Source of the DNA: Bacteroidota bacterium
Lineage (GTDB): Bacteria; Bacteroidota; Ignavibacteria; Kryptoniales; JAKASW01
DNA: 64,000 nt
Direction of reading: 5' to 3'
Assembly (NCBI GenBank): GCA_021812985.1
Contig: JAKAMG010000002.1
Coordinates: 97,879 to 161,878 of the forward strand
Shown: in pieces, positions 1 through 64,000 of the stretch
Layout of the letters: each line of letters begins with the position of its first letter
Numbering within the stretch: position 1 is the first letter of the stretch
Translations under genes and position numbers: made by a program
Notes under the pieces: generated by a model
Seen by the model: the letters and a program-made list of their open reading frames with translations, nothing else
Databases searched by the model: none
Told to the model about the DNA's origin: nothing

Positions 1-2051
1 CCGGGAAGACGCGCGGAGTTCAGACTCCCGAAGAGAGCCTGGCTGTATAAGGCCTGGCCTGTGTAGGCAGGGAGGTCAGCCGGGTTGAATTGCACGACGC
101 CGAAGTAACCATCGATCGGAGTGTAAGGAAGGCCGCTGGTCATCTTCAGCCTTCCCCTCAACCACAGATTTCTCACCGGCTGGAAACCGGTGGAAAGGTT
201 TATCTGGTTCCTGAGGTCGTATCGGGGATAGTACGTCGAGCCGTCGAAAGTGCGCGTCGTGTTGCCGTACGAATATCCGGCCTGGATGTACAGGCTCCTT
301 CCCGCATCGTACCTTAAGCTGACATCTACGCCGTAAGCCTTTCCGGACCCGAAAAGGTAGTCGCTCTCCCAGTCGTAAACCTTGTTAAGATTCACCGCCG
401 CGAGATTGTTCAGGGCCTTGTAGTAGACTTCCACCTTGGCGGAAAAGAGATTCCCCGGCTCGAATTTGAACCCGAGTATGTACTGCGACGACTCCTCATC
501 TCCGCTCGTATCGGGGAGCGGCGCTACCACGTCGAAAGGAGTGAACACGAGGTTCTCGTCGTTCAGGTCCATCACCCGCTGATGATATATTCCGTAGTCG
601 GCGTAAACGGTGAGAGGGTTGCTCAGCCTGTATGAGAGCGTTACCCTCGGCTCGGCAAAGTATCCTCCCGGCGCGCCGGAGAGTGCCTGAAATGTTCTTT
701 GAAGATCACCCCGCAAGCCGAGTTCCACGGAGAACCGGCCCTGAGGATTGTAGATGTACTTACCCCATAGTTGCGGCTCCACTTCGGAAACCCCCTCCTG
801 TATAACGCTCCCGTACTTGTTCGTGAAGGTGTAGTTATATGACGGAAAAGCGAACAGGAGGCCGACATTCAGCTGATCTCTCCGCGGAGTGTAAACCGTA
901 ACATCAGCTCTGAGAGAATTGTTGGATATCTGGTCGAGCTGATACCCAAGGTAACTCGACTGCTTGGGAATCTGTTCGGCGCGATACGTTGAGGAAGATG
1001 CGGCAAACCGCATTTCGAACTGGTCTCCGAAAATGTACGCTCCTGAGACGGCACCGGAATTATTACCCCACTTGAAGTCGGGATCCATCGGTGACTGCTG
1101 GGCAATGCGGTCAGAACTTGTCAGGAATTCGGCGCTTATGTGGCCTGTGCCCGAGAGATCTAGTGTGGCTTTGGCGAAGCCGTCATGATAATCGAAAGGA
1201 AGGCCGAGCGAATAGAATTTCTGCAACACGTTCTGAAAAAGCGGACGCCTGTAGAAAGCCACGAAACTTGTTGTACCACCAGGAAGTATTGGCCCCGTAA
1301 GCAGGATGTCAGAGGACTGAAGGTCTAGCGTTCCTTTCGCCCTGTACCGGTTTCTGTCTCCGTCTATGGTCTGTATGTCGAAAACCGACGACAGCCTTCC
1401 GCCGTAATCGGCCTGGAATCCTCCGGAGCTGAAGTTTGCCACCTTGACAATCATTGGATCTACGAAGCTGAACAGACCAAAGGCGTGCGACAGGTTGTAT
1501 ATCGGCATGTTGTCCACGAGAACGAGGTTCTCATCCGGTCCGCCCCCTCTGACGTAGTACTGGCTCGATATCCCGCTGACCGTCACAACACCAGGAAGTT
1601 GTGTCACATACTGCACCACATCGTTCTTGAACATGCCCACGTTGTTCTGCAGTTCTCCTTGAGTAATCAGCGTATTGCCAGCGACTCCGGTAGCGGCCTC
1701 TGGCGTCTTACCGATCACCTCCACTCCCGGTAGCGCCCTGGGCGCTTCAGGTATGTCGAACTCGACCGTCAATGTCGTCTTTCCGTCGTAGTTCAAATTG
1801 AATTCTTTCTCCTTGAAGCCGATGGCATATGCCCGCAGCCTCGTATCGCTTGCCGGTATGTTCCGCAGAATGAAATATCCATTCACATCAGCCATCACTC
1901 CGATGGAAGTTCCGACTACTGATATCGTGGCGTAAGGTATCCGCTCCCCGCTCGAACTGTCCACGACGGAACCCGTGACCGTCACATTCTTTTCCTGCGC
2001 GCGCAGTAGTGAAGCGGCAAAGAGAACTATAAGGATGAGAGTAGTCTTCAA
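1..2051 (-). CDS. TonB-dependent receptor with N-terminal carboxypeptidase-regulatory-like domain (3' end outside window)
   Basis: Outer-membrane, TonB-energised transporter; the substrate is unknown. Translating the minus strand from 2051 gives a signal peptide (KTTLILIVLFAASLLRAQ), then a CarboxypepD_reg-like domain (TVTGSVVDSSSGERIPYATI... DVNGYFILRNIPA), then the plug domain (QYVTQLPGVV, SSQYYVRGGGPDENLVLVDN, GGFQADYGGRLSS) and the start of the barrel, open to the left edge, so about 683 residues are visible. The only start near the signal peptide is TTG at 2051-2049, which overlaps the TGA of the upstream DUF4249 gene (TTGA) and has AAGGA about 12 nt upstream, so coupled translation is likely. 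This receptor/DUF4249 pairing is common in Bacteroidota. Start codon choice is inferred; family assignment is firm. Confidence 0.88.
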   Translation of the reverse strand, partial: MKTTLILIVLFAASLLRAQEKNVTVTGSVVDSSSGERIPYATISVVGTSIGVMADVNGYFILRNIPASDTRLRAYAIGFKEKEFNLNYDGKTTLTVEFDIPEAPRALPGVEVIGKTPEAATGVAGNTLITQGELQNNVGMFKNDVVQYVTQLPGVVTVSGISSQYYVRGGGPDENLVLVDNMPIYNLSHAFGLFSFVDPMIVKVANFSSGGFQADYGGRLSSVFDIQTIDGDRNRYRAKGTLDLQSSDILLTGPILPGGTTSFVAFYRRPLFQNVLQKFYSLGLPFDYHDGFAKATLDLSGTGHISAEFLTSSDRIAQQSPMDPDFKWGNNSGAVSGAYIFGDQFEMRFAASSSTYRAEQIPKQSSYLGYQLDQISNNSLRADVTVYTPRRDQLNVGLLFAFPSYNYTFTNKYGSVIQEGVSEVEPQLWGKYIYNPQGRFSVELGLRGDLQRTFQALSGAPGGYFAEPRVTLSYRLSNPLTVYADYGIYHQRVMDLNDENLVFTPFDVVAPLPDTSGDEESSQYILGFKFEPGNLFSAKVEVYYKALNNLAAVNLNKVYDWESDYLFGSGKAYGVDVSLRYDAGRSLYIQAGYSYGNTTRTFDGSTYYPRYDLRNQINLSTGFQPVRNLWLRGRLKMTSGLPYTPIDGYFGVVQFNPADLPAYTGQALYSQALFGSLNSARLP

Positions 2052-2992
2052 AAGAGGAAGATCCTTGTAGTGTCGACCGACGCCCCGGTGACGATCCCCG
2101 TACCGGCATTGTCGAAGATGTTGGAGAAAATAATTTTGTCGGTCCTCATAAGCAGCGGACTCGCTCCATGAGTCGAAGTGATGAAATACCTGTAAAGGTT
2201 GTCGTCTATCTGCGTCACCACGATATTCGTGTAAAGATGCCAGAGCTTAAGCGAGTCCGCGAACTGGACTCCTGACTTATACGCACTCCTGTATGCATCG
2301 ATGTCGATGGTGGTAAAGAAGGAGGTGGCGCCAACCTCGGTGAAAGGTCTGAGTGTGTCGACCGGTATGACGTTGAAATAGCCGACGTGAAATTTGCCGG
2401 ACGCGTCCAGCCCCCTGCACTCCACATAAATCTGAAGCATCCATGCACTGGAGAGCGATGACAGGTCTATTTTTAGCGGAATGTCAGACGAGGCCGTCTT
2501 AGGATTGATGAGCGTCGAATACGAGTTCTGATCGGGAATCGTGACGTAACCGTTTGGCACACTCACCGTCGCCGTAGCTGTGGGATATCCGTCCCGAGTC
2601 ACCGAGAGCGTATAGCTGGCTCCCGGAATTATCGTGGTGGGAGCGTAATAATACGACATCGTGTCTCCCGCCGTCACATAACTCGTGTCTGCTAGTTCAA
2701 CCGGCATCCCGGGACCGGTGAGGAGCACTGAGGCGTCATGCACAGGCTGAGAGACGGAAGGCGAGAGCGAATCGCGCAGCGAGAGAACTCGTGCGTAGAC
2801 GCCGTGCGAACCGGCGAAGAGGATGGAGTAAACGTTGAGCTTTGGCGTGTAACGTACCTCAGGCTTGAACGGCGCGTTGCAGCTCAGGAACGTCAGAGAA
2901 GCGATGAGGACAACCAGAGCACGGCCTGCCCGGCGACTCAGACTCCGGATTTCGGAGGGAATACTATATGACGGAGTATGGTAGTTCGGCAT
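2048..2992 (-). CDS. DUF4249-type outer-membrane lipoprotein
   Basis: Predicted 314-residue lipoprotein partner of the adjacent TonB receptor; exact role unknown. The N-terminus has a basic stretch, a hydrophobic segment and a lipobox LTFLSC (cysteine about residue 38), followed by beta-rich sequence with the DUF4249 pattern: an early KLNVYSILFAG strand, a PVHDASVLLTGPG segment, a GASYTLSVTRDGYPTATATVSVP segment, and an aromatic C-terminal half (YRYFITSTHG). The ATG at 2992-2990 shares one base with the TGA (2994-2992) of the upstream propeller gene; a GTG directly before it is an alternative. The end overlaps the receptor start. DUF4249 proteins usually lie next to TonB receptors, but here the lipoprotein gene precedes the receptor. 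Confidence 0.75.
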   Translation of the reverse strand: MPNYHTPSYSIPSEIRSLSRRAGRALVVLIASLTFLSCNAPFKPEVRYTPKLNVYSILFAGSHGVYARVLSLRDSLSPSVSQPVHDASVLLTGPGMPVELADTSYVTAGDTMSYYYAPTTIIPGASYTLSVTRDGYPTATATVSVPNGYVTIPDQNSYSTLINPKTASSDIPLKIDLSSLSSAWMLQIYVECRGLDASGKFHVGYFNVIPVDTLRPFTEVGATSFFTTIDIDAYRSAYKSGVQFADSLKLWHLYTNIVVTQIDDNLYRYFITSTHGASPLLMRTDKIIFSNIFDNAGTGIVTGASVDTTRIFLF

Positions 2993-5106
2993 CACTTAAC
3001 CAGGACCATCTTCATCACTCTCGATTGGTTTAGGGATGCGAGCCGGCAGAAGTAGACGCCGCTGGGCAACTTGCTCCCGTCAAAGACAACCTGATGACTC
3101 CCCGATCTCTGAACACCATCGACGAGGGTCGCAACATCTCTACCGAGCACGTCATATACCTTCAGCTCAACGAAGGCCGCGGTCGGGAGCTCATAGGAAA
3201 CGACCGTCGTTGGATTGAACGGGTTCGGATAATTCTGCCGCAGGAAAAACGAGGCGGGCATCACATCTGAGGCATGGACGCCGTCTATGACGCCGCTGCT
3301 CCTGAAGAGACCCCCTGCCGTTCCAGCATATAAGTTGCCGTTCTGATCGAAGGCGAGCGCGGAAACACTTGTGTCAGCGAGGCCGATGTTAGAGGAAACC
3401 CAGTTCGCCCCCCGATCTGTGGAGACAAAAACGCCCCGGTCCGTGGTACCTGCAAAATAGGCGTTGCCGAGAAGAAATGATGTAACCTGTTTCCCGGTTA
3501 TTGACGGAATGTGAGTCCAGTCCCTTCCCCCTTCAGCCATCATGAAGGCTCCCGACGTGTCTGTGCCGGCAAAGAGATCTCCAGTAGCGTCCATCGCGAG
3601 GGATTTCACAGTGTAGAACAGGAGAGGAGAAGAGTAACCGGTCTGAGTCCAGAAGTTTCCCCTGTCGGTGCTTTCGAAGACGCCGGCGTATGCAGTTGCG
3701 GCATACAGATTGTCAGACGAGTCAGCGACTATAGCATATATGCTGCTCACCGGCAGACCGACCGGCAGCTGGTAGTTCCAGATCCCTCCCCCACTTGCGG
3801 ACGACGCGATTCCGCCGGATGTGCCAACGTAGATACTCCTGTCAGGGAGCTCGATGAAGTTGTAACTCCACTGCGTCACGAGAGGATTCCAATACTTGGT
3901 GGCGCTGTTTTGGAAATAAAAACCATCCATTGTGGCAGCATACATTCTCGCGTTGTATGGGGAATAACCTATCCGGTAGACTGTACTATGGCCCAGGCCG
4001 TTGCTGTTTCTTATCCATCTCCCGGTATTTGATTCCAGCCGGTAGACGCCGTCTGATGTCCCGACATAAAGGTTCCAGGATTTGTCGAAGCCGATGGATG
4101 TCACGGCGGCCGGCCTGATCCCGCATTGCGACCACGACGTCGAGTCCTTTGGCAACAGGAAAACTCCGTCCACATCAGTGCCAGCGTAACTTGTCCCGCC
4201 GGGAGTGTAGAATCCGGCGGTGATTGAAGAGGAGGAAACCGCGGGCGCGACAATGTTCCAGTATTGAAGAGCGGCCGACCGGACGGCAATCCCAGCATCT
4301 GAGACTGCGACGGCCTCGCCGCTACGGTCCGTCATGAGTGCAAGCGCGTGAGAGGGATCAGGGATGCCGTATTCATCTTGCGTCCAGTTAGAGTCTCTCG
4401 GAGGAGCCGAAAGAACTCCGGCGTCGCTCAGAATGTAAATTCTCCCAGCCCCGTCGACCGTTATGCCAGAAACTGAAATCAGAGACATGCCGCAGCTCTG
4501 CCATGTCTTTCCGCTGTCCTGTGAAATGTAGACTCCGCCGCCGTAAGATGGCGCGTTGCGCGAACTCACCGCCTGAAGACCTGCATAGATATCCCCGGAC
4601 TTGTCCTCGGCAACGGCAAGAACTTTCACGGGTGACGAAGTGACCTGAGTTGCGGACCAGGTGTTCCCGCCGTCGCTGGAGATGGCGACTGTCTGGCGCC
4701 CGCCGATGCAAACCCTGCCGCCTGAAATGGCGGCCCCGCACACCGCGCCCCCTTGCAGACTGGTCCTGTTCCACGAAAGCCCTCTGTCCGTAGTCTTGAA
4801 GAGTCCCTCGGTAATGTTGCCAGTGTAGGCATTGTCTGAAGAATCTACGAAGAGAAAGGACCCGCCGTATGTAAGCCTGAAGGGATTGCCGGCCGGCTGC
4901 CAGCTGCTCCCGCCATCTGTCGAGCATTGGAGACCAACGTCCGATGCGACGTAGACATAGCCGGAACGGTCTGCCGTGATGAACTGCACAGAACCCGCAA
5001 ATGGCCCCTTCATCCCAGACCATGATAGTGTCTGGGCATTCAAGGAGAACGCGAGTACCCCAAGAATGAACGCAGACAAAATGTAATAGCGGATCGTCCT
5101 TCTCAT
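2992..5106 (-). CDS. T9SS-secreted beta-propeller protein (Asp-box/BNR repeats)
   Basis: Secreted 704-residue protein, probably cell-surface attached; no catalytic motif seen. Signal peptide MRRTIRYYILSAFILGVLAFSLNAQ, then about 580 residues of repeated propeller blades with Asp-box motifs (STDGGSSWQPAG, TTDRGLSWNRT, SSDGGNTWSAT, SQDSGKTWQSC, STDRGNFWTQT, STDRGANWVSS) and repeated VYAGT-like strands. The last about 85 residues are a canonical T9SS type A sorting domain (QNYPNPFNPTTVVSYEL, LKVYDVLGRDVATLV, PSGVYFCRL, MKMVLVK). ATG 5106 is chosen because it begins the signal peptide; a TTG three codons upstream is also open. It heads the operon with the DUF4249 gene and TonB receptor. Known propellers of this type bind or scaffold; ligand unknown. 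Confidence 0.85.
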   Translation of the reverse strand: MRRTIRYYILSAFILGVLAFSLNAQTLSWSGMKGPFAGSVQFITADRSGYVYVASDVGLQCSTDGGSSWQPAGNPFRLTYGGSFLFVDSSDNAYTGNITEGLFKTTDRGLSWNRTSLQGGAVCGAAISGGRVCIGGRQTVAISSDGGNTWSATQVTSSPVKVLAVAEDKSGDIYAGLQAVSSRNAPSYGGGVYISQDSGKTWQSCGMSLISVSGITVDGAGRIYILSDAGVLSAPPRDSNWTQDEYGIPDPSHALALMTDRSGEAVAVSDAGIAVRSAALQYWNIVAPAVSSSSITAGFYTPGGTSYAGTDVDGVFLLPKDSTSWSQCGIRPAAVTSIGFDKSWNLYVGTSDGVYRLESNTGRWIRNSNGLGHSTVYRIGYSPYNARMYAATMDGFYFQNSATKYWNPLVTQWSYNFIELPDRSIYVGTSGGIASSASGGGIWNYQLPVGLPVSSIYAIVADSSDNLYAATAYAGVFESTDRGNFWTQTGYSSPLLFYTVKSLAMDATGDLFAGTDTSGAFMMAEGGRDWTHIPSITGKQVTSFLLGNAYFAGTTDRGVFVSTDRGANWVSSNIGLADTSVSALAFDQNGNLYAGTAGGLFRSSGVIDGVHASDVMPASFFLRQNYPNPFNPTTVVSYELPTAAFVELKVYDVLGRDVATLVDGVQRSGSHQVVFDGSKLPSGVYFCRLASLNQSRVMKMVLVK

Positions 5107-5296
5107 TCTTCCCAAAGTTTTGCGGAATTGCCCGCGAAGAGACTAGACTAATTAAACCTAGAAAAATATTGCGAAAGAAGGAGACACAATCAAACTATCT
5201 CCCCGGATTTCGCCCGACTTTGCGAACGCTCTTTCTCGGCTTCTGTCAATAATTGTCCGCCCATCCCGGGCAACACCATCCTGCGGCAGCGCGATG

Positions 5297-5722
5297 TCAG
5301 TCTATTCTGTCGACCCTGCGGTCGCGGATCTCGCCAAGCGTTCTCCTTGCATCGTATGGAGCGAGATACGCGTCATACTCTGCGTGTGTTATCTTGTCCC
5401 TGAACCGCGCAATCGCTTCCTCGACTCCCTTCATTCGGGTCTCCATCTTCTCGCAAGGATAATCGAAACAGTCGGCGCATGTATTCATGCCCCTCTCCAT
5501 CACACAGGCACGAATTGGACATGATGGATCAGGAAGATCACTTCCGGCACACGCATTCCCCCAGCATCCGTTGCAGCGGAGCTTCTCGGGCGCAAGGTTC
5601 AGTCCGAAATATCTGTTCCATGCCGCCGCGACCTTAAGCCTGTCGTCATGCGTTTGGGTGTTACCTGTGTAGGCACCGCATTCATCGCATCTGAAGCCGC
5701 ATCTGGCAACTATCTCGCTCAT
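5297..5722 (-). CDS. DUF3795 cysteine-rich protein
   Basis: Small cytoplasmic 141-residue protein of the DUF3795 family, function unknown. It has cysteine clusters typical of the family: ARCGFRCDECGAYTG at the N-terminus, RCNGCWGNACAG in the middle, then SCPIRACVMERGMNTCADCFDYPC, consistent with metal binding (zinc or Fe-S, not determined). The start at 5722 (MSEIVARCG) is preferred because GGAGGG lies 8-9 nt upstream; an ATG ten codons earlier at 5752 has no good ribosome site. The gene stands alone on the minus strand between the T9SS propeller and the GH36 gene. Confidence 0.75.
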   Translation of the reverse strand: MSEIVARCGFRCDECGAYTGNTQTHDDRLKVAAAWNRYFGLNLAPEKLRCNGCWGNACAGSDLPDPSCPIRACVMERGMNTCADCFDYPCEKMETRMKGVEEAIARFRDKITHAEYDAYLAPYDARRTLGEIRDRRVDRID

Positions 5723-5884
5723 TTTCAGCCCTCCGACGAATTGGTCTTTCATGTCGCCTGTATTCCCTGACAGCGATTCAGCACTAATCTAACGCATGGG
5801 GAAATGGAAATCACCACGGGCCGGAGGGAAATCACGCTTCTTATGTCTCACGGAATCGTGGTCCACGCGACCGGACGGCGCCCG

Positions 5885-8107
5885 TCAGAAGGACATTCTA
5901 ATTACCGGGTTTCGCAGTTTACCTTCCATCTTCACGCTGACGATACCCGCGCCATAGTCAAACAGGGTTTCCCCGCCGTTCACGGTGACTTTCTTCGGCC
6001 GCACGGAGGAGTACGCGACGAACGCCCCCCCCTCTCCCACTTTCACAGTGACGACGCTGCCCGTGCGGCTAACTTTTTCAATCGTACCGGGCGCATTGTA
6101 CTTGTCGACGAGGCCAATGGGGGCGAATCCGTTTTCTATCGGCGAAACGTAATAAAGCCTGTACCCCATCCTTCCGAGCTTGAGCGGCATGCTCTGGTCA
6201 CGTTCCATGACCTCATGTGACTTTGAGAAATACTCATACACGAAAAATTTTTCACCCTGGATGCCATGTACATCAGACGGCTTGAATGCCCCGGTTACGG
6301 AATCGGCATCGGCAACGTTCCACACGGCTAGGAGACCCACCTTCCCCGACATACTGAACGCCTTGAACGGCTTTGGATCCTGCACCTGGAAGAGACAGTC
6401 TTCCGTCGGTCTCGCAGGCATGTCCGTGCGTATTATCCTCCCGTTATTGTAGACAAGGGGCCTCAGCACCGCGAAGTCCTGTTTGCCGGGCTTGTCAGTC
6501 ACGTAAACTGGCCCGTCGCTAATCGCGCGGGCGATGGCGTGGAACACGGCGTTCGGATTATAGCTTTCAAATTCATCATAATCGGGATAGACCATTTGTC
6601 CGAACCACAGGGAATTGGTGATATTACCGAGAACATGCACGGCGGCATTGCCGCGCATGATGTCATAGCTTTCGCCGGGCTCGTACGGGAAGTAATCCTC
6701 AGAGGCACGGGCAAGTGCCGTCGAACCGAAATTGTAGAACGCGTTGTTCCCCATGTCCATGCAATTGATTATCGCGCCGCCGAAGTATTTGTCGACTGCC
6801 CCGTTGAGTCCCTCGTGTATCCGTTTCGCGAATTCGAAAACGGGGAACTTTCCTCTTGACATCTGCGGTATTGAAAGCTGATTATCGACCTTAACGAAGT
6901 CCACTCCCTCTCCCTTGAGATACCTGTACCAGTTTGCGTAGAATCGCTCAAGTGCCTTGGTGTAGGGGGAGACAAAATGAAAGTCGATAGTCTTGCCGCT
7001 GCCGTTCTTCACAGACCATGTGAACAGGTCCTTTCCGTACTCTCTCCCCAATGCGGAGGCCGAATCGATTCCGTTCCAGTATCCGTTTATCGTGTGCCAG
7101 ACGCCGACGTATTTGATCCCATACTCCTTTTTCAACCTGGTTATCACGGGCTTGAAGCCACCAGGAAACTTGTCCGGGTTGGGCGTGTAGCTGACGAGCG
7201 CACCGTTGCTGTCCTTCTGCAGCCAGCCGTCGTCGACAATCATCCATGACAAGGGGAAGTGATTGTCATGAAAGGACTTAGCCGCCTCAGTCAGCAGCGC
7301 GGAGCCAACGTTTCGGCCCAGATCCGAAGCGTTCCATGAGCACCAGCCGAAGTAGTCGAAGACCTTCGGATACTTCTTGTTGACTCTGAGGTCCGCGCCT
7401 CTCCCAATCATCAAGAGTCCATCATGGTACAGGTCGGATATGAGCGCGTATGGATCTTTTCCGAAACCGATGGCCATCATGGGTATTTCAGCCGCCTCCG
7501 CGCCGGTGAAGCCGCTTACCGACTTTGCTCCGATTCCGGAATCGCTTCTCCCGAGCGCGGTCTCATAGCCGTGCCCGCTGAGCGGCATCGCCGCACCATA
7601 AGTACCGTCTTCGTAGCGCCAGAGGAAAAACTGCACGCCGTGATCCGGAAAATCAGTGACCCTCTCCACCCTCACCGGCTTCGTCCATGGATTCCAGTCC
7701 TTGATCGACCAGTATGATACCCCCTCCTTATATCCAGGCATACCTTTGAAGAAGAATCCCATGTAATCGTTCCCATCGTGAGGCCTGTTTCCGTCCGTGA
7801 GCATGAAAAGCCCGGCAATGTTCCGATGCTTCAGTTCCCTTACAAGCAGTCCGAGATGTTTTCCGGACTCCAACGTGAATGTGAACTTCGACGGATTGAC
7901 GCGGATGCAGCCGGCGTCTCCAGTATTTTTCGCCCCCTGGATTGCCGGAGCACCCGCGGTCATACGAGGCAGGCCACCCCAGGAAATATCGAGGAGCCCT
8001 CCGGAGACGGTCACGTCCACGTCCCTCCTCGTGCGATGCTGTGCCATTACGTCAGTACATGCGGCGATCAAAATCACAAGTAGGATATAGAATGATGTCC
8101 TTCTCAC
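5885..8107 (-). CDS. GH36-type alpha-galactosidase / Sip1-like (raffinose-synthase-related) glycosidase
   Basis: Exported 740-residue glycoside hydrolase that would remove or transfer alpha-galactosyl groups. Signal sequence RRTSFYILLVILIAACTDVMAQ (IAAC could be a lipobox). The (beta/alpha)8 domain shows FDYFGWCSWNA (about residues 250-260), WMIVDDGWL (about 288-296), the nucleophile motif VDFVKVDNQ (Asp about 408) and the acid/base motif RASEDYFP (Asp about 471), in the order and spacing of the Sip1/raffinose synthase branch of GH36. A C-terminal beta-sandwich follows. The start is GTG 8107, which has GGGAG 7 nt upstream; the TTG at 8113 is too close to that site. Galactosidase versus galactosyltransferase activity cannot be told apart here. 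Confidence 0.83.
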   Translation of the reverse strand: MRRTSFYILLVILIAACTDVMAQHRTRRDVDVTVSGGLLDISWGGLPRMTAGAPAIQGAKNTGDAGCIRVNPSKFTFTLESGKHLGLLVRELKHRNIAGLFMLTDGNRPHDGNDYMGFFFKGMPGYKEGVSYWSIKDWNPWTKPVRVERVTDFPDHGVQFFLWRYEDGTYGAAMPLSGHGYETALGRSDSGIGAKSVSGFTGAEAAEIPMMAIGFGKDPYALISDLYHDGLLMIGRGADLRVNKKYPKVFDYFGWCSWNASDLGRNVGSALLTEAAKSFHDNHFPLSWMIVDDGWLQKDSNGALVSYTPNPDKFPGGFKPVITRLKKEYGIKYVGVWHTINGYWNGIDSASALGREYGKDLFTWSVKNGSGKTIDFHFVSPYTKALERFYANWYRYLKGEGVDFVKVDNQLSIPQMSRGKFPVFEFAKRIHEGLNGAVDKYFGGAIINCMDMGNNAFYNFGSTALARASEDYFPYEPGESYDIMRGNAAVHVLGNITNSLWFGQMVYPDYDEFESYNPNAVFHAIARAISDGPVYVTDKPGKQDFAVLRPLVYNNGRIIRTDMPARPTEDCLFQVQDPKPFKAFSMSGKVGLLAVWNVADADSVTGAFKPSDVHGIQGEKFFVYEYFSKSHEVMERDQSMPLKLGRMGYRLYYVSPIENGFAPIGLVDKYNAPGTIEKVSRTGSVVTVKVGEGGAFVAYSSVRPKKVTVNGGETLFDYGAGIVSVKMEGKLRNPVIRMSF

Positions 8108-8368
8108 GAGCAAACTCCCTTCTTTCCATGGAACGTTTAACCATCTCTGAATTTCAATCCAGTTGACAAGTTAGCTACGCCCTCAAGGATTGGCAAATTG
8201 AATCGGCGCCGTCATGCGACTCGACGAAGCTTGTCATTGCGAAAGTGGGAAGTTAACTTTGCACTGCTGCGTGCATGGCATGCCACAAGTTGCGAGACGC
8301 GATGGCACGCACTGATATTTCTGAACGGCCGGAGAAGTTTCACAAATTTCTTTGAGGAGGAAGCAAAC

Positions 8369-9370
8369 ATGAAGAGGCTTTCATGGGGGATCCTAAGCAC
8401 TTCAAGGTTCGCGGCGAGGGCTGTCATACCCGCGACGCAGAAAAGCAGGTATTCACAGGTGACCGCGATCGCCTCGCGTGAAGTGGAACGCGCGTCCAAG
8501 TTGGCCGCACAGCTTGGCATACCTAAGACTTTCGGAAGCTACGAGTCTCTTCTATCCGACCCGGATATTGACGTCATCTACAACCCGCTACCTAACCATC
8601 TTCATGTCGACTGGACGCTACGGGCCCTCGAGGCCGGGAAGCATGTCCTCTGCGAGAAACCGATCGGCCTCGACCATGCCGACGCTCTTAGGCTCGCTAA
8701 CGCCGCTAAGAACTATCCCGGGCTCAAGGTGATGGAAGCTTTCATGTACCGTCATCATCCCCAGTGGAGAAAGGTAAAGGAGCTGGTTGAAGCCGAAATG
8801 ATCGGAGAGATGAAGGGTGTTCATTCACTCTATTCGTACTACAACGACGACCCTACCAACATCAGGAACATCCCCGAGTACGGCGGAGGGGGGATGCTCG
8901 ACATAGGATGTTACTGCGTCTCACTTTCAAGATTCGTCTATGCACGCGAGCCGGAGCGCGTGGTCGCCCGGCTGGAAATCGACAGCGGCACGGGGGTCGA
9001 CAGGCTCGCGACCGGGACACTCGACTTCGGCAGCGGTATAGCTACGTTCACCTGCGGAACCAGAATACAACCTTACCAGAGAGTGAACATCATCGGCACA
9101 AAGGGACGGATAGAAATTGAGATCCCCTTCAACGCCCCTAACGACCGCGCAACCAGGATATTTCTTCAGAAAGGTGGGGCGACCGAGGAGATCTCGTTTG
9201 AAGCCTGCGATCAGTACACGGTCCAGGCCGATCTCTTTGCGGAGGCGATTCTCAATGACACTCCCGTTCCGACGCCAATAAGCGATGCAGTCTCAAACAT
9301 GAGGGTGATCGACGCGGTGTTCGAAAGCTCCCGAAGACGGGAATGGGTAGAGATGGCCGACCACTCCTGA
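8369..9370 (+). CDS. Gfo/Idh/MocA-family NAD(P)-dependent oxidoreductase
   Basis: Cytoplasmic 333-residue sugar or sugar-derivative dehydrogenase of the Gfo/Idh/MocA family. An N-terminal Rossmann fold begins WGILSTSRFAARAVIPA, with the conserved LPNHLH segment and the CEKPIGLD motif whose Lys is catalytic in the family. The C-terminal half holds the GGGGMLDIGCYCVSLSRFV segment typical of the dimerisation/substrate domain. The ATG at 8369 follows GGAGG by about 8 nt, so the long open extension from 8198 is not used. The gene is divergent from the GH36 gene (255 nt between), which fits a sugar-metabolic role; the substrate is not deducible. Its stop lies 6 nt from the convergent SDR gene. Confidence 0.88.
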   Translation: MKRLSWGILSTSRFAARAVIPATQKSRYSQVTAIASREVERASKLAAQLGIPKTFGSYESLLSDPDIDVIYNPLPNHLHVDWTLRALEAGKHVLCEKPIGLDHADALRLANAAKNYPGLKVMEAFMYRHHPQWRKVKELVEAEMIGEMKGVHSLYSYYNDDPTNIRNIPEYGGGGMLDIGCYCVSLSRFVYAREPERVVARLEIDSGTGVDRLATGTLDFGSGIATFTCGTRIQPYQRVNIIGTKGRIEIEIPFNAPNDRATRIFLQKGGATEEISFEACDQYTVQADLFAEAILNDTPVPTPISDAVSNMRVIDAVFESSRRREWVEMADHS

Positions 9371-9376
9371 AGGAAC

Positions 9377-10126
9377 TCAATGGTTCATTCGACCGAACTG
9401 CTCCGTGAAGTTCGTCCGCGAAGCCTCCATCAGTCCCATCGCCTGTCCCACCGCTAACTCGTAGGTGTCTTCGGCCAGGGCCTTCATAGTCGCTATCGCA
9501 ACTTCGGCCGGAGGAATCCCTCTATAGGTCATGTTCCGCTCTGCCCTCGTCCCCCTGTCGAGTTCTGTGTCTACTGTCGGAGGGATGATCTCAAAGACCT
9601 TCACCGTTGTATTCTTCAGCTGGTGCCTGAGCGATACGCTGAACGAATGAAGCGCCGCTTTCGTGGCACAGTAAACCGGCATGATCGCGAGTGGGATGAA
9701 TGCCAGCCCGGAAGTGACATTCACAATTGCCGACTCTTTTCGTCGCATTAAAGTCGGTATGAAGTAGGCAGACAACTGTATGGCCGATGCTAAATTGATG
9801 TCCACCTCATTCTCATGTCTCGCCAGCTCGGTTATGCCCTTCTTAAAATCTATCATTCTCTGAACGCCGGCATTGTTGACTAGAACGTTTATTTCTTTGT
9901 GTTCCGAGACCACCCAGTCGAACAGTTCCTCGCGGCCCTTCGCTTTGGAGATGTCGCAGACCTTTGTGCTGATTTGAGGGAGCTTTTCCTTCGCCTCCCT
10001 CAGTTTTTCTTCCCTTCTTCCGCAGATAATGACGTCGTTTCCTGATTTTACAAATTCTTCTGCCAGACAGAGTCCGATGCCGGTGCCTCCACCGGTTATT
10101 AGGACGGTGTTCCCATTTGTGTTCAT
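9377..10126 (-). CDS. Short-chain dehydrogenase/reductase (SDR, DltE-like)
   Basis: Cytoplasmic 249-residue NAD(P)-dependent oxidoreductase. Sequence shows the classical SDR motifs in order: cofactor loop TGGGTGIG (residues about 11-18), NNAG (about 88-91), the catalytic serine in NVTSG, and the YCATK active-site Tyr-x-x-x-Lys. Length is typical for a classical SDR. The ATG at 10126 has GGAG 8-9 nt upstream. The closest relatives by pattern are DltE/YciK-like SDRs of unknown substrate. It is convergent with the Gfo/Idh/MocA gene. Confidence 0.9.
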   Translation of the reverse strand: MNTNGNTVLITGGGTGIGLCLAEEFVKSGNDVIICGRREEKLREAKEKLPQISTKVCDISKAKGREELFDWVVSEHKEINVLVNNAGVQRMIDFKKGITELARHENEVDINLASAIQLSAYFIPTLMRRKESAIVNVTSGLAFIPLAIMPVYCATKAALHSFSVSLRHQLKNTTVKVFEIIPPTVDTELDRGTRAERNMTYRGIPPAEVAIATMKALAEDTYELAVGQAMGLMEASRTNFTEQFGRMNH

Positions 10127-10451
10127 TTAAAATCTCCAGATCTTTAACAGATTCGACGAAGTCGGGCGCCGTTTCGTTCACCCCTAGATTCATTGTTTGA
10201 ATGGGAAAATCGCTCTCTAAGTCACTTCGGGGGCTGTAGGCGTTTCCAAAATTGACCGTCTGACGACCCCTCCAAGTACTCGTCAGCATGTCCTTGACAC
10301 ATTGATTGGACTGTTTGATTATATTGCCCTTGTCAGAGGATTGCAGCCGGGACGTCGTGAGCCCGGCAGTTTTCAATCGGTTTTTCCCGCGAGACCTACC
10401 TCTCTTCGCTCCGCGGATGGATTGAGAAATGTTTGTGGATGGAGGATAGAT
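10127..10451. other. Divergent intergenic region, 325 nt
   Basis: Separates the minus-strand SDR from the plus-strand repeat protein and so must hold two promoters. An AT-richer core lies near 10290-10330. No credible small gene: an ORF running into it on the minus strand (to 10709) is antisense to the repeat gene and lacks protein-like composition. Confidence 0.6.
10294..10323 (+). promoter_or_regulatory. Candidate sigma70-like promoter of the T9SS repeat protein
   Basis: TTGACA at 10294-10299 followed, after 18 nt, by ATTATA at 10318-10323. It lies about 130 nt before the start codon at 10452. The -35 is perfect, the -10 is only fair, and promoter consensus in this lineage is uncertain, so this is a weak call. 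Confidence 0.35.
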
Positions 10452-13400
10452 ATGATAAAGAATTCGACTTTGATGATTGGCGTCGAGCTTTGTCTGGCAG
10501 TCGCTTTTGCTGCTTCGGTTTCCGCGCAGACGAACGGCGGGCGGGACGAGAGGGGTACGCCAATGGCGGTTCCCCAGAGAGTCTCCGCGCTGGCCCAGAT
10601 ACAGAATCTCGCCGGGCATCGGGCTGAGCAGACGCGAATCGACATGACAAGACAGAAGCTTCACAAGCTGCAGCGACAGACTGAAAGAGGAAAGAGAATC
10701 TTTCAACAACTGGGCGAAATAGCGAGGATTGACTCCGGCCGCGCGGGCGCAGTCAGGAAGAACGAGTTGTCCCAGTCGCTAACGTCGCAACAAATGAACC
10801 GGGTGCTGCTCCTCGGTCAGCCAACCGGATTCAGCCGCGCCCCTTACGTTGGTACCAGAGTACTCCCCGCAAAGGGGGGAAAGATGATGACCCCCTATCT
10901 TTCCTCAGCGGTCCTGATAAACGGGCAGCAGCGTGACACCGTGCATGTTGGAGAATCGTTCGATGTAACATTCTCGTTTTCATCGGGATACGTCTCAGCC
11001 GTCATGGATGTCTTCGTCGATGTTGACAACGACGGGATGGTAGATTCAACCGACATACCTCTTATGACAAGCGCCCTCTTGCTGGACAACGGAGCAAATG
11101 ACCTGGACAGCCGCGATGGCTTCTACAAATACAGCGTGAAGAAGGGCGATGTTCTCTCAAGAGTCGCAGGGAGCTTGCTATTCAGGGTCAATGACTATTC
11201 ATCAGCTTCAACCGCATCCGTGACCATTACACCTCGGGCTTCGGTCTCAATCTTCACTGCGAGAATAAGCCCGGCGATATCAGGCATCGTCGCGAAACTA
11301 AACACTCAGCTTGGTGATATATATGGCTGCACCGACTCCACTGGCTCATTCACGACCCCGATACCGCTCCCACCACCGTACTCGCTTCAGGTGACTCTGT
11401 ACGATCCGACAGGTAAAGTCTCCGGCTATCTCATGCCGCAAGCAAAGTATATCGACGTTTACACCGACACAACGGCAAAAACGGTTGAACTCACATCGGC
11501 AACCGCCTTCATAGAGGGGAACGTCAGGGATTACGACGGACATGCTGTCCCCTACGCGATAGTCAATGCGCACGGAGACTATGATTACTATGTTACTAAC
11601 GACATATTGATACCCCCTCCCTATTCTTTTTCCGCTGAGACCCGGGCCGATTCCCAGGGACATTACAAGATCGGTTTGATCGGCGGGAGGTGGAGCCTTT
11701 ATTCAAGAGTGGACTGGACAAACGAGTATCTCTCCGCATGTAACCAGAACATTATTGTTCCGTCGGACGGCACGATACTGGTCGACCTCGCGCTTCCAAA
11801 GTCGAATGCCTCAATCAGCGGCAGGGTAAGGCTCGATGGTTCGGGAATTGGCGGCGTGTCAGTCTGTGCCTACTCCGGATATCTGGCGAACTGCGCCCTC
11901 TCAGACCGCGATGGAAACTATTCGATTCCGGTCTTCAGGCTTGGCACCTATTCCGCCTCTGTTTCGATATCGGATGCCGGGTACTCAGCTGACACGGCTT
12001 ATAAGTACTCGCTGCCGCCGGACACTGCCGGAGTAGACTTCTCAATCAGCAAGGTTAAAGGAGGAGCCTCGGGCAAGATTATGAATGGCGTTGCCGGGAC
12101 CCCAGTTCGAAGGGCAGTCATTACATTCAGCGGTCCGACTTCCTTCACCACGATGAGCGACGACAGCGGAAACTACAGGGCACCTTTGAGAGATGGACAG
12201 TATTACGTTTACATCTTCGCGAACGGCTACTTCGGCCACACGGAGAATGCCCTGTCAATCTCGGGACAGGTCGTCACACGTAACTACACTCTCACCCCCG
12301 CCGCGGCCATAACCGGACGAGTGATTGATACAAGAGGCTTCCCCGTTGCTTACGCAAACGTTGCATTATATGCAAACGAATGGAGCGGGACAGCGTACTC
12401 CTACACGGACGAAGACGGATACTACTGCCTCAACGAGTTGACCCCTGGTGACTACAGATTGCGTGCGTATTCCTCGGGCTATATGATGAAATGGTACAAC
12501 GGCAAGACCGACTACTCTTCAGCGGACGTTATTCACGTCCTACAGGGGAGAGAAACCTCAGGCATCGATTTCACTCTTTCAAGAGGAGGAATGATATCGG
12601 GAAGGGTAGGTAACCGAAGCGGGCAGCCTCTGGGTGACGCGTACGTCGTCGTCTACGACTCTTTATACTATTGGTCATCGTATGCCTCGACCAACGACAG
12701 CGGAGAGTACAGAGTCTACGGATTATACACTGGCAGCTACTCCCTCTGCGCTTCCCACTTAGAATACTCGACGATGTGGTACGATGAAAAGCGTAGTTCC
12801 GAAACGGCAACGCCGGTTCACGTTGTGCTTGACAAGGAGACTCCGAATATCGACTTTGCGCTATGGAAGGGAGCGACGATTTCAGGAGTCGTAACAAATA
12901 AGAAACAGGGGGCTATTTCTAACGCCTACATTTCCGTCTTTGACACATCTCTCAATTTCGTATCCTCAGGCTACACCGGATATTCAGGCACCTACAGCAT
13001 AGCGAGGATATACCCCGGTTCATACTACGCCATGGCCTGGGCTTACGCCTACGGACAGAGGTGGTACGATAATGTCTCATGCGCGGATTCAGCCGCGGTC
13101 TTATCACTGGCAGAAAACGAGGTGCGGGAGGGAATTGATTTCGTCCTCCCGGCTGGCGGCATCATATCGGGTAGCGTTTCCGACGCGTCCGGCAACCCCA
13201 TCGCATGGGCGGGAGTAAACGCCTACAGCGTCGACGGCTCCGAATCAAGGTTCGCTAGTTCTGCAAATGACGGAAGTTACGCTCTCGCCGGCCTGTCGGC
13301 ACATCAGTATTTCGTTGAAGCGTATTCGGGAAACTTCTTGCCTCAATGGTACGACCATAAGTCCAGCCTGGCCAATGCTGATACGGTCAGGGTCATGGAG

Positions 13401-14891
13401 GATAGTACCACAACAGGCATCGACTTCAATCTGACAAATGGCTGGGGAATCTCAGGCTACGTCCTTGATGATTCCACTTCCCTCGGTCTTGCCGGCATGT
13501 GCGTCGAGGCGATTAACATCACCGATGGCTTTGTGCTGTCTGTCTGCACGGACGCGAACGGCTTTTACCAAATCCCAGCTTCGCCGGGTAGTTACATCCT
13601 CCGGGCCTACTCGAACCAGTCACCGGACTATGTCATGACTTACTATTCTTCCCAGGGGGAAGTGGGCGCACCATCGAAAGCGGAGGTGATAATAGTCTGC
13701 GATAGCGGCTATCCAATCCAAGCAACTATGAGAGTCCAAATCAGAAAGGATCACGCGATAGTCAACAGGTCAAGGATATCGCTCGTTCTGACAAACGACG
13801 GACGTCTCGGAAACGGCGACTCGCTCCTCCCGAGCGGAAGATGGCCGGACTCGACATCGCGGAATTACATTCCGGAGGGAAACTTCATTTTCGGGGCCTC
13901 ATCAGACTTAGGCACGGCGGTCTACGGGAGTTTAGGGGGCCTCCAAAATCCATTCAACTGGATCCCTCTGTGGAACTACAATGAGCATGCTGGCAAGTCC
14001 GGACAGATGACCGAGACATTTTTTTCAAGTGGGACGGATACGACCATTTGCCACGCGCGACTGGTGGTCTCGCAGAGGCTCTACTCCACCAACGCCGCTG
14101 ACTATGTCATCAACACGTACAAGCTGCACTATGACGGCAATATCTTCGGGGCCAATCTCAGTCTAAGGAATGTCTACCTGGGCGAGATTCTTCGATTCAG
14201 CATCTCCAACGGTAAGGACATGATACGAAGCATCGCGGCTGACAGCCTCGTGTTCGCATACGACTCCACGCACGCTGGCGGCATCAACATCGGTGTGAGA
14301 GCTCTCGGCGGTTCGTCGCCGAAGATCGGCTGGTGGAAAGTAAGCGAGGACCCCGAGAACATGACGTCGCTGTACCACGCACTTGAAAACGGCTCCGCGA
14401 TTTCTCAGTCTGCCACAGCTTCAGACTACCGGCTCTTTGTCAGCAGCGGACCTTATACGATTTACGAGGGTGATTCGATAGCGTTCGCTTTCGCCATCGT
14501 TGCCGGTCTCGGGAGCGACAGCCTCTCATCCGCATCGCGAGCCGCGGCCCGGGAGTACGGGATACTGATCTCCGACGTAAAGCCTCCGGATGACCCGACA
14601 TTGAGAATACCCTCGAGCTTCCAGCTCTTTCAGAATTATCCGAATCCCTTCAACCCGTCGACGAATATCAAGTTTGACCTGGCCAGGATGTCGCGGGTCA
14701 GGTTGGAGGTTTATAACGTCCTTGGACAGCGAATTGAAGAGTGGAATTTCGGGACGATGCAGGCCGGAAGGTACGAGAGGACTTTAAAAATGGATCGCCA
14801 CCCGAGTGGACTTTACTTTTACTCGATCACTGCCGTCGCGTCCGATGGAGAGCGTTTCACGTCGGTCAGGAAGATGGTGCTCGTGAAATGA
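10452..14891 (+). CDS. Large T9SS-secreted protein with tandem carboxypeptidase-regulatory-like repeats
   Basis: Secreted 1479-residue surface protein, function unknown. Signal peptide MIKNSTLMIGVELCLAVAFAASVSAQ, a basic, glutamine-rich segment (about 40-120), then at least seven Ig-like carboxypeptidase-regulatory (CarboxypepD_reg) units. Each begins ISGxV, has a GxY..xGL..G.Y strand pattern and most end with WYD-K...ADxVxV...GIDFxL. Unit starts lie at about 11814, 12066, 12309, 12594, 12879, 13164 and 13449; the last five are spaced exactly 285 nt. A beta-rich region (13740-14600) precedes the T9SS sorting domain (QNYPNPFNPSTNIKFDL, LEVYNVLGQRIEEW, PSGLYFYSI, VRKMVLVK). GGAGG lies 6 nt before ATG 10452, which excludes the upstream extension. 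A stalk or adhesin role is plausible but unproven. Confidence 0.88.
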   Translation: MIKNSTLMIGVELCLAVAFAASVSAQTNGGRDERGTPMAVPQRVSALAQIQNLAGHRAEQTRIDMTRQKLHKLQRQTERGKRIFQQLGEIARIDSGRAGAVRKNELSQSLTSQQMNRVLLLGQPTGFSRAPYVGTRVLPAKGGKMMTPYLSSAVLINGQQRDTVHVGESFDVTFSFSSGYVSAVMDVFVDVDNDGMVDSTDIPLMTSALLLDNGANDLDSRDGFYKYSVKKGDVLSRVAGSLLFRVNDYSSASTASVTITPRASVSIFTARISPAISGIVAKLNTQLGDIYGCTDSTGSFTTPIPLPPPYSLQVTLYDPTGKVSGYLMPQAKYIDVYTDTTAKTVELTSATAFIEGNVRDYDGHAVPYAIVNAHGDYDYYVTNDILIPPPYSFSAETRADSQGHYKIGLIGGRWSLYSRVDWTNEYLSACNQNIIVPSDGTILVDLALPKSNASISGRVRLDGSGIGGVSVCAYSGYLANCALSDRDGNYSIPVFRLGTYSASVSISDAGYSADTAYKYSLPPDTAGVDFSISKVKGGASGKIMNGVAGTPVRRAVITFSGPTSFTTMSDDSGNYRAPLRDGQYYVYIFANGYFGHTENALSISGQVVTRNYTLTPAAAITGRVIDTRGFPVAYANVALYANEWSGTAYSYTDEDGYYCLNELTPGDYRLRAYSSGYMMKWYNGKTDYSSADVIHVLQGRETSGIDFTLSRGGMISGRVGNRSGQPLGDAYVVVYDSLYYWSSYASTNDSGEYRVYGLYTGSYSLCASHLEYSTMWYDEKRSSETATPVHVVLDKETPNIDFALWKGATISGVVTNKKQGAISNAYISVFDTSLNFVSSGYTGYSGTYSIARIYPGSYYAMAWAYAYGQRWYDNVSCADSAAVLSLAENEVREGIDFVLPAGGIISGSVSDASGNPIAWAGVNAYSVDGSESRFASSANDGSYALAGLSAHQYFVEAYSGNFLPQWYDHKSSLANADTVRVMEDSTTTGIDFNLTNGWGISGYVLDDSTSLGLAGMCVEAINITDGFVLSVCTDANGFYQIPASPGSYILRAYSNQSPDYVMTYYSSQGEVGAPSKAEVIIVCDSGYPIQATMRVQIRKDHAIVNRSRISLVLTNDGRLGNGDSLLPSGRWPDSTSRNYIPEGNFIFGASSDLGTAVYGSLGGLQNPFNWIPLWNYNEHAGKSGQMTETFFSSGTDTTICHARLVVSQRLYSTNAADYVINTYKLHYDGNIFGANLSLRNVYLGEILRFSISNGKDMIRSIAADSLVFAYDSTHAGGINIGVRALGGSSPKIGWWKVSEDPENMTSLYHALENGSAISQSATASDYRLFVSSGPYTIYEGDSIAFAFAIVAGLGSDSLSSASRAAAREYGILISDVKPPDDPTLRIPSSFQLFQNYPNPFNPSTNIKFDLARMSRVRLEVYNVLGQRIEEWNFGTMQAGRYERTLKMDRHPSGLYFYSITAVASDGERFTSVRKMVLVK

Positions 14892-14913
14892 CGACTGCAC
14901 CATCTGCGGCAGA

Positions 14914-14937
14914 GAGGCGGGGCCTTCCCCGCCTCTT
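14914..14937. terminator. Convergent hairpin terminator
   Basis: Perfect 10-bp stem AGAGGCGGGG / CCCCGCCTCT with a CCTT loop, 22 nt after the repeat-protein stop and 40 nt before the msrA stop. Neither side has a long T-run, so it may act in both directions with limited strength. Confidence 0.65.
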
Positions 14938-14976
14938 CCATTTAAGATCACCGGAGCAGCGTGCGGCCGAATCGGC

Positions 14977-15522
14977 TCACTTCAACCTGTCGCTGTAATG
15001 TTTCCGAAACTTGGCCACCTTCGGCGCTATCACGACTCTGCAGTAGCCCTGGTTCGGGTTGTTCGCGAAGTACTCCTGATGGTAATCTTCGGCCTTGTAG
15101 AAGGCTCTGAACGGGGAAAGCTCCGTCACTATGGGATCATCCCATATTTGTGCCGCCGCAATTTCCTGAATGACTTTTTCGGCGGAGCGTTTCTGCGCGT
15201 CGTCGTGATATAATATGACAGAGCGGTACTGCGGGCCGACGTCGTTTCCCTGACGGTTGAGCGTCGTCGGGTCGTGGACCGTGAAGAAGATCCTGAGAAT
15301 ATCCTCGTATGAGATTAACCCCGGGTCGAACGTAACCTGCACGACCTCCGCATGTCCCGTCCGGCCTGTACATACCTGCTCGTAAGTAGGATTGGCAACG
15401 TCTCCGCCCGAATACCCGGACTCCACTTCCGTGATTCCCTTAAGATCGTCGAACACCGCCTCGGTGCACCAAAAACATCCCCCGCCGAGTGTGGCCGTTT
15501 CCAACTTCTCTGAGTTAGACAT
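14977..15522 (-). CDS. msrA: Peptide methionine (S)-S-oxide reductase
   Basis: Repairs oxidised protein methionine by reducing methionine-S-sulfoxide, with thioredoxin as usual electron donor. The 181-residue sequence has the MsrA active-site motif [12 protein letters not shown] (catalytic Cys16), the conserved [37 protein letters not shown] and YHQEYF segments, and a C-terminal cysteine in NQGYCRVVI. The ATG at 15522 follows GGAGG by 8 nt, so the eleven extra codons to 15555 are not used. No secretion signal, so cytoplasmic. It stands alone, convergent with the repeat-protein gene. Confidence 0.96.
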
Positions 15523-15778
15523 GTTTGTTCCTCCGCTAAAGTTCGAGTGCTGCAAATGACATCTACACTACCAAACACTCGGGCGGGCCGATTGAGTTCA
15601 AGGGGAGAGAAATCTGTCGGCTTGACTGACACGCCCTCTCCCGCCGCTTTATGATGGCAATGACTTGAGGCGGGAATGCGTTTAGGTTCTTAGAGAGCTG
15701 GCCACCGAATCCGTCCTCCCCTCCAGGAGACGAGGCGTGACTGCCCGCGGCTAAATGCAGGGGCCGGATGCAATGGGC

Positions 15779-18700
15779 TCAGACAACTTTTATTATTTCG
15801 AGGAGTCTTTCGAGCCTGTCTAACTTCCCTTCCTTCTCGGAGGGCCCCTTCGAGCCGAATGTCACTTCGAGCCTGGCGTTCGAGTTTTCCTGAGTTATCC
15901 GATGCTTGATGTCCCCGATCCGGTCGAGGGCGTTCATCATCATCGGGAAGATTTCTTTATAGAAGTCCTGGTCGTCGGACGGGAGGTGTATCTTCACTAC
16001 GGCGCCGTGCATCTCGAGCTTCGGGATTCTGAGCGGCTCTACAGCGATCTTCGCTTTGATCAGTTGAATGAGGTTCTCGGCAGGCTCGGGTATCTTGCCG
16101 AACCTGTCGAGGATTTCACTCCGTAAGTCATCCACCTCCGCCGCCTTGGTCGCCCTCGAAAGACGCTTGTAGAAATCAAACCTGTCGGCGTCGAGAGACA
16201 CGTAGTCGTCCGGAATGAAAGCGTCGACGTCCGCCGTGACCTGCGGTTCGACTTTCCGTCTCGTGAGTGTGTCGAGCTGTTCCGTGAGATTCTCTTCGAA
16301 CTTCGCTTCTGCGACTGCCTCTTCGAGTACTTTATTGTACATTTCGAAGCCGAGGTTGTTAATGAAGCCGCTCTGTTCTCTTCCGAGAAGATTTCCAGCG
16401 CCGCGGATTTCAAGATCGCGCATGGCAAGATTGAACCCTGAGCCGAGCTCGCTGAACTCCTCGATGGCGGTGAGCCGTCTGACGGCGTCCCTGGTCAGGT
16501 TTGAAAACTGTTTGGCGATTAGGTAGGCGTACGCCTGGACGTTCGAACGGCCGATCCGCCCGCGAATCTGGTATAGCTCCGCCAGTCCGAACCGGTCCGC
16601 GTTGTTCACGATAAGCGTGTTCACCGAGGGTATGTCAATTCCTGATTCGATGATCTTCGTGGCAATGAGTATGTTGAGCTTCTTCTCAAGAAAGTGGACC
16701 ATGGTCCTTTCGATTTCGTTCGGCTTCATCTTGCCGTGTATTATGCCCGCCTTCGCGGCAGGGACGCGACGATGGACAAAGTCAGCAAGCTTGGTCAGAT
16801 CCTTGACGGTGTCGCTCACGATATACACCTGCCCGCCTCGATTGAGCTCTCGCTCTATGACGGACTGGAGGAGCTTCCCGTCAAAGTTCACGATATATGT
16901 GTCGATGGGAAGCCGGTTCGCCGGAGGAGTCTGGAGTATGGAAATATCCATTGCGGATGAGAGCGACATGTAAAGAGTTCTCGGTATGGGGGTGGCGGTC
17001 ATATATAATGTATCGACGTTCGCCCTAAGCTGTCTTATCTTCTCCTTCGCCTCGACGCCGAAACGGTGTTCCTCATCGACGATGAGGAGTCCGAGGTCGT
17101 GAAACTTCGCGTCGCCGGAAAGGAGCCGGTGCGTCCCGATAATGATATCGACATCTCCCTTTTCGAGCTTATCGAGTATCGTCTTCTGCTCCGAGCGCTT
17201 CCTGAACCTTGAGAGGACCTCTACCCTGGCGGCGTATCCTGAAAGCCTGTCGCGGAAGGTGTTGAAATGCTGCTCAGCGAGAATCGTCGTCGGCACGAGA
17301 ACCGCAACCTGTTTTCCACTCATGACCGCCTTGAAAGCCGCGCGTACAGCCACCTCCGTCTTTCCGAAACCAACATCGCCGCACAGAAGCCTGTCCATCG
17401 GGTTCTCGTTTTCCATGTCAGCCTTTATCTCGGCCGTGGCACGTGACTGATCGGGAGTGTCCTCGTAGACGAAGGAGGCCTCGAGTTCGTGCTGCCATAT
17501 GCTGTCTTTGGAGAACGAGACTCCTTTGGATTTCTTCCTGTCCGCGTAGAGCTTTATCAGGTCTTTCGCGATGTCCTTGAGCTTTCCTTTCGCCCTTGTT
17601 TTCATGAGCTGCCACTCTGCCCCGCCGAGCTTCGAGAGTTTGGGCGTAAAGCCGTCCTCCGATGCGTAACGCTGAAGCTTGCCGACGTAGTCAAGGTTCA
17701 CGTAGAGCCTGTCTCCCTCCGCATACTCTATCTTCACACATTCCTGAGTGCTGTCTACAATCTTAAGTTTCTCAAGCCCGAGGAACCGGCCGATGCCATA
17801 TTCCTCGTGTACAACGTAGTCTCCTTTCCTTAGGGTGTTAATATCCCGTCGCAAGAGTCCGACGAACTTCCTCGCCTTCTCCTTACGCGCAACGAGCGGA
17901 GAGCGCCTGCCGAAAATCTCGTGCTCCGTGAGAAGCGCGACGTGGTCGGTGGGGAGTATGAACCCTCCTGAAAGAGAGGCATGAATCAGCCGAACCTCCT
18001 GCCGGAGCGTCGTCCCGTTCAGCTCATCGAATTCGTTGAGCAAATTCAGAAAATTGTCGCCGAGGTGCTTCGTGCTCGAAGCTACCGAGATCTGATAACC
18101 GTCGTTGAAGAGCTCAGCTATCTTGGCGGCAGCCAGCTGGAGCTTCCCTCCAAACGTTGGCTGCGGTGTGACGTCGACAACGACGTCAGCTTCCTTCCTC
18201 TCGAGCACCTTCCAGTGGATGATTTGCGCTTTCCCAGCGACCTCCTTCTCGAATTTGCGGAGCTCATCGGATTGTCCCTTTGATACTGCTGACGGCTCAT
18301 GAAATATTATCCGGGTCCCCTCAGGAATCTGGTCGGAAAAGGGTGCGGTCCCGTTGCCGTTGTCAGCGAAGGGGAGCAGCGTGAACGAACCGACCTCCTG
18401 TATGGATCTCTGGGTTACAGGGTCGAAGACCCGTATCGATTCCACGTTGTCGCCGAAGAAATCAATTCTGACCGGATTCTCGCCCGATTCAGGGAAGACG
18501 TCGACAATACTTCCGCGGACTGCGAAATCGCCGACCTCTTCGACATAGTCCTTTCTCTGATATCCGTACTTTCCCAATCTGGCTACAAGGTCATCATGAT
18601 CGACGTCCGCGTGGTTCTGTATTATAACGGCAGTCGCGGCGAGGCCTTTTTGCGCCGGCATCTTGCGGAACAAGGCCGAATAATCGCAGACATAAAGGTT

Positions 18701-19039
18701 CCTTACTCCGGAATAGAAATCAAACAGGCCGGCCAGGTTCGGACCGAATCCCGACGACTCGGCGTCGCTTTCGTCTTCGCCGCTCAGCTCGACCGGTATC
18801 AGACCGGAGAAGACTGTGAAATCCGATTGGAGCCTCTCGCTTATGTCGATGTCTTCGGTGACAAGGAGGAGGGAGACGCCGCCTGACTTCAGGAGATTAC
18901 TCAGAAGAAACGCAAGGTAAGGAGCGCTTATAAGATGCATGGATGCCGAACCAGGGCCATGCATCTCTTCGAGTGCACGCCTCGTCGTCGGAAGGTTATG
19001 CAGGTACGCCGACAGTTGGGAGAGTTCAGTGTTTTCCAA
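15779..19039 (-). CDS. mfd: Transcription-repair coupling factor
   Basis: ATP-driven translocase that removes RNA polymerase stalled at lesions and recruits UvrA. The 1086-residue protein shows the UvrB-like N-terminal module (GDFAVRGSIVDVFPE, RIDFFGDNVESIR), the RNA-polymerase-interacting CarD-like domain (about 400-500, KGDYVVHEEYGIGRFLGLE), Walker A GDVGFGKTE (about 554-562), DEEHRFG (about 655-661), TATPIPRTL, the ESGIDIPSVNTLIV and QIRGRIGRS helicase motifs, and a C-terminal TRCF domain. The start is TTG 19039 with GAGG 6 nt upstream; it lies inside murQ so the genes overlap by 14 nt and are probably translationally coupled. Slightly shorter than E. coli Mfd (1148 residues). Confidence 0.96.
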   Translation of the reverse strand: MENTELSQLSAYLHNLPTTRRALEEMHGPGSASMHLISAPYLAFLLSNLLKSGGVSLLLVTEDIDISERLQSDFTVFSGLIPVELSGEDESDAESSGFGPNLAGLFDFYSGVRNLYVCDYSALFRKMPAQKGLAATAVIIQNHADVDHDDLVARLGKYGYQRKDYVEEVGDFAVRGSIVDVFPESGENPVRIDFFGDNVESIRVFDPVTQRSIQEVGSFTLLPFADNGNGTAPFSDQIPEGTRIIFHEPSAVSKGQSDELRKFEKEVAGKAQIIHWKVLERKEADVVVDVTPQPTFGGKLQLAAAKIAELFNDGYQISVASSTKHLGDNFLNLLNEFDELNGTTLRQEVRLIHASLSGGFILPTDHVALLTEHEIFGRRSPLVARKEKARKFVGLLRRDINTLRKGDYVVHEEYGIGRFLGLEKLKIVDSTQECVKIEYAEGDRLYVNLDYVGKLQRYASEDGFTPKLSKLGGAEWQLMKTRAKGKLKDIAKDLIKLYADRKKSKGVSFSKDSIWQHELEASFVYEDTPDQSRATAEIKADMENENPMDRLLCGDVGFGKTEVAVRAAFKAVMSGKQVAVLVPTTILAEQHFNTFRDRLSGYAARVEVLSRFRKRSEQKTILDKLEKGDVDIIIGTHRLLSGDAKFHDLGLLIVDEEHRFGVEAKEKIRQLRANVDTLYMTATPIPRTLYMSLSSAMDISILQTPPANRLPIDTYIVNFDGKLLQSVIERELNRGGQVYIVSDTVKDLTKLADFVHRRVPAAKAGIIHGKMKPNEIERTMVHFLEKKLNILIATKIIESGIDIPSVNTLIVNNADRFGLAELYQIRGRIGRSNVQAYAYLIAKQFSNLTRDAVRRLTAIEEFSELGSGFNLAMRDLEIRGAGNLLGREQSGFINNLGFEMYNKVLEEAVAEAKFEENLTEQLDTLTRRKVEPQVTADVDAFIPDDYVSLDADRFDFYKRLSRATKAAEVDDLRSEILDRFGKIPEPAENLIQLIKAKIAVEPLRIPKLEMHGAVVKIHLPSDDQDFYKEIFPMMMNALDRIGDIKHRITQENSNARLEVTFGSKGPSEKEGKLDRLERLLEIIKVV

Positions 19040-19958
19040 CTTTAACCTCGATGGCTCTCCTGACGAACCCCTCCCCCTTCTTCACGAGTTCGCGCGCCTC
19101 ATCGGCGTTCACCCCAGCCTTGATCATGACGACCGCCGTCTTCACGTGGCCGCCCGCTCGGCGGAGCACTCGGTCAGCCTCGTCGTACTCAACGCCCGTT
19201 ATCGTCATGACAATTCTCTTCGCCCTCTCTTCGAGTTTCTTGTTCGTCATCTGCAGATCGACCATCATGTTCTCGTATATTTTTCCGAGCCTGATCATCG
19301 CGGCAGTCGTGATCATGTTCAGTACCATCTTCTGCGCGGTGCCTGACTTCATCCTCGTTGAGCCCATTATTACTTCCGGCCCAACTTCCGGGCAGATGGC
19401 TACGTCGACATCGATGTTGAAATGCGAGCGTGGATTCGTTGTCACGAAAAGAGTCCGCGCGCCAATCTCCCTCGCCTTCCTGACCGCGCCAACAACGTAT
19501 GGAGTGCGGCGACTTGCCGCTATTCCGCAGACGACATCGTTGCCTGTTATCCCGTGTGCCACGATATCGTTCGCCCCGTTCTCCTCCCTGTCCTCGGCAC
19601 CCTCCTGAGCCTTGAACATCGCCGGGAGTCCGCCAGCTATCATTCCCTGTATCATTTCCGGATCCGTGCCGAATGTGGGGGGACACTCAGCGGCATCCTG
19701 AACGCCAATCCGTCCGCTCGTGCCCGCTCCAACGTAGAAGAGTCTCCCCCCCTCCTTAAATGCGGCGACCACTATTTCGACCGCTTCGGCTATGTAAGGG
19801 AGCTCCTGTTCGACCGCGAACGCGACCTTCTTGTCTTCAGAATTGATTATGCGGAGGATTTCAATGGGACTAGCTGCATCTATCTCCATCGAAGCCTTGT
19901 TCCTTTTCTCCGTTGTGAGAGTCTTCAGTTCTTCAAAGAGCGCTTTGCCATCAGGCAT
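19026..19958 (-). CDS. murQ: N-acetylmuramic acid 6-phosphate etherase
   Basis: Cleaves the lactyl ether of MurNAc-6-phosphate to GlcNAc-6-phosphate and D-lactate in cell-wall recycling. The 310-residue protein has the SIS-domain signature GGRLFYVGAGTSGRIGVQDAAE, then PPTFG, ENGANDIVAHGITGNDVVCGIAAS, and the STRMKSGTAQKMVLNMI segment, all typical of MurQ, followed by the C-terminal helical domain. ATG 19958 has a GAGG site upstream. Its 3' end overlaps mfd. No MurNAc kinase (AnmK) or uptake gene is visible nearby. Confidence 0.95.
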   Translation of the reverse strand: MPDGKALFEELKTLTTEKRNKASMEIDAASPIEILRIINSEDKKVAFAVEQELPYIAEAVEIVVAAFKEGGRLFYVGAGTSGRIGVQDAAECPPTFGTDPEMIQGMIAGGLPAMFKAQEGAEDREENGANDIVAHGITGNDVVCGIAASRRTPYVVGAVRKAREIGARTLFVTTNPRSHFNIDVDVAICPEVGPEVIMGSTRMKSGTAQKMVLNMITTAAMIRLGKIYENMMVDLQMTNKKLEERAKRIVMTITGVEYDEADRVLRRAGGHVKTAVVMIKAGVNADEARELVKKGEGFVRRAIEVKVGKH

Positions 19959-20061
19959 CGTTAACTACCTCGCTTCCAACATTTCCATAAATATGCGTAT
20001 TAGTCTGCGTTTTTGGCCAAGACCACCATTCTGACCCCATTCATTTGATAGGGCTGAAACC

Positions 20062-20077
20062 CGTTTCACGTGAAACT
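20062..20077. promoter_or_regulatory. parS-like chromosome partition site 1
   Basis: CGTTTCACGTGAAACT contains the perfect 14-nt palindrome GTTTCACGTGAAAC (20063-20076), the core of the ParB-binding parS consensus (TGTTTCACGTGAAACA). It sits in the murQ-mnmG gap, 33 nt after the mnmG stop. parS sites normally lie near oriC; mnmG/mnmE neighbourhoods are frequently origin-proximal. Confidence 0.8.
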
Positions 20078-20109
20078 TCAAATTTGCCTCGACACTTCCC
20101 TCCATCGAA

Positions 20110-21984
20110 TCACCCGTGAAGATACACCATCAATACAGAGATGTCGGCGGGGGACACTCCCGATATCCTGCTCGCCTGACCTATGGAAGAGGGGGCGACT
20201 TTTGTCAACTTCTCGACGGCTTCTGTGGAGAGAGACTTCACCCTCTGGAAATCAAAACCCTCCGGGATCTCCATTGCTTCGTATTTGTCGAACCTTTCTA
20301 TCTCTTCCTGCTGCCTGACAATGTAGCCTTCATACTTCGTCTCTATCTCCACCTGCTCCACCACGTCCTTCTGGTTCGCCGCGTCAAGCGGGAGAGAATC
20401 TGTGGTGAAGAATTCAAGCCGGAGAAGTTCGGACAGTCTGACATCCTGTCTCTTCAAAAGCTGGGAGAGCTTCTCGTTCTCGTTGAGAGGCGTCGAGCCA
20501 ATTGATTCAAGATAGGAGTTCACCGCCGAAGGAGGGACGCTCTTGCGAGAGACATACTCAGAAAGTGTCCTGATCCTTTCCTCTTTCTTTCGCATCGATC
20601 CGTGAACGTCGGCGGGTATAAGTCCGAACCTGTAACCGTATTCCATCAGCCTTCTGTCCGCATTGTCCTGCCGGAGCATAAGGCGATACTCCGCCCTCGA
20701 AGTGAACATCCTGTACGGCTCGCTCGTCCCCTTGTTGACCAGGTCATCTATGAGTACTCCTATGTAGGCTTCCGACCTTTTCAGCACAAGCGGGTCTCCT
20801 CCCCTCACTCCGATCGCGGCGTTGATCCCCGCGACTAACCCCTGACCAGCGGCCTCTTCATAACCGGACGTCCCGTTGATCTGACCTGCGAAGAAGAGCC
20901 CTTTCACAAGATGTGTCTCAAGCGTTAGCTTCACCTGATGCGGCGGGAAGAAATCGTATTCGACGGCATATCCAGGTCGAAGCATCTCTACGTTCTCCAG
21001 CCCCGGAACGGTCTTCATGGCCTCGTACTGGACATTTGCCGGGAGGCTCGTCGAGAAGCCGTTCACATAGATGACGTCAGTATCCCTTCCTTCCGGCTCG
21101 AGGAATATCTGGTGCCTTTCCTTGTCCGCGAACCTGACGATTTTATCTTCTATGGATGGACAGTATCGGGGACCGATTCCTTTAATGAGGCCAGTGAACA
21201 TGGGTGATTCATCAAACCCGGTCCTCAGGAGTGCGTGAGTATCCTTGTTCGTGTACGTGAGGAAACAGCTTACCTGATTGCGCGTGACCTCTTTCGTTTG
21301 AAAGGAAAACGGCTGCGGGTCCGGGTCCCCCGGCTGCTCCTCGACTTTGCTGAAATCTATGCTTCGCCTGTCAACGCGCGGCGGCGTGCCGGTCTTCAAT
21401 CTGGCGCTCACAAATCCCAGCTTCTCCAGAGAAGCGGTCAGACCGACAGCCGGAGGCTCATTGAACCGGCCGCCGATACTCTTCTTCAGTCCGGTGTGCA
21501 TTACTCCGTTGAGGAAGGTCCCGGACGAAACAACCAATGCCTTACATGCAATACGGGTCCCGGTTCCTGTATCTACACCCGATATATGTCCATCTGTCGC
21601 GAGAACCTCAGTTACCATATCCTGCATGATATGGAGACTCTCCTGGGCCTCGACGCGCCTTCTGGCCTCCGCTGAATAGCCCTCCCTGTCATTTTGTGCC
21701 CTTGGCGACCATACTGCGGGCCCCTTTGACTTGTTCAGCATTCTGAACTGTATTCCGGTCACGTCGGCAATCTTGGCCATCTCTCCACCGAGCGCATCTA
21801 TCTCACGGACCAGGTTTCCCTTTGCTGTACCGCCAATAGCAGGATTACACGACATCCTCCCAATTGCCGCAATATCCATTGTCATTAGGAGAACAGAACA
21901 CCCCATTCTTGAAGCTGCAAGCGCAGCCTCAATTCCGGCATGTCCGGCTCCAACGACTATCACATCATAGCTTATTGTATTCAT
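20110..21984 (-). CDS. mnmG: tRNA uridine-5-carboxymethylaminomethyl(34) synthesis enzyme, FAD subunit
   Basis: With MnmE, installs the carboxymethylaminomethyl group on wobble uridine 34 of several tRNAs, using FAD, NADH and methylenetetrahydrofolate. The 624-residue protein begins with the FAD-binding motif VIVVGAGHAGIEAALAASRMG, then SCNPAIGGTAKGNLVREIDALGG and MLNKSKGPAVWSPRAQNDR, LTTGTFLNG-type segment (VVSSGTFLNGVMHTG), the RLKTGTPPR motif, and TGYEEAAAQG-type SGYEEAAGQGLVAGINAA, ending with the helical C-terminal domain (PSSIGQASRISGVSPADISVLMVYL) that contacts tRNA/MnmE. Downstream of mnmE on the same strand, gap 138 nt. Flanked by two parS-like sites. Confidence 0.97.
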   Translation of the reverse strand: MNTISYDVIVVGAGHAGIEAALAASRMGCSVLLMTMDIAAIGRMSCNPAIGGTAKGNLVREIDALGGEMAKIADVTGIQFRMLNKSKGPAVWSPRAQNDREGYSAEARRRVEAQESLHIMQDMVTEVLATDGHISGVDTGTGTRIACKALVVSSGTFLNGVMHTGLKKSIGGRFNEPPAVGLTASLEKLGFVSARLKTGTPPRVDRRSIDFSKVEEQPGDPDPQPFSFQTKEVTRNQVSCFLTYTNKDTHALLRTGFDESPMFTGLIKGIGPRYCPSIEDKIVRFADKERHQIFLEPEGRDTDVIYVNGFSTSLPANVQYEAMKTVPGLENVEMLRPGYAVEYDFFPPHQVKLTLETHLVKGLFFAGQINGTSGYEEAAGQGLVAGINAAIGVRGGDPLVLKRSEAYIGVLIDDLVNKGTSEPYRMFTSRAEYRLMLRQDNADRRLMEYGYRFGLIPADVHGSMRKKEERIRTLSEYVSRKSVPPSAVNSYLESIGSTPLNENEKLSQLLKRQDVRLSELLRLEFFTTDSLPLDAANQKDVVEQVEIETKYEGYIVRQQEEIERFDKYEAMEIPEGFDFQRVKSLSTEAVEKLTKVAPSSIGQASRISGVSPADISVLMVYLHG

Positions 21985-22106
21985 ATCTCGAAAACGTAAT
22001 CAGACAAATCTCAATTTGCGGAGGAATCCTCACGGCTTTCGGGCGATGGGTTTCTTGGGCAAAGGCCGGCTAATACCAGCTCGTTCAAAGGGATTCAAAT
22101 ATAACT

Positions 22107-22122
22107 TGTTCCACGTGAAACG
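22107..22122. promoter_or_regulatory. parS-like chromosome partition site 2
   Basis: TGTTCCACGTGAAACG matches the degenerate parS consensus TGTTNCACGTGAAACA at 15 of 16 positions (last base differs). It abuts the mnmE stop codon, 123 nt upstream of mnmG, about 2.05 kb from site 1. Confidence 0.78.
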
Positions 22123-23514
22123 TCACTTGCCTATGCAGAATTTCGAAAAAATATTGTTCAGGACATCGTCCGTCGTTATCTCGCCAGTAATCTCACCAAG
22201 GGCATTCAGCCCAGCACGAAGATCAAGGGCAACAAACTCGCCTGACTTCCGGGACCTGAGCGTGTCAAGCGCCAGACCAAGGCTCCTCTTCGACCTTGCC
22301 AGTGCATCACGGTGACGGGAGTTTGTTACGACGACCGTCGACTCGTTGACCTCCTTGCCAAGAGCCAATTCTTTTAACCCATTTTTGAGGAAATCAATTC
22401 CATCGCCTTTCAGGGCAGAAACGTAAAATTCTCGTCCCTCAGCCGCGATGCGGGGAGCCTCCGCCGGATAAAGGTCTATCTTGTTCCAGACTCTAACGAA
22501 CTTCACACCAACTTTTGCGCAAATATCGCTTAATCTAGCGTATTCTGCAATAGTGCCGTTATAATACTTCTCCCCATAATCGGCGACGAGGAGAACCACA
22601 TCCCCCTTCTCCGCTTCCTTTTCAGCCCTTTCAACCCCCTCACGCTCAATTTCGTCGGCAGTCTCTCGAAGCCCTGCAGTATCAGTGAACCTGAAGAGTA
22701 CGCCACCAATACTAATCGACTCCGTTATGGTGTCCCTCGTGGTCCCAGGCTTGTCGCTGACGATTGCTCTCCCCTCGCCTAGTATTGAGTTCAGAAGGCT
22801 CGATTTACCTGCGTTCGGTTTCCCTGCGATTGTCACCCGAACCCCCTCGCGGTAGACCCGACCGACTTCGTACGTCAAGAGAAGTTTCTCCAACGCTGCG
22901 ACGGCGTCAGACATTCTATCGTCAAGCGCGATCCTGTTCGCGAACACCACGTCCTCTTCCGAGAAATCAAGCTCAAGCTCAAGGAGTGATGCGAGATTCA
23001 GGAGCTCGTCGCGTATCGCCTTAATCTCCCTCGACAAGTCGCCCGACAGTTGTCTCATTGAGCTCCGGTATGCCGCCTCGCTTTGCGAATGGATCAGATC
23101 CGCGACCGCCTCGGCCTGGGAGAGATCGAGCCGTCCGTTAAGGAATGCTCTCTTTGTGAACTCCCCCGGTTCGGCGGCTCGCGCGCCTGCATCAAGTATT
23201 ACCTGGAGCAGCTTCTGCGTGACGAGATAGCCGCCGTGGCAGCTCAATTCTACGACGTTCTCACATGTGTAGCTGTTCGGAGCACGAAATGTGACCGCCA
23301 CAACTTCGTCCACATATTTCCCGCTCGCGTCTACGGCGCGTCCAAAATGAGCGCTGTGTGAAGGCGATTCAGACAGCGACCCTTTACCGACGAAAACCCT
23401 GTCCGCTACGTCAAAAGCAGCCGCTCCGGATATTCTGATCACACTTATCCCTCCCTCCCCAAGCGGAGTCGCGATTGCGGCTATCGTGTCGTTGTCCTTC
23501 AGTCTCAGATACAC
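22123..23514 (-). CDS. mnmE: tRNA uridine-5-carboxymethylaminomethyl(34) synthesis GTPase
   Basis: GTPase partner of MnmG in wobble-uridine modification. The 463-residue protein has the N-terminal tetrahydrofolate-binding domain (DTIAAIATPLGEGGISVIRISG, PGEFTKRAFLNGRLDLSQAEAV), the helical domain, an inserted G domain with the P-loop GKPNAGKSSLLN, the DKPGTTRDT switch, DTAG and a NKID motif, and the invariant C-terminal FCIGK whose cysteine is needed for modification. The start is GTG 23514; the ribosome site is weak. Transcribed with mnmG, and divergent from the alaA-like gene. Confidence 0.97.
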   Translation of the reverse strand: MYLRLKDNDTIAAIATPLGEGGISVIRISGAAAFDVADRVFVGKGSLSESPSHSAHFGRAVDASGKYVDEVVAVTFRAPNSYTCENVVELSCHGGYLVTQKLLQVILDAGARAAEPGEFTKRAFLNGRLDLSQAEAVADLIHSQSEAAYRSSMRQLSGDLSREIKAIRDELLNLASLLELELDFSEEDVVFANRIALDDRMSDAVAALEKLLLTYEVGRVYREGVRVTIAGKPNAGKSSLLNSILGEGRAIVSDKPGTTRDTITESISIGGVLFRFTDTAGLRETADEIEREGVERAEKEAEKGDVVLLVADYGEKYYNGTIAEYARLSDICAKVGVKFVRVWNKIDLYPAEAPRIAAEGREFYVSALKGDGIDFLKNGLKELALGKEVNESTVVVTNSRHRDALARSKRSLGLALDTLRSRKSGEFVALDLRAGLNALGEITGEITTDDVLNNIFSKFCIGK

Positions 23515-23527
23515 TTATCAATTTAAC

Positions 23528-23544
23528 ACTCATTCTGAATGAGT
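23528..23544. promoter_or_regulatory. 17-nt palindrome between mnmE and the aminotransferase gene, possible operator
   Basis: ACTCATTC-T-GAATGAGT is a perfect inverted repeat with a one-base centre, 14 nt upstream of the mnmE start and 120 nt upstream of the divergent aminotransferase. Flanks TTTAA/TTAAA extend the symmetry loosely. No known regulator is assigned. Confidence 0.4.
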
Positions 23545-23664
23545 TAAAGGATGACAAGGCTCGCCGCCCGTTTCACTAAAAAGTTCAAGTTTGTTCCCCC
23601 GTTTGATCGCGCATCTCTATTTGTAACTGAATACTTTTCATCGGAACTTAATCCCAAAAAGAGA

Positions 23665-24882
23665 ATGAAAAGCTTTCTCAAATCATCCAAGCTCAACAGC
23701 GTCTGTTATGATATCCGCGGGCCCGTACTTGACGAGGCCAAGGAGATGGAGTCGCACGGAGAAGAGGTACTCAAGCTCAACATTGGAAACCCTGCCCCGT
23801 TCGGCTTCAGAGCCCCCGACGAAATAGTCGGCAGAATCTCATCCAATCTGGTGAAAGCCGAGGGATACATCGACTCAAAGGGACTTATCTCGGCACGCGA
23901 AGCGGTCGTAAAGTACTACAAGTCGAAAGGGATCGACAGCGCAGACGTCGAAAACGTATACATAGGAAATGGAGTCAGCGAGCTCATCGTGATGGCAATG
24001 CAGGGGCTCCTCAATGATGGGGACGAAGTACTCGTACCCGCTCCCGACTATCCCCTCTGGACGGCCGCGGTGGTTCTCGCCGGAGGGACTCCGGTACATT
24101 ATATATGCGATGAACAATCAGAATGGCAGCCTGATACACCGGATATCAGAAAGAAGATATCACCGCGGACCAAGGGAATAGTCGTGATAAACCCGAACAA
24201 CCCGACGGGCGCGGTTTACGATCGAGACACGCTCGAAGCCATCGTCCGCATTGCCGCCGAGAACGAGCTGATCATCTTCAGCGACGAAATTTACGACCGC
24301 ATACTTTATGATGGGGCAGTGCACACGCACATAGCATCCGTCGCCGGTGACCTCCCCTGCGTCACGCTCAACGGCCTCTCGAAGTCTCACCTGATAACAG
24401 GGTACAGGGTCGGCTGGATGGTATTCACCGGTGACCTCGCCTCCGTCCGTAATTACATGGAAGGGGTGAATATGCTCGCCTCGATGAGACTCTGTAGTAA
24501 CGTCCCCGCGCAGTACGCCGTCGACCTCGCCCTCGCAGAGGATGGCGCGATCAGGAAACACACTTCGGCGGAGGGAAGATTGAAGCTTCAGCGCGACCTC
24601 GGTTACGATAGACTTAGCCGCATTCCCGGTCTCTCCTGCACCAAACCAAAAGGGGCGTTCTACTTCTTTCCGAAGATAGACACAAAGCTCTTTGAGATCA
24701 GAGATGACGAACGGTTCACACTCGACCTTCTCAAGAAAGAGAAAGTGCTCGTAGTCCAGGGGACGGGATTCAACTGGTTTAATCCGGATCATTTCAGGAT
24801 AGTCTTCCTCCCCGAAATCTCCCAGCTCACCAGGGCATTTGACGCCATCGAACATTTTCTTAAGGATTACCGCCAGTCTTAA
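23665..24882 (+). CDS. alaA: PLP-dependent aminotransferase, AlaA-type (glutamate-pyruvate)
   Basis: Class I fold aminotransferase, probably making alanine from pyruvate and glutamate. From ATG 23665 it is 405 residues, the same length as E. coli AlaA, and follows it closely: SSKLNSVCYDIRGPVLDEAKEM, VLKLNIGNPAPFGFRAPDEI, YIGNGVSELIVMAMQGLL, VPAPDYPLWTAAV, INPNNPTGAVY, FSDEIYDRILYD, the PLP lysine in NGLSKSHLITGYRVGW, and NMLASMRLCSNVPAQYAVD. The open extension to 23551 is not homologous and is left out; the ribosome site before 23665 (AAAGAGA) is weak. Cytoplasmic. The exact amino donor is inferred from similarity. Confidence 0.9.
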   Translation: MKSFLKSSKLNSVCYDIRGPVLDEAKEMESHGEEVLKLNIGNPAPFGFRAPDEIVGRISSNLVKAEGYIDSKGLISAREAVVKYYKSKGIDSADVENVYIGNGVSELIVMAMQGLLNDGDEVLVPAPDYPLWTAAVVLAGGTPVHYICDEQSEWQPDTPDIRKKISPRTKGIVVINPNNPTGAVYDRDTLEAIVRIAAENELIIFSDEIYDRILYDGAVHTHIASVAGDLPCVTLNGLSKSHLITGYRVGWMVFTGDLASVRNYMEGVNMLASMRLCSNVPAQYAVDLALAEDGAIRKHTSAEGRLKLQRDLGYDRLSRIPGLSCTKPKGAFYFFPKIDTKLFEIRDDERFTLDLLKKEKVLVVQGTGFNWFNPDHFRIVFLPEISQLTRAFDAIEHFLKDYRQS

Positions 24883-24966
24883 TCCGCCCCAGTGCCACTT
24901 TGCCGAAGACTTGAAAACATGCGGCCGGCCAGGTAAAATAGATCCGTAAGCGCAGGGAGGCTCAAG

Positions 24967-25545
24967 ATGATAGAGGCAAGACACTTCATCCTAATGGCCA
25001 TGATGCTCCCTTTACTCGGCTGCCCTGGGAAAGGCAGCGGACACGAGAACACTAAAGCGGAGGCCACAATGTCAGAAGACAGTACCTACCGGATCGTCGT
25101 TACAAGCGGCGCGTTCAAGGAAGGCGAGATGATACCCAGCAAGTTTACCTGTGACGGCCCGGATATATCACCGCCGCTGTCCTGGGCGGCCCCGCCCGAG
25201 CTGACAAAGAGCCTTGCTATCATTGCTGACGACCCAGATGCTCCGATGGGAACATGGGTACACTGGGTGATATTCAATATACCGGCAAACAAGCGCGGAC
25301 TGGAAGAAAGCGTACCCCCCAGCGATTCTCTCCCGGACGGTTCCCGGCAAGGGAAGAACGATTTCAGAAAATACGGCTATGGGGGACCATGCCCACCGGG
25401 AGGAACCCACAGATACTATTTCAAGCTTTACGCGCTCGACACTATGCTGGCGCTCAGGCCCGGCTGTTCAAGCTCCGAGCTACTCAAGGCAATGGACGGA
25501 CACATTGTCGGGAGGGGCGTGTTAATGGGAAAGTATTCGCACTGA
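24967..25545 (+). CDS. YbhB/YbcL-type PEBP (Raf-kinase-inhibitor-like) lipoprotein
   Basis: Small 192-residue phosphatidylethanolamine-binding-protein-fold protein of unknown bacterial role. The N-terminus has a hydrophobic segment ending LPLLGC, a lipobox (Cys about 19). The PEBP core shows FTCDGPDISPPLSW, the AIIADDPDAPMGTWVHWVIFNIP signature, GKNDFRKYGYGGPCPPGGTHRYYFKLYALD and a GRGVLMGKY end, all conserved in YbhB/YbcL. GGGAGG lies 7 nt before ATG 24967. Follows the aminotransferase by 84 nt on the same strand but may be independently expressed. Confidence 0.9.
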   Translation: MIEARHFILMAMMLPLLGCPGKGSGHENTKAEATMSEDSTYRIVVTSGAFKEGEMIPSKFTCDGPDISPPLSWAAPPELTKSLAIIADDPDAPMGTWVHWVIFNIPANKRGLEESVPPSDSLPDGSRQGKNDFRKYGYGGPCPPGGTHRYYFKLYALDTMLALRPGCSSSELLKAMDGHIVGRGVLMGKYSH

Positions 25546-25659
25546 AGGGAGGCGAAAGCCGATGCATCGGTTCGTATCGGAGAGCGGATTGTTTCCGGAC
25601 GCTTGCTTCCGATTCAGACGCAGGCTAAATTCGTTCCACGTTCTTTAGTAAAACTGAAG

Positions 25660-25870
25660 TCTTGGTGTTCCGGCGCCATTAGCGTCGGGACTGAAAAGGG
25701 AATCCCGATCTCGGGACAATCGAGAGATAAACGGGAGCTGCCCCGCAACTGTATGCGGCAATCAAACACCGGAGCCACTGTGGCGCGTCAAGCGCGATGG
25801 GAAGGCGACGGCAAGTCACGCCGTGAGCCAGGAGACCTGCCAGGACTTTTTAGAATCAACGACTCGCGGA
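25660..25870 (+). ncRNA. Cobalamin (B12) riboswitch
   Basis: Leader RNA that senses adenosylcobalamin or a related cobalamin. Characteristic blocks appear in order: CTTGGTGTTCCGGCGCC near 25661, AAAAGGGAATCCC near 25695, the B12-box region GAGCTGCCCCGCAACTGTA at 25735-25753, GCCACTGTGGCG near 25774, GGGAAGGCGACGGCAAG near 25799 and AGCCAGGAGACCTGCC near 25827. It precedes an intrinsic terminator and a TonB receptor gene, the classical target. Boundaries are approximate. Confidence 0.93.
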
Positions 25871-25954
25871 GCTGTAATGCACACGGGTCCAACAACCTTC
25901 GAGGGAGAGGTTAAATTCAGTCCCGTCTCATGACGGGAATTGAGTTTTCTTTTC

Positions 25955-25982
25955 GCCCGCCCTCCCAGCGGGCTTTTTTTTT
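25955..25982 (+). terminator. Intrinsic terminator, expression platform of the B12 riboswitch
   Basis: Stem GCCCGC (25955-25960) / GCGGGC (25968-25973), loop CCTCCCA, then nine T (25974-25982), ending just before the receptor ribosome site. An earlier small hairpin CCCGTCTCATGACGGG (25922-25937) could be the alternative structure. This arrangement implies transcription termination when cobalamin is bound. Confidence 0.85.
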
Positions 25983-25995
25983 GTGAGGAGATCAC

Positions 25996-27894
25996 ATGCT
26001 TCTTCTGTTATTGTTCAATCTTGTCTTTTCGCCACAAGACACCCTCCGCTCCTATCGGGCACAGGACGTTGTCGTAACCGCGACACGCTCTCCCATCAGG
26101 AGCATCGACGCGCCTTCAACCGTGAGCCGCATCGACATCAGTCAACTTCGCGATTCAGGCATCGAAGACGCCAACGCGGTCCTTTCGTCCGTGAACGGAA
26201 TATTCATTAAAGAGAACGGACCGGGCCAGCTCAACACGATCAGCCTCCGGGGAACTTCCGCGGAACAGACTCTATTCATGATGGACGGGGTCAGCCTCAA
26301 CAACGTCCAGAACGGGCTCGTGGACCTATTTCTTATCCCAACTAACGATATCGCCTCGGTCGAAATCTCACAGGGAGGAGCATCGGCTCTTTACGGCGCT
26401 AACGCCGTGGGAGGCGTAGTCAACTTGGAAACGCGTTCCCCGAACGATAACTCCCTCCGCCTCGATCTTGGAGGGGGATCCTTCGGCAGGCAGAATTTCG
26501 GAGGAGAGCTCAGCGGAGTAGTAGGACCTGTGCGGGTCGACCTGACGGCCAACCGCAGCCGCGCCGTGAACAATTACGATTTCACATACGACAACGGAGG
26601 GGTAAGCACGGCAATGCAGCGAAGCGGCGCCGATTATCTCGCGGACAACCAGTCGCTCAAGCTTGTTCTTCCTTCAACCGGCGGGACGACCTCACTCTTC
26701 GTTCAGAACCTGTATGCCGATCGTGGCACTCCCGGAATGGTAACAGACCCCGCGTTCGTCGGAACGGCCCGAGAGACAGACAGGAACACGATCGCAATTC
26801 TAAGGAACACTGGGATTCTCGGCGGCCTCAACTATTCGGCGTCTGCCGGGGCAATCTACTCTTACCTCCATTACACTGACCCTGCCTACGCGAGCAATGA
26901 CTACTACAAGATGCTGTCATTCCAGCCCTCTGTTCAGGCAACTTATGCGGACGGAAATTTCACATCAACTGGAGGAGTCGATGCGGAAATTGACAGAGGC
27001 GAGAGCAACGAGATGACCGGAATTAAGAACCGGGATCGTTGGGGAGCTTTTCTGACCGGGATGTATGAGTTCCTGAAAGGCTACAACCTCGAGACTCGTC
27101 TCTTCGGCGCGGTGAGATATGATGGCTACTCTGACTTCGGAGGGTCGTTCAATCCGAAGGCAGGCATCAACATCAAGCCACTTGCCTTCGCTCCCGTCCA
27201 TCTCCGGGCGAGCGCGGGGACTTCATACAGGGTCCCCACCTTCAATGACCTCTATTACGCCGGGCTTGGAAACACATCGCTCAAACCGGAGATGTCGACC
27301 GAGTACGATGCCGGACTCGTCGGTGAAATCAATCGCGGAAATTCACCTATCGCCCTGACTTTCGATGTCAGCTATTACCACATCGACGTGAGAAACGGTA
27401 TAGTCTGGCGCCCGGTAAGCGCCGTCGAATGGCTCCCGGAGAACTATGGTAGAATACTCTCGAAGGGGGTTGAGGTCGGCGCCGATCTGTACTACGGCTC
27501 GCTTTTGCGGCTGAAGGGTAATTACTCCTCGGGAGAATCAGTAGACCTTTCCGATCCATCCGATCCGACTACTTACGAGAAGCAGCAGCTCTACATTCCG
27601 AAGCATCAGAGCTACCTCATGATCCAGGTGACTCCCGGAATATTCAACGTCACTGCCGACGTTCGTTACGTTGGGACGCGTTATTACTCGACGGATAACA
27701 GCTCTTCAATATCTCCGTTTGCGGTGGCTTCGCTCTCCGCCTCTGCGCGAGTTGATGCTGGCGTGTTCGTGATCTACCCCAAGGCGATGGTGGACAACCT
27801 ATTCAACCGCAACTACCAGGTGCTTCCATTGTACCCTGTTCCGATGAGAAACTACAGATTCGAGCTGACTTTTGAATTCAAGCAGGGAAAATGA
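25996..27894 (+). CDS. btuB: BtuB-like TonB-dependent receptor for cobalamin/corrinoid
   Basis: Outer-membrane importer of 632 residues, inferred to take up cobalamin because a B12 riboswitch precedes it. Short signal peptide MLLLLLFNLVFSPQ, a TonB box region QDVVVTATRSP, plug domain (APSTVSRIDISQLRDSG, LNTISLRGTSAEQTLFMMDGVSLNN, IASVEISQGGASALYGANAVGGVVNLET), then a 22-strand-type barrel ending with an aromatic-rich strand (PMRNYRFELTFEFKQGK). This is the size and domain order of BtuB, without the carboxypeptidase-like extension seen in the receptor at the left edge. GAGGAG lies 7 nt before ATG 25996. Confidence 0.9.
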   Translation: MLLLLLFNLVFSPQDTLRSYRAQDVVVTATRSPIRSIDAPSTVSRIDISQLRDSGIEDANAVLSSVNGIFIKENGPGQLNTISLRGTSAEQTLFMMDGVSLNNVQNGLVDLFLIPTNDIASVEISQGGASALYGANAVGGVVNLETRSPNDNSLRLDLGGGSFGRQNFGGELSGVVGPVRVDLTANRSRAVNNYDFTYDNGGVSTAMQRSGADYLADNQSLKLVLPSTGGTTSLFVQNLYADRGTPGMVTDPAFVGTARETDRNTIAILRNTGILGGLNYSASAGAIYSYLHYTDPAYASNDYYKMLSFQPSVQATYADGNFTSTGGVDAEIDRGESNEMTGIKNRDRWGAFLTGMYEFLKGYNLETRLFGAVRYDGYSDFGGSFNPKAGINIKPLAFAPVHLRASAGTSYRVPTFNDLYYAGLGNTSLKPEMSTEYDAGLVGEINRGNSPIALTFDVSYYHIDVRNGIVWRPVSAVEWLPENYGRILSKGVEVGADLYYGSLLRLKGNYSSGESVDLSDPSDPTTYEKQQLYIPKHQSYLMIQVTPGIFNVTADVRYVGTRYYSTDNSSSISPFAVASLSASARVDAGVFVIYPKAMVDNLFNRNYQVLPLYPVPMRNYRFELTFEFKQGK

Positions 27895-28090
27895 ACTCAA
27901 GAGGCATGTGTGACTTTTCGGCCGAGCCTGAATCCTTGATTGCGCGCTGCCCCGTTGTTAAGTTAGACATCAAATGAGTTTTGTCGCTGAAAGTTGTATG
28001 CGAGAGGAAAGACAGCGAATCTTGGCCTCTCGGCTGTTACACCGCACGGGTTTAAATATTGACAAACCGGTTAATTAACTGGAGGTTATA

Positions 28091-28606
28091 ATGAACATCC
28101 TATTCACAATAGTCCTGATACTTTTCGCGGCGTTTTCCAGGCTTATACCTCACGCCCCGAACTTCACGCCTGTAATTTCGATAGCGCTCTTCGCCGGCGC
28201 GTACCTAAAGAAGAGATATGCCTTCCTCGTACCGACCGCGGCGTTGTTCCTGAGCGACATCGTCATCGGTTTTTACGACGCCGGTTCGATGGCCTTCGTT
28301 TACGGCACGCTTCTCTTGATCGTGGCCATGGGCCTGCTCCTCGAGAACAAGGTGTCCGCGGGAAAGATCGCCGGGCTTTCCGTCGCGGGCGCGGTGATAT
28401 TCTTCATCACTACGAACTTCGCAGTCTGGCTTGTGCCAGGTTCGATATATTCCAGGACTATTGCCGGCCTCGTGCAATGCTACGTTCTCGCGATTCCCTT
28501 TTTCGGCAACACGATCCTCAGCACGCTGATATACAGCGCCGCCATGTTCGGCATATACGAGGCGGCCGAGAAATACCTCTTCAAGCCAAAACCAGTACGG
28601 GAATAA
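28091..28606 (+). CDS. DUF6580-type integral membrane protein, possible small-molecule transporter
   Basis: Inner-membrane protein of 171 residues with about five to six hydrophobic segments and a conserved N-terminal motif FSRLIPHAPNFTPVISIALFAGAYL, typical of the DUF6580 putative transport family, which resembles ECF-type S components in size and topology. One cysteine lies in a membrane segment (LVQCYVLAIPFF, Cys130). Strong GGAGG site 5 nt before ATG 28091. It lies 197 nt after btuB in the same direction, so it could serve corrinoid passage through the inner membrane; that role is inferred only from position. A strong terminator follows it. Confidence 0.75.
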   Translation: MNILFTIVLILFAAFSRLIPHAPNFTPVISIALFAGAYLKKRYAFLVPTAALFLSDIVIGFYDAGSMAFVYGTLLLIVAMGLLLENKVSAGKIAGLSVAGAVIFFITTNFAVWLVPGSIYSRTIAGLVQCYVLAIPFFGNTILSTLIYSAAMFGIYEAAEKYLFKPKPVRE

Positions 28607-28617
28607 ACAGAAAATCT

Positions 28618-28649
28618 GGGTGCCGGATATCCGGCACCCTTTCTTTTTC
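28618..28649 (+). terminator. Rho-independent terminator
   Basis: Perfect 22-nt palindrome GGGTGCCGGATATCCGGCACCC (28618-28639, 11-bp half-sites) followed by TTTCTTTTTC, 12 nt after the DUF6580 stop. Confidence 0.85.
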
Positions 28650-28697
28650 GCCGGAGGCCGAAGGGGTGTTCGGTCAATCAAACGGAGGGTGATCCAG

Positions 28698-29018
28698 ATG
28701 GATGCACAGGCAAGGTACAGCCTCACCATGGAGTTTCAGCGGATTGAACAGAAGCCGATGATGAAGTGGGGCCCGGTCAGGGTTTTCTTCGTTGCCGGTA
28801 TTCAATTCCTCGTTTCGGCTTCCGTAGCCGTCGACGCGATTCGGATCGTGAAAATGAGCAACTGGTTCGTAGTCCCGCTGGTACTTGTCGCCCTGGTTCT
28901 CGCGGCGACTGCCACCTACAACGTAGTGATGTACGGAATCGACAGGAAATTCCGCGCGGTCATCGGAGCAATGCTCGCCGACGGCCGAGGCAGCGAGGCC
29001 GTCTCCAAAGGCCTGTAA
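28698..29018 (+). CDS. Small two-helix membrane protein, unknown function
   Basis: 106 residues. A hydrophilic N-terminus of about 28 residues precedes two hydrophobic helices (VRVFFVAGIQFLVSASVAV and WFVVPLVLVALVLAATATY) joined by a short basic loop, then a charged tail. I recognise no family. GGAGGG (28684-28689) about 9 nt before ATG 28698 makes the internal start convincing over the open extension to 28620, which would run into the preceding terminator. Reads as a real gene by ribosome site and composition; topology predicts inner membrane. Confidence 0.7.
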   Translation: MDAQARYSLTMEFQRIEQKPMMKWGPVRVFFVAGIQFLVSASVAVDAIRIVKMSNWFVVPLVLVALVLAATATYNVVMYGIDRKFRAVIGAMLADGRGSEAVSKGL

Positions 29019-29043
29019 ACGCAGGCCGGTTCAGCATGGAGGC

Positions 29044-29073
29044 ATAAAAAAACGGGGGACCGAAGCCCCCCGC
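29044..29073 (-). terminator. Intrinsic terminator of the T9SS gene ending at 29099
   Basis: On the minus strand, GGGGG-CTTCGGT-CCCCC hairpin (29054-29070) followed by GTTTTTTTATG. It lies 26 nt past the stop. It also forms a hairpin for the convergent small membrane protein gene. Confidence 0.82.
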
Positions 29074-29098
29074 CGCACGCCCCAACTCTTCCCGGGAC

Positions 29099-32000
29099 TT
29101 ATTTCATCAGAAGCATTTTCTGCTTGAACACCCTGTCCCCGGCACGCATGACGTAGAAGTACACACCAGAGGCAAATCTGTTCGCGTTGAAAGTTACCCG
29201 CTGGTAGCCAGCCCTCATGACACCGTCGATGAGCACCGCCACTTCCTGTCCCAGGATGTCGTAGACAGCGATTCTAACATGCGACTCCCTCGGGAGCGCG
29301 AACCCTATCGTTGTCGCTGGATTGAACGGGTTCGGATAGTTCTGGAGGAGCGCGAACTCCCTCGGGAGTGCTCCCTCATCGTTGACCCCGTCCAGTCCAA
29401 CCCCGGTGGTGAACGTGGCACTTTGAGAGTAGTCGCTGACCACGCCGTCTGTGTCTACAACAGCGACGCGCCAGTAGTGTGCCGTCTTCGCATCTAGCGG
29501 ATTGCCCAGCCTGACGGTAGTGTCAGGAGCGTTCACAATCGTATCAAGCACAAGCGTCGAGAACGCGTTGTCCTTGGCCACCTGCACACGATAAGTCAGG
29601 GCACCCAGGCAAACCCGCCACCGGAGAGTCGCTCTCCGCGGCTCTCCGGTCGTGCCCTGAGGCGAAGAGAGACCCGGGGCAAGGAGTGCCGGAGCGAAAT
29701 CGGTCTGATATCTCGGGAGTATCTCGTACGGGCCGATCGTCGCGCTTCCTGGGCTCGTGAACTGGACCGCGATAGCGGTCACCTTGATCGGGTAACCTGG
29801 CTCACCTGCCGCCGCCGCGTCGACTCCGGAATTGATGTACATTATCAAAGTGTCGGTCTGGCTCCCGCCGTACATTACGAGCGAAGTGTTCGCGCCCCAT
29901 GCCTGCGTGTCGTATCTCTTCATCAGTCCGTTCAACCTGATTAGCCTCGACTCATACAGTTCAGGGTTAGCATTGAACTGTGACACCGTCAAATCAATCG
30001 GACGCACTTTCTTTCCAGAAGCGACTTTCTGAACGTCCGTAGACACCGTGTCAGGAGTTATTTCAGAGTTGCCGCGATATTGATCCAGCTTGCCAATGAC
30101 GATAACAGAATCGCCGAAGGAGAATGCCTGCGCCGCTGCTCCGTACTTATACAAGTTCAGAGCTCCCACTGAGTCCTGAACATACTGACTGAGATTGGAC
30201 GCCTGGTAGTTCGGACCGTTTATGACTCCCGCCACTCTGAAGTAATAACCCTTGTATAGATTCAGGAGATTAGCGTCGGTCTTCTTAATTCCATCCAACG
30301 ACATCGGGCTGATTCCGGCAAAGTACGCGTTAGCGGCGACTTTCGCAGTGAGAGAGTCTCCGCCGTTCGTCGAGATGGCGCGTATCCGATATTCGATCCG
30401 GTAACCGTTCTGATTGACGTTCCCCGGTATCTTAGCCGTGAAGAGCGTATCCGTCAAAGCCATGTTCACCGAATCCGCGACATCGTTGACATAGTACAGA
30501 AGGCGCACGGCCGAGAGTCCGAAAAGATCCGTAACTTTCGCTGAGACGATCACCGAGTCTCCTGCGTTGGGGACGCGCGTCGACCGTGTGATACCCGAAA
30601 TCGAAGGTGGGGGCGCGTTAATGCCAGCCCCTGTTACCTTAACTGTGTCAGGTGACGAAGAGGCGTTGTGAGTGAAGACTATGTTGCCCGACTGAGAACC
30701 GACGGCCGTCGGCGCGAACGTCACACGGAACCAGACACTGTCTCCCGTGTTGAGCGTTGCGGATGTGGGATCAACCGTGAAGAGAGAATTGTCGGACGCG
30801 ACCGCGCTTATGTTCAACCCGGTCGTGCCGCTGTTCTTTACGTAGACGGAGTCCTTCTTATTCTGAGTAAGTATCACGTTTCCGAAGTTCATGCTGGCCG
30901 AAGAGAGTGTGAAGCCGGCCTGTATTCCTGTCCCGCTGACGCCTATGTTTTGGGAAGTCACTCCTGTGCTCGCGACCGAGATATTGTCCGAAGCAGCGCC
31001 GTAAGTGACGGGGTTAAAACGGACATATATCGTGGTCGTGTTGACCGCGCCGCCTGCCTGCGTGAGCGTGAGTGATGATCCGAAGCCGGAGCCAGACGTG
31101 GTTGATATTTCAAAATGGCTCGGCGCAGTTATGGTGATGTCGGCCGTGAGATTTCCGCCGCGCACAGTAAAGGTCTGCTCGGCCGAGGGGGTCCCCACAG
31201 CAACATTTCCAAATGCGAGCGGACCGCCGGTCGTCGCGATAAACGCTGCACCATTGCTCGGCGCGAAGTCGACCCCCCTGAACACCGTGTTTGCAGGAGA
31301 CGCAGCGAGCGTGTCAGCAGTGCTCCCGGAGCCGGTGTCCGTGACTCTTATCAAAGCGTTTGGGGTCGACGACGTTGTCGCGTATATCACCGGGTTTGTC
31401 CCGCTCCAGTCGACCGTCAATCCCCTCGAGGGTATAGCGGTCGTTCCGTTGTTCAGGAGCGTGTACGCTTTGCTCCAAGTACCGGCGCTGAGAGTCCACT
31501 TCTGTATACCGCCACCGTTCGCAGCTGAGCCGTCGTCAGCAACGTAAAGCGTATTTCCGTCAGGACTAACCGAGAAGCCGTAAGGACTGTGCGTTCCGCT
31601 GGTCGGCATGCCTGGCAGAAGTGTAGTGGTCTGACCCGAAGTGGTAGGAGTTCCGCTCCCTATCGAGCATACTCCGAGAAACGCGCCGGAAGCGGTGCTG
31701 ATGTACAGCTGATTGTTGTATACCCTTACGACGCGTGTGTTCGTGGGAGTAGATGACATCTGGATCGAGGTTCCGATGTTTCCGAATTGCTCATACCTTA
31801 TGCCGCCTCCTGACGTGGCCATCCATGTGTTGGAGGTTCCATCCATCACGGCCGACCTGACGGCCGACGTGCCGCCGTCTGTGATACCCGTGGTCAGGTC
31901 TATGTTGCCTGACGCGTCAATCCTTGCTATCAGCCTCTTCGTGGCGGCTATGGCGAACGAGCTGACTCCGGCCACGGTGTCGTACCCCGCTATCGTGAGG

Positions 32001-32272
32001 TACTTTCCATCCGCAGAGCGTGCGAGATGGCCCTCGCTCCCGGAATTGCCGGTTACCGTGAACCTCGGCGATGAACCGCTTGAAGGAAGAGCTATCGTCT
32101 GAACAAGCGATCCTGTCTTAGTGTATTCTTTCAGAGAGACCGGCGCGGAAGAACTGCTGAGAGTAGCAACTCCGTCCCCCATTTGTAGAACGACGATATT
32201 GCCGTTCGTGAATTGTCCCCATGCGCTCATTGAAAAAAGCGCCACGAATAGAACCGTACTGACAACGCGCAT
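29099..32272 (-). CDS. T9SS-secreted protein with propeller-like, choice-of-anchor-D and OB-like domains
   Basis: Secreted 1057-residue protein, function unknown. Signal peptide MRVVSTVLFVALFSMSAWGQ; a repeat-rich beta region (about 20-335) with propeller-like segments (FSVSPDGNTLYVADDG, RGLTVDWSGTNPVIYATTS); two Ig-like ASH/choice-of-anchor-D units (about 350-560: FGNVAVGTPSAEQTFTVRG, NFGNVILTQNKKDSVYVKNSG, PTAVGSQSGNIVFTHN); a beta domain (about 565-650); an OB-fold-like segment (about 660-850: YYFRVAGVINGPNY, YVQDSVGALNLY, RLIRLNGLMKRY); a fibronectin-III-like unit (about 870-960); and a T9SS sorting domain (QNYPNPFNPATTIGFAL, IAVYDILGQEVAVLI, ASGVYFYVM, KQKMLLMK). AGGAGG lies 6 nt before ATG 32272. 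The OB-like segment recurs in the next T9SS gene, suggesting a shared ligand theme. Confidence 0.85.
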   Translation of the reverse strand: MRVVSTVLFVALFSMSAWGQFTNGNIVVLQMGDGVATLSSSSAPVSLKEYTKTGSLVQTIALPSSGSSPRFTVTGNSGSEGHLARSADGKYLTIAGYDTVAGVSSFAIAATKRLIARIDASGNIDLTTGITDGGTSAVRSAVMDGTSNTWMATSGGGIRYEQFGNIGTSIQMSSTPTNTRVVRVYNNQLYISTASGAFLGVCSIGSGTPTTSGQTTTLLPGMPTSGTHSPYGFSVSPDGNTLYVADDGSAANGGGIQKWTLSAGTWSKAYTLLNNGTTAIPSRGLTVDWSGTNPVIYATTSSTPNALIRVTDTGSGSTADTLAASPANTVFRGVDFAPSNGAAFIATTGGPLAFGNVAVGTPSAEQTFTVRGGNLTADITITAPSHFEISTTSGSGFGSSLTLTQAGGAVNTTTIYVRFNPVTYGAASDNISVASTGVTSQNIGVSGTGIQAGFTLSSASMNFGNVILTQNKKDSVYVKNSGTTGLNISAVASDNSLFTVDPTSATLNTGDSVWFRVTFAPTAVGSQSGNIVFTHNASSSPDTVKVTGAGINAPPPSISGITRSTRVPNAGDSVIVSAKVTDLFGLSAVRLLYYVNDVADSVNMALTDTLFTAKIPGNVNQNGYRIEYRIRAISTNGGDSLTAKVAANAYFAGISPMSLDGIKKTDANLLNLYKGYYFRVAGVINGPNYQASNLSQYVQDSVGALNLYKYGAAAQAFSFGDSVIVIGKLDQYRGNSEITPDTVSTDVQKVASGKKVRPIDLTVSQFNANPELYESRLIRLNGLMKRYDTQAWGANTSLVMYGGSQTDTLIMYINSGVDAAAAGEPGYPIKVTAIAVQFTSPGSATIGPYEILPRYQTDFAPALLAPGLSSPQGTTGEPRRATLRWRVCLGALTYRVQVAKDNAFSTLVLDTIVNAPDTTVRLGNPLDAKTAHYWRVAVVDTDGVVSDYSQSATFTTGVGLDGVNDEGALPREFALLQNYPNPFNPATTIGFALPRESHVRIAVYDILGQEVAVLIDGVMRAGYQRVTFNANRFASGVYFYVMRAGDRVFKQKMLLMK

Positions 32273-32510
32273 TGTTACCTCCTGAATTAAGAGTGCCCTT
32301 CAATTAATTCAGATGGGCTACCAGCGAATGGACAGAATAACCCCGCGATGAACTCTTCGAATCTCAGAGTATTAATTCACAAATCGCCGATATGCCCGTC
32401 TTTTTTAGCACGACTGCTTAAGAACGAAACTAATTTGGAATGCCCGGAGCGAAATGTCAAGTACCGGCTCCGTTGACCCCGACAAATATTCCTATCCGGG
32501 CCAATAATCT

Positions 32511-35500
32511 TCATTTCACAAGCATCATTTTTCCCACCATCACATTTCCCCCGGCCCTGAGGATGTAGAAATAGGTTCCCGACGAAAACTTTCCCGCCTC
32601 GAACGTGAAGTTGTAGTAGCCGGCCGACTCTCTTTCGTCAACGAGCGTCGCAACTTCCCTTCCAAGCACGTCATAAACTTTCAGCGTCACATGGCTGATG
32701 ACAGGGAGCCGGTAGCTGATGACGGTAGTCGGATTGAACGGGTTGGGATAGTTCTGTCCAAGCGCGTAGGAAGATGGGACATCCGTGCCCGATCTCCTCA
32801 CGCCCAGGCCTATATTGTCGCTCCCGCCCGCTTCAATGTACCTTGCCTTGAACTCCTGAAGGTAGAGGTTCGAGATATGCGGATCATGGATCACGAGCGT
32901 GTTCTCGTTGTTCGACGTCTCCGCCGAGTTAGACCAGTTATGCGAGCCCGTGATAACCGACTCGTTGCCCTGAGCGGCATCGGCATCGATAAGAGCGTAT
33001 TTGTGATGGAGAAGACCCGTGAGGGTGCTTCCCTTCAAAAGCACATCGACGCCCGATCCCTGAAGGAATGAGAATTGGTTTCCCGAATCAGTGTTGTTAT
33101 CCAGCAGGACCCTTACCTTCCTCCCCGACGCCTTCTCCGTCGAGAGAAGCTGAGCGAGATCAGACCTCGTGAACGTCAGCATGCAAACGTTTATCGAGTG
33201 AGTGGCTGCGGAAAGGGTCCGGTAGATATTGGCGGTGGTCTGATCGGACGGACTGAAATAGAGTTCGATCGGAATACCTGCTACGTTGAATTTATGCGGA
33301 GTGTTATCCGTCTTTCTCAATCCGAATCTTGACTGGGTGGCATTCGGAGTATCGCTCTGGCTTCCCCACATCTCGTTGAACTCGATGGTGTACGCGCTGG
33401 CGATGGCTTTGTCCTGGATCTCAAGGGCGTTCTGCGCGTCATTGTTGTTGCCTGGGTCAGTGGCATTCCATGATCCTGACCAGACCCAGTCGTCCGTGAA
33501 GGAACTCGTGTCGCGGTAATCGAATACGGCGAACTTGTTATGCATGAGGCCGTTGCCGGCGTTCAGCGGATCAAATCTGTCTGTTATGAAGGGGATGCCG
33601 CTCGATTTCACCGCGTTCATCGGAGCCGTATTTGAGTTATCATACTCAGCTATCATGCGCACCTTCACCCCTCTGCCCTTCGCCGCGATGAGGGCGTTCG
33701 CGATGTTTGTCCCGACCGTGCCACTCATGCTGTATAAAGCAACGTCGATCGAGTAACGCGCAGCGTTAATCCTAGATATGAACTCGCTGGAGATGTCGAC
33801 CGTTTGCGCCTTGCCGCCGCGAGCCACCGATGTGTCCACCGACTTGGAAAAGAACACGTCGATCGCCCCCGTCGATCCCGTGGGGGAAGCCGTGCTGAAT
33901 AGCGCGTCCCCGGTCGTGTTCGATCCCGAGGAATCCTTCGCGACTACCTGGTAGTGGTAGACGGTCGCTGGCCATAATCCGCCGAGGACCATGTCATGGA
34001 GGGAGTCGGCCGAAGCGTCAACGAGCGAATCGGTGTAACTATCTGTTTTTCCGTATCTTACGGTTGCCGTCGACGCGTCGCCGGTCCTGAAGGTGATGGT
34101 TACCGAGTTCGGTTGAATGTCTGACTCCTCAGGCTTCTGGACGAACGAAGGGCCGGGCGAAACAATTATATCGTCCTGCGCCCGCGGCACGACCTCGTAG
34201 TCTGCCGTGTAGGGAGGTGTAAGCGTTGAAGTTGTTCCCGGTTTGTACTGCTTCAGAATTCCTATAAGATCAAATGTCCCCGCAGGGATGTTCCAGCTCC
34301 CCGAGATGTAGCCGCCGGTGGTTCCGGTCACGTCCGTCAATGTCTGATTGGCCGAATTATAAGTCACGCCGTTCATCCGAACGAGCCTTCCCTCGTTGGG
34401 CTCGGAGTAGTCATCGTTGAATGTCTGGTTCACATCAGCAGCGGTGAGCAGAAGAGGGGCGGGGAGTTTGCATCCGTGCGCTAGGATGAACGTCCTTGCC
34501 GAATCCGGGAGAACTTCCGTTGTACCACGATGCTGAAAGATTGATCCCGTCAGGGTAATACTGTCTCCAACCTGATAATCGTACGCCCGCGAGAAGCTGA
34601 ACACATTTATGCCCGCCGTCGCATCCTGAACATAAAGATCAGTTCCGGTCGGATTCCCGTCTGATGTGATCACCCCGCTGATGGTTACCGTCGCCCCGAT
34701 CTGATATGGGCTGGCCGGGACTCCCTGGGAGTCGTTGATGTGCAGGTCGATGATTCTCACAATCTTGGTGACTGACACAGCAAGCTGCGAAGCGACCTGA
34801 GAAGGGAGGGCGCCAGCGGCCGCGGTCTCCAGGACAAAATACACCGATACTCCGGAGTCCGGGAGAGTGACCGACCGAAATACGACACGCGCGGTATCGG
34901 TCTTGCCGACAGACAGACCTCCGATACGGACGGTGTCCCGGGTCGCCTGCAGACTCGCTCCCGCTGTGCCCGATCCTGAAACGGATACGTCCGACGGACT
35001 CCCGGACCAGTTGACAAGCGAAGGGATGACAATGACCGCGGTATCTATGATTTCGGTCTCATTGCTCACGAAGCTGATTGCTAAGTCATGCGTCGAGGCG
35101 GCGTCCACCGTTGACGGTACGATGGAGGCTGTTCCGATCCCGCTCCCGGGAGATGATGTGGATGGCTCGACGGGACTCTTCGAGTTCTGCGGCTGAGGCG
35201 TCGTCCGCTGTACAAAATCATCGAGATTGTTGTCGCTGTCGTAACCATTACCCTCGAACTCGTCCGCCCCGCCGGCGTTCATAGATGCAGCGTCAGATGT
35301 GCTCTTCGCCTTTCTCTCAAGCGACACTCCCTGAACCGGCCTGACCGCGGGCGCACCTTCGAAATTTGGCGATGAGGTCGTTCCCCAGCCTATGAGATCT
35401 ATGACCGTTCCGGAAGAATTTCTTATGAATACGGCGCCGCCTGTATTGCCCAGACCAAGCGTGGAACTCGGCGCGGGATTATTATCACGCGTGACTACTC

Positions 35501-35807
35501 CGCCACCACCGAATAAATAATAGCCGTGAGCCTGCATGACAGTGCCCGACGGCATGACGTACTTGTTCGTATACGTTGTGGATGTTGCGGACTTGTAATC
35601 AATCGTCCACCCGCTGATGTCCACTGATGACGTGGTCGGATTGTAGATTTCAACAAACTCGTCATTGTTAGAGGCCTGCGATTCATATACTCCATCTATC
35701 AGTATCTCGCTTATGACCACGTGGTCTGAAGTCTGCCCGAACGTGTAAGTCCATGGGAACGCGGTTAAGAGAGTGAAAGACGCAAATAGAACAGCCCTGA
35801 ATTGCAT
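32511..35807 (-). CDS. T9SS-secreted phospholipase-D-like protein with lamin-tail domain
   Basis: Secreted 1098-residue protein, probably a nuclease or phosphodiesterase. Signal peptide MQFRAVLFASFTLLTAFPWTYTFGQ; lamin-tail domain (about 28-195: VVISEILIDG, NDEFVEIYNPTTSSVDISGWTI); OB-like segment (about 350-540: VTISGVITSDGNPTG, YVQDATAGINVFSF, GRLVRMNGVTYN); fibronectin-III-like unit (about 560-650); then two PLD modules with complete HxKx4D motifs, MHNKFAVFD and LHHKYALID, each followed by GSWN/GSHNW; and a T9SS sorting domain (QNYPNPFNPTTVISYRL, LKVYDVLGREVATLV, SSGTYFYIL, KMMLVK). ATG 35807 has GGAGAA about 5 nt upstream; the extension to 35921 is discarded. Two HKD motifs in one chain are what a PLD superfamily active site needs. 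Confidence 0.88.
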   Translation of the reverse strand: MQFRAVLFASFTLLTAFPWTYTFGQTSDHVVISEILIDGVYESQASNNDEFVEIYNPTTSSVDISGWTIDYKSATSTTYTNKYVMPSGTVMQAHGYYLFGGGGVVTRDNNPAPSSTLGLGNTGGAVFIRNSSGTVIDLIGWGTTSSPNFEGAPAVRPVQGVSLERKAKSTSDAASMNAGGADEFEGNGYDSDNNLDDFVQRTTPQPQNSKSPVEPSTSSPGSGIGTASIVPSTVDAASTHDLAISFVSNETEIIDTAVIVIPSLVNWSGSPSDVSVSGSGTAGASLQATRDTVRIGGLSVGKTDTARVVFRSVTLPDSGVSVYFVLETAAAGALPSQVASQLAVSVTKIVRIIDLHINDSQGVPASPYQIGATVTISGVITSDGNPTGTDLYVQDATAGINVFSFSRAYDYQVGDSITLTGSIFQHRGTTEVLPDSARTFILAHGCKLPAPLLLTAADVNQTFNDDYSEPNEGRLVRMNGVTYNSANQTLTDVTGTTGGYISGSWNIPAGTFDLIGILKQYKPGTTSTLTPPYTADYEVVPRAQDDIIVSPGPSFVQKPEESDIQPNSVTITFRTGDASTATVRYGKTDSYTDSLVDASADSLHDMVLGGLWPATVYHYQVVAKDSSGSNTTGDALFSTASPTGSTGAIDVFFSKSVDTSVARGGKAQTVDISSEFISRINAARYSIDVALYSMSGTVGTNIANALIAAKGRGVKVRMIAEYDNSNTAPMNAVKSSGIPFITDRFDPLNAGNGLMHNKFAVFDYRDTSSFTDDWVWSGSWNATDPGNNNDAQNALEIQDKAIASAYTIEFNEMWGSQSDTPNATQSRFGLRKTDNTPHKFNVAGIPIELYFSPSDQTTANIYRTLSAATHSINVCMLTFTRSDLAQLLSTEKASGRKVRVLLDNNTDSGNQFSFLQGSGVDVLLKGSTLTGLLHHKYALIDADAAQGNESVITGSHNWSNSAETSNNENTLVIHDPHISNLYLQEFKARYIEAGGSDNIGLGVRRSGTDVPSSYALGQNYPNPFNPTTVISYRLPVISHVTLKVYDVLGREVATLVDERESAGYYNFTFEAGKFSSGTYFYILRAGGNVMVGKMMLVK

Positions 35808-35966
35808 GTAGGTTCTCCGGTCCTGCGGCCAGAACAAATCCGCTTCTGAATTAGAATAAATGGTATATGGGCTCAGCCTGCCATGCCGGGCCACAAATTC
35901 ATTAACACGACTCAGGACCAATATAAGGCAAATATTCTTCGAACAAAATGACGCGGGGTGCTCTGG

Positions 35967-37253
35967 TCACCTCGACAGTACCATCTTCCCCGCCGCGGAG
36001 AAAATCTGCCCGCCCTGGACCTCGACGCGCATGGAGTAGAAGTAGACGCCGCTCGGATGCATGCTCCCGTCAAATTTCACGGTGTGGAAACCAGCTCCCT
36101 CCCTGGATTCGACAAGGGTTTCCACCACCCTTCCTATCGCGTCGAACACCTTTAGCGACACATTGCCCGGTGCCGGAAGCTCATAGAAAATCGCCGTAAC
36201 GGGGTTAAAAGGGTTCGGGAAATTCTGGTGTACCACAAACGAGGCCGGCGCGCCCACGGAGACCTCAAGCAAGTCTCCCGCCTGTGCCACTTTACCGGAG
36301 TTCGAAACGACCTGGATCTGATAGTAGTACGTCATCCCCGGTGACACTTTGACATCCGCAAAATAGTAAGATGCTCCTCCTGTCGCGCTCCCGGAAACCG
36401 CGAGTCCCGGGTTGGTAGCGTATCCTGATATGAGATCGAAAGGTCCGGTGCTCTCAAGTGCGCGCATTACATTGAAACCGGCGATACCGATCTCGCTGGC
36501 GGTAGCGAATCTGATAACCACCTTCCCGTCCTCCACTGTCGCCGAAGCGCCACGCATCGTGACGGGCAAAGACACATCGTAAGTGCCGGTGATTTGAATG
36601 TTGTCAACAGCGAAGCTCGGGCGATAACCCGATCCCGAAACTTCCCTCCGCACCCAGCGAAGCTGGACGATGTCCCTATTGCTGCAGGAATCGGGAAGCG
36701 TTATAGTCTTCGTTTCGGGATTTTGAGGAGTAGTGACTCCCGACCCTGTTTGAGTCACAGTGTTATTCCGGTATTCGATTCCGGCCAGCGTCGTGAATGA
36801 CCCTGAAGTTCCCAACCTTAACTGCAAGGTGACCTCGTTGATCTTCGTGTTCGATGCGCTGTCGTAAGGGTTGCGTATCGTCATGACGTCGTAAGTAACC
36901 GACACTGACGTGTGCATCGTGGTTCGCACCGAAAGGGAGATTGAAGGATCGGTGCTCGAGCTTGCGAGCAACCCTATCTTGCCGTTGTAATTGTGGACGC
37001 CTCCCGCTGTCGTGCTTGCCGAGGAATTGCCCTGCAGTGACAGATCCGACAATGGAGAGACCGTCCTGAAAGTGGTGTTGGTTCCTGAAGTGCTTAACTG
37101 CCACCCCTGCCAGCCGTCAGGATAGGTGGTTGAAGCGGCGGGGAGTGAGCTGAAATCCTCTGAGTAAGGGAGTGAGCGCGCAACGGGGTTGCTCTGCCCC
37201 GTGACGTTCGATGAGAAGACTGATAGAAAGAATAGGAGAATAGCCCAACGCAT
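35967..37253 (-). CDS. T9SS-secreted beta-sandwich protein
   Basis: Secreted 428-residue protein of unknown function. Signal peptide MRWAILLFFLSVFSSNVTGQ; an N-terminal region (about 25-205: LPYSEDFSSLPAASTTYPDGWQGWQL, VRTTMHTSVSVTYDVMTIRNPY, RPSFAVDNIQITGTY) that resembles lectin-like or choice-of-anchor jelly rolls with a terminal DNIxIxG strand; a fibronectin-III-like segment (about 205-330: VTMRGASATVEDGKVVIRFATASEIGIAGFNVMRA); and a T9SS sorting domain (VVHQNFPNPFNPVTAIFYEL, LKVFDAIGRVVETLV, PSGVYFYSM, AGKMVLSR). GGAGGG precedes ATG 37253. It may be transcribed with the PLD-like gene 159 nt downstream. Confidence 0.82.
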   Translation of the reverse strand: MRWAILLFFLSVFSSNVTGQSNPVARSLPYSEDFSSLPAASTTYPDGWQGWQLSTSGTNTTFRTVSPLSDLSLQGNSSASTTAGGVHNYNGKIGLLASSSTDPSISLSVRTTMHTSVSVTYDVMTIRNPYDSASNTKINEVTLQLRLGTSGSFTTLAGIEYRNNTVTQTGSGVTTPQNPETKTITLPDSCSNRDIVQLRWVRREVSGSGYRPSFAVDNIQITGTYDVSLPVTMRGASATVEDGKVVIRFATASEIGIAGFNVMRALESTGPFDLISGYATNPGLAVSGSATGGASYYFADVKVSPGMTYYYQIQVVSNSGKVAQAGDLLEVSVGAPASFVVHQNFPNPFNPVTAIFYELPAPGNVSLKVFDAIGRVVETLVESREGAGFHTVKFDGSMHPSGVYFYSMRVEVQGGQIFSAAGKMVLSR

Positions 37254-37694
37254 TTTTCCCTCCGTATTTAAGAAGTGACAAAACCAGGAGGTATGTTTAC
37301 GCAGGATGGAGCTGCTTACGACAAAGACATGTTGTCAGCGATTGTGCTGCGGATGGGAATCGCAAACATGCCGCCGCTACTCGATCTAAATTCTATCGGC
37401 TGAAAGTTTGTAACAGTTGCGAAGAAATGCAAGCTACACGGACGTCATCATGTAGCAGGAGCAGAGCCCCGTATGATTATCCGCCTTGGTCTCCTTCTCC
37501 GGTTATAGGGCTCCATAAAACCGTCTAAATTTGCGTGCTCAGAGCGGTTCGAGGGTCCAGACAAGACGGCCGGAGAATGCACGTGCTAAAACTCGTGGAC
37601 AACGGGCTTGCGCTCGTAATAACAAAAGGACCGCCCGTCGCCTCAATGTTGCCTGGCGGGGGCGGTCGCTTCAATGCGTCGTTCTTACGGACGG
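37254..37694. other. Intergenic region, 441 nt, between GH3 and T9SS genes
   Basis: Lies between two minus-strand genes. Apart from the hairpin at 37629-37667 I see no gene, tRNA or repeat. The right-hand part of the gap belongs to the GH3 3' untranslated region, the left-hand part should hold the promoter of the T9SS gene starting at 37253. Confidence 0.6.
37629..37667 (-). terminator. Candidate terminator of the GH3 gene
   Basis: On the minus strand an 8-bp stem GACCGCCC / GGGCGGTC with a GC-rich loop is followed by CTTTTGTTATT. It lies 28 nt past the GH3 stop. Loop is long (23 nt), so strength is uncertain. Confidence 0.55.
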
Positions 37695-40346
37695 TTACTC
37701 CACCGAGATAACCTTCCTGAGTTTTATGTCGCTCGACGAGGAGCCGATCTGGAGCTCATACTTCCCCGGCTCAACGACGTAGCCATTCGCGCCGTCGCTG
37801 TAGTACTTCAGCGATCTGACGGGAAGAGGAATTGCGACTGACCTCGTCTCCCCCTTCCTTATCGACACACGGTCGAATCCGCGGAGAGACTTGATCGGCT
37901 GGGGCTTTTTGGAATCAAGATCTCTGACATAAAGCTGTACCACCTCATCCCCATCTAGCGTACCGGTGTTTGTGACATCGACGGAAACCGTCAGCGTGTC
38001 GCCAGACCTGGCCGTACTCTTGCTGACCTTCATGTCTGAATACCTGAAGGTTGAATAGCTTAGACCATAACCGAAGGGATAGAGCGGGGTCCCCTTGAAG
38101 TAGCGGTAGGTTCTTCCCTTCATGCTGTAATCGGTGAACGGCGGAAGGTCCTTCGCGGATTTGTAGAAGGTGACGGGGAGTCTCCCTGCGGGATTGTAAT
38201 CGCCGAAGAGCACGTCTGCCACGGCATTTCCTCCCTCTTCTCCCGGATACCACACATCAATAATGCCCGGAATATTCCTCTCCTCCCAATTCACCGCAAG
38301 CGCGCTGCCGCCCGTCAGCACGAGAACGATCGGCTTTCCCGTGGCATGAAGCGCCTTGATCAGCCTCTCCTGGTCCGCCGGTATTCTGAGACTGGTCCTG
38401 TCACCTCCCTTGAAGCCGGGAATGTTTATGCTGCTCTCTTCCCCCTCCAGGTCCGGAGAGATTCCCGCGACGACAATCGCCACATCAGACTGCTTCGTCA
38501 AAGCGACGGCGTCGTGTACCAGCTTAGCCTCCGATGGCTTTTCGTACATCCTGCGCCACGTGAATCTTATGCCGGCGTAGTCGACGCTGTCCGCGTAGTC
38601 AACTTCAAGCTTGTAGCTCCGCCCTCTTTCCAGGGTCACCACTCTAGATATGTAGTCGTTCAGCTTGTACGGGCGCCAGTTGTTGAGAAGGAGCTTGCCG
38701 TCGAGATAAACTCTGCCGCGGTCGTCGGTGACAAGCCCAAGCTCGTACTTCCCAGTCGCGGGGGGAGTCAGCGTTCCAGTCCACCGCACGGAGAAATGGT
38801 CCTTCGGCACTCCGGGGCCCGGCGAGCCCATTCCCCAATACTCTGAAGTTGAGCTGTCCAGCCTCGTCAGAATCGGCTTTCCGCTAAGGTTGAAGTTATC
38901 GTAATATTCGCCGAGAAGCCCGTGTCCATTCAGTCCGCCAGCAGGAGTCAGATATGCTTTATTGATCGGCTCAATCCTGTTCGTATCGACTAGGAGGTTG
39001 TAACCTCCCGCGTATTCAACGTCAACAGTCTTGCCAAGTTTCCGGCGTATTCCCTGAAGTATGGTCACTGGATTGGAGGGGGTGCCGTTGTAATTCCCGA
39101 GTAAAAGTTCGATGTCGTCTGCATAGACTCCAATGACGGCGACTGACTTAAGATTCTTTCTGAGGGGAAGTATGTGATGCGCATTCCTGAGGAGGACGAT
39201 GCTTTCATCGGCGACTTTGCGCGCCAGATCCATGTGGGCGGGCGTGTTGTTATCGGCTATGGTGATGCCGCTGTATGGAACATCGGAGGGGGGATCAAAC
39301 ATGCCGAGCCTGAACCGCGCGAGCATGAGTGCGGTCACTGCTTTGTCGATATCCTTTTCAGAGACCAGCCCCTCCTTGACGGCCTGGTTGAGACTCTCGA
39401 ACTCGTCTCCGCATGTCAGGTCGCAGCCGGCCTTAACCGCGTCCGCGGAAGCCTCGGCGAGAGTCTTGGCGTATTTGTGCCCGTATGAGATATCACCTAT
39501 CGCCCCGCAGTCAGAAACGACGTACCCCTTGAATCCCCACTTGTCCCTGAGAATATCAGTTAGAAGAAACTTGCTGGCGCAGTCCGGCACTCCATCCAAA
39601 GCGCTGTAGGCTCCCATGATCGAGTATGCTCCGCCCTGTTCGACGCAAGCCTGGAACGCGGGGAGATAAGTCTCGAAGAGGTCCCGGTTGCTGACAACCG
39701 CGTTGAAGGTGTGGCGCAGAGGTTCGGGGCCGCTGTGGACCGCAAAATGTTTCGGGGTGGCGATCACCTTGAAATACTTTTTGTTGTCTCCCTGCATACC
39801 AGTGACAAAGGCGACTCCCATTCTGGAAGTGAGATACGGGTCCTCTCCGTAAGTCTCCTGGTTTCGTCCCCACCTCGGATCCCGGACGATGTTAATGTTA
39901 GGCGACCAGAAGGTGAGACCCTGATATATGCCATGTTCCCCCATGCTTATGGCGTAGTTGTACTTGGCGCGTGCCTCCGTCGAGATGACATCCGCCTCCT
40001 CATGAATCAGCTTCGGATCCCAAGTCGCCGCCATTCCGATTGCCTGCGGGAAAACGGTGGCGATACCGTTCCTTGCCACGCCGTGCAGCCCTTCGTTCCA
40101 CCAGTTGTATTCCGGTATTCCGAGGCGCGGGATGGCAGGAGCGCTGTTCTGCATCTGAAGGATCTTTTCCTGAAGCGTCATACGGGAAACAAGATCCCTC
40201 GCACGCGCTTCGAAAGTCAGATTCGTATCAAGATAGGCCGGCTCCGATTTAGGAACCTTGGATTCGATACCCTTGGCATGGGAGTCCGACACGAATCCTC
40301 CAAACGAAAAGAGGAGAAGAAGTAGAAGAATGGCGGTGCTTTTCAT
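37695..40346 (-). CDS. GH3 beta-glycosidase with PA14 insert (beta-xylosidase / beta-glucosidase type)
   Basis: Exported 883-residue glycoside hydrolase family 3 enzyme. Signal peptide MKSTAILLLLLLFSFGGFVSDSHA; the first domain shows IPEYNWWNEGLHGVAR, FSPNINI-type FWSPNINIVRDPRWGRNQETYGEDP, ATPKHFAVHSGPE (KH motif about 199-200) and the nucleophile motif KGYVVSDCGAI (Asp about 279). The second alpha/beta domain follows, interrupted by a PA14 module (about 475-600: GLLGEYYDNFNLSGKPI, WTGTLTPPATGKYELGL, DGRVYLDGKLL-like). The end is a fibronectin-III-like domain (DGDEVVQLYVRD, LRGFDRVSIRKGE). The NWWNEGLHGV pattern resembles the xylosidase/arabinosidase branch. xylA and xylB lie 12-15 kb away on the same strand. 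Confidence 0.9.
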   Translation of the reverse strand: MKSTAILLLLLLFSFGGFVSDSHAKGIESKVPKSEPAYLDTNLTFEARARDLVSRMTLQEKILQMQNSAPAIPRLGIPEYNWWNEGLHGVARNGIATVFPQAIGMAATWDPKLIHEEADVISTEARAKYNYAISMGEHGIYQGLTFWSPNINIVRDPRWGRNQETYGEDPYLTSRMGVAFVTGMQGDNKKYFKVIATPKHFAVHSGPEPLRHTFNAVVSNRDLFETYLPAFQACVEQGGAYSIMGAYSALDGVPDCASKFLLTDILRDKWGFKGYVVSDCGAIGDISYGHKYAKTLAEASADAVKAGCDLTCGDEFESLNQAVKEGLVSEKDIDKAVTALMLARFRLGMFDPPSDVPYSGITIADNNTPAHMDLARKVADESIVLLRNAHHILPLRKNLKSVAVIGVYADDIELLLGNYNGTPSNPVTILQGIRRKLGKTVDVEYAGGYNLLVDTNRIEPINKAYLTPAGGLNGHGLLGEYYDNFNLSGKPILTRLDSSTSEYWGMGSPGPGVPKDHFSVRWTGTLTPPATGKYELGLVTDDRGRVYLDGKLLLNNWRPYKLNDYISRVVTLERGRSYKLEVDYADSVDYAGIRFTWRRMYEKPSEAKLVHDAVALTKQSDVAIVVAGISPDLEGEESSINIPGFKGGDRTSLRIPADQERLIKALHATGKPIVLVLTGGSALAVNWEERNIPGIIDVWYPGEEGGNAVADVLFGDYNPAGRLPVTFYKSAKDLPPFTDYSMKGRTYRYFKGTPLYPFGYGLSYSTFRYSDMKVSKSTARSGDTLTVSVDVTNTGTLDGDEVVQLYVRDLDSKKPQPIKSLRGFDRVSIRKGETRSVAIPLPVRSLKYYSDGANGYVVEPGKYELQIGSSSSDIKLRKVISVE

Positions 40347-40513
40347 TCTGAATTTCCTTTGGCGGTTGATCTGTTGGACAGTGGCACGCTGGCGGATAAT
40401 GCTTCGGATAGCATTTTCGCTCTAAACATTGAAATTATAACTGAAAAGGAATGGAATTCCAACGTAGGCGTCGGATATAGGTGGGTTGGAGAGAAACCGC
40501 TAAATTACATGAA

Positions 40514-41284
40514 ATGTCCAGGCGAACTCCATATGCCGTGTATCTCACCGAGCTTGCAGGCACCGCGCTCCTCCTCCTTTTCGGACTGTCGTTCGTCATA
40601 CTCGATTTCGGGAAGGGGAGCCCAGTTGTGCGTTTCATTCCGGACCCCGGGGTGCGCCGGCTCATCACCGGTTTCTTATTCGGCTCGACAGGCGCGGCCA
40701 TAGCTTACTCGGGAATCGGCAAGATAAGCGGGGCACACATCAACCCCGTGGTGACTCTCGCATTTCGTATCAAGGGTAAATTTTCGACTCGGAACACGCT
40801 TGGATATATCATGGCACAGTTCATCGGAGCAGCCGCAGGCTCTGCGCCGCTTCTCATTTGGGGACAGACAGGGAAGAGCGTCGGCTTTGGAAGCACGACG
40901 CCCGGCGCCGGCTATACCGGCTTTGACGCGTTCATAGGCGAGACCATCACAACTGTCGCCCTCATAGTGGGACTCTTCGTTTTCCTCGGACACAAGCGGC
41001 TGAGAAGATTCACTCCGCTCCTCTTCCCCTTCCTTTACGCCGTAATGGTTTACCTGGAAGCTCCGATTTCAGGAACGAGCACGAATCCGGCAAGGAGCTT
41101 CGGACCATCTCTCATCTCGGGAATCTGGAACGGCTGGTGGGTTTATCTTCTCGGACCGCTCGTCGGAATGTTTATCGGACTTGCCATCCTTCGGATTCAT
41201 CCGCTCAAAAAACTCGAGGTCGAGGTGGCGAAGATATATCACTTCGAGCACGACCTGTATGGGACATTCCGAAGAGAATCGTAA
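40514..41284 (+). CDS. Aquaporin / MIP-family channel
   Basis: Integral inner-membrane channel of 256 residues with six hydrophobic segments and both NPA-box loops: GAHINPVVTLAF (an NPV variant of the first box) and SGTSTNPARSFGPSLISG (canonical second box). The Pro-Ala-Arg-Ser after the second box is typical of water-type channels, but the first box variant leaves selectivity open. ATG 40514 is preferred to the GTG at 40481, though neither start has an ideally spaced ribosome site. It is divergent from the GH3 gene with 167 nt between. The C-terminus carries a charged amphipathic tail. Confidence 0.88.
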   Translation: MSRRTPYAVYLTELAGTALLLLFGLSFVILDFGKGSPVVRFIPDPGVRRLITGFLFGSTGAAIAYSGIGKISGAHINPVVTLAFRIKGKFSTRNTLGYIMAQFIGAAAGSAPLLIWGQTGKSVGFGSTTPGAGYTGFDAFIGETITTVALIVGLFVFLGHKRLRRFTPLLFPFLYAVMVYLEAPISGTSTNPARSFGPSLISGIWNGWWVYLLGPLVGMFIGLAILRIHPLKKLEVEVAKIYHFEHDLYGTFRRES

Positions 41285-41402
41285 ACTCTCAATTTTGAAT
41301 TGAATCTCAGATGGAGACGGGGAAAGCGTCGAAACAAATCGCGTCTTCCGCTGTTCCCGGCCTTTAAGCTTGCGAGCATTGCCCGGCGTTGGAGAATGCC
41401 GA

Positions 41403-42524
41403 TCAGCCCCACCGCTTGATTATCACGAGGGATAGATCATCACTTCGCGGTGCCTCTCCGACAAACGAATCGACATCTTCGAGTATCTTCTCTCCGACTC
41501 TGTCCGGCGAGATCCCGGCCGATTTAGCGATGAGAGCTTTGAGACGCTGGTCGCCGAAAAATTCGTCACGCTCGTTCCGGGCCTCAGTGACGCCGTCAGA
41601 GTAAGTGACAAGCAGATCCCCCGGTCCAAGCTCGAGCTGCTGCTCTTCGAACCTGGATGACTTGATCAGGCCGAGCGCGGGGGCACCATGCGCGAGTTCC
41701 TCGACGTTTCCTCCCCGGAGCACAAGGGGCGGGAGATGGCCTGCGTTCAAGAGTCGAACCTTTCCTGAGTTCTCACACAGCTCCGCGTAGACAAGCGTCG
41801 CGAACTTATTGGGCAGACTGTCGCGGCAGAATATCATATTTATCCGCTCCCCCAGTTCGGAAAGCGATTTGTGGTCGGGCGCTATCGCGCGCAGCGTGGA
41901 TTGAAGCTTGGACATCAGCAACGCGGCGCCGAGCCCTTTGCCGGCAACGTCACCAAGCGCGAGCCCCAGCCTGTGCTCGTCAAGGTTGATGTAATCAACC
42001 AGGTCCCCCCCGACGTCGTTCGCCGGACGCGTGAACAGCCATATCGACCATCCGCTGAGGGTCGGATTCTCCTCAGGAAGAAGAGCCTTCTGGACCGTCC
42101 GCCCCACCTGCAACTCGTCATGAGCGAGGAGCTTATCCTTCAACTCAAGCATCAGAACGAGAAGGAGGATGAGATAGCTTAACGGATTTGTCTCAACCCT
42201 CACGGTGAAGTTGCCCGCTGTCCATGTCGTGCTCCCCCAGAAGAAGAGAACTATGCTGACCAGAAGGAGAAAGCGTCGTGCGGAATTGAGTTTCAGTATC
42301 AGACTTTTGAGAAGATAGAACGATGCATGCACGAACCTCTTCACCCGGCTGTATTTCATCAGCCGTTCCTGCATTTCACCATCGATATAGAAGCGATACA
42401 TCTCTTTGAAATCTTTCCTCAAAGAGTCAAAGATATCTCCGCTGCGGAAATCGTTGACGATGGTCCTTCGCAGGACGTGTTTTCTCTCTTTGGTTTGCCT
42501 GTCTTTCAATTCGGTAGCCGCCAT
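41403..42524 (-). CDS. Membrane-anchored PP2C-type (SpoIIE) serine/threonine phosphatase
   Basis: 373-residue regulator, probably dephosphorylating an anti-sigma-factor antagonist or similar partner. An N-terminal region of about 80 residues (basic) leads to two close hydrophobic segments (FLLLVSIVLFFWGSTTW and LSYLILLLVLMLEL), then a SpoIIE domain (about 140-370) with RPANDVGGDLVDYI, LGLALGDVAGKGLGAALLM, NAGHLPPLVL, LVTYSDGVTEARN and a final DDLSLVII metal-ligand motif. A linker VQKALLPEENPTLSG is typical of RsbU-like proteins. ATG 42524 has no clear ribosome site. Downstream of an MFS gene on the same strand. Confidence 0.9.
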   Translation of the reverse strand: MAATELKDRQTKERKHVLRRTIVNDFRSGDIFDSLRKDFKEMYRFYIDGEMQERLMKYSRVKRFVHASFYLLKSLILKLNSARRFLLLVSIVLFFWGSTTWTAGNFTVRVETNPLSYLILLLVLMLELKDKLLAHDELQVGRTVQKALLPEENPTLSGWSIWLFTRPANDVGGDLVDYINLDEHRLGLALGDVAGKGLGAALLMSKLQSTLRAIAPDHKSLSELGERINMIFCRDSLPNKFATLVYAELCENSGKVRLLNAGHLPPLVLRGGNVEELAHGAPALGLIKSSRFEEQQLELGPGDLLVTYSDGVTEARNERDEFFGDQRLKALIAKSAGISPDRVGEKILEDVDSFVGEAPRSDDLSLVIIKRWG

Positions 42525-42647
42525 AAGCCCGTTGCTTTCAATCTTTTGCTACTGAATCTAACGAAATGATTAAAAAGTTGTTTCGTCGAGAAACCCTTTT
42601 AAGATATAATGAGCCAATAAGCCTAAATCAGACGCACTGGGCAGACG

Positions 42648-43787
42648 TTACAGTACTAAGAATAGGAGGACCGCCGCGACCACACCCATTCCGCCCCCGA
42701 AGTAGAACGCCGCCGATGGTCCGAAATACTGCCACAGCCCACCGGCAACAAATGAGGCGGGGAATAGGCCGATGCCGAGAATAGTCGCGTGAAGGCCGAT
42801 CGCCGTGGCTCGCACATCCGCAGGGGCGAGGTCGGAGACGAGAGCTTTCTCAATCCCGTCGGTGAATGCGCTGTACAGACCGTAAACTCCAAACAGAGAC
42901 CAGACCACCCACGCGTGCTGCGGTCCGGTGATAAGCGCGAAGCCGAGATAGACGAGGCCGTAGAAAGCGTAGCCGGCCACGAGGAGGCGCTTGCGTCCGA
43001 TTCTGTCAGAGAGTCTTCCTGCCGGGTAAGACACCGCTCCATAGACCACGTTGTAAACTAGATAAAGGAGTATGGCAGTCGCTGGCGTAAATCCGATATC
43101 TTTTGAGCGGAGGAGGAGGAATGTGTTGGAAGAATTGCCGAGCGTGAAGACGAACGCGACCACCAAAAAGAGCCGGAGCTTGCGGGGCAACACGCTCCAC
43201 TTCAGCGATGGAGCGTTTCGGGGGACATGCTCTCCTTTCTTCTCCCTGGCAAGCGAGAGGAACAATACTCCCAACATGGCAGGAAGAAGCGACCAGAGGA
43301 AGACCCGGGAGAAATCGCCGGAGTATCGAGTAAGGAAATAGTAGGCAAGGACGACTCCTATAGCGGCCCCGGCAGTATCCATGGCTCTGTGAAGACCGAA
43401 CGCCATCCCCCTGCGTCCCGAGTCGGCGCTCTCCGCTATGAGCGCGTCGCGCGGTGCGGTGCGGATTCCCTTTCCGAGCCGGTCGACAATGCGTCCCGCG
43501 AAGACGAACCCCCAGCTGTTCGCCACATAAAGGAGAACCTTGCCGAACATGGACGATGAGTATCCAGCTATGGCAAGGTGCTTCCTTCTCCTGAACCTGT
43601 CGGATATGTAACCGGAGAAGACTTTCAATATACTGGCGGTGCTCTCCGCCACGCCTTCTATCAGACCGAGGACGGCGGGGCTCGCACCTAGCGTGGTGGT
43701 GAGAAAGAAGGGGATAAGAGGGTACACCATCTCACTCGATATGTCGGTGAAGAACGATGTAAGCCCGAGAATTACGACGTTAAACAT
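42648..43787 (-). CDS. MFS transporter
   Basis: Inner-membrane secondary transporter of 379 residues with about 11-12 hydrophobic segments. The sequence begins FNVVILGLTSFFTDISSEMVYPLIPFFL, a pattern typical of an MFS subgroup with SSEMxYPLxPxFL in the first helix; the loop GRIVDRLGKGIRTAPRDAL corresponds to the conserved inter-helix motif, and GRLSDRIGRKRLL is the repeat of motif A in the second half. Substrate unknown. ATG 43787 lacks a strong ribosome site. It lies between the cupin and the phosphatase genes on the same strand. Confidence 0.88.
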   Translation of the reverse strand: MFNVVILGLTSFFTDISSEMVYPLIPFFLTTTLGASPAVLGLIEGVAESTASILKVFSGYISDRFRRRKHLAIAGYSSSMFGKVLLYVANSWGFVFAGRIVDRLGKGIRTAPRDALIAESADSGRRGMAFGLHRAMDTAGAAIGVVLAYYFLTRYSGDFSRVFLWSLLPAMLGVLFLSLAREKKGEHVPRNAPSLKWSVLPRKLRLFLVVAFVFTLGNSSNTFLLLRSKDIGFTPATAILLYLVYNVVYGAVSYPAGRLSDRIGRKRLLVAGYAFYGLVYLGFALITGPQHAWVVWSLFGVYGLYSAFTDGIEKALVSDLAPADVRATAIGLHATILGIGLFPASFVAGGLWQYFGPSAAFYFGGGMGVVAAVLLFLVL

Positions 43788-43858
43788 GAATGAAGTTAAT
43801 AAGGAACAGCCATCTTACCGAACGGGGACACCACTGTCCGTGATTTCACGGAGGTGGA

Positions 43859-44215
43859 TTAGATCCACTCCGCGTTCACTGTCCTCTCGTTCCTCACGTT
43901 TCCCGTATTGAGGGTCGTCTTGGGTTCGAGCAGGAGGGCGTGCACTTCCTCATCAGCTACCGGCATGTGCTCGACGCCTTTTGGCACGATGAACATTTCA
44001 CCCTCATTCAGCACGACGTCCTTGTCTCGCAGTTTTATGACGAGCCTTCCCCTGATGACAAGAAAAAGCTCATCTTCGTTTTCGTGGGAATGCCAGACGA
44101 ACTCGCCCTTGAGCTTCACCAGCTTAACGTACGAGTCGTTTATCTCGCCGACTATTTTCGGACTCCAGTACTCAGAGATCAGCGCAAGCTTCTCAGCCAA
44201 ACTTGCCTTTTGCAT
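43859..44215 (-). CDS. Cupin-domain protein
   Basis: Small 118-residue cytoplasmic protein with a single cupin barrel. Two conserved cupin motifs are visible: HSHENEDELFLVIRGRL (metal-binding His-x-His and Glu) and FIVPKGVEHMPVADEEVHAL (Pro-x-x-x-x-His). Cupins of this size act as isomerases, dioxygenases or sugar binders, so a function cannot be assigned. AAGGAAA lies upstream of ATG 44215. It precedes the MFS gene by 71 nt, perhaps in one transcript. Confidence 0.85.
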   Translation of the reverse strand: MQKASLAEKLALISEYWSPKIVGEINDSYVKLVKLKGEFVWHSHENEDELFLVIRGRLVIKLRDKDVVLNEGEMFIVPKGVEHMPVADEEVHALLLEPKTTLNTGNVRNERTVNAEWI

Positions 44216-44270
44216 GACAGATATTTCCTTGAGCTTATTTCGCCAATACTTTTTGCCTGAGCCGCTCCCC

Positions 44271-45053
44271 TTACCTGCGGAAGGGAACGATGCCTCTGAT
44301 TATTGCCGGAGCGAGGGCCTGCATATCGCGAGCGGTACGTGCCGCTGTAGTTGCGGGAATCTGTCCAGCACTCCCCACGCCATTCTCAAAAGACGCGGCA
44401 TATGGCATCGCGCCTCCCGGCGGCAAACCCCAGCGCTGTCCGTTAACGACGCCGTACGCCATCAGGACTGTGAATCCTGAGTAGTCCTGACGGACAATAT
44501 CCGATGGACCCTTCGCAATCCAGTAAGTCATCGCATACTGGATATTCCCGTTAATAGCTCCAATCGACTGCATCACGAGACAATTCGGGAAAGTGCCGAA
44601 CGGCATCGTCACGGTGGCAGTATCAAGGAGCGCCTCCTGATCGGTCAGCACATACTGCGCGCCCAGGTATGAGAATGTCGTCTGTGATACATAAGCGGTC
44701 CCCTCCGCTATCGAATCGGGGAGGGAAGCCAACGCAGAGTCAAACACTATGACCGCGCCGCTGTCCTGGCCGAAGCCGGAATAGCCGTTGGGCCCGTAAA
44801 GATTTTCGTTCCCCACATCGTCAAGTATGACTCGGTATGTCGTTCCGTTTATAGTCGTGTCCTTGTAGAACTTCTGCCAGGAGCTGTCGCTCCACACTTT
44901 GTAGTACGACGAGTCAAGGCTTTCGCCGTAGCCATTCGTGGAAACGACCATCCCGGGATTCCGGAACTGCGAAGACGTTGGGTTCGATGACTGGTTACAG
45001 GAAACAAACAGCGTTGAAACAAAAAACAACGCCGCGATATTGAATGTCTTCAT
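44271..45053 (-). CDS. Predicted lipoprotein, unknown function
   Basis: 260 residues. Signal with lipobox FVSTLFVSCNQ (Cys about 19), a low-complexity serine/asparagine linker, then a beta-rich domain with YYKVWSDSSWQKFYKDT, GTTYRVILDDVGNENLYG, VTMPFGTFPNCLVMQS and MTYWIAKGPSDIVRQD. The last two stretches resemble a segment in the T9SS protein at 61174-62274 (LPIGSFQALRM ... YYYQWMTREG), so the two may share a fold. No catalytic motif. No clear ribosome site before ATG 45053. It is upstream of the cupin gene (gap 55 nt). Confidence 0.65.
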   Translation of the reverse strand: MKTFNIAALFFVSTLFVSCNQSSNPTSSQFRNPGMVVSTNGYGESLDSSYYKVWSDSSWQKFYKDTTINGTTYRVILDDVGNENLYGPNGYSGFGQDSGAVIVFDSALASLPDSIAEGTAYVSQTTFSYLGAQYVLTDQEALLDTATVTMPFGTFPNCLVMQSIGAINGNIQYAMTYWIAKGPSDIVRQDYSGFTVLMAYGVVNGQRWGLPPGGAMPYAASFENGVGSAGQIPATTAARTARDMQALAPAIIRGIVPFRR

Positions 45054-45265
45054 GTTCGTAAATTAACACACTTCAGTTTTTTGTCGGTTGGCACATTCAG
45101 ATGCATGAGAATCGCTGAAACATCGACAAGAAACAAGCCCTCCGATTTCACTGCACGCCAAAGCGGGGAGAATATCGAGGGAAGCCCTTAATAGGAGAGT
45201 GATGTCAGCGCCCTGACAAGAAATTAGAAAAGCTCAAATATGCGGAGGTCGCGACCGATTTCACC

Positions 45266-47563
45266 CTATCTCCTTTCAAGGACAAGGAGGGTCATATCGT
45301 CAAGCTGAGAGGCCCTTCCGGAGTGCGTGTTTACCGCAGACATGATTCTTCCGATCACGGACTCCGGCGTTTCACCTGACATATTCCGGAAAATCTCTAC
45401 GAGCCTTTCGTCTCCGAACTGCTCTTTCCCCTCATTCATCGCCTCTGAGACGCCGTCCGAATAGACGAGCACTCGATCGCCGCATCCGATGCTTACGACT
45501 TCGTTCCGATAGGTTGACTCCTCCAATACCCCCAACACAAGTCCGTGGCTCATCAGTCTTCTAGGGATTCCGGAAGCAGGGAAGAGGACCGGCCAGTTTT
45601 GGCCGGCGTTCGCGTATGTCAGCGTGTGAGTGCGTGTATCGAGAATCCCGTAAAACAGCGAAACGAATGTTCTTGAGTCAGTGCTTCTGTACAGAAGAGC
45701 GTTTGCTCTTTCGAGGCACCTCGCCGGATCTGAATCGAACGAGGCCTGGCTTCTTATCGTGGCCTGGAGATTGGCCATTACGAGGGCAGAGGGAAGGCCA
45801 TGACCGCTAACGTCGCCCAGACCGATGGCGATCCGCCAATCATCGAGGCGAATGAAATCATAATAGTCACCCCCCACATTCATGGCGGGGACACTCCTCC
45901 CGGCGATGCCATAGCCGGCAACGACCGGATCGGCATTGGGGAGGAAATTCATCTGAATGCTCCTCGCCATCCTCGCTTCAGTCTCCGCCCGCATCCGCGC
46001 CTCCTCTGCCCTTTTCTTTTCCGTAATGTCTCGGTAGATCGCGTAATCACCGACCTGTTTCCCGTTGTGGACTATCGGGGCACAGAGTATTGACACGTCC
46101 ATGGCAGACCCGTCTTTCCTGTTCCGCCTGGATTCCCGTTCGATCCATTCGCCTTTTCGTATCCTCCGAGAAATCTCTGCCGCTTCTGCGCGGAGTTGCG
46201 GGGATGTAACGAGGTCGTTAATCTCCTTTCCGACAGCCTCTTCGCGCGAGTAGCCGAACATCCTTGTAAATTCGTCGTTCACGTTTACTATCCGATCGTC
46301 GTTATCGTGGAGCACAATCGCTTCCGGCGCGCTGTTAAACAGCCTCTCGAGGTAGGTCTTCTGCAGGAGTATTTCTTCCTCGGCTCGCTTCCGTTCCGTT
46401 ATGTCCCTGTAAATGGCGTAGACTGCAATCTGCTTCCCCTCGTGGAATATCGGAGCGCCAAGTATGGAAACGTCGAAGACCGTGCCGTCCTTTCGCATTC
46501 GCCTCGAGTCAGCGGATACCCTGTCTCCATGGTTGACCATGTGCGAAAACATCGCCGCTTCGCTCCGCATTTCAGGAGGGGACACGAGGTCGTTTATCTT
46601 TCTCCCAATTGCCTCCTCGCGGCTGTAGCCGAACATCTGCGTGAACTCTTCGTTGACATTCACGATAACATCGTCGTTGTCGTGCCAGACTATTCCTTCA
46701 GGCGCGCTGTTGAAAAGTTTCTCGAGGTAAGTCTTCTGGACTAGTATTTCCTCCTCGGCCTTCTTTCGCTCTGTGATGTCGCGGTAGATTGCATAGTCTC
46801 CCATCTGCTTCCCGTCACGCGTTATTGGCGAGCCTATAACCCACACGTCTATCAGGCTCCCGTCCTTCCTCATCCTCCTGGTGTCTGCTTCTATTCTTTC
46901 CCCGCTTATTACCCTCGAAGAAAATCTTTCTCCCTCTTCCTTCATTTCTTCGGGGACGAGGAGATCGTTTATCGGTCTCCCTATCGCCTCCTCCCTCGTA
47001 TAGCCGAACATCCTTGTGAACTCGTCGTTGACGTTCACGATCCGGTCTTCGTTGTCGTGCCAGACTATCGCCTCCGGCGCGCTATTGAACAGTCTCTCCA
47101 GGTAAGTCTTCTGAAGGAGAATCTCATCCTCGGCCTTCTTTCGCCCGGTTATGTCGCGGTAGATGGCGAACACACCCATCTGCTTCCCCTCGTGAATAAT
47201 AGGCGCGCCGAGAATCGAGACGTCGAAGAGCGAACCGTCCTTCCGCTTCCTTTTCGAATCCCCCTCTATTCTCTTGCCGTGAAGCACCATGCTTGAATAC
47301 ATCTCAGCCTGGTCGATATAATCCTTGGGCGCGACGAGATCGTTGATCCGCCTCCCGATCGCTTCCTCCTTCGAGTAGCCGAACATCTTCACGAACTCGT
47401 CATTGACGTTTACAATTACGTCATCGTTGTCGTGCCATATTATCGCCTCGGGTGCGCTGTTGAATAGCCTCTCGAGATAGACAGCCTGCTCCCTTAGTCG
47501 GGAAGCCTCCTTCTCGAGCACATCGATCCGTTCCAGCAACTGTTCGTGGGTGAGCTTATCCAT
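45266..47563 (-). CDS. Four-PAS SpoIIE phosphatase (PP2C sensor)
   Basis: Cytoplasmic signalling protein of 765 residues. After a short coiled-coil start (MDKLTHEQLLERIDVLEKEASRL) come four PAS-PAC units of exactly 125 residues each, all beginning YLExLFNSAPE and containing NVNxEFxxMFGYxxEEA, RxxRKDGxxxDV and AIYRDIT. Then a SpoIIE/PP2C domain (about 535-765: SVPAMNVGGDYYDFIRL, IGLGDVSGHGLPSALV, YANAGQNWPVLF, YSDGVSEAMNEG, DDMTLLVLERR). GGGAGG lies 8 nt before ATG 47563. PAS units sense small ligands or redox state; none shows a heme-type histidine I can identify. Near-identity of the units suggests recent internal duplication. Confidence 0.92.
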   Translation of the reverse strand: MDKLTHEQLLERIDVLEKEASRLREQAVYLERLFNSAPEAIIWHDNDDVIVNVNDEFVKMFGYSKEEAIGRRINDLVAPKDYIDQAEMYSSMVLHGKRIEGDSKRKRKDGSLFDVSILGAPIIHEGKQMGVFAIYRDITGRKKAEDEILLQKTYLERLFNSAPEAIVWHDNEDRIVNVNDEFTRMFGYTREEAIGRPINDLLVPEEMKEEGERFSSRVISGERIEADTRRMRKDGSLIDVWVIGSPITRDGKQMGDYAIYRDITERKKAEEEILVQKTYLEKLFNSAPEGIVWHDNDDVIVNVNEEFTQMFGYSREEAIGRKINDLVSPPEMRSEAAMFSHMVNHGDRVSADSRRMRKDGTVFDVSILGAPIFHEGKQIAVYAIYRDITERKRAEEEILLQKTYLERLFNSAPEAIVLHDNDDRIVNVNDEFTRMFGYSREEAVGKEINDLVTSPQLRAEAAEISRRIRKGEWIERESRRNRKDGSAMDVSILCAPIVHNGKQVGDYAIYRDITEKKRAEEARMRAETEARMARSIQMNFLPNADPVVAGYGIAGRSVPAMNVGGDYYDFIRLDDWRIAIGLGDVSGHGLPSALVMANLQATIRSQASFDSDPARCLERANALLYRSTDSRTFVSLFYGILDTRTHTLTYANAGQNWPVLFPASGIPRRLMSHGLVLGVLEESTYRNEVVSIGCGDRVLVYSDGVSEAMNEGKEQFGDERLVEIFRNMSGETPESVIGRIMSAVNTHSGRASQLDDMTLLVLERR

Positions 47564-47810
47564 CTCATATCCTCCCTATCGCGTGGGTTTCCTGCGATGA
47601 CGGAGCATGAACGTATGCCTGCCAGGTGAAAACCAAGTCGATCCTCATCCTTCAGCCTCTGACAAACAAAACTATCCTGGGTATGAAAGAAAATCAATCA
47701 CACCCTTATTCTGCGGCGAGACTATGCAGAATACTCATTATCCGCGGAATATATCACGCAGAGATTCAGTAAGGATCGGTCGCGCTTGGGTTGACTTTTG
47801 CCTACCGGGC

Positions 47811-50249
47811 TTAATACTCCCCGATCGGATCACCAGGCGGAATCTCAACGGCAGGAGCAACCCTGTACTTCACCGGGTTCTGCTGGAACTCCCTTATCTG
47901 CGACAGGGCGTAGACGTAGCCAGCCCGCTGGTCCTGATTCCGTTCCGACTTCAGGCGAGTTTCGATCCAGCTCTTCAGTCCGTCGATTTTGTAATACGCG
48001 ATGGCCCTCACCTGTTCGGACGCTTCGCTGCTTTCCGCTAGCCTCATTATATTGTCGAGGACGATATTGTCCACGGAGCGCTGGATGTCCGCGAGATATC
48101 CTCCCCGGGCATGGGCTTTCCATGTTGTGGAGAGGAGGGCATCCAGTACCTCGTCCAGCCCGGGAAGCGTGCTGTCTTCTCCGTGGTACTGTGCCAGCCT
48201 GTTGTCTCGTTGTGGATTCAGGATCAGACTTACAGTCAACTCGGCAGCGCTGCGGGCCGGGGCAAGAGCATCGAACGTCACGCCGGTTCTTCCCGCAAAA
48301 TCTTCCCTAGTTCTCTCATAACCGTCCGGCTGAGGCGGTATGATCTTCAAAAGGCTTTTTGGGAGAGCCAACGTCTCAGGCTCGATCGTCGCAAGGAGGG
48401 CAGCCAAAGCTTTCCTCTGCTCATCCGCGGGGACAATCGTATCCAGAATTCTGCCGTCACCTCTCACAGCGTAATTGTACGACAAGCCTCCGAGGACTTT
48501 CGAAGCGGCCACGACCTGGTACCTGTGAAACATGTAGATTGGAACCAGGACATCTTCGAGATGCGCGAGCGGCCTTCCAGTCTGAATGTTGTTCTCGCCG
48601 AAGCTTCTGAGCGCTATCTCCCTGACTTTCATTACATGTTCGAGCTGGTTCACAGCGTCGCTTCCATTGTCCCAGAGGTGTGCGATCGGACTTGCGCTGC
48701 CGGCAGGGCGTGCCGCCTCGTCGGACAGGAAGGGAAGGCCGCTCTTAATTCCCTCCTCAACGATTTTGTTCAGCTCGGCCTTCTCGTCGGCCCCATTCGG
48801 AAATTCCTCATAGCCGTATTTGATTGCCTGAATGTCCCACTTACCGACGCCGACTGCGTAAGCGTCTGAGAGATCCAGCTTGCCGTCCTTGTCTATATTC
48901 ACGACGGGATACGGATAATCCATGACGGATGCGCGGCCGTCACTGCTCGCCGCAAAATTGTGTGCGAGCCCAAGCGTGTGCCCGGTCTCATGCGCAGCGA
49001 GCTGGCGGATCCTCGACATAACGAACTCGTGAATAAGCTCCTTGAGTTTCTTCCCCTTTGCATATGGGGCGAGGAGCCCTTCTGCTATCATATAATCCTG
49101 CCTCACCCTCAGCGCACCGAGCGTCACCTGTCCCTTGATGATCTCGCCGGAGCGCGGATCTACAATCGAGGCGCCATAGGACCATCCCCGAGTGTACCGG
49201 TCGACCCACTGTACCACATTGTACCTTATGTCCATAGGGTCGACGCTGTCCGGAAGAACCTTCACTTCGAAGGCGTTCCTGAACCCGGCTTCTTCGAAAG
49301 CCTTATTCCACCAGCTGGCCCCTTCGATCAGCGCGTCACGCACGTCCTTCGGCGCGCCGTTATCAACGTAGTACACTATCGGCTTCACGGGATCGCTCAG
49401 AGGGGAGGCGGGATCCTTCTTCTGAAGCCAATGGCGTATGATGAATCTCTTATGAAGCGTCGAGCCAAGGGGCGCGGAGAAATCCATGTATTCAATGTCA
49501 AAATAACCGGCGCGGGGGTCGAAACGCCTCGGCTTGTAGCCGTCATCGGGGAGCTTGACGAACGAATAGTGCTCATGGACGGTCATGTTCTCAGGACTCG
49601 GTACGACTTCCGTCACGTACGGCCCGGGATTACTTCCGGTATAGGTAAGGATGGATTCGAATTCCGAGTTATCCGGAAAATTCTTCGTCCGCGGCAAATA
49701 GATGGCGGACCGGTTAACATCGAGTGAGTAATCGCCCTGCTTCTCGTCGCGGAGTGTCTCCACGACATGATGCCAGTCGTGGAGGAAGAGACCGGTGGCG
49801 TCGACGAGGATGGTATCTCCGCTCTCAGCCGCCACGTGGAATCCGAACAAGACAGACTGTGCGAAAGCCTCTCGGACGGCAGCTTGAGCCGCGTCGTCCC
49901 CCTTAGTCGCCCTGAAATTGTAATTCGGTTCCAGCAGAAGTATTTTCGGTCCGCTCCTTACGAATTCCACTATCCGCTCGTTCCCGATCTGTCCGCGATC
50001 GAGCCCCAAATCGTTCGATCCAACTCCGTGTGCAAGTTCGTTTACAAAGAGGAACTCGCTGTCCAGCCTGTCTATCCTGAGCCAGATTTTTCCCTCTCTC
50101 GCGTCCCAATAAAATGTGAAGAAGCCTGGGTACTCTTTCATGCCGGCCGTCTTTTCACGGACGGTGGGGAGGTTACGCACGCCTCCCTCAGCGCCGAGCA
50201 GCATCGCGGGGAAGAAGAAGAGTAACAACGGGATGATGAGCCTTCGCAT
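47811..50249 (-). CDS. Exported zinc-dependent metalloprotease (DUF5117/DUF5118 type)
   Basis: Periplasmic or secreted 812-residue metalloprotease. Signal peptide MRRLIIPLLLFFFPAMLLGA; a beta-rich N-terminal domain (about 30-280: GFFTFYWDAREGKIWLRIDRL, EFLFVNELAHGVGSNDLGLDRGQ, ILLLEPNYNFRA) typical of DUF5117; a zincin domain with AAHETGHTLGLAHNFAAS (HExxHxxGxxH, zinc ligands, about 420-430) followed by SVMDYPYP, the Met-turn; then a large helical C-terminal region. GAGAGG precedes ATG 50249; the extension to 50294 is discarded. Found in FCB bacteria as large single-chain proteases. No T9SS domain, so export is by Sec only. Confidence 0.9.
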   Translation of the reverse strand: MRRLIIPLLLFFFPAMLLGAEGGVRNLPTVREKTAGMKEYPGFFTFYWDAREGKIWLRIDRLDSEFLFVNELAHGVGSNDLGLDRGQIGNERIVEFVRSGPKILLLEPNYNFRATKGDDAAQAAVREAFAQSVLFGFHVAAESGDTILVDATGLFLHDWHHVVETLRDEKQGDYSLDVNRSAIYLPRTKNFPDNSEFESILTYTGSNPGPYVTEVVPSPENMTVHEHYSFVKLPDDGYKPRRFDPRAGYFDIEYMDFSAPLGSTLHKRFIIRHWLQKKDPASPLSDPVKPIVYYVDNGAPKDVRDALIEGASWWNKAFEEAGFRNAFEVKVLPDSVDPMDIRYNVVQWVDRYTRGWSYGASIVDPRSGEIIKGQVTLGALRVRQDYMIAEGLLAPYAKGKKLKELIHEFVMSRIRQLAAHETGHTLGLAHNFAASSDGRASVMDYPYPVVNIDKDGKLDLSDAYAVGVGKWDIQAIKYGYEEFPNGADEKAELNKIVEEGIKSGLPFLSDEAARPAGSASPIAHLWDNGSDAVNQLEHVMKVREIALRSFGENNIQTGRPLAHLEDVLVPIYMFHRYQVVAASKVLGGLSYNYAVRGDGRILDTIVPADEQRKALAALLATIEPETLALPKSLLKIIPPQPDGYERTREDFAGRTGVTFDALAPARSAAELTVSLILNPQRDNRLAQYHGEDSTLPGLDEVLDALLSTTWKAHARGGYLADIQRSVDNIVLDNIMRLAESSEASEQVRAIAYYKIDGLKSWIETRLKSERNQDQRAGYVYALSQIREFQQNPVKYRVAPAVEIPPGDPIGEY

Positions 50250-50307
50250 AGTACTTACCTCTCTAAATTTGTCCTTGTGAATCACGCGTCCCAACTCCCG
50301 GCCGCTG

Positions 50308-51354
50308 TCATTGTCTTGTAATGTCGCCGCCGGTCCATTTCAGTATCTGTCCGCCCCCTCCGACTACCCAGCCGATCCGTTTGGAAATGAAAGAGGCAGA
50401 CCTGATTCTTTCGGTCCCGGGAGGAAGAGGGACCGGCTTCCAACTGTGACCAGGCCTGCGGACGAGCACGTATCCGGAATCCGGCTCGCCCCCCGCCACG
50501 ATGAGGGCTCCGCTTCCGGGGATAATCCTTATGTCTCTCAGCCAGAGCAATCGTCGCATATCATGCACCCTCCACGTCGTGCCACCGTCGCCAGTCTCTG
50601 CCCACCTCCCGCCAAGGTTATCGACTATAACCCCATGAAGCCTGTCACTGAAATCGAGGGAGACTGCGATCCCCGAGAGGCCCTTTATAGGTTGGCTTGC
50701 CGTCCAGCTTTTTCCCCGGTCAGTCGAGCGAAATACTCTCGGGCTGAAGTCGCCGGACTGTGAGGCTGTGGAGAACCATGCGTCTTTCCCGATGAGACGA
50801 AGGCAGGCCGTAACTCCGAACTCCCCCGTCACGCTGTCGGCAGGGGGTATCATGTCAGGTGCCACCCTGTGCCACGACGTTCCACCGTCCGAAGTCGTGT
50901 ACACGTTGAAGTAGCCTGCCGGGTATGGGTCGCCGAGCGCAATGCCGTGCTCGCTGTCGAAGAACCTGACCGCGTCCCCGAATGTGTTGGCCGTCCTGAA
51001 AGCTTGGCCCCATTTCTTCCCGCCATCAAAAGTTTTAAATATCCTGAAGTCGGTTCCTGAGGCATCGATGGAAACGACCCAGGCAATCATCGCGTTGAGT
51101 GGCTCGACGCAAACATTAACGAAGTGAGGAAGAGGCGTGCCGCACCTGTCCCAAACCTTGCCGCCGTCGGTCGTGCGGACAACGCAGCCTCCGGAACCGA
51201 CTCCCCACACGACCATATCGTTCAAGGCCTTCACGTTCATCAGGGAGTCTGCGACGCCGCTGTACTGAGCCGTCCATGAGGTCTGGGCGCTGAGGGCACC
51301 GGCTATGGTGAGTGAAAACACAAGAAAGATCAGACGACTTCGGATGAGAGACAT
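50308..51354 (-). CDS. Secreted Asp-box (BNR/Ycf48-like) beta-propeller protein
   Basis: Exported 348-residue propeller. Signal peptide MSLIRSRLIFLVFSLTIAGALSAQ, then blades each with an Asp-box: TTDGGKVWDRCG, TFDGGKKWGQAF, TSDGGTSWHRVA, STDRGKSWTASQ, TGDGGTTWRVHD. Central and terminal strands read WGVGSGGCVVR and GWVVGGGGQILKW. Without a T9SS sorting domain it is likely periplasmic. The fold resembles photosystem-II-assembly factor Ycf48 and sialidase-type propellers; no enzymatic residues seen. GGAGCG lies before ATG 51354. It is followed downstream by the zinc protease (58 nt), so they may share a transcript. Confidence 0.82.
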   Translation of the reverse strand: MSLIRSRLIFLVFSLTIAGALSAQTSWTAQYSGVADSLMNVKALNDMVVWGVGSGGCVVRTTDGGKVWDRCGTPLPHFVNVCVEPLNAMIAWVVSIDASGTDFRIFKTFDGGKKWGQAFRTANTFGDAVRFFDSEHGIALGDPYPAGYFNVYTTSDGGTSWHRVAPDMIPPADSVTGEFGVTACLRLIGKDAWFSTASQSGDFSPRVFRSTDRGKSWTASQPIKGLSGIAVSLDFSDRLHGVIVDNLGGRWAETGDGGTTWRVHDMRRLLWLRDIRIIPGSGALIVAGGEPDSGYVLVRRPGHSWKPVPLPPGTERIRSASFISKRIGWVVGGGGQILKWTGGDITRQ

Positions 51355-51486
51355 CGACGCTCCTTGCAGAGGGTTGTTTGATCAAACCTAAAAGAGAAAC
51401 CGTTCAAAATCAAACACACCGCGACGAATAACCGTTCTCAATGAACCCGGCGCTTGACCCTGGAGCTGGTGCCGGAAGAAGAATTT

Positions 51487-51555
51487 AAACACAGAGGCAC
51501 TGAGACACAGAGTATCAAATCAACCCCGCTGTGCCTCAATGTCTCGCGTGGTTCA
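51487..51555. repeat. Imperfect hairpin element downstream of xylA
   Basis: Left arm AAACACAGAGGCACTGAGACACAG (51487-51510) and right arm CTGTGCCTCAATGTCTCGCGTGGTT (51530-51554) are imperfect inverted repeats. The ACAGAGGCAC-GAGACACAG phrase resembles short dispersed palindromic repeats. It ends 7 nt before the xylA stop and may also act as its terminator. Confidence 0.5.
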
Positions 51556-51561
51556 ATAATT

Positions 51562-52896
51562 CTAGAGTACCTGGTTGATGAAGGACTCGAAGAGTTCCTG
51601 CTTTCCGCTAGTCTTCTTCGGCTCGCCGTTCTTCGTCGCGTAGGCATGGAGGTCTTCGAGTTTCAAATTGCCCTTCTCGAATTCCGCGCCCTTGCCGGAA
51701 TCGAACGACGCGTATCTCTCCCTGCGGAGCCTGAGGTAATCAGTCTCCTTAAGGACTTTCTCCGCCGTGATGAGCGCCCTGGCGAAGTTGTCCATGCCAG
51801 TTATGTGCGCGATGAACATGTCCTCGAGATCCGTCGAGTTTCTCCTGACCTTCGCGTCGAAGTTGACTCCGCCGGTCTTGAAGCCCCCCGCGTCCAGGAT
51901 GACGAGGAGCGCTTCGGTAAGCTCATATATATTTGTCGGAAACTGGTCGGTGTCCCAACCATTCTGGTAGTCGCCGCGATTGGCATCGATGCTGCCGAGG
52001 AACCCGGAGTTCGCTGCGAACTGCAGCTCATGCTGAAACGTGTGTGATGCCAGCGTCGCATGGTTGACTTCGATATTCAGCTTGAAGTCTTTCGTCAGAT
52101 CGTACTGGCGCAGGAAGCCGATGACCGTAGCCGCGTCGAAGTCATACTGGTGCTTCATCGGCTCCATCGGCTTCGGCTCGATGAGGTAGGTCCCCTTGAA
52201 ACCCTGCCTCCGCCCGTAATCGGCGGCCATGTGAAGGAACTGGGCCATGTGGTCGAGTTCCCGCTTCATGTCCGTGTTGAGGAGGGACATATACCCTTCG
52301 CGTCCTCCCCAAAAGACATAGTTCGAGCCGCCAAGCTCGATTGTCGCGTCTATGGCGTTCTTGAGCTGGGCGCCCGCGCAGGCAACGACGGAGAAATCAG
52401 GATTAGTCCCGGCGCCGTTCATATACCTTATGTTTGAAAACAGATTGGCAGTCCCCCAGAGAAGCTGAACGCCCGAGGCCTTCTGCTTCTCCTTCGCGTA
52501 ATCCACGGTCGCGGCAAGCCTCTTCTCCGACTCGGCCACGGTCTCCCCCTCCTGGACGAGGTCGAAGTCGTGAAAGCAGTAGAACGGCGCGCCGAGCTTC
52601 GTTATGAACTCGAACGCGGCGTCGAGCTTCTCCTTCGCCCGACCGACCGGATCGCTATGCCTAAGCCAGGGAAGATCGCGGGTGCTGGGACCGAAGGGGT
52701 CCGCTCCGCTCTCGCCGAAGGAGTGCCAGTAGGCTATCGCGAACCTGAAGTGATCCTGCATCTTCCTGCCAGCCACGATCCTTTCGGGATCGTAGTACTT
52801 GAACGCCAGGGGATTCTTCGATTCCTTCCCTTCGAAATTTATCTTCCCAATTCCCGGGAAAAACTCCTTTGCTCCGATAGTTATCTTGAGTGCCAT
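51562..52896 (-). CDS. xylA: Xylose isomerase
   Basis: Interconverts D-xylose and D-xylulose in the cytoplasm, using divalent metal ions. The 444-residue protein shows [12 protein letters not shown]-type [48 protein letters not shown] (catalytic His and Asp), [62 protein letters not shown] and [19 protein letters not shown] (metal ligands), the classical long (class II) XylA. ATG 52896 is preferred to the TTG at 52905; AAGG lies about 9 nt upstream. It follows xylB after only 5 nt, so the genes form an operon. Confidence 0.97.
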
Positions 52897-52901
52897 TTCA
52901 T

Positions 52902-54395
52902 TCAACCTTCTCGTTTTAGTTTTGAACTAAGTAGACTCAGCCAGTCCGAATAAGCCGAGAGATAAGCGTCGGAATTATTCTTGTCAGGTTCGACGGTCAT
53001 GATCTTTCTCAGATTTATAAAAGCCTCTTTGAAGCTCCCGTAGATTCCCGCGCCGAACGCGGCTCCCCTCGCCGCCCCCACGGAACCGTCCGTGTCGTAC
53101 ATGTTGATCGTAGCTCCGGAGAGCGTTGCCAGCGTCTTCGTGAACACCGGGCTCAGGAACATGTTCGTGTGCCCCGCGTTGATCTCCTCCGCATCCATCC
53201 CCAGCTGTGCCATGATGTCGATGCCGTACTTAAAAGAGAATGCCACTCCTTCCACGATGGCGCGGACCGTCTCCGCCCGGCCATGTAAGTTGAAGTTGAG
53301 CCTCTCCAGCGACGCGCCAGGATCCCGGTTGACCAGCATCCTCTCGGCGCCGTTCCCGAAGTTTATGAACCGGAGCCCTTTCGACCCCACAGGAGCATCC
53401 TCTGCCAGCGTGTTCAGCTCCTCGTAGGAAAGCGAATTCCCCGTGAGCCTTCTGATCCAGCTGTAGGAGATCCCCGTCCCATTGATGCAGAGGAGAATAC
53501 CGAAGCGGTTCACCTCCCCGGAATGGTTGACGTGGGCGAATGTGTTCACGCGGGTTTCCGGATCGTACTTCATCGCGTCGCTGATTCCGTAAACGACCCC
53601 CGATGTGCCGGCCGTTGAAGCGACCTGTCCGGGCTCGAGCACGTTTAGAGAGAAGGCATTGTTCGGCTGGTCGCCCGCGCGGTATGTCACCCTTGTACCT
53701 GGCCTCAGCCCGAGTTCAGCCGCTGCAGACGAGGTAAGCCCCCCCTGGTCCCCGAACGTTGGAACGAGGTCTGGGACGAGACTCCTGTCTATCGCGTACT
53801 CCGCGAGGACCGCGTCGGAGACTGAGCCGGCCACAAAATCCCAGAGGATTCCTTCGGAGAGGCCGGACATCGTGGTACGAGGCTCCCCCGTCATCTTCAT
53901 CGCGATGAAGTCGCCAGGGAGCATGAACTTGTCGATCTTCGCGAAGAGCCCCGGCTCATTGTCCCTCACCCATCTCAGCTTGGATGCGGTGAAGTTGCCG
54001 GGTGAATTGAGCATTCGCGAGAGACACCGGCTCCGGCCGATGGAGTCGAACGCTTTCTCACCGATGGCCACCGCGCGACTGTCGCACCAGATGATTGACT
54101 CCCTGAGAGGTCTCCGCTCCTTATCCACAACGACGAGGCCGTGCATCTGGTAGGAAATCCCGATGGCCCTGATGTCCGCCGGATCCACCGCGGATTTCGA
54201 GAGAACCTCTCGTGTCGCGTTCCTCAGAGCGTCCCACCACATTTCGGGATCCTGCTCCGCCCATCCTGCCTTCGCGGCGGTCATAGGCATCTCGTTCTGC
54301 GGATAAGTACTCTGCGCGACAGTAGTGCCTCTCTCTACGTCATACAACGCTGCCTTGACGGACGAACTTCCTACGTCGAAACCGAGACTAAACAT
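52902..54395 (-). CDS. xylB: Xylulokinase
   Basis: Phosphorylates D-xylulose to D-xylulose-5-phosphate (FGGY kinase family). The 497-residue protein starts [20 protein letters not shown] (phosphate 1 motif), contains [60 protein letters not shown]-like adenine/hinge segment, [10 protein letters not shown] and a C-terminal [21 protein letters not shown] motif, plus an ATP motif ([11 protein letters not shown]). ATG 54395 follows GGAAGG by 8 nt, so the 29 codons to 54482 are not used. xylB precedes xylA in transcription. Confidence 0.95.
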
Positions 54396-54483
54396 GCAAA
54401 CAGCCTTCCATATCAGACTTTGAATAAAGTTAACATAAAGATACAAAGAATTGCGGGATAAGATTGAAACCCGGGGGCGCATG

Positions 54484-54656
54484 ACCCATCAGATGTTCGA
54501 TGTTCTCGGAAGAGAAGTGAAAATACTGGTCAACGATGAGAAGTCGGCAGGCTACAATACCCTCTCATTCGATGCGGACGCGTTTCCTAACTGTACCCGC
54601 TTCACTGGATCAATGCCGGCTGAAGCTCTTCCATTAAGAGATTCCTTCTGGTCAGG
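54484..54656 (+). pseudogene. Decayed T9SS sorting-domain remnant
   Basis: In one frame from 54484: MFDVLGREVKILV, EKSAGYNTLSFDADAFPN, exactly the middle of a T9SS type A sorting domain. The natural ending then continues in another frame at 54594: YPLHWINAG, a TGA stop at 54621, then SSSIKRFLLVR, the expected C-terminal strand ending just before where a stop would fall. So one frameshift plus one stop interrupt it. No N-terminal protein precedes it, because xylB lies 90 nt upstream on the other strand. It probably marks an old rearrangement or deletion of a T9SS cargo gene. Confidence 0.75.
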
Positions 54657-54684
54657 TGTCCCAGGCCCTTTGTTTAGCCGGGGA

Positions 54685-56724
54685 CTATTTCGATCCCTTA
54701 GTGGCTCCACCTTCAGCCACCGGGAAAACTGTTATCCTCAGCCTTGCGCATCCCATCGGGACTAGAGTCAGCTTTTCGACGGGCTCGTGTGACACGATGG
54801 GGCTCTCCTGAAGCGCGCCCACCATCCCGTTTTTCTCCATCTTCCACTGAGGTATGAGCTTCCCTTCGGCCACCATCTCCACGGGTGCGGCGTCGATGTC
54901 AAACGGCTGTTTCGCAACCGTGCCCTCCTTCTCAACCACCCTGAACGAACGCGCCAGATCTCCGTCGTCCAGGACGAGTCCGTAATTCCATTTGGTCGTC
55001 GGGAAGACTTCGTATGCCGGCCACTTTTCGGTCCCGCCGTACTTCACCCATTTCTCACCGATCTTCAGCGAGTAAGCAAGAGGCCCGCGCATCACGGATA
55101 CGGAATTCATATCCTTGGTCCAGACCTTCACGGATAATTCCATCGGAAGAATCAGCGTGACGATATCGCCATTCTTCCACTCACGCTGGAGGGAAATCCA
55201 GCTGTCCGGATAAGTGCCGGCGTCGACCTGCTCGCCGTTTATTCTTACAACCGCGTGCCTGGACCATCCGGGGATTCGAAGCATCATCGGAAAACTTGCC
55301 GGAGAAGACGTGGACAATTTGAATTCGATCTTACCTTTGAACGGATAATCGGTCTTCTCTTCGATCCTCACAGGTGTACCATGTCCCACTTTCAGGTTCA
55401 CTACGCTTGGCGCGTAGAGGACCGCGGCCACCCCGTTTCCAGCCGTCGCCATCCAGAGATTCTCCGCGAAGTATGGCCATCCAAAGGCGACGTTGTGCTG
55501 ACAGCATCTGTAATCCCACGGATCGTATGAAAACATGTCGCCATCGTTCTCGATCATCGGCGCCTTGTTGGCGGTGTCGAGCTGTACCTGGTTCGGTGCC
55601 GTGAGATAATGAAGCCCCTTCAGATCTGGCGTCATGGATGCCGGAAGGGAGTTGAAGGCTACCGTCTCGCAGCGATCGGCCCACAGAGGATTGCCCGTGA
55701 CACGAGTGAGCATTTCGGTGCTGTGCATCATCTCGACCATGGTACATGTCTCCGTTGCCTGCCTTGCCCCGGTGTAGCCGGGCCGGCAATTCTCGTCCGC
55801 GCCGTATAAGCCGCCTGGCACCTGACCGTACGTATCTATGACTGAATCATAATCATCGATTGTAGACTGGAGGTAACGGCGGTCGTCCGTTATCTGATAA
55901 TATTCTGCCGGCTCACGAAATCCTTCTGCGAGATTTACACCGTGCCACGTCGGGATGCCTCCCTCCCAGTCAGAAGTCCTCTCGTGATTCACTCTCGCCA
56001 CGTCGAGAAGCCACTTCTCGCCGGTCTCATTGTACAGCCAGATAATATGTTCCAGGTTATCTCCGCCGCGCCACTTCTGCCAGCTTCCAGGGAGAATATT
56101 CTGAAGCGGCTGCCTGCTCATCCACCTGTAATATCGCAGCATGAACGGGATGACCCGCTTGTCGCCGGTCGACTCATAGTAGCTCCTCATCACGAAAAGC
56201 ATCAGCATGTTCGGCCAGATGTCGTGATTCGTCAAATTGACCCTCGGCCCGAACCAACCGCTCGAATCCTGGCTCGCGAGCGTCGAGTCGATCCACCTTT
56301 TCGATTCGTCGATTATCCTCCTGTTGCGGAGAATGTAACCGAGGTCTGTGTATCCACGAAGCCAGTAAGGAAGTTCTTCCCAGCCGTAGTCTCCCTCGCC
56401 TTCGCTGTTCGCCCACGCGCTCCCCCTTATGTTGCACCATTTGCTGATCTCGTCGAGATGTCCGGTAAACCCTTCAGCCATGTATTCGAGCTGTGTCTTC
56501 AGCCAACCCTCAGGCTGAATGGCGCCGATTGGGAGTTTATAGAGTGGACTTGCGATAAGGGGAGATCGGTTCCCTTGATAGAAGCTGTTCGCATTCGCAG
56601 TCGGTGGAGTTTTGAGAACCCTGACCTCCGCATCGCCGCTCGCCCTCCGACCTCCCGCGGCATACAAACAAGACGTCAATAAGAGAAGTCCTAGCTGTGC
56701 GACGAGTAGATTCCGCTTTTTCAT
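54685..56724 (-). CDS. GH127 beta-L-arabinofuranosidase (HypBA1-like, DUF1680)
   Basis: Exported 679-residue glycoside hydrolase family 127 enzyme; characterised members release beta-L-arabinofuranose, notably from hydroxyproline-linked arabinosides of plant extensins. N-terminus MKKRNLLVAQLGLLLLTSC (lipobox LTSC, Cys19). An (alpha/alpha)6 barrel follows with WNIR-like KWCNIRGSAW, GWEELPYWLRGYTDLGY, WFGPRVNLTNHDIWPNMLML, ADENCRPGYTGARQATETC (Glu311, Glu325, Cys327) and DYRCCQHN (Cys407, Cys408). The ETC and CC pair match the zinc-binding and nucleophile-cysteine set of the family. AAGGAG lies 9 nt before ATG 56724; the long extension to 57201 runs antisense into pruA and is discarded. Downstream of the pruA gene on the same strand. 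Confidence 0.9.
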   Translation of the reverse strand: MKKRNLLVAQLGLLLLTSCLYAAGGRRASGDAEVRVLKTPPTANANSFYQGNRSPLIASPLYKLPIGAIQPEGWLKTQLEYMAEGFTGHLDEISKWCNIRGSAWANSEGEGDYGWEELPYWLRGYTDLGYILRNRRIIDESKRWIDSTLASQDSSGWFGPRVNLTNHDIWPNMLMLFVMRSYYESTGDKRVIPFMLRYYRWMSRQPLQNILPGSWQKWRGGDNLEHIIWLYNETGEKWLLDVARVNHERTSDWEGGIPTWHGVNLAEGFREPAEYYQITDDRRYLQSTIDDYDSVIDTYGQVPGGLYGADENCRPGYTGARQATETCTMVEMMHSTEMLTRVTGNPLWADRCETVAFNSLPASMTPDLKGLHYLTAPNQVQLDTANKAPMIENDGDMFSYDPWDYRCCQHNVAFGWPYFAENLWMATAGNGVAAVLYAPSVVNLKVGHGTPVRIEEKTDYPFKGKIEFKLSTSSPASFPMMLRIPGWSRHAVVRINGEQVDAGTYPDSWISLQREWKNGDIVTLILPMELSVKVWTKDMNSVSVMRGPLAYSLKIGEKWVKYGGTEKWPAYEVFPTTKWNYGLVLDDGDLARSFRVVEKEGTVAKQPFDIDAAPVEMVAEGKLIPQWKMEKNGMVGALQESPIVSHEPVEKLTLVPMGCARLRITVFPVAEGGATKGSK

Positions 56725-56869
56725 GAGAACGCTCCTTGTTGGGGGTGTCGCGGTCTTGATCGCGCGCGCCTGGCGGCGCCGGCGTGTCGTTTCAGATTTT
56801 AGGGCGAAAGTATCTTGAGCGAGTCCGGACGGATGCCGTCCGCCCGGACTCCTCATCGGATAACGGAGA

Positions 56870-58504
56870 TTATTTCTCCGACATGAAAGGATAACGGTAG
56901 TTCTTCGGTGGAACAAGATTTTCTTTCGTGCTCCTCGGAGACATCCAGCGCACCATATTGAGGAAGCTTCCTGCCTTGTCGTTCGTGCCGCTGGCGCGAG
57001 CTCCTCCGAAGGGCTGCTGGCCGACCACTGCGCCCGTCGGCTTGTCATTGATATAGAAATTCCCGGAAGAGTTGACGAGTATCTTGTTGGCCGTGGCGAC
57101 TGCGTACCTGTCACGCGCGAAGATCGCTCCGGTGAGTGCGTAGGGCGAGGTCTCATCGCATAGGTGGAGTGTCTCCTCAAATTTGTCGTCGTCATAGACA
57201 TATATCGTCATGACCGGCCCGAATATTTCCTCTTCCATCGTGCGGAAGTGAGGTTTCTTGGCGAGAATGACCGTCGGCTCAATGAAGTATCCCTTAGAGT
57301 CGTCAAAGTTTCCGCCGGATATTATTTCCGCGTCGCTCGACTTCCTCGCGAATTCTATGTATTCGGTAATCGTAGAGAACGCGCCCTTGTCTATCACGGC
57401 GTTCATGAAGTTGCTGAAGTCACGCGGATCGCCCATCTTCACCGTCTTCAGTTCCTTGACGATGTAATCTTTGAGGTCGGCCCAGAGCGACTTCGGTACG
57501 TACGCGCGGGACGCGGCGGAACATTTCTGCCCCTGGTACTCGAAGGCCCCCCGGATTATCGCCACGCCGAGTTCTTCAATGTCCGCGCTCCTGTGCGCGA
57601 AAATGAAATCCTTTCCGCCTGTCTCCCCAACGATTCTCGGATATGACTTGTAGTTGGCGATGTTTGTTCCGACTGTCTTCCACATATCCTGGAACACCAC
57701 GGTGCTGCCGGTGAAATGGATTCCGGCGAGGTGCGGGGAAAGCATTGCCGGACGGCCGACCGCGCCCCCCGGACCGGGAACGAAGTTGATGACTCCAGGC
57801 GGTACACCCGCCTCCTTCAGTAATTGCATGATGTAGTACCCCGAATAGACCGCGCTGGACGCCGGCTTGGAGAGTACCACGTTGCCAACCATCGCAGGCG
57901 CGGTGGGAAGGTTCCCCGCAATTGACGTGAAGTTGAACGGCGACACAGAAAAGACAAATCCTTCAAGCGGCCTGTACTCCATCTTGTTCCGGACGTCCAT
58001 GGGTGAATGCGGCGGCTGCTCTTCGTAAAGCTGCATCGCGTAGTAGGCGTTGAAACGGAAGAAGTCCGTGAGTTCCGCCGCCGAATCTATCTCCGCCTGG
58101 AAAACATTCTTGCTCTGACCGAGCATCGTGGCCGCGTTCATGGTGTCGCGCCACGGCCCGGAGAGGAGCGCGGCAGCCTTCATGAATATCGAGAGCCTTT
58201 CTTCCCAGTCGAGCGCCGCCCATGCCGTACGCGCGGCCAGCGCCGCTTGTATCGCCATGTTCACTTCCTTCTCACCCGCCTGGTGGTACGTCGCGATCAC
58301 TGTCCTATGGTCGTGCGGCAGGACGCAGTTCGCCACCTTTCCTGTCTTGATCTCCTCACCGCCGATTATCAGCGGGATCTCGATCTGCCTTTTCTGCATC
58401 TCCTCGAGTTTTGCCTTCAGAGACACCCGTTCCGGTGAGCCGGGAAGGTATGTCTTCGTCGGCTCGTTCGGCGGCATCGGGATTTCAAATTTTGCGTTTG
58501 GCAT
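56870..58504 (-). CDS. pruA: 1-pyrroline-5-carboxylate dehydrogenase, ALDH4A1-like
   Basis: NAD-dependent dehydrogenase of L-glutamate gamma-semialdehyde, also acting in relatives on the 4-hydroxy form from hydroxyproline. The 544-residue single-domain protein matches the human ALDH4A1 layout: PGSPERVSLKAKLEEM, GQSKNVFQAEIDSAAELTDFFRFNA, SPFNFTSIAGNLPTAPAMVGNVVLSKP, VGETGGKDFIFAHRSAD (Glu294), FEYQGQKCSAASR (catalytic Cys328), EEIFGPVMTIYVY and VGQQPFGGARASGTNDKAG. It has no fused proline dehydrogenase. GAGGAG precedes ATG 58504. It sits between an AGT-type aminotransferase and a GH127 gene. Confidence 0.93.
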   Translation of the reverse strand: MPNAKFEIPMPPNEPTKTYLPGSPERVSLKAKLEEMQKRQIEIPLIIGGEEIKTGKVANCVLPHDHRTVIATYHQAGEKEVNMAIQAALAARTAWAALDWEERLSIFMKAAALLSGPWRDTMNAATMLGQSKNVFQAEIDSAAELTDFFRFNAYYAMQLYEEQPPHSPMDVRNKMEYRPLEGFVFSVSPFNFTSIAGNLPTAPAMVGNVVLSKPASSAVYSGYYIMQLLKEAGVPPGVINFVPGPGGAVGRPAMLSPHLAGIHFTGSTVVFQDMWKTVGTNIANYKSYPRIVGETGGKDFIFAHRSADIEELGVAIIRGAFEYQGQKCSAASRAYVPKSLWADLKDYIVKELKTVKMGDPRDFSNFMNAVIDKGAFSTITEYIEFARKSSDAEIISGGNFDDSKGYFIEPTVILAKKPHFRTMEEEIFGPVMTIYVYDDDKFEETLHLCDETSPYALTGAIFARDRYAVATANKILVNSSGNFYINDKPTGAVVGQQPFGGARASGTNDKAGSFLNMVRWMSPRSTKENLVPPKNYRYPFMSEK

Positions 58505-58539
58505 TTCTGACTATCTCCTCGTTTGGATTATATGATCAA

Positions 58540-58660
58540 ACGTGACTCAAATACTAAATCCGAAATCAAAAAAACGAAAGAACGGGCTCCAAGGAATTCG
58601 TGTTTTGAATTTAGATTTTGGAACTTAGTTTAGGATTTCGATTTTTGAACTCGGTGTTTT
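58540..58660. repeat. AT-rich island with imperfect inverted repeats
   Basis: Roughly 120 nt of low-GC sequence between pruA and the aminotransferase gene, with imperfect complementary phrases (AATACTAAATCCGAAATC near 58549 and TTTAGATTTTGGAAC / TTAGGATTTCGATTTTTGAAC near 58609-58650). It differs clearly in composition from its GC-rich surroundings. Confidence 0.45.
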
Positions 58661-58678
58661 CCAAGCCGTTTCGCACTC

Positions 58679-59800
58679 TCAATTCCTTCGAAGTGCGTCT
58701 TCGAGAGCATTCAGACACAATTTAACGTTCTTTTCGTTAGAGGTATATCCCATCAGGCCTATCCGCCAGATTTTTCCGGCCAGCTGTCCAAGACCGGAAC
58801 CGATTTCAATGTTGAACTTCTTGAGCATGCGGTCCCTGACGGCGGCCTCGTCAATCCCGACGGGAACCCTGACTATCGCAAGCTCAGGCAGGCTCACCTT
58901 GCCCGACACAAATGTTTCCAAACCTATCTTATCGAGCCCTTCCTTGAAGAGCTCCACGTTCCTTTGATGACGCGCCCATGCATTCTCCAGTCCCTCCTCC
59001 TGAACCATGAGGAGCGCCTCGTGCAAACCGTACAGCGCATTTATCGGTGCCGTATGATGGTACGTCCGTTTCGCGCCACTCCAGTAGCTGACCACAAGGC
59101 TGACATCCAGGAACCAGCTCTGCACCCTGGTCTTTCTTGTCCTGACGGTGTTCAACGCCCGCTCGCTGAATGTTATCGGCGAGAGTCCAGGCGGCGAGGA
59201 TAGACACTTCTGGCTCCCCGAGTAAACGACGTCCAGATCCCATTCATCTACCTTTACTGGTATCCCGCCGAGCGAGGTTACAGTGTCAGCGATCGTGAGA
59301 CAGCCGTGCTTTCTGGCTACCCTCGCCAGCGCTTCGACGTCTGACCTCACTCCCGTCGAGGTCTCGGCGTGCACGAACGCCACAACCTTCACATCCTTGT
59401 TGTCAGACAGCGTCTCATCAAGACTTGACGGATCGATCGGCTGTCCCCACGGTGCATCGACCACCAGCGGGACGCCGCCGTAACGCTCCACCATCTCGCG
59501 GATCCGCCCTCCGAACGCGCCGTTAACACAGACCGCCACCTTCATCCCTGGCTCCACCATGTTTGCGACGGCCGCCTCCATGCCGAGCGAACCGGGACCC
59601 GAGACCGGGAAGGTCAACTCGTTCTTCGTCATGAATGTATCTCTGAGCAGCGCCTTGAGCTCATCCATCATCGTTATGAATTCCGGATCGAGATGGCCGA
59701 TCGTGGGCCTCGCCATCGCTTCGAGCACGCGCGGATGGACGTTCGACGGTCCCGGCCCCATAAGAATCCTCTCCGGCGGATGAAATGGTTTAATACTCAC
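58679..59800 (-). CDS. Alanine-glyoxylate aminotransferase-like (AGXT family)
   Basis: PLP-dependent class V fold enzyme of 373 residues that probably transfers amino groups from alanine or serine to glyoxylate. It follows human AGXT closely: ERILMGPGPSNVHPRVLEA, FPVSGPGSLGMEAAVANMVEPG, VCVNGAFGGRIREM, FVHAETSTGV, IADTVTSLGGIPV, VVYSGSQKCLSSPPG (PLP Lys198), TYHHTAPINALYGLHEAL and FNIEIGSGLG...WRIGLMGY. The GTG start at 59800 is supported by AAGGAG 6-7 nt upstream. Serine-glyoxylate or serine-pyruvate activity is an alternative. It is upstream of pruA (gap 174 nt) and downstream of the aldolase (131 nt). Confidence 0.88.
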   Translation of the reverse strand: MSIKPFHPPERILMGPGPSNVHPRVLEAMARPTIGHLDPEFITMMDELKALLRDTFMTKNELTFPVSGPGSLGMEAAVANMVEPGMKVAVCVNGAFGGRIREMVERYGGVPLVVDAPWGQPIDPSSLDETLSDNKDVKVVAFVHAETSTGVRSDVEALARVARKHGCLTIADTVTSLGGIPVKVDEWDLDVVYSGSQKCLSSPPGLSPITFSERALNTVRTRKTRVQSWFLDVSLVVSYWSGAKRTYHHTAPINALYGLHEALLMVQEEGLENAWARHQRNVELFKEGLDKIGLETFVSGKVSLPELAIVRVPVGIDEAAVRDRMLKKFNIEIGSGLGQLAGKIWRIGLMGYTSNEKNVKLCLNALEDALRRN

Positions 59801-59931
59801 GTGAATCTCCTTGTGTATCTAAGCGCCCTCGGTTCCCGGACCCCACTCACCGGCTTTCAATCTCCGGTTGGGCGACGATTGCGTTAGTGCGATTCAGGAA
59901 GCATGGACGATCGTTCCTCCCGAAGAGCATG

Positions 59932-60813
59932 TCAGTCCAAAAATCCGGCGGTCTTAAGAATCGTCTTCAAATCTTGCCGCTCCTTGTCACCGAGCGGCGC
60001 AAGCGGACTCCGCGGCTCACCACCGAAATAGCCTAACATATCTAGTGCGGCCTTCAGGCCGGGCACTCCGTACCTCGATGTGACGGCCCTGTTGACGGGT
60101 ATGAGTTTCTTCTGCAGCGCCGAGGCCTCGTCGTGCTTTCCGAGTGAGACGAGTTCCTGAAGCCTTACGCATTCATCCGGAGCGATATTGGCCAGAGCGA
60201 GTATCCCGCCTTTCGCCCCCGCCGCAAGACCCGGATATAGAACCGAAGCCGTCCCGACCAGGACTGAAAAGTCAGCCGGCACCGATGCCACCGTCTCGGC
60301 AGTCTGTGCCGTGTTCTCCGAACTGTTCTTCAGGCCGACGATGTTTTCGTGTCCGGCAAGCTGTGAAACGGAAGATGCCTGAATGTCTACGCCTGTGAAC
60401 TTAGGGACGTTATATATAATGACGGGTATCTTTGTGCGGTCCGCCACTTCGGTGAAATACCTGACGAAGGCCGGGCCGTTCATCTCGCTCTTGTAAAAAG
60501 ACGGAGTAAGCACAAGCGCGTAGTCCGCTCCCATATCTGCCGCATCGTTGGACAGCGAAACAGTTTCCTTGATCGAATCGGAACCAGTCCCCGCGATAAG
60601 GATTCTACCCGCGCCGAGACTCTTTTTCACGGTTGCGACGATCCTGAGTTTTTCGTCCCGCGTCAGGAACGCGCTCTCGCCGTTGGAACCCATTACTACG
60701 TATCCGCTGAGTCCGGTCCGATTCCAGGCGCTTATGTTTTCAGCGAGTTTATCGTAAGCCACTTCTCCGCCGACGATTGGCGTCGTGACAGGCGGCATTA
60801 TCCCTTTTATCAT
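59932..60813 (-). CDS. 4-hydroxy-2-oxoglutarate aldolase, HOGA1-like (DapA superfamily)
   Basis: Class I aldolase predicted to split 4-hydroxy-2-oxoglutarate into pyruvate and glyoxylate, the last step of hydroxyproline breakdown. The 293-residue TIM barrel has GSNGES (Ser43), IIYNVPKFTG (Tyr134), and the Schiff-base lysine in IVGLKNSSEN (Lys162). The whole sequence tracks human HOGA1, including PPVTTP at the start and the C-terminal LIPVNRAVTSRYGVPGLKAA / GYFGGEPRSPLAPL stretch, which ordinary DapA proteins lack. ATG 60813 has GGGCGAGG about 10 nt upstream. Other DapA-family activities (dihydrodipicolinate synthase, KDG aldolase) are less likely because of this C-terminal match and the neighbours. 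Confidence 0.82.
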   Translation of the reverse strand: MIKGIMPPVTTPIVGGEVAYDKLAENISAWNRTGLSGYVVMGSNGESAFLTRDEKLRIVATVKKSLGAGRILIAGTGSDSIKETVSLSNDAADMGADYALVLTPSFYKSEMNGPAFVRYFTEVADRTKIPVIIYNVPKFTGVDIQASSVSQLAGHENIVGLKNSSENTAQTAETVASVPADFSVLVGTASVLYPGLAAGAKGGILALANIAPDECVRLQELVSLGKHDEASALQKKLIPVNRAVTSRYGVPGLKAALDMLGYFGGEPRSPLAPLGDKERQDLKTILKTAGFLD

Positions 60814-61173
60814 ACTAATTGACCTCGCCCCAATGGAGCATTACACGAGAGCGTTTCGTTGTCGCTGCTCCCGCTTTGTTAGAAAACAGAACACACTAAT
60901 TGAACCTGCGCAACCACTTTCCTCCGACGTCATGCTGGAGTGAAAGAGACGGCACTCCGGATTCACCTTGTTGGCCTAAAGATGTGTAAAATCTAACAGT
61001 TCAAGTCCAATTTTTCGATATAGGAAGGTGGCGTGCGTGATTCGGGGAAGGACCCCGGAGGGGGGAGCATCGAAGCCGCAAGCCTCTTGCGGCGCCGCGA
61101 CTTTTCGTTGACAAATGGAAGCGTGACCATCACCCCAAAGATATCCGGGGATGATGGCCACGCCGAAAACATT
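60814..61173. other. Intergenic region, 360 nt, with two hairpins
   Basis: Holds the upstream region of the aldolase gene and the tail of the T9SS gene ending at 61174. Two stem-loops are visible: GCCGCAAG-CCT-CTTGCGGC (61075-61093) and CCATCACCCC/GGGGATGATGG with one bulge (61127-61157). The latter lies 17 nt past the T9SS stop and may act as its terminator, though no T-run follows. I see no gene. Confidence 0.6.
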
Positions 61174-62274
61174 TTACTTCGTGAGTACCAGCTTCTTTGT
61201 TTCAAGCTGGTTCCCTGCGGCCAGTCTGTAGAAGTAGACTCCGCTCGGAAGCCCCTTGGCGTCGAACTGTACCTGATATCTCCCTGGTTCCTTCACCTCG
61301 TTCACGAGCGTCCTCACTTCCCTGCCGAGCATGTCATAGACCTTCAATGTGACATTGGAAGTTCTCTGTATTCCGTATGTGATCATCGTGGAGGGGTTGA
61401 ACGGGTTCGGGTAGTTCTGCTCAAGGGCGAAAGTCTCCGGCCGCGAGTGTGAATCCCTTACAGCGGTGGGTGTATTCACAACGTAAGTCAGGCTGATCGC
61501 AGTCGCGTCGACGAACTGCCCGTCTTTTTGGACTCCATCCACCTCAGCCCTGTGGCCCTCGCGCGTCATCCACTGGTAGTAATAACTCGTGTCCACATAC
61601 GACAGCGTCGAGCCGTAGTAATAATAGTCCAGGTCGGTGGATTTCATCCTCAACGCCTGGAATGATCCTATCGGCAGGTTCAGCGTGCCGAAAGCGTCGC
61701 AGACCGTCGTGATCTTTTCGATCTTGGTATATCCGCCAGCCTCTTGAGTTGTATCGAGCGACGAAACTCTGTTGTAACCTAGATGCCATGGCAGCACATC
61801 GAGTATTTTCGTGACGTGCTGGACAAGCGTAGTGTCCACCTGATGACCATTCACGGTACCGAACATGTGCTGGGCGCCGCCCAACGCGTAGATCGTATCG
61901 TTTGAAAAACCGATGAACTGGTACATTTCCACGGCCACGCTGTCCACGCTCTGCCTTATTCTCTGCGCATAGCCGGCCGAAGGAAAGTCGGGCAAGTAAG
62001 GGGAATTTGCCGGCGATATGTTGTCCGCCCTCCCGGAATCGGTGAAAGCCATCGCAGGAATGGTCCAGGTCTGTGCGACCGAACTTGAAGCGGTTCCTAT
62101 GCCTATTCCCTGGGCCCCATCATTTTTCTGATAGCTCATCCAGGAAGTGCCCACCCCGAGATAATTAGTGAGGTTCGTGGCATCGATAGTTATCTGGGAG
62201 AACGCCATTTGCTGATGAGACGCAATAAGGGCAACTGACAAAGCCAGGATTGTCCGCAATTTTTTCATTTTCAT
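61174..62274 (-). CDS. T9SS-secreted protein, unknown function
   Basis: Secreted 366-residue protein. Signal peptide KKLRTILALSVALIASHQQMAFSQ, then a beta-rich domain of about 260 residues (LTNYLGVGTSWMSYQKND, LPDFPSAGYAQRIRQSVDSVAVEMYQFIG, GTLNLPIGSFQALRMKSTD, YYQWMTREGHRAEVDG) without a recognised motif, and a T9SS sorting domain (QNYPNPFNPSTMITYGI, LKVYDMLGREVRTLV, PSGVYFYRL, TKKLVLTK). ATG 62274 has AAGGA 9 nt upstream; the extension to 62355 is discarded. It lies 88 nt after the DUF6588 gene on the same strand, separated by a strong hairpin. Confidence 0.82.
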   Translation of the reverse strand: MKMKKLRTILALSVALIASHQQMAFSQITIDATNLTNYLGVGTSWMSYQKNDGAQGIGIGTASSSVAQTWTIPAMAFTDSGRADNISPANSPYLPDFPSAGYAQRIRQSVDSVAVEMYQFIGFSNDTIYALGGAQHMFGTVNGHQVDTTLVQHVTKILDVLPWHLGYNRVSSLDTTQEAGGYTKIEKITTVCDAFGTLNLPIGSFQALRMKSTDLDYYYYGSTLSYVDTSYYYQWMTREGHRAEVDGVQKDGQFVDATAISLTYVVNTPTAVRDSHSRPETFALEQNYPNPFNPSTMITYGIQRTSNVTLKVYDMLGREVRTLVNEVKEPGRYQVQFDAKGLPSGVYFYRLAAGNQLETKKLVLTK

Positions 62275-62311
62275 TTTTCTTAGTCCTTTACAATTTCCGC
62301 ATTCTTGGTTT

Positions 62312-62351
62312 CGCGGCGCCCGCATCATAAATACACCCGACGGGCGCCGCG
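62312..62351. terminator. Intergenic hairpin between DUF6588 and T9SS genes
   Basis: Perfect 11-bp stem CGCGGCGCCCG (62312-62322) / CGGGCGCCGCG (62341-62351) with an 18-nt AT-rich loop. It begins 12 nt past the DUF6588 stop. No T-run follows on the minus strand, so it may stabilise the upstream message rather than end it fully. Confidence 0.6.
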
Positions 62352-62362
62352 GCAAAACTCAC

Positions 62363-63448
62363 TTATATGATGACGCCTACTCCGACGCTCGCCGTGCTGT
62401 ATTTCGCGAATGAGTAGTCAGCGCTGATGTCGATGAAGACAAGCTTCAACGAGAGACCTGCCGTCAGCCTTGTCGAATTCTCCCCTTTGAGATCGAACGA
62501 GACCGGGGTCGTGATTGTCTCTCCGGCGGGACCGGTCGTCTCGAAATTGTAGGTTACGGTCATTTGGGATGTCTCAACCGAGAGTCCCAGGTAAGGAGTT
62601 ATGTTCAACGCGCCAGGGCCGAATCTCTTGCTGGCAAATATGCCGTAAGTGTTCGCCGTGCTCTTAAATATAGATCCGACTTTGAGCGTCTGGGTGAAGA
62701 AAGACAATGACAGGTCGACAGGAAGCTCGCTGCCAAACCAGACCGCCGGATTATGCTGTAGCCCGAACCCGAAGTAATTGAGGCTCCCCAGTTTGCTGTC
62801 AAGCGTCACGCTCGGCAGAAACCTGAACGCAACAGACGTCCCGTACACGGTCCCAAGTGTTATCTGTGGAGCTCCCATCGGAAGCGCCGGAAGGTTCTGG
62901 AGAAAACCAGTAACCCCCGTATTTATGTCTATCGGATTGACGGTAACGCTCTGCTGGTGTCCCTGATAATTCACCGTGGCCGTGCCGCCGGAGAAACTCA
63001 CCCTCACGGAGTCACTGTTGGACCCGACGATCGTCGGCCCGGATATGCTGACTGTGAAAGGTATGTTCATGATTTGTTGTATAACGGAATCGCGGAACGC
63101 CCCCGTATAAGTCGTCGGGAGAATCTTCTCCGCGGAATTGTAGTCGAAATTATACGGCGCACTGACGGCGAAGCTCTTGTTAGGACTCGAGAAGAAAGCT
63201 CCCGACCCGACGACGCCGATTTCAAGGTCGAACGAAAATGGCACGGCCCCCGGCGCCCGATGGACCCATCCGGAATTGAGATCGGCTCCAAAACCGGAAA
63301 CTACCGGCGCTACGTATCCCTGCGCCGCGGACGTCGCCAGTTTTCCAAGCGTCGACTGCAGATCGTTGCTCTGAGCATGGAGACTATTGACAACCGAAGC
63401 CATCAAAATTGTTAACACGACAAATGCAGCACTTCTAAACTTGCCCAT
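62363..63448 (-). CDS. DUF6588-family outer-membrane beta-barrel protein
   Basis: Exported 361-residue protein. Signal peptide MGKFRSAAFVVLTILMASVVNSLHAQ, then the family's opening pattern LQSTLGKLATSAAQGYVAPVVSGFGADLNSGWVHRAPG, alternating beta strands with aromatic ends (FDLEIGVVGSGAFF, LGSLNYFGFGLQHNPAVWF, LPVDLSLSFFTQTLKVG, FIDISADYSFAKYSTASVGVGVII) and a terminal strand typical of an outer-membrane barrel. Function unknown. GAGAGGG precedes ATG 63448. It is the first gene of a pair with the T9SS protein downstream. Confidence 0.82.
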   Translation of the reverse strand: MGKFRSAAFVVLTILMASVVNSLHAQSNDLQSTLGKLATSAAQGYVAPVVSGFGADLNSGWVHRAPGAVPFSFDLEIGVVGSGAFFSSPNKSFAVSAPYNFDYNSAEKILPTTYTGAFRDSVIQQIMNIPFTVSISGPTIVGSNSDSVRVSFSGGTATVNYQGHQQSVTVNPIDINTGVTGFLQNLPALPMGAPQITLGTVYGTSVAFRFLPSVTLDSKLGSLNYFGFGLQHNPAVWFGSELPVDLSLSFFTQTLKVGSIFKSTANTYGIFASKRFGPGALNITPYLGLSVETSQMTVTYNFETTGPAGETITTPVSFDLKGENSTRLTAGLSLKLVFIDISADYSFAKYSTASVGVGVII

Positions 63449-63461
63449 TTCACCCTCTCGA

Positions 63462-63689
63462 TTATTTTTGTTTTTCCAGGACTGAATCGATCGATTTCAT
63501 CTTCACCATGACAACATGGTGACTATCATCTCGTGCACCATCCGGCGTCAGGCTCGACTCGTCCAACGGAAGAAACTGCTCCTTGGAGGTGAACGCATCA
63601 ATAGCATTTTTGTGTGATTTAAGGAAATGGCCGGTGTCGGAAGTGTCCGCGGCCGATGGTATCCGAAATACGGGGTCGAGACGGGACAC
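63462..63689 (-). CDS. Possible small protein, doubtful
   Basis: 75 residues from GTG 63689 on the minus strand, ending 14 nt upstream of the DUF6588 start. No family is recognised; composition (charged, S/D-rich, ending VVMVKMKSIDSVLEKQK) is plausible for a protein. The start has no obvious ribosome site. Could be the end of a decayed gene or spurious. Confidence 0.3.
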   Translation of the reverse strand: MSRLDPVFRIPSAADTSDTGHFLKSHKNAIDAFTSKEQFLPLDESSLTPDGARDDSHHVVMVKMKSIDSVLEKQK

Positions 63690-63781
63690 CGACCATGGTA
63701 CGGCAAAATTGCGGAAGGCACGCCCTTACCCCAATCACCGGCTTCTTAATCCACGCAAGCCGGAGGGAATCTCCCGCTCGC

Positions 63782-64000
63782 CTATTTCTTGAGAAACTTC
63801 ACGACGGCTTCCGTCCTCGAACGGACGTGAAGCTTCTCGTAAATGCTTCTGACGTGGCTCCTAACAGTGTCCAGGCTGATGAAAAGAGCCTCCGCCGCTT
63901 CCTTGTATCTGTACCCCTTCGAAAGCAAGTCGAGAATTTCGCCTTCCCGCTTTGACAGTCCGAAGTCCTCGTTTTGGGAAGAGGCCGGACTCTTGAACGA
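63782..64000 (-). CDS. LuxR/NarL-family regulator, C-terminal HTH (5' end outside window)
   Basis: The last 72 residues of a DNA-binding regulator. The visible part is a complete LuxR helix-turn-helix: FGLSKREGEILDLLSKG, YRYKEAAEALFISLDTVRSHVRSIYEKLHVRSRTEAVVKFLKK. The pattern (LSxREGEIL, DTVRSHVRSIYEKLHVRSRTEAV) is that of NarL/FixJ response regulators, so a receiver domain probably lies beyond the right edge. TAG stop at 63784-63782. It is upstream of, and on the same strand as, the DUF6588 gene. Confidence 0.9.
   Translation of the reverse strand, partial: SFKSPASSQNEDFGLSKREGEILDLLSKGYRYKEAAEALFISLDTVRSHVRSIYEKLHVRSRTEAVVKFLKK

Follow-up and report, generated by a model that had tools for sequence, protein, structure and literature searches.

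DUF6580, a probable solitary corrinoid importer linked to cobalamin riboswitches in bacteria without BtuCD

The small membrane proteins of the DUF6580 family (PF20221) are probably inner-membrane importers of corrinoids (B12) in bacteria that lack BtuCD, acting as solitary carriers of the S-component type. A corrinoid carrier resembling S-components is what the preliminary description of the locus analyzed here had proposed, and three lines of evidence argue for it, namely, the association of DUF6580 with cobalamin riboswitches, the absence of the FecCD permease and the predicted fold, from which we infer transport. If this is correct, a single unnamed family fills the inner-membrane gap in B12 import for a large bacterial group, and genome-based surveys of auxotrophy would have their verdicts of ‘no B12 transporter' corrected. 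The NCBI annotation of these proteins presumably reads ‘DUF6580 family putative transport protein', in which case transport had already been suspected. A text search of the literature for DUF6580 yielded no paper on the family, the papers retrieved with ‘PF20221' look unrelated judging by their titles and the beginnings of the abstracts, searches on B12 transport brought up nothing on the family at the level of titles and the beginnings of abstracts, and the available portions of the B12-transport literature (including PMC5997447, PMC8620254, PMC11109136 and PMC9723704) do not name DUF6580.

The locus and the B12 inventory of its genome

The window, that is, the whole 64-kb stretch of DNA analyzed here, contains the unit outlined in the preliminary description, a complete cobalamin riboswitch with a terminator, followed by a TonB receptor and a DUF6580 gene on the same strand, and each of these elements is recovered by RF00174, a terminator scan or Pfam (Table 1). 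The riboswitch, which is the only Rfam match in the window at the gathering score (31.5 bits for this family), covers positions 1–189 of the 189 in the model. The terminator calls come from a consensus scan that marks 8 such sites in the stretch compared with 3.1 in shuffled sequences; the segment 25905–25990, which spans the hairpin behind the riboswitch, folds with a z of −5.2. The top NCBIfam match of the receptor is the B12 receptor TIGR01779, but the score of 155.3 bits is far below the equivalog cut-off of 599.7 bits, so the protein is termed only ‘BtuB-like', a label based on the best match and the riboswitch. The DUF6580 protein matches PF20221 with 176.3 bits (cut-off 27). The scan finds no plus-strand terminator in the 196 bases between the end of the receptor gene and the start of the DUF6580 gene, and therefore, the two genes likely share a single transcript.

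Table 1. Features of the DUF6580 locus (positions in the window)
Feature	Position	Strand	Evidence
Cobalamin riboswitch aptamer (RF00174)	25646..25858	+	95.9 bits, full length
Terminator-like hairpin behind the riboswitch	25955..25982	+	hairpin 25955-25973, then nine T
TonB-dependent receptor, BtuB-like, 632 aa	25996..27894	+	Pfam Plug + barrel
DUF6580 protein, 171 aa, proposed solitary S-component-type corrinoid importer	28091..28606	+	PF20221
Strong terminator-like hairpin closing the unit, 3' of DUF6580	28618..28639	+	consensus scan

In the genome to which the window belongs (3.5 Mb, 98.95% complete), the riboswitch that precedes the receptor and DUF6580 is the sole RF00174 match found, and the window copy of DUF6580 is the only one found. 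Eight matches to B12-binding domains, six of them above the cut-off, include the B12 domain of methylmalonyl-CoA mutase (above the cut-off) and the C-terminal half of MetH. The absence of BtuCDF, initially noted for the window, extends to the whole genome as far as FecCD is concerned: a search for this BtuC-type permease gave 0 matches, whereas the same search was positive in 13 of the 14 control genomes. A full btuCDF elsewhere in the genome, which, together with the lack of an uptake phenotype, the preliminary description had held to speak against its proposal, thus did not turn up at the level of the permease. The genome encodes one EcfT, within a cassette that bears its own S-component and two ATPases.

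Riboswitch linkage and the FecCD permease across genomes

Within the window's phylum, taken here as Bacteroidota in the wide sense, PF20221 is present in 161 of the 392 genomes (160 above the cut-off) and in 93 of the 179 genera, whereas all 14 control genomes are without it. The neighborhoods of 100 DUF6580 loci from 95 genomes were examined within at most 5 kb on each flank; this sample consists of approximately one genome per genus plus second copies, and leaves out the weakest PF20221 matches and most same-genus duplicates. A search of these loci with R1, a covariance model built from 16 riboswitches, some of which were drawn from the tested loci themselves, produced 46 matches in 41 loci. 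The riboswitch precedes DUF6580 in the same orientation at 40 of the 100 loci and has the opposite orientation at a single one (L117); at the other 59, none is found within these flanks. The background is 105 RF00174 matches (including two under the gathering score, and obtained with stricter filters) in 305 Mb, the total of 80 DUF6580 genomes, which translates into about 0.09 linked loci per 100 expected by chance. Thus, the association with B12 riboswitches across genomes, proposed at the outset as a test, is borne out, with 40 loci against about 0.09. Rfam's own model, which is independent of R1, confirms the linked riboswitch in all 37 linked genomes of this set of 80. For 24 of these 37 genomes, no further cobalamin riboswitch was found, and in five genomes (G093, G120, G200, G243 and G298), both riboswitches found flank DUF6580.

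In 8 of the 40 linked loci, the DUF6580 gene is located immediately 3' of the riboswitch, so that B12 there controls DUF6580 itself and not the receptor alone. In the remaining 32 loci, the riboswitch and DUF6580 are separated by a TonB receptor in 30 and by a DUF5074 propeller, which resembles BtuG of Bacteroides, in 11. Genes for MetH, BtuF-like and BtuG-like proteins recur near DUF6580; the order riboswitch, propeller, receptor, DUF6580, MetH is found in five loci (L038–L040, L042 and L084), which are titled Ignavibacteria where named. A cluster of BtuF-like proteins (Peripla_BP_2) is represented in eight loci of the phylum, in seven of which it immediately follows DUF6580 and in one (L097) precedes it. 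Several riboswitch-free loci have neighbors without a B12 link, such as YceI, SDR, HlyD-like and succinyl-CoA-ligase-like genes, and the corrinoid role of such DUF6580 genes is less certain.

Among 16 named loci, the riboswitch is detected at 12, in 11 of these upstream on the same strand, including the acidobacterial locus L046; at L045, on a contig labelled Pelagibacteraceae, it is on the other strand and precedes a receptor. No riboswitch was found at L033, L044, L047 and L048, where the contigs of L033 and L047 end within 2.9 and 0.35 kb upstream of the match, respectively. In the phylum of L046, Acidobacteria, PF20221 is present in 39 of the 297 genomes, and 6 of the 38 further loci have a riboswitch, which in every case precedes DUF6580 in the same orientation, with none nearby at the other 32. 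The link between the riboswitch and DUF6580 hence recurs independently in Acidobacteria. On a tree of 151 DUF6580 sequences, 56 of them riboswitch-linked, which comes from a short search and has 58 weak branches among the 147 inner ones, the linkage requires 20 changes compared with 45 for shuffled labels, although the well-supported branches alone force only 2. The linkage is therefore clustered, yet present in several distant branches.

The distribution of DUF6580 is nearly complementary to that of the FecCD permease, a family that also takes in siderophore permeases. A strong FecCD match, defined as a best E-value of 1e-50 or lower (a line drawn once the gap separating strong from partial matches had been seen), is present in only 26 of the 161 phylum genomes with DUF6580 but in 228 of the 231 without it (Fisher's exact test, p of 1e-73, with kinship ignored). 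When any FecCD match is counted, the fractions are 55/161 and 229/231, and by genus, strong matches are found in 19/93 and 85/86. Both kinds of genera coexist in six families (2, 3, 23, 26, 33 and 43; in family 3, only by virtue of G062 and its weak match), a pattern suggesting that DUF6580 and FecCD have replaced one another repeatedly. Only three of the 392 genomes have neither DUF6580 nor strong FecCD; across these genomes, the two are near-exclusive. Strong FecCD occurs in 5 of 40 riboswitch-linked genomes, a fraction similar to the overall one (26/161), and therefore, DUF6580 genomes without the linkage obey the same rule. Among the 16 named genomes, two have strong FecCD, one being that of L046. 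Six of the eight genomes with the Peripla_BP_2 cluster are without strong FecCD (G007, G069, G080, G211, G253 and G387).

Predicted fold, conserved residues and the ECF motor

AlphaFold2 models were built for the window protein (17 sequences, pLDDT 84.7, pTM 0.79) and for an acidobacterial homologue (13 sequences, pLDDT 90.0, pTM 0.83), and the top structural matches of both are S-components, in agreement with the likeness to ECF S-components claimed originally. In the VIA-align comparison, the first 19 rows for the window model (Z 13.3–8.2) and the first 20 rows for the acidobacterial model (Z 15.1–10.3) are all S-components or S chains of ECF transporters, with the cobalt protein CbiM counted among them for the acidobacterial model, followed by matches with Z of 6.3 and 7.7, respectively. 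BtuM aligns with the window model over 157 residues (Z 12.6, rmsd 3.1), and cobalamin-bound BtuM ranks first for the acidobacterial model (Z 15.1, rmsd 2.5, 158 aligned). A biotin S-component also matches both (Z 11.8 and 13.8, respectively), 4huq, among the matches of the window model, is presumably the S chain of an ECF transporter, and because rows within 1 Z are counted as tied, FolT ranks equally with BtuM for the two models. With Foldseek alone, the E-values were no better than 0.2 for both models, with probabilities up to 0.99. Thus, DUF6580 is predicted to adopt the S-component fold, that of BtuM included; this shared fold leaves the substrate unproven.

Sequence searches do not firmly join DUF6580 to the S-components. 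Profile A2 searched against PDB sequences retrieved a single match, chain A of the ECF-CbrT entry 6fnp (E of 0.013); this marginal link to CbrT was discarded when the match disappeared with the wider profile A3, and neither profile returned BtuM. All 56 A3 members match PF20221 (E up to 0.1), one of the 56 weakly reaches a Pfam S-component family (PF07155, E of 0.025), and a scan of the 56 against NCBIfam gave only isolated weak matches with E of 0.029 or worse. The plasmid collection search gave no match.

According to PMC11109136, receptor proteins share the S-component fold, which could accordingly be that of a B12 sensor or accessory protein rather than a carrier. Such a role for DUF6580 is hardly plausible, given that PF20221 is the only domain in the window protein, with no kinase, FecCD or other domain, and that the family occurs where the permease is missing, a loss that a sensor would not make good.

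Among 112 representatives below 80% identity, five positions are near-invariant, namely, R17 (112/112), N24 (110/112), D56 (111/112), Y71 (111/112) and W113 (109/112). The window protein indeed contains exactly one cysteine, as first noted, which is residue 130, located after helix 5 and before the last helix in the AlphaFold model; the BtuM-like role suggested for it is not supported, because it lies elsewhere than in loop 3, the site of the cysteine of BtuM, and is variable. Position 130 is occupied by Cys in 85 of the 112 representatives, by Ser in 19 and by other residues in 8, and 9 of the 27 sequences with a replacement are riboswitch-linked. A BtuM-type cobalt ligand was accordingly rejected as a general feature of the family. 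H21 is present in 89 of the 112 representatives and is missing throughout a branch of ten sequences (families f23, f26, f33 and f46; 99% support), all of which are riboswitch-linked and have Asp, once Ser, at position 109. Four of the 48 riboswitch-linked representatives (L076, L115, L132 and L147) have neither His21 nor Cys130, and therefore, neither residue is required.

The widely conserved histidine is relevant to the possibility that DUF6580 moves, under B12 control, a substrate other than the whole corrinoid, for example cobalt or a corrinoid precursor part. B12 riboswitches are known to control cobalt transporters as well, and the acidobacterial model has a fold match to the cobalt protein CbiM (Z 10.3), but the histidine is lost in a riboswitch-linked branch, DUF6580 stands in for FecCD, the family of BtuC, and its neighbors are the receptor, BtuG-like, BtuF-like and MetH genes, which makes this alternative very unlikely compared with import of the corrinoid itself.

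Another candidate role is that of a genuine ECF S-component for corrinoids, similar to CbrT, that depends on an EcfT/EcfA motor encoded elsewhere in the genome. Apart from the predicted fold and the A2 match to ECF-CbrT, this reading draws on the presence of EcfT/CbiQ (PF02361) in the window genome and in 8 of 80 DUF6580 genomes, all eight riboswitch-linked. However, EcfT was not found in the other 72, including G039, a member of the same genus as the window genome, the ECF cassette of the window genome has its own S-component, and the CbrT match is lost with A3. The ECF-dependent reading is, accordingly, disfavoured and quite improbable, though less clearly so for the window genome. Of the 37 riboswitch-linked genomes, 25 are without both EcfT and strong FecCD, and most of the hosts tested have neither BtuCD nor an ECF motor at hand. 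With its EcfT, the window genome is an exception within its own genus; because of this gene, operation of DUF6580 without an ECF module is deduced from the other genomes.

Proposed role and comparison with known systems

As a solitary carrier, DUF6580 would work like BtuM, by analogy. At low B12, the riboswitch, whose parts are recognizable in the sequence, would stay open, and the receptor and DUF6580 would be produced together; the TonB receptor, elsewhere with the BtuG-like propeller, would then take the corrinoid into the periplasm, as expected from the known BtuB and BtuG. DUF6580 would bind the corrinoid in the vitamin pocket of its predicted S-component fold, possibly aided by conserved residues, among them R17, N24, D56, Y71 and W113, and would move it across the membrane, in most hosts without an ATP-driven ECF motor. 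This step would probably follow the toppling and facilitated diffusion proposed for BtuM, and the corrinoid would be trapped once in the cytoplasm. A broader and more doubtful proposition, which we put forward only tentatively, is that DUF6580 is the general B12 importer in much of the window's phylum and in some Acidobacteria, operating in part with an adjacent BtuF-like binding protein but no permease-ATPase. If so, a binding protein would supply an S-component-fold carrier that uses no ATP, a type of transport assembly that would be new.

DUF6580 would do the same job as BtuCDF, moving B12 across the inner membrane, but BtuCDF consists of a FecCD permease, an ATPase and a binding protein, whereas DUF6580 is mostly found where strong FecCD is absent. 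CbrT is a cobalamin S-component, the entry of which (6fnp) contains the weak A2 match of DUF6580; according to PMC5997447, CbrT of Lactobacillus delbrueckii ECF-CbrT alone gives no growth without the ECF module, whereas 72 of the 80 DUF6580 genomes show no EcfT. Solitary BioY is a precedent for an S-component fold that works without the ECF module, although its vitamin is biotin; PMC6072759 and PMC11109136 report such transport, and PMC6072759 calls these cases rare.

The closest parallel is BtuM, next to which DUF6580 would be a second family of ATP-free B12 carriers of the S-component type available for mechanism studies. According to PMC6072759, BtuM accompanies btuB where BtuCDF and an ECF module are both missing, is proposed to import B12, and is hypothesized to act by toppling and facilitated diffusion with trapping; Escherichia coli is said there to have no ECF module. 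Both are small membrane proteins with the S-component fold, in the case of DUF6580 only on predicted models, and DUF6580 likewise tends, as a family, to be linked to a receptor and B12 control in hosts that have neither BtuCDF nor an ECF module. The same paper describes Cys80 of the Thiobacillus denitrificans BtuM, the cobalt ligand in loop 3, as essential and invariant, whereas the cysteine of DUF6580 is located elsewhere and is not invariant; because the defining cysteine was not found in its place, DUF6580 is not classified as BtuM. The two also differ in their distribution: BtuM is placed mostly in Proteobacteria (PMC6072759), whereas the phyla with DUF6580 include that of the window, Acidobacteria and further ones.

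BtuF-like proteins and TonB receptors beside DUF6580

A BtuF-like periplasmic binding protein (Peripla_BP_2) adjoins DUF6580 in one acidobacterial locus (L046), in L097, L098, L110, L112, L123, L128, L132 and L148, and also in L190, L196 and L203. In the phylum set, no strong match (best E<=1e-50) to the BtuC-type permease FecCD was found in 6 of the 8 genomes with this arrangement. On two contigs labelled Pelagibacteraceae, the label being taken as recorded, DUF6580 lies beside a TonB receptor (L045 and L048), which in L045 is preceded by a cobalamin riboswitch. The elongated frame of L200 continues in frame past the length of DUF6580, in the direction of receptor-like frames, and is either a fusion or a sequence error. 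The S-component of the ECF cassette in the window genome (L158) matches PF12822 weakly.

Features of the window and of two further loci
Feature	Position	Strand	Remark
Large protein, Por_Secre_tail sorting domain	window 10302-14891		domain match
132-aa ORF	window 28620-29018	+	behind DUF6580, past terminator; without Pfam family match
Large protein, Por_Secre_tail sorting domain	window 29099-32272		domain match
Large protein, Por_Secre_tail sorting, PLD-like and lamin-tail domains	window 32511-35921		domain match
464-aa open frame, DUF6580 at its start	L200:4098-5492	-	100 bases behind cobalamin riboswitch
ECF cassette (S, T, A, A)	L158:5716-9627 (G000:C29)		behind IF-2B-like gene

DUF6580 copies unlinked to riboswitches

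Eight riboswitch-less copies of family f33 (L102, L103, L105, L107, L109, L114, L116 and L122) share a common neighbourhood of BrkB-like, MPG glycosylase, YceI, HlyD-like and SDR genes, and among these conserved neighbours no evident B12 link was seen in the 8 loci. Three genomes (G069, G077 and G211) each encode one riboswitch-linked and one unlinked copy.

Dph6-like and SIR2-family genes

A Dph6-like ATP pyrophosphatase (PF01902) recurs in DUF6580 stretches (L068, L097, L110, L112, L115, L117, L126, L129, L132, L148, L190, L196, L202 and L203), and a SIR2-family gene is found in four (L112, L115, L117 and L147), either in addition to PF01902 or in its place; these genes possibly have a corrinoid-related role.
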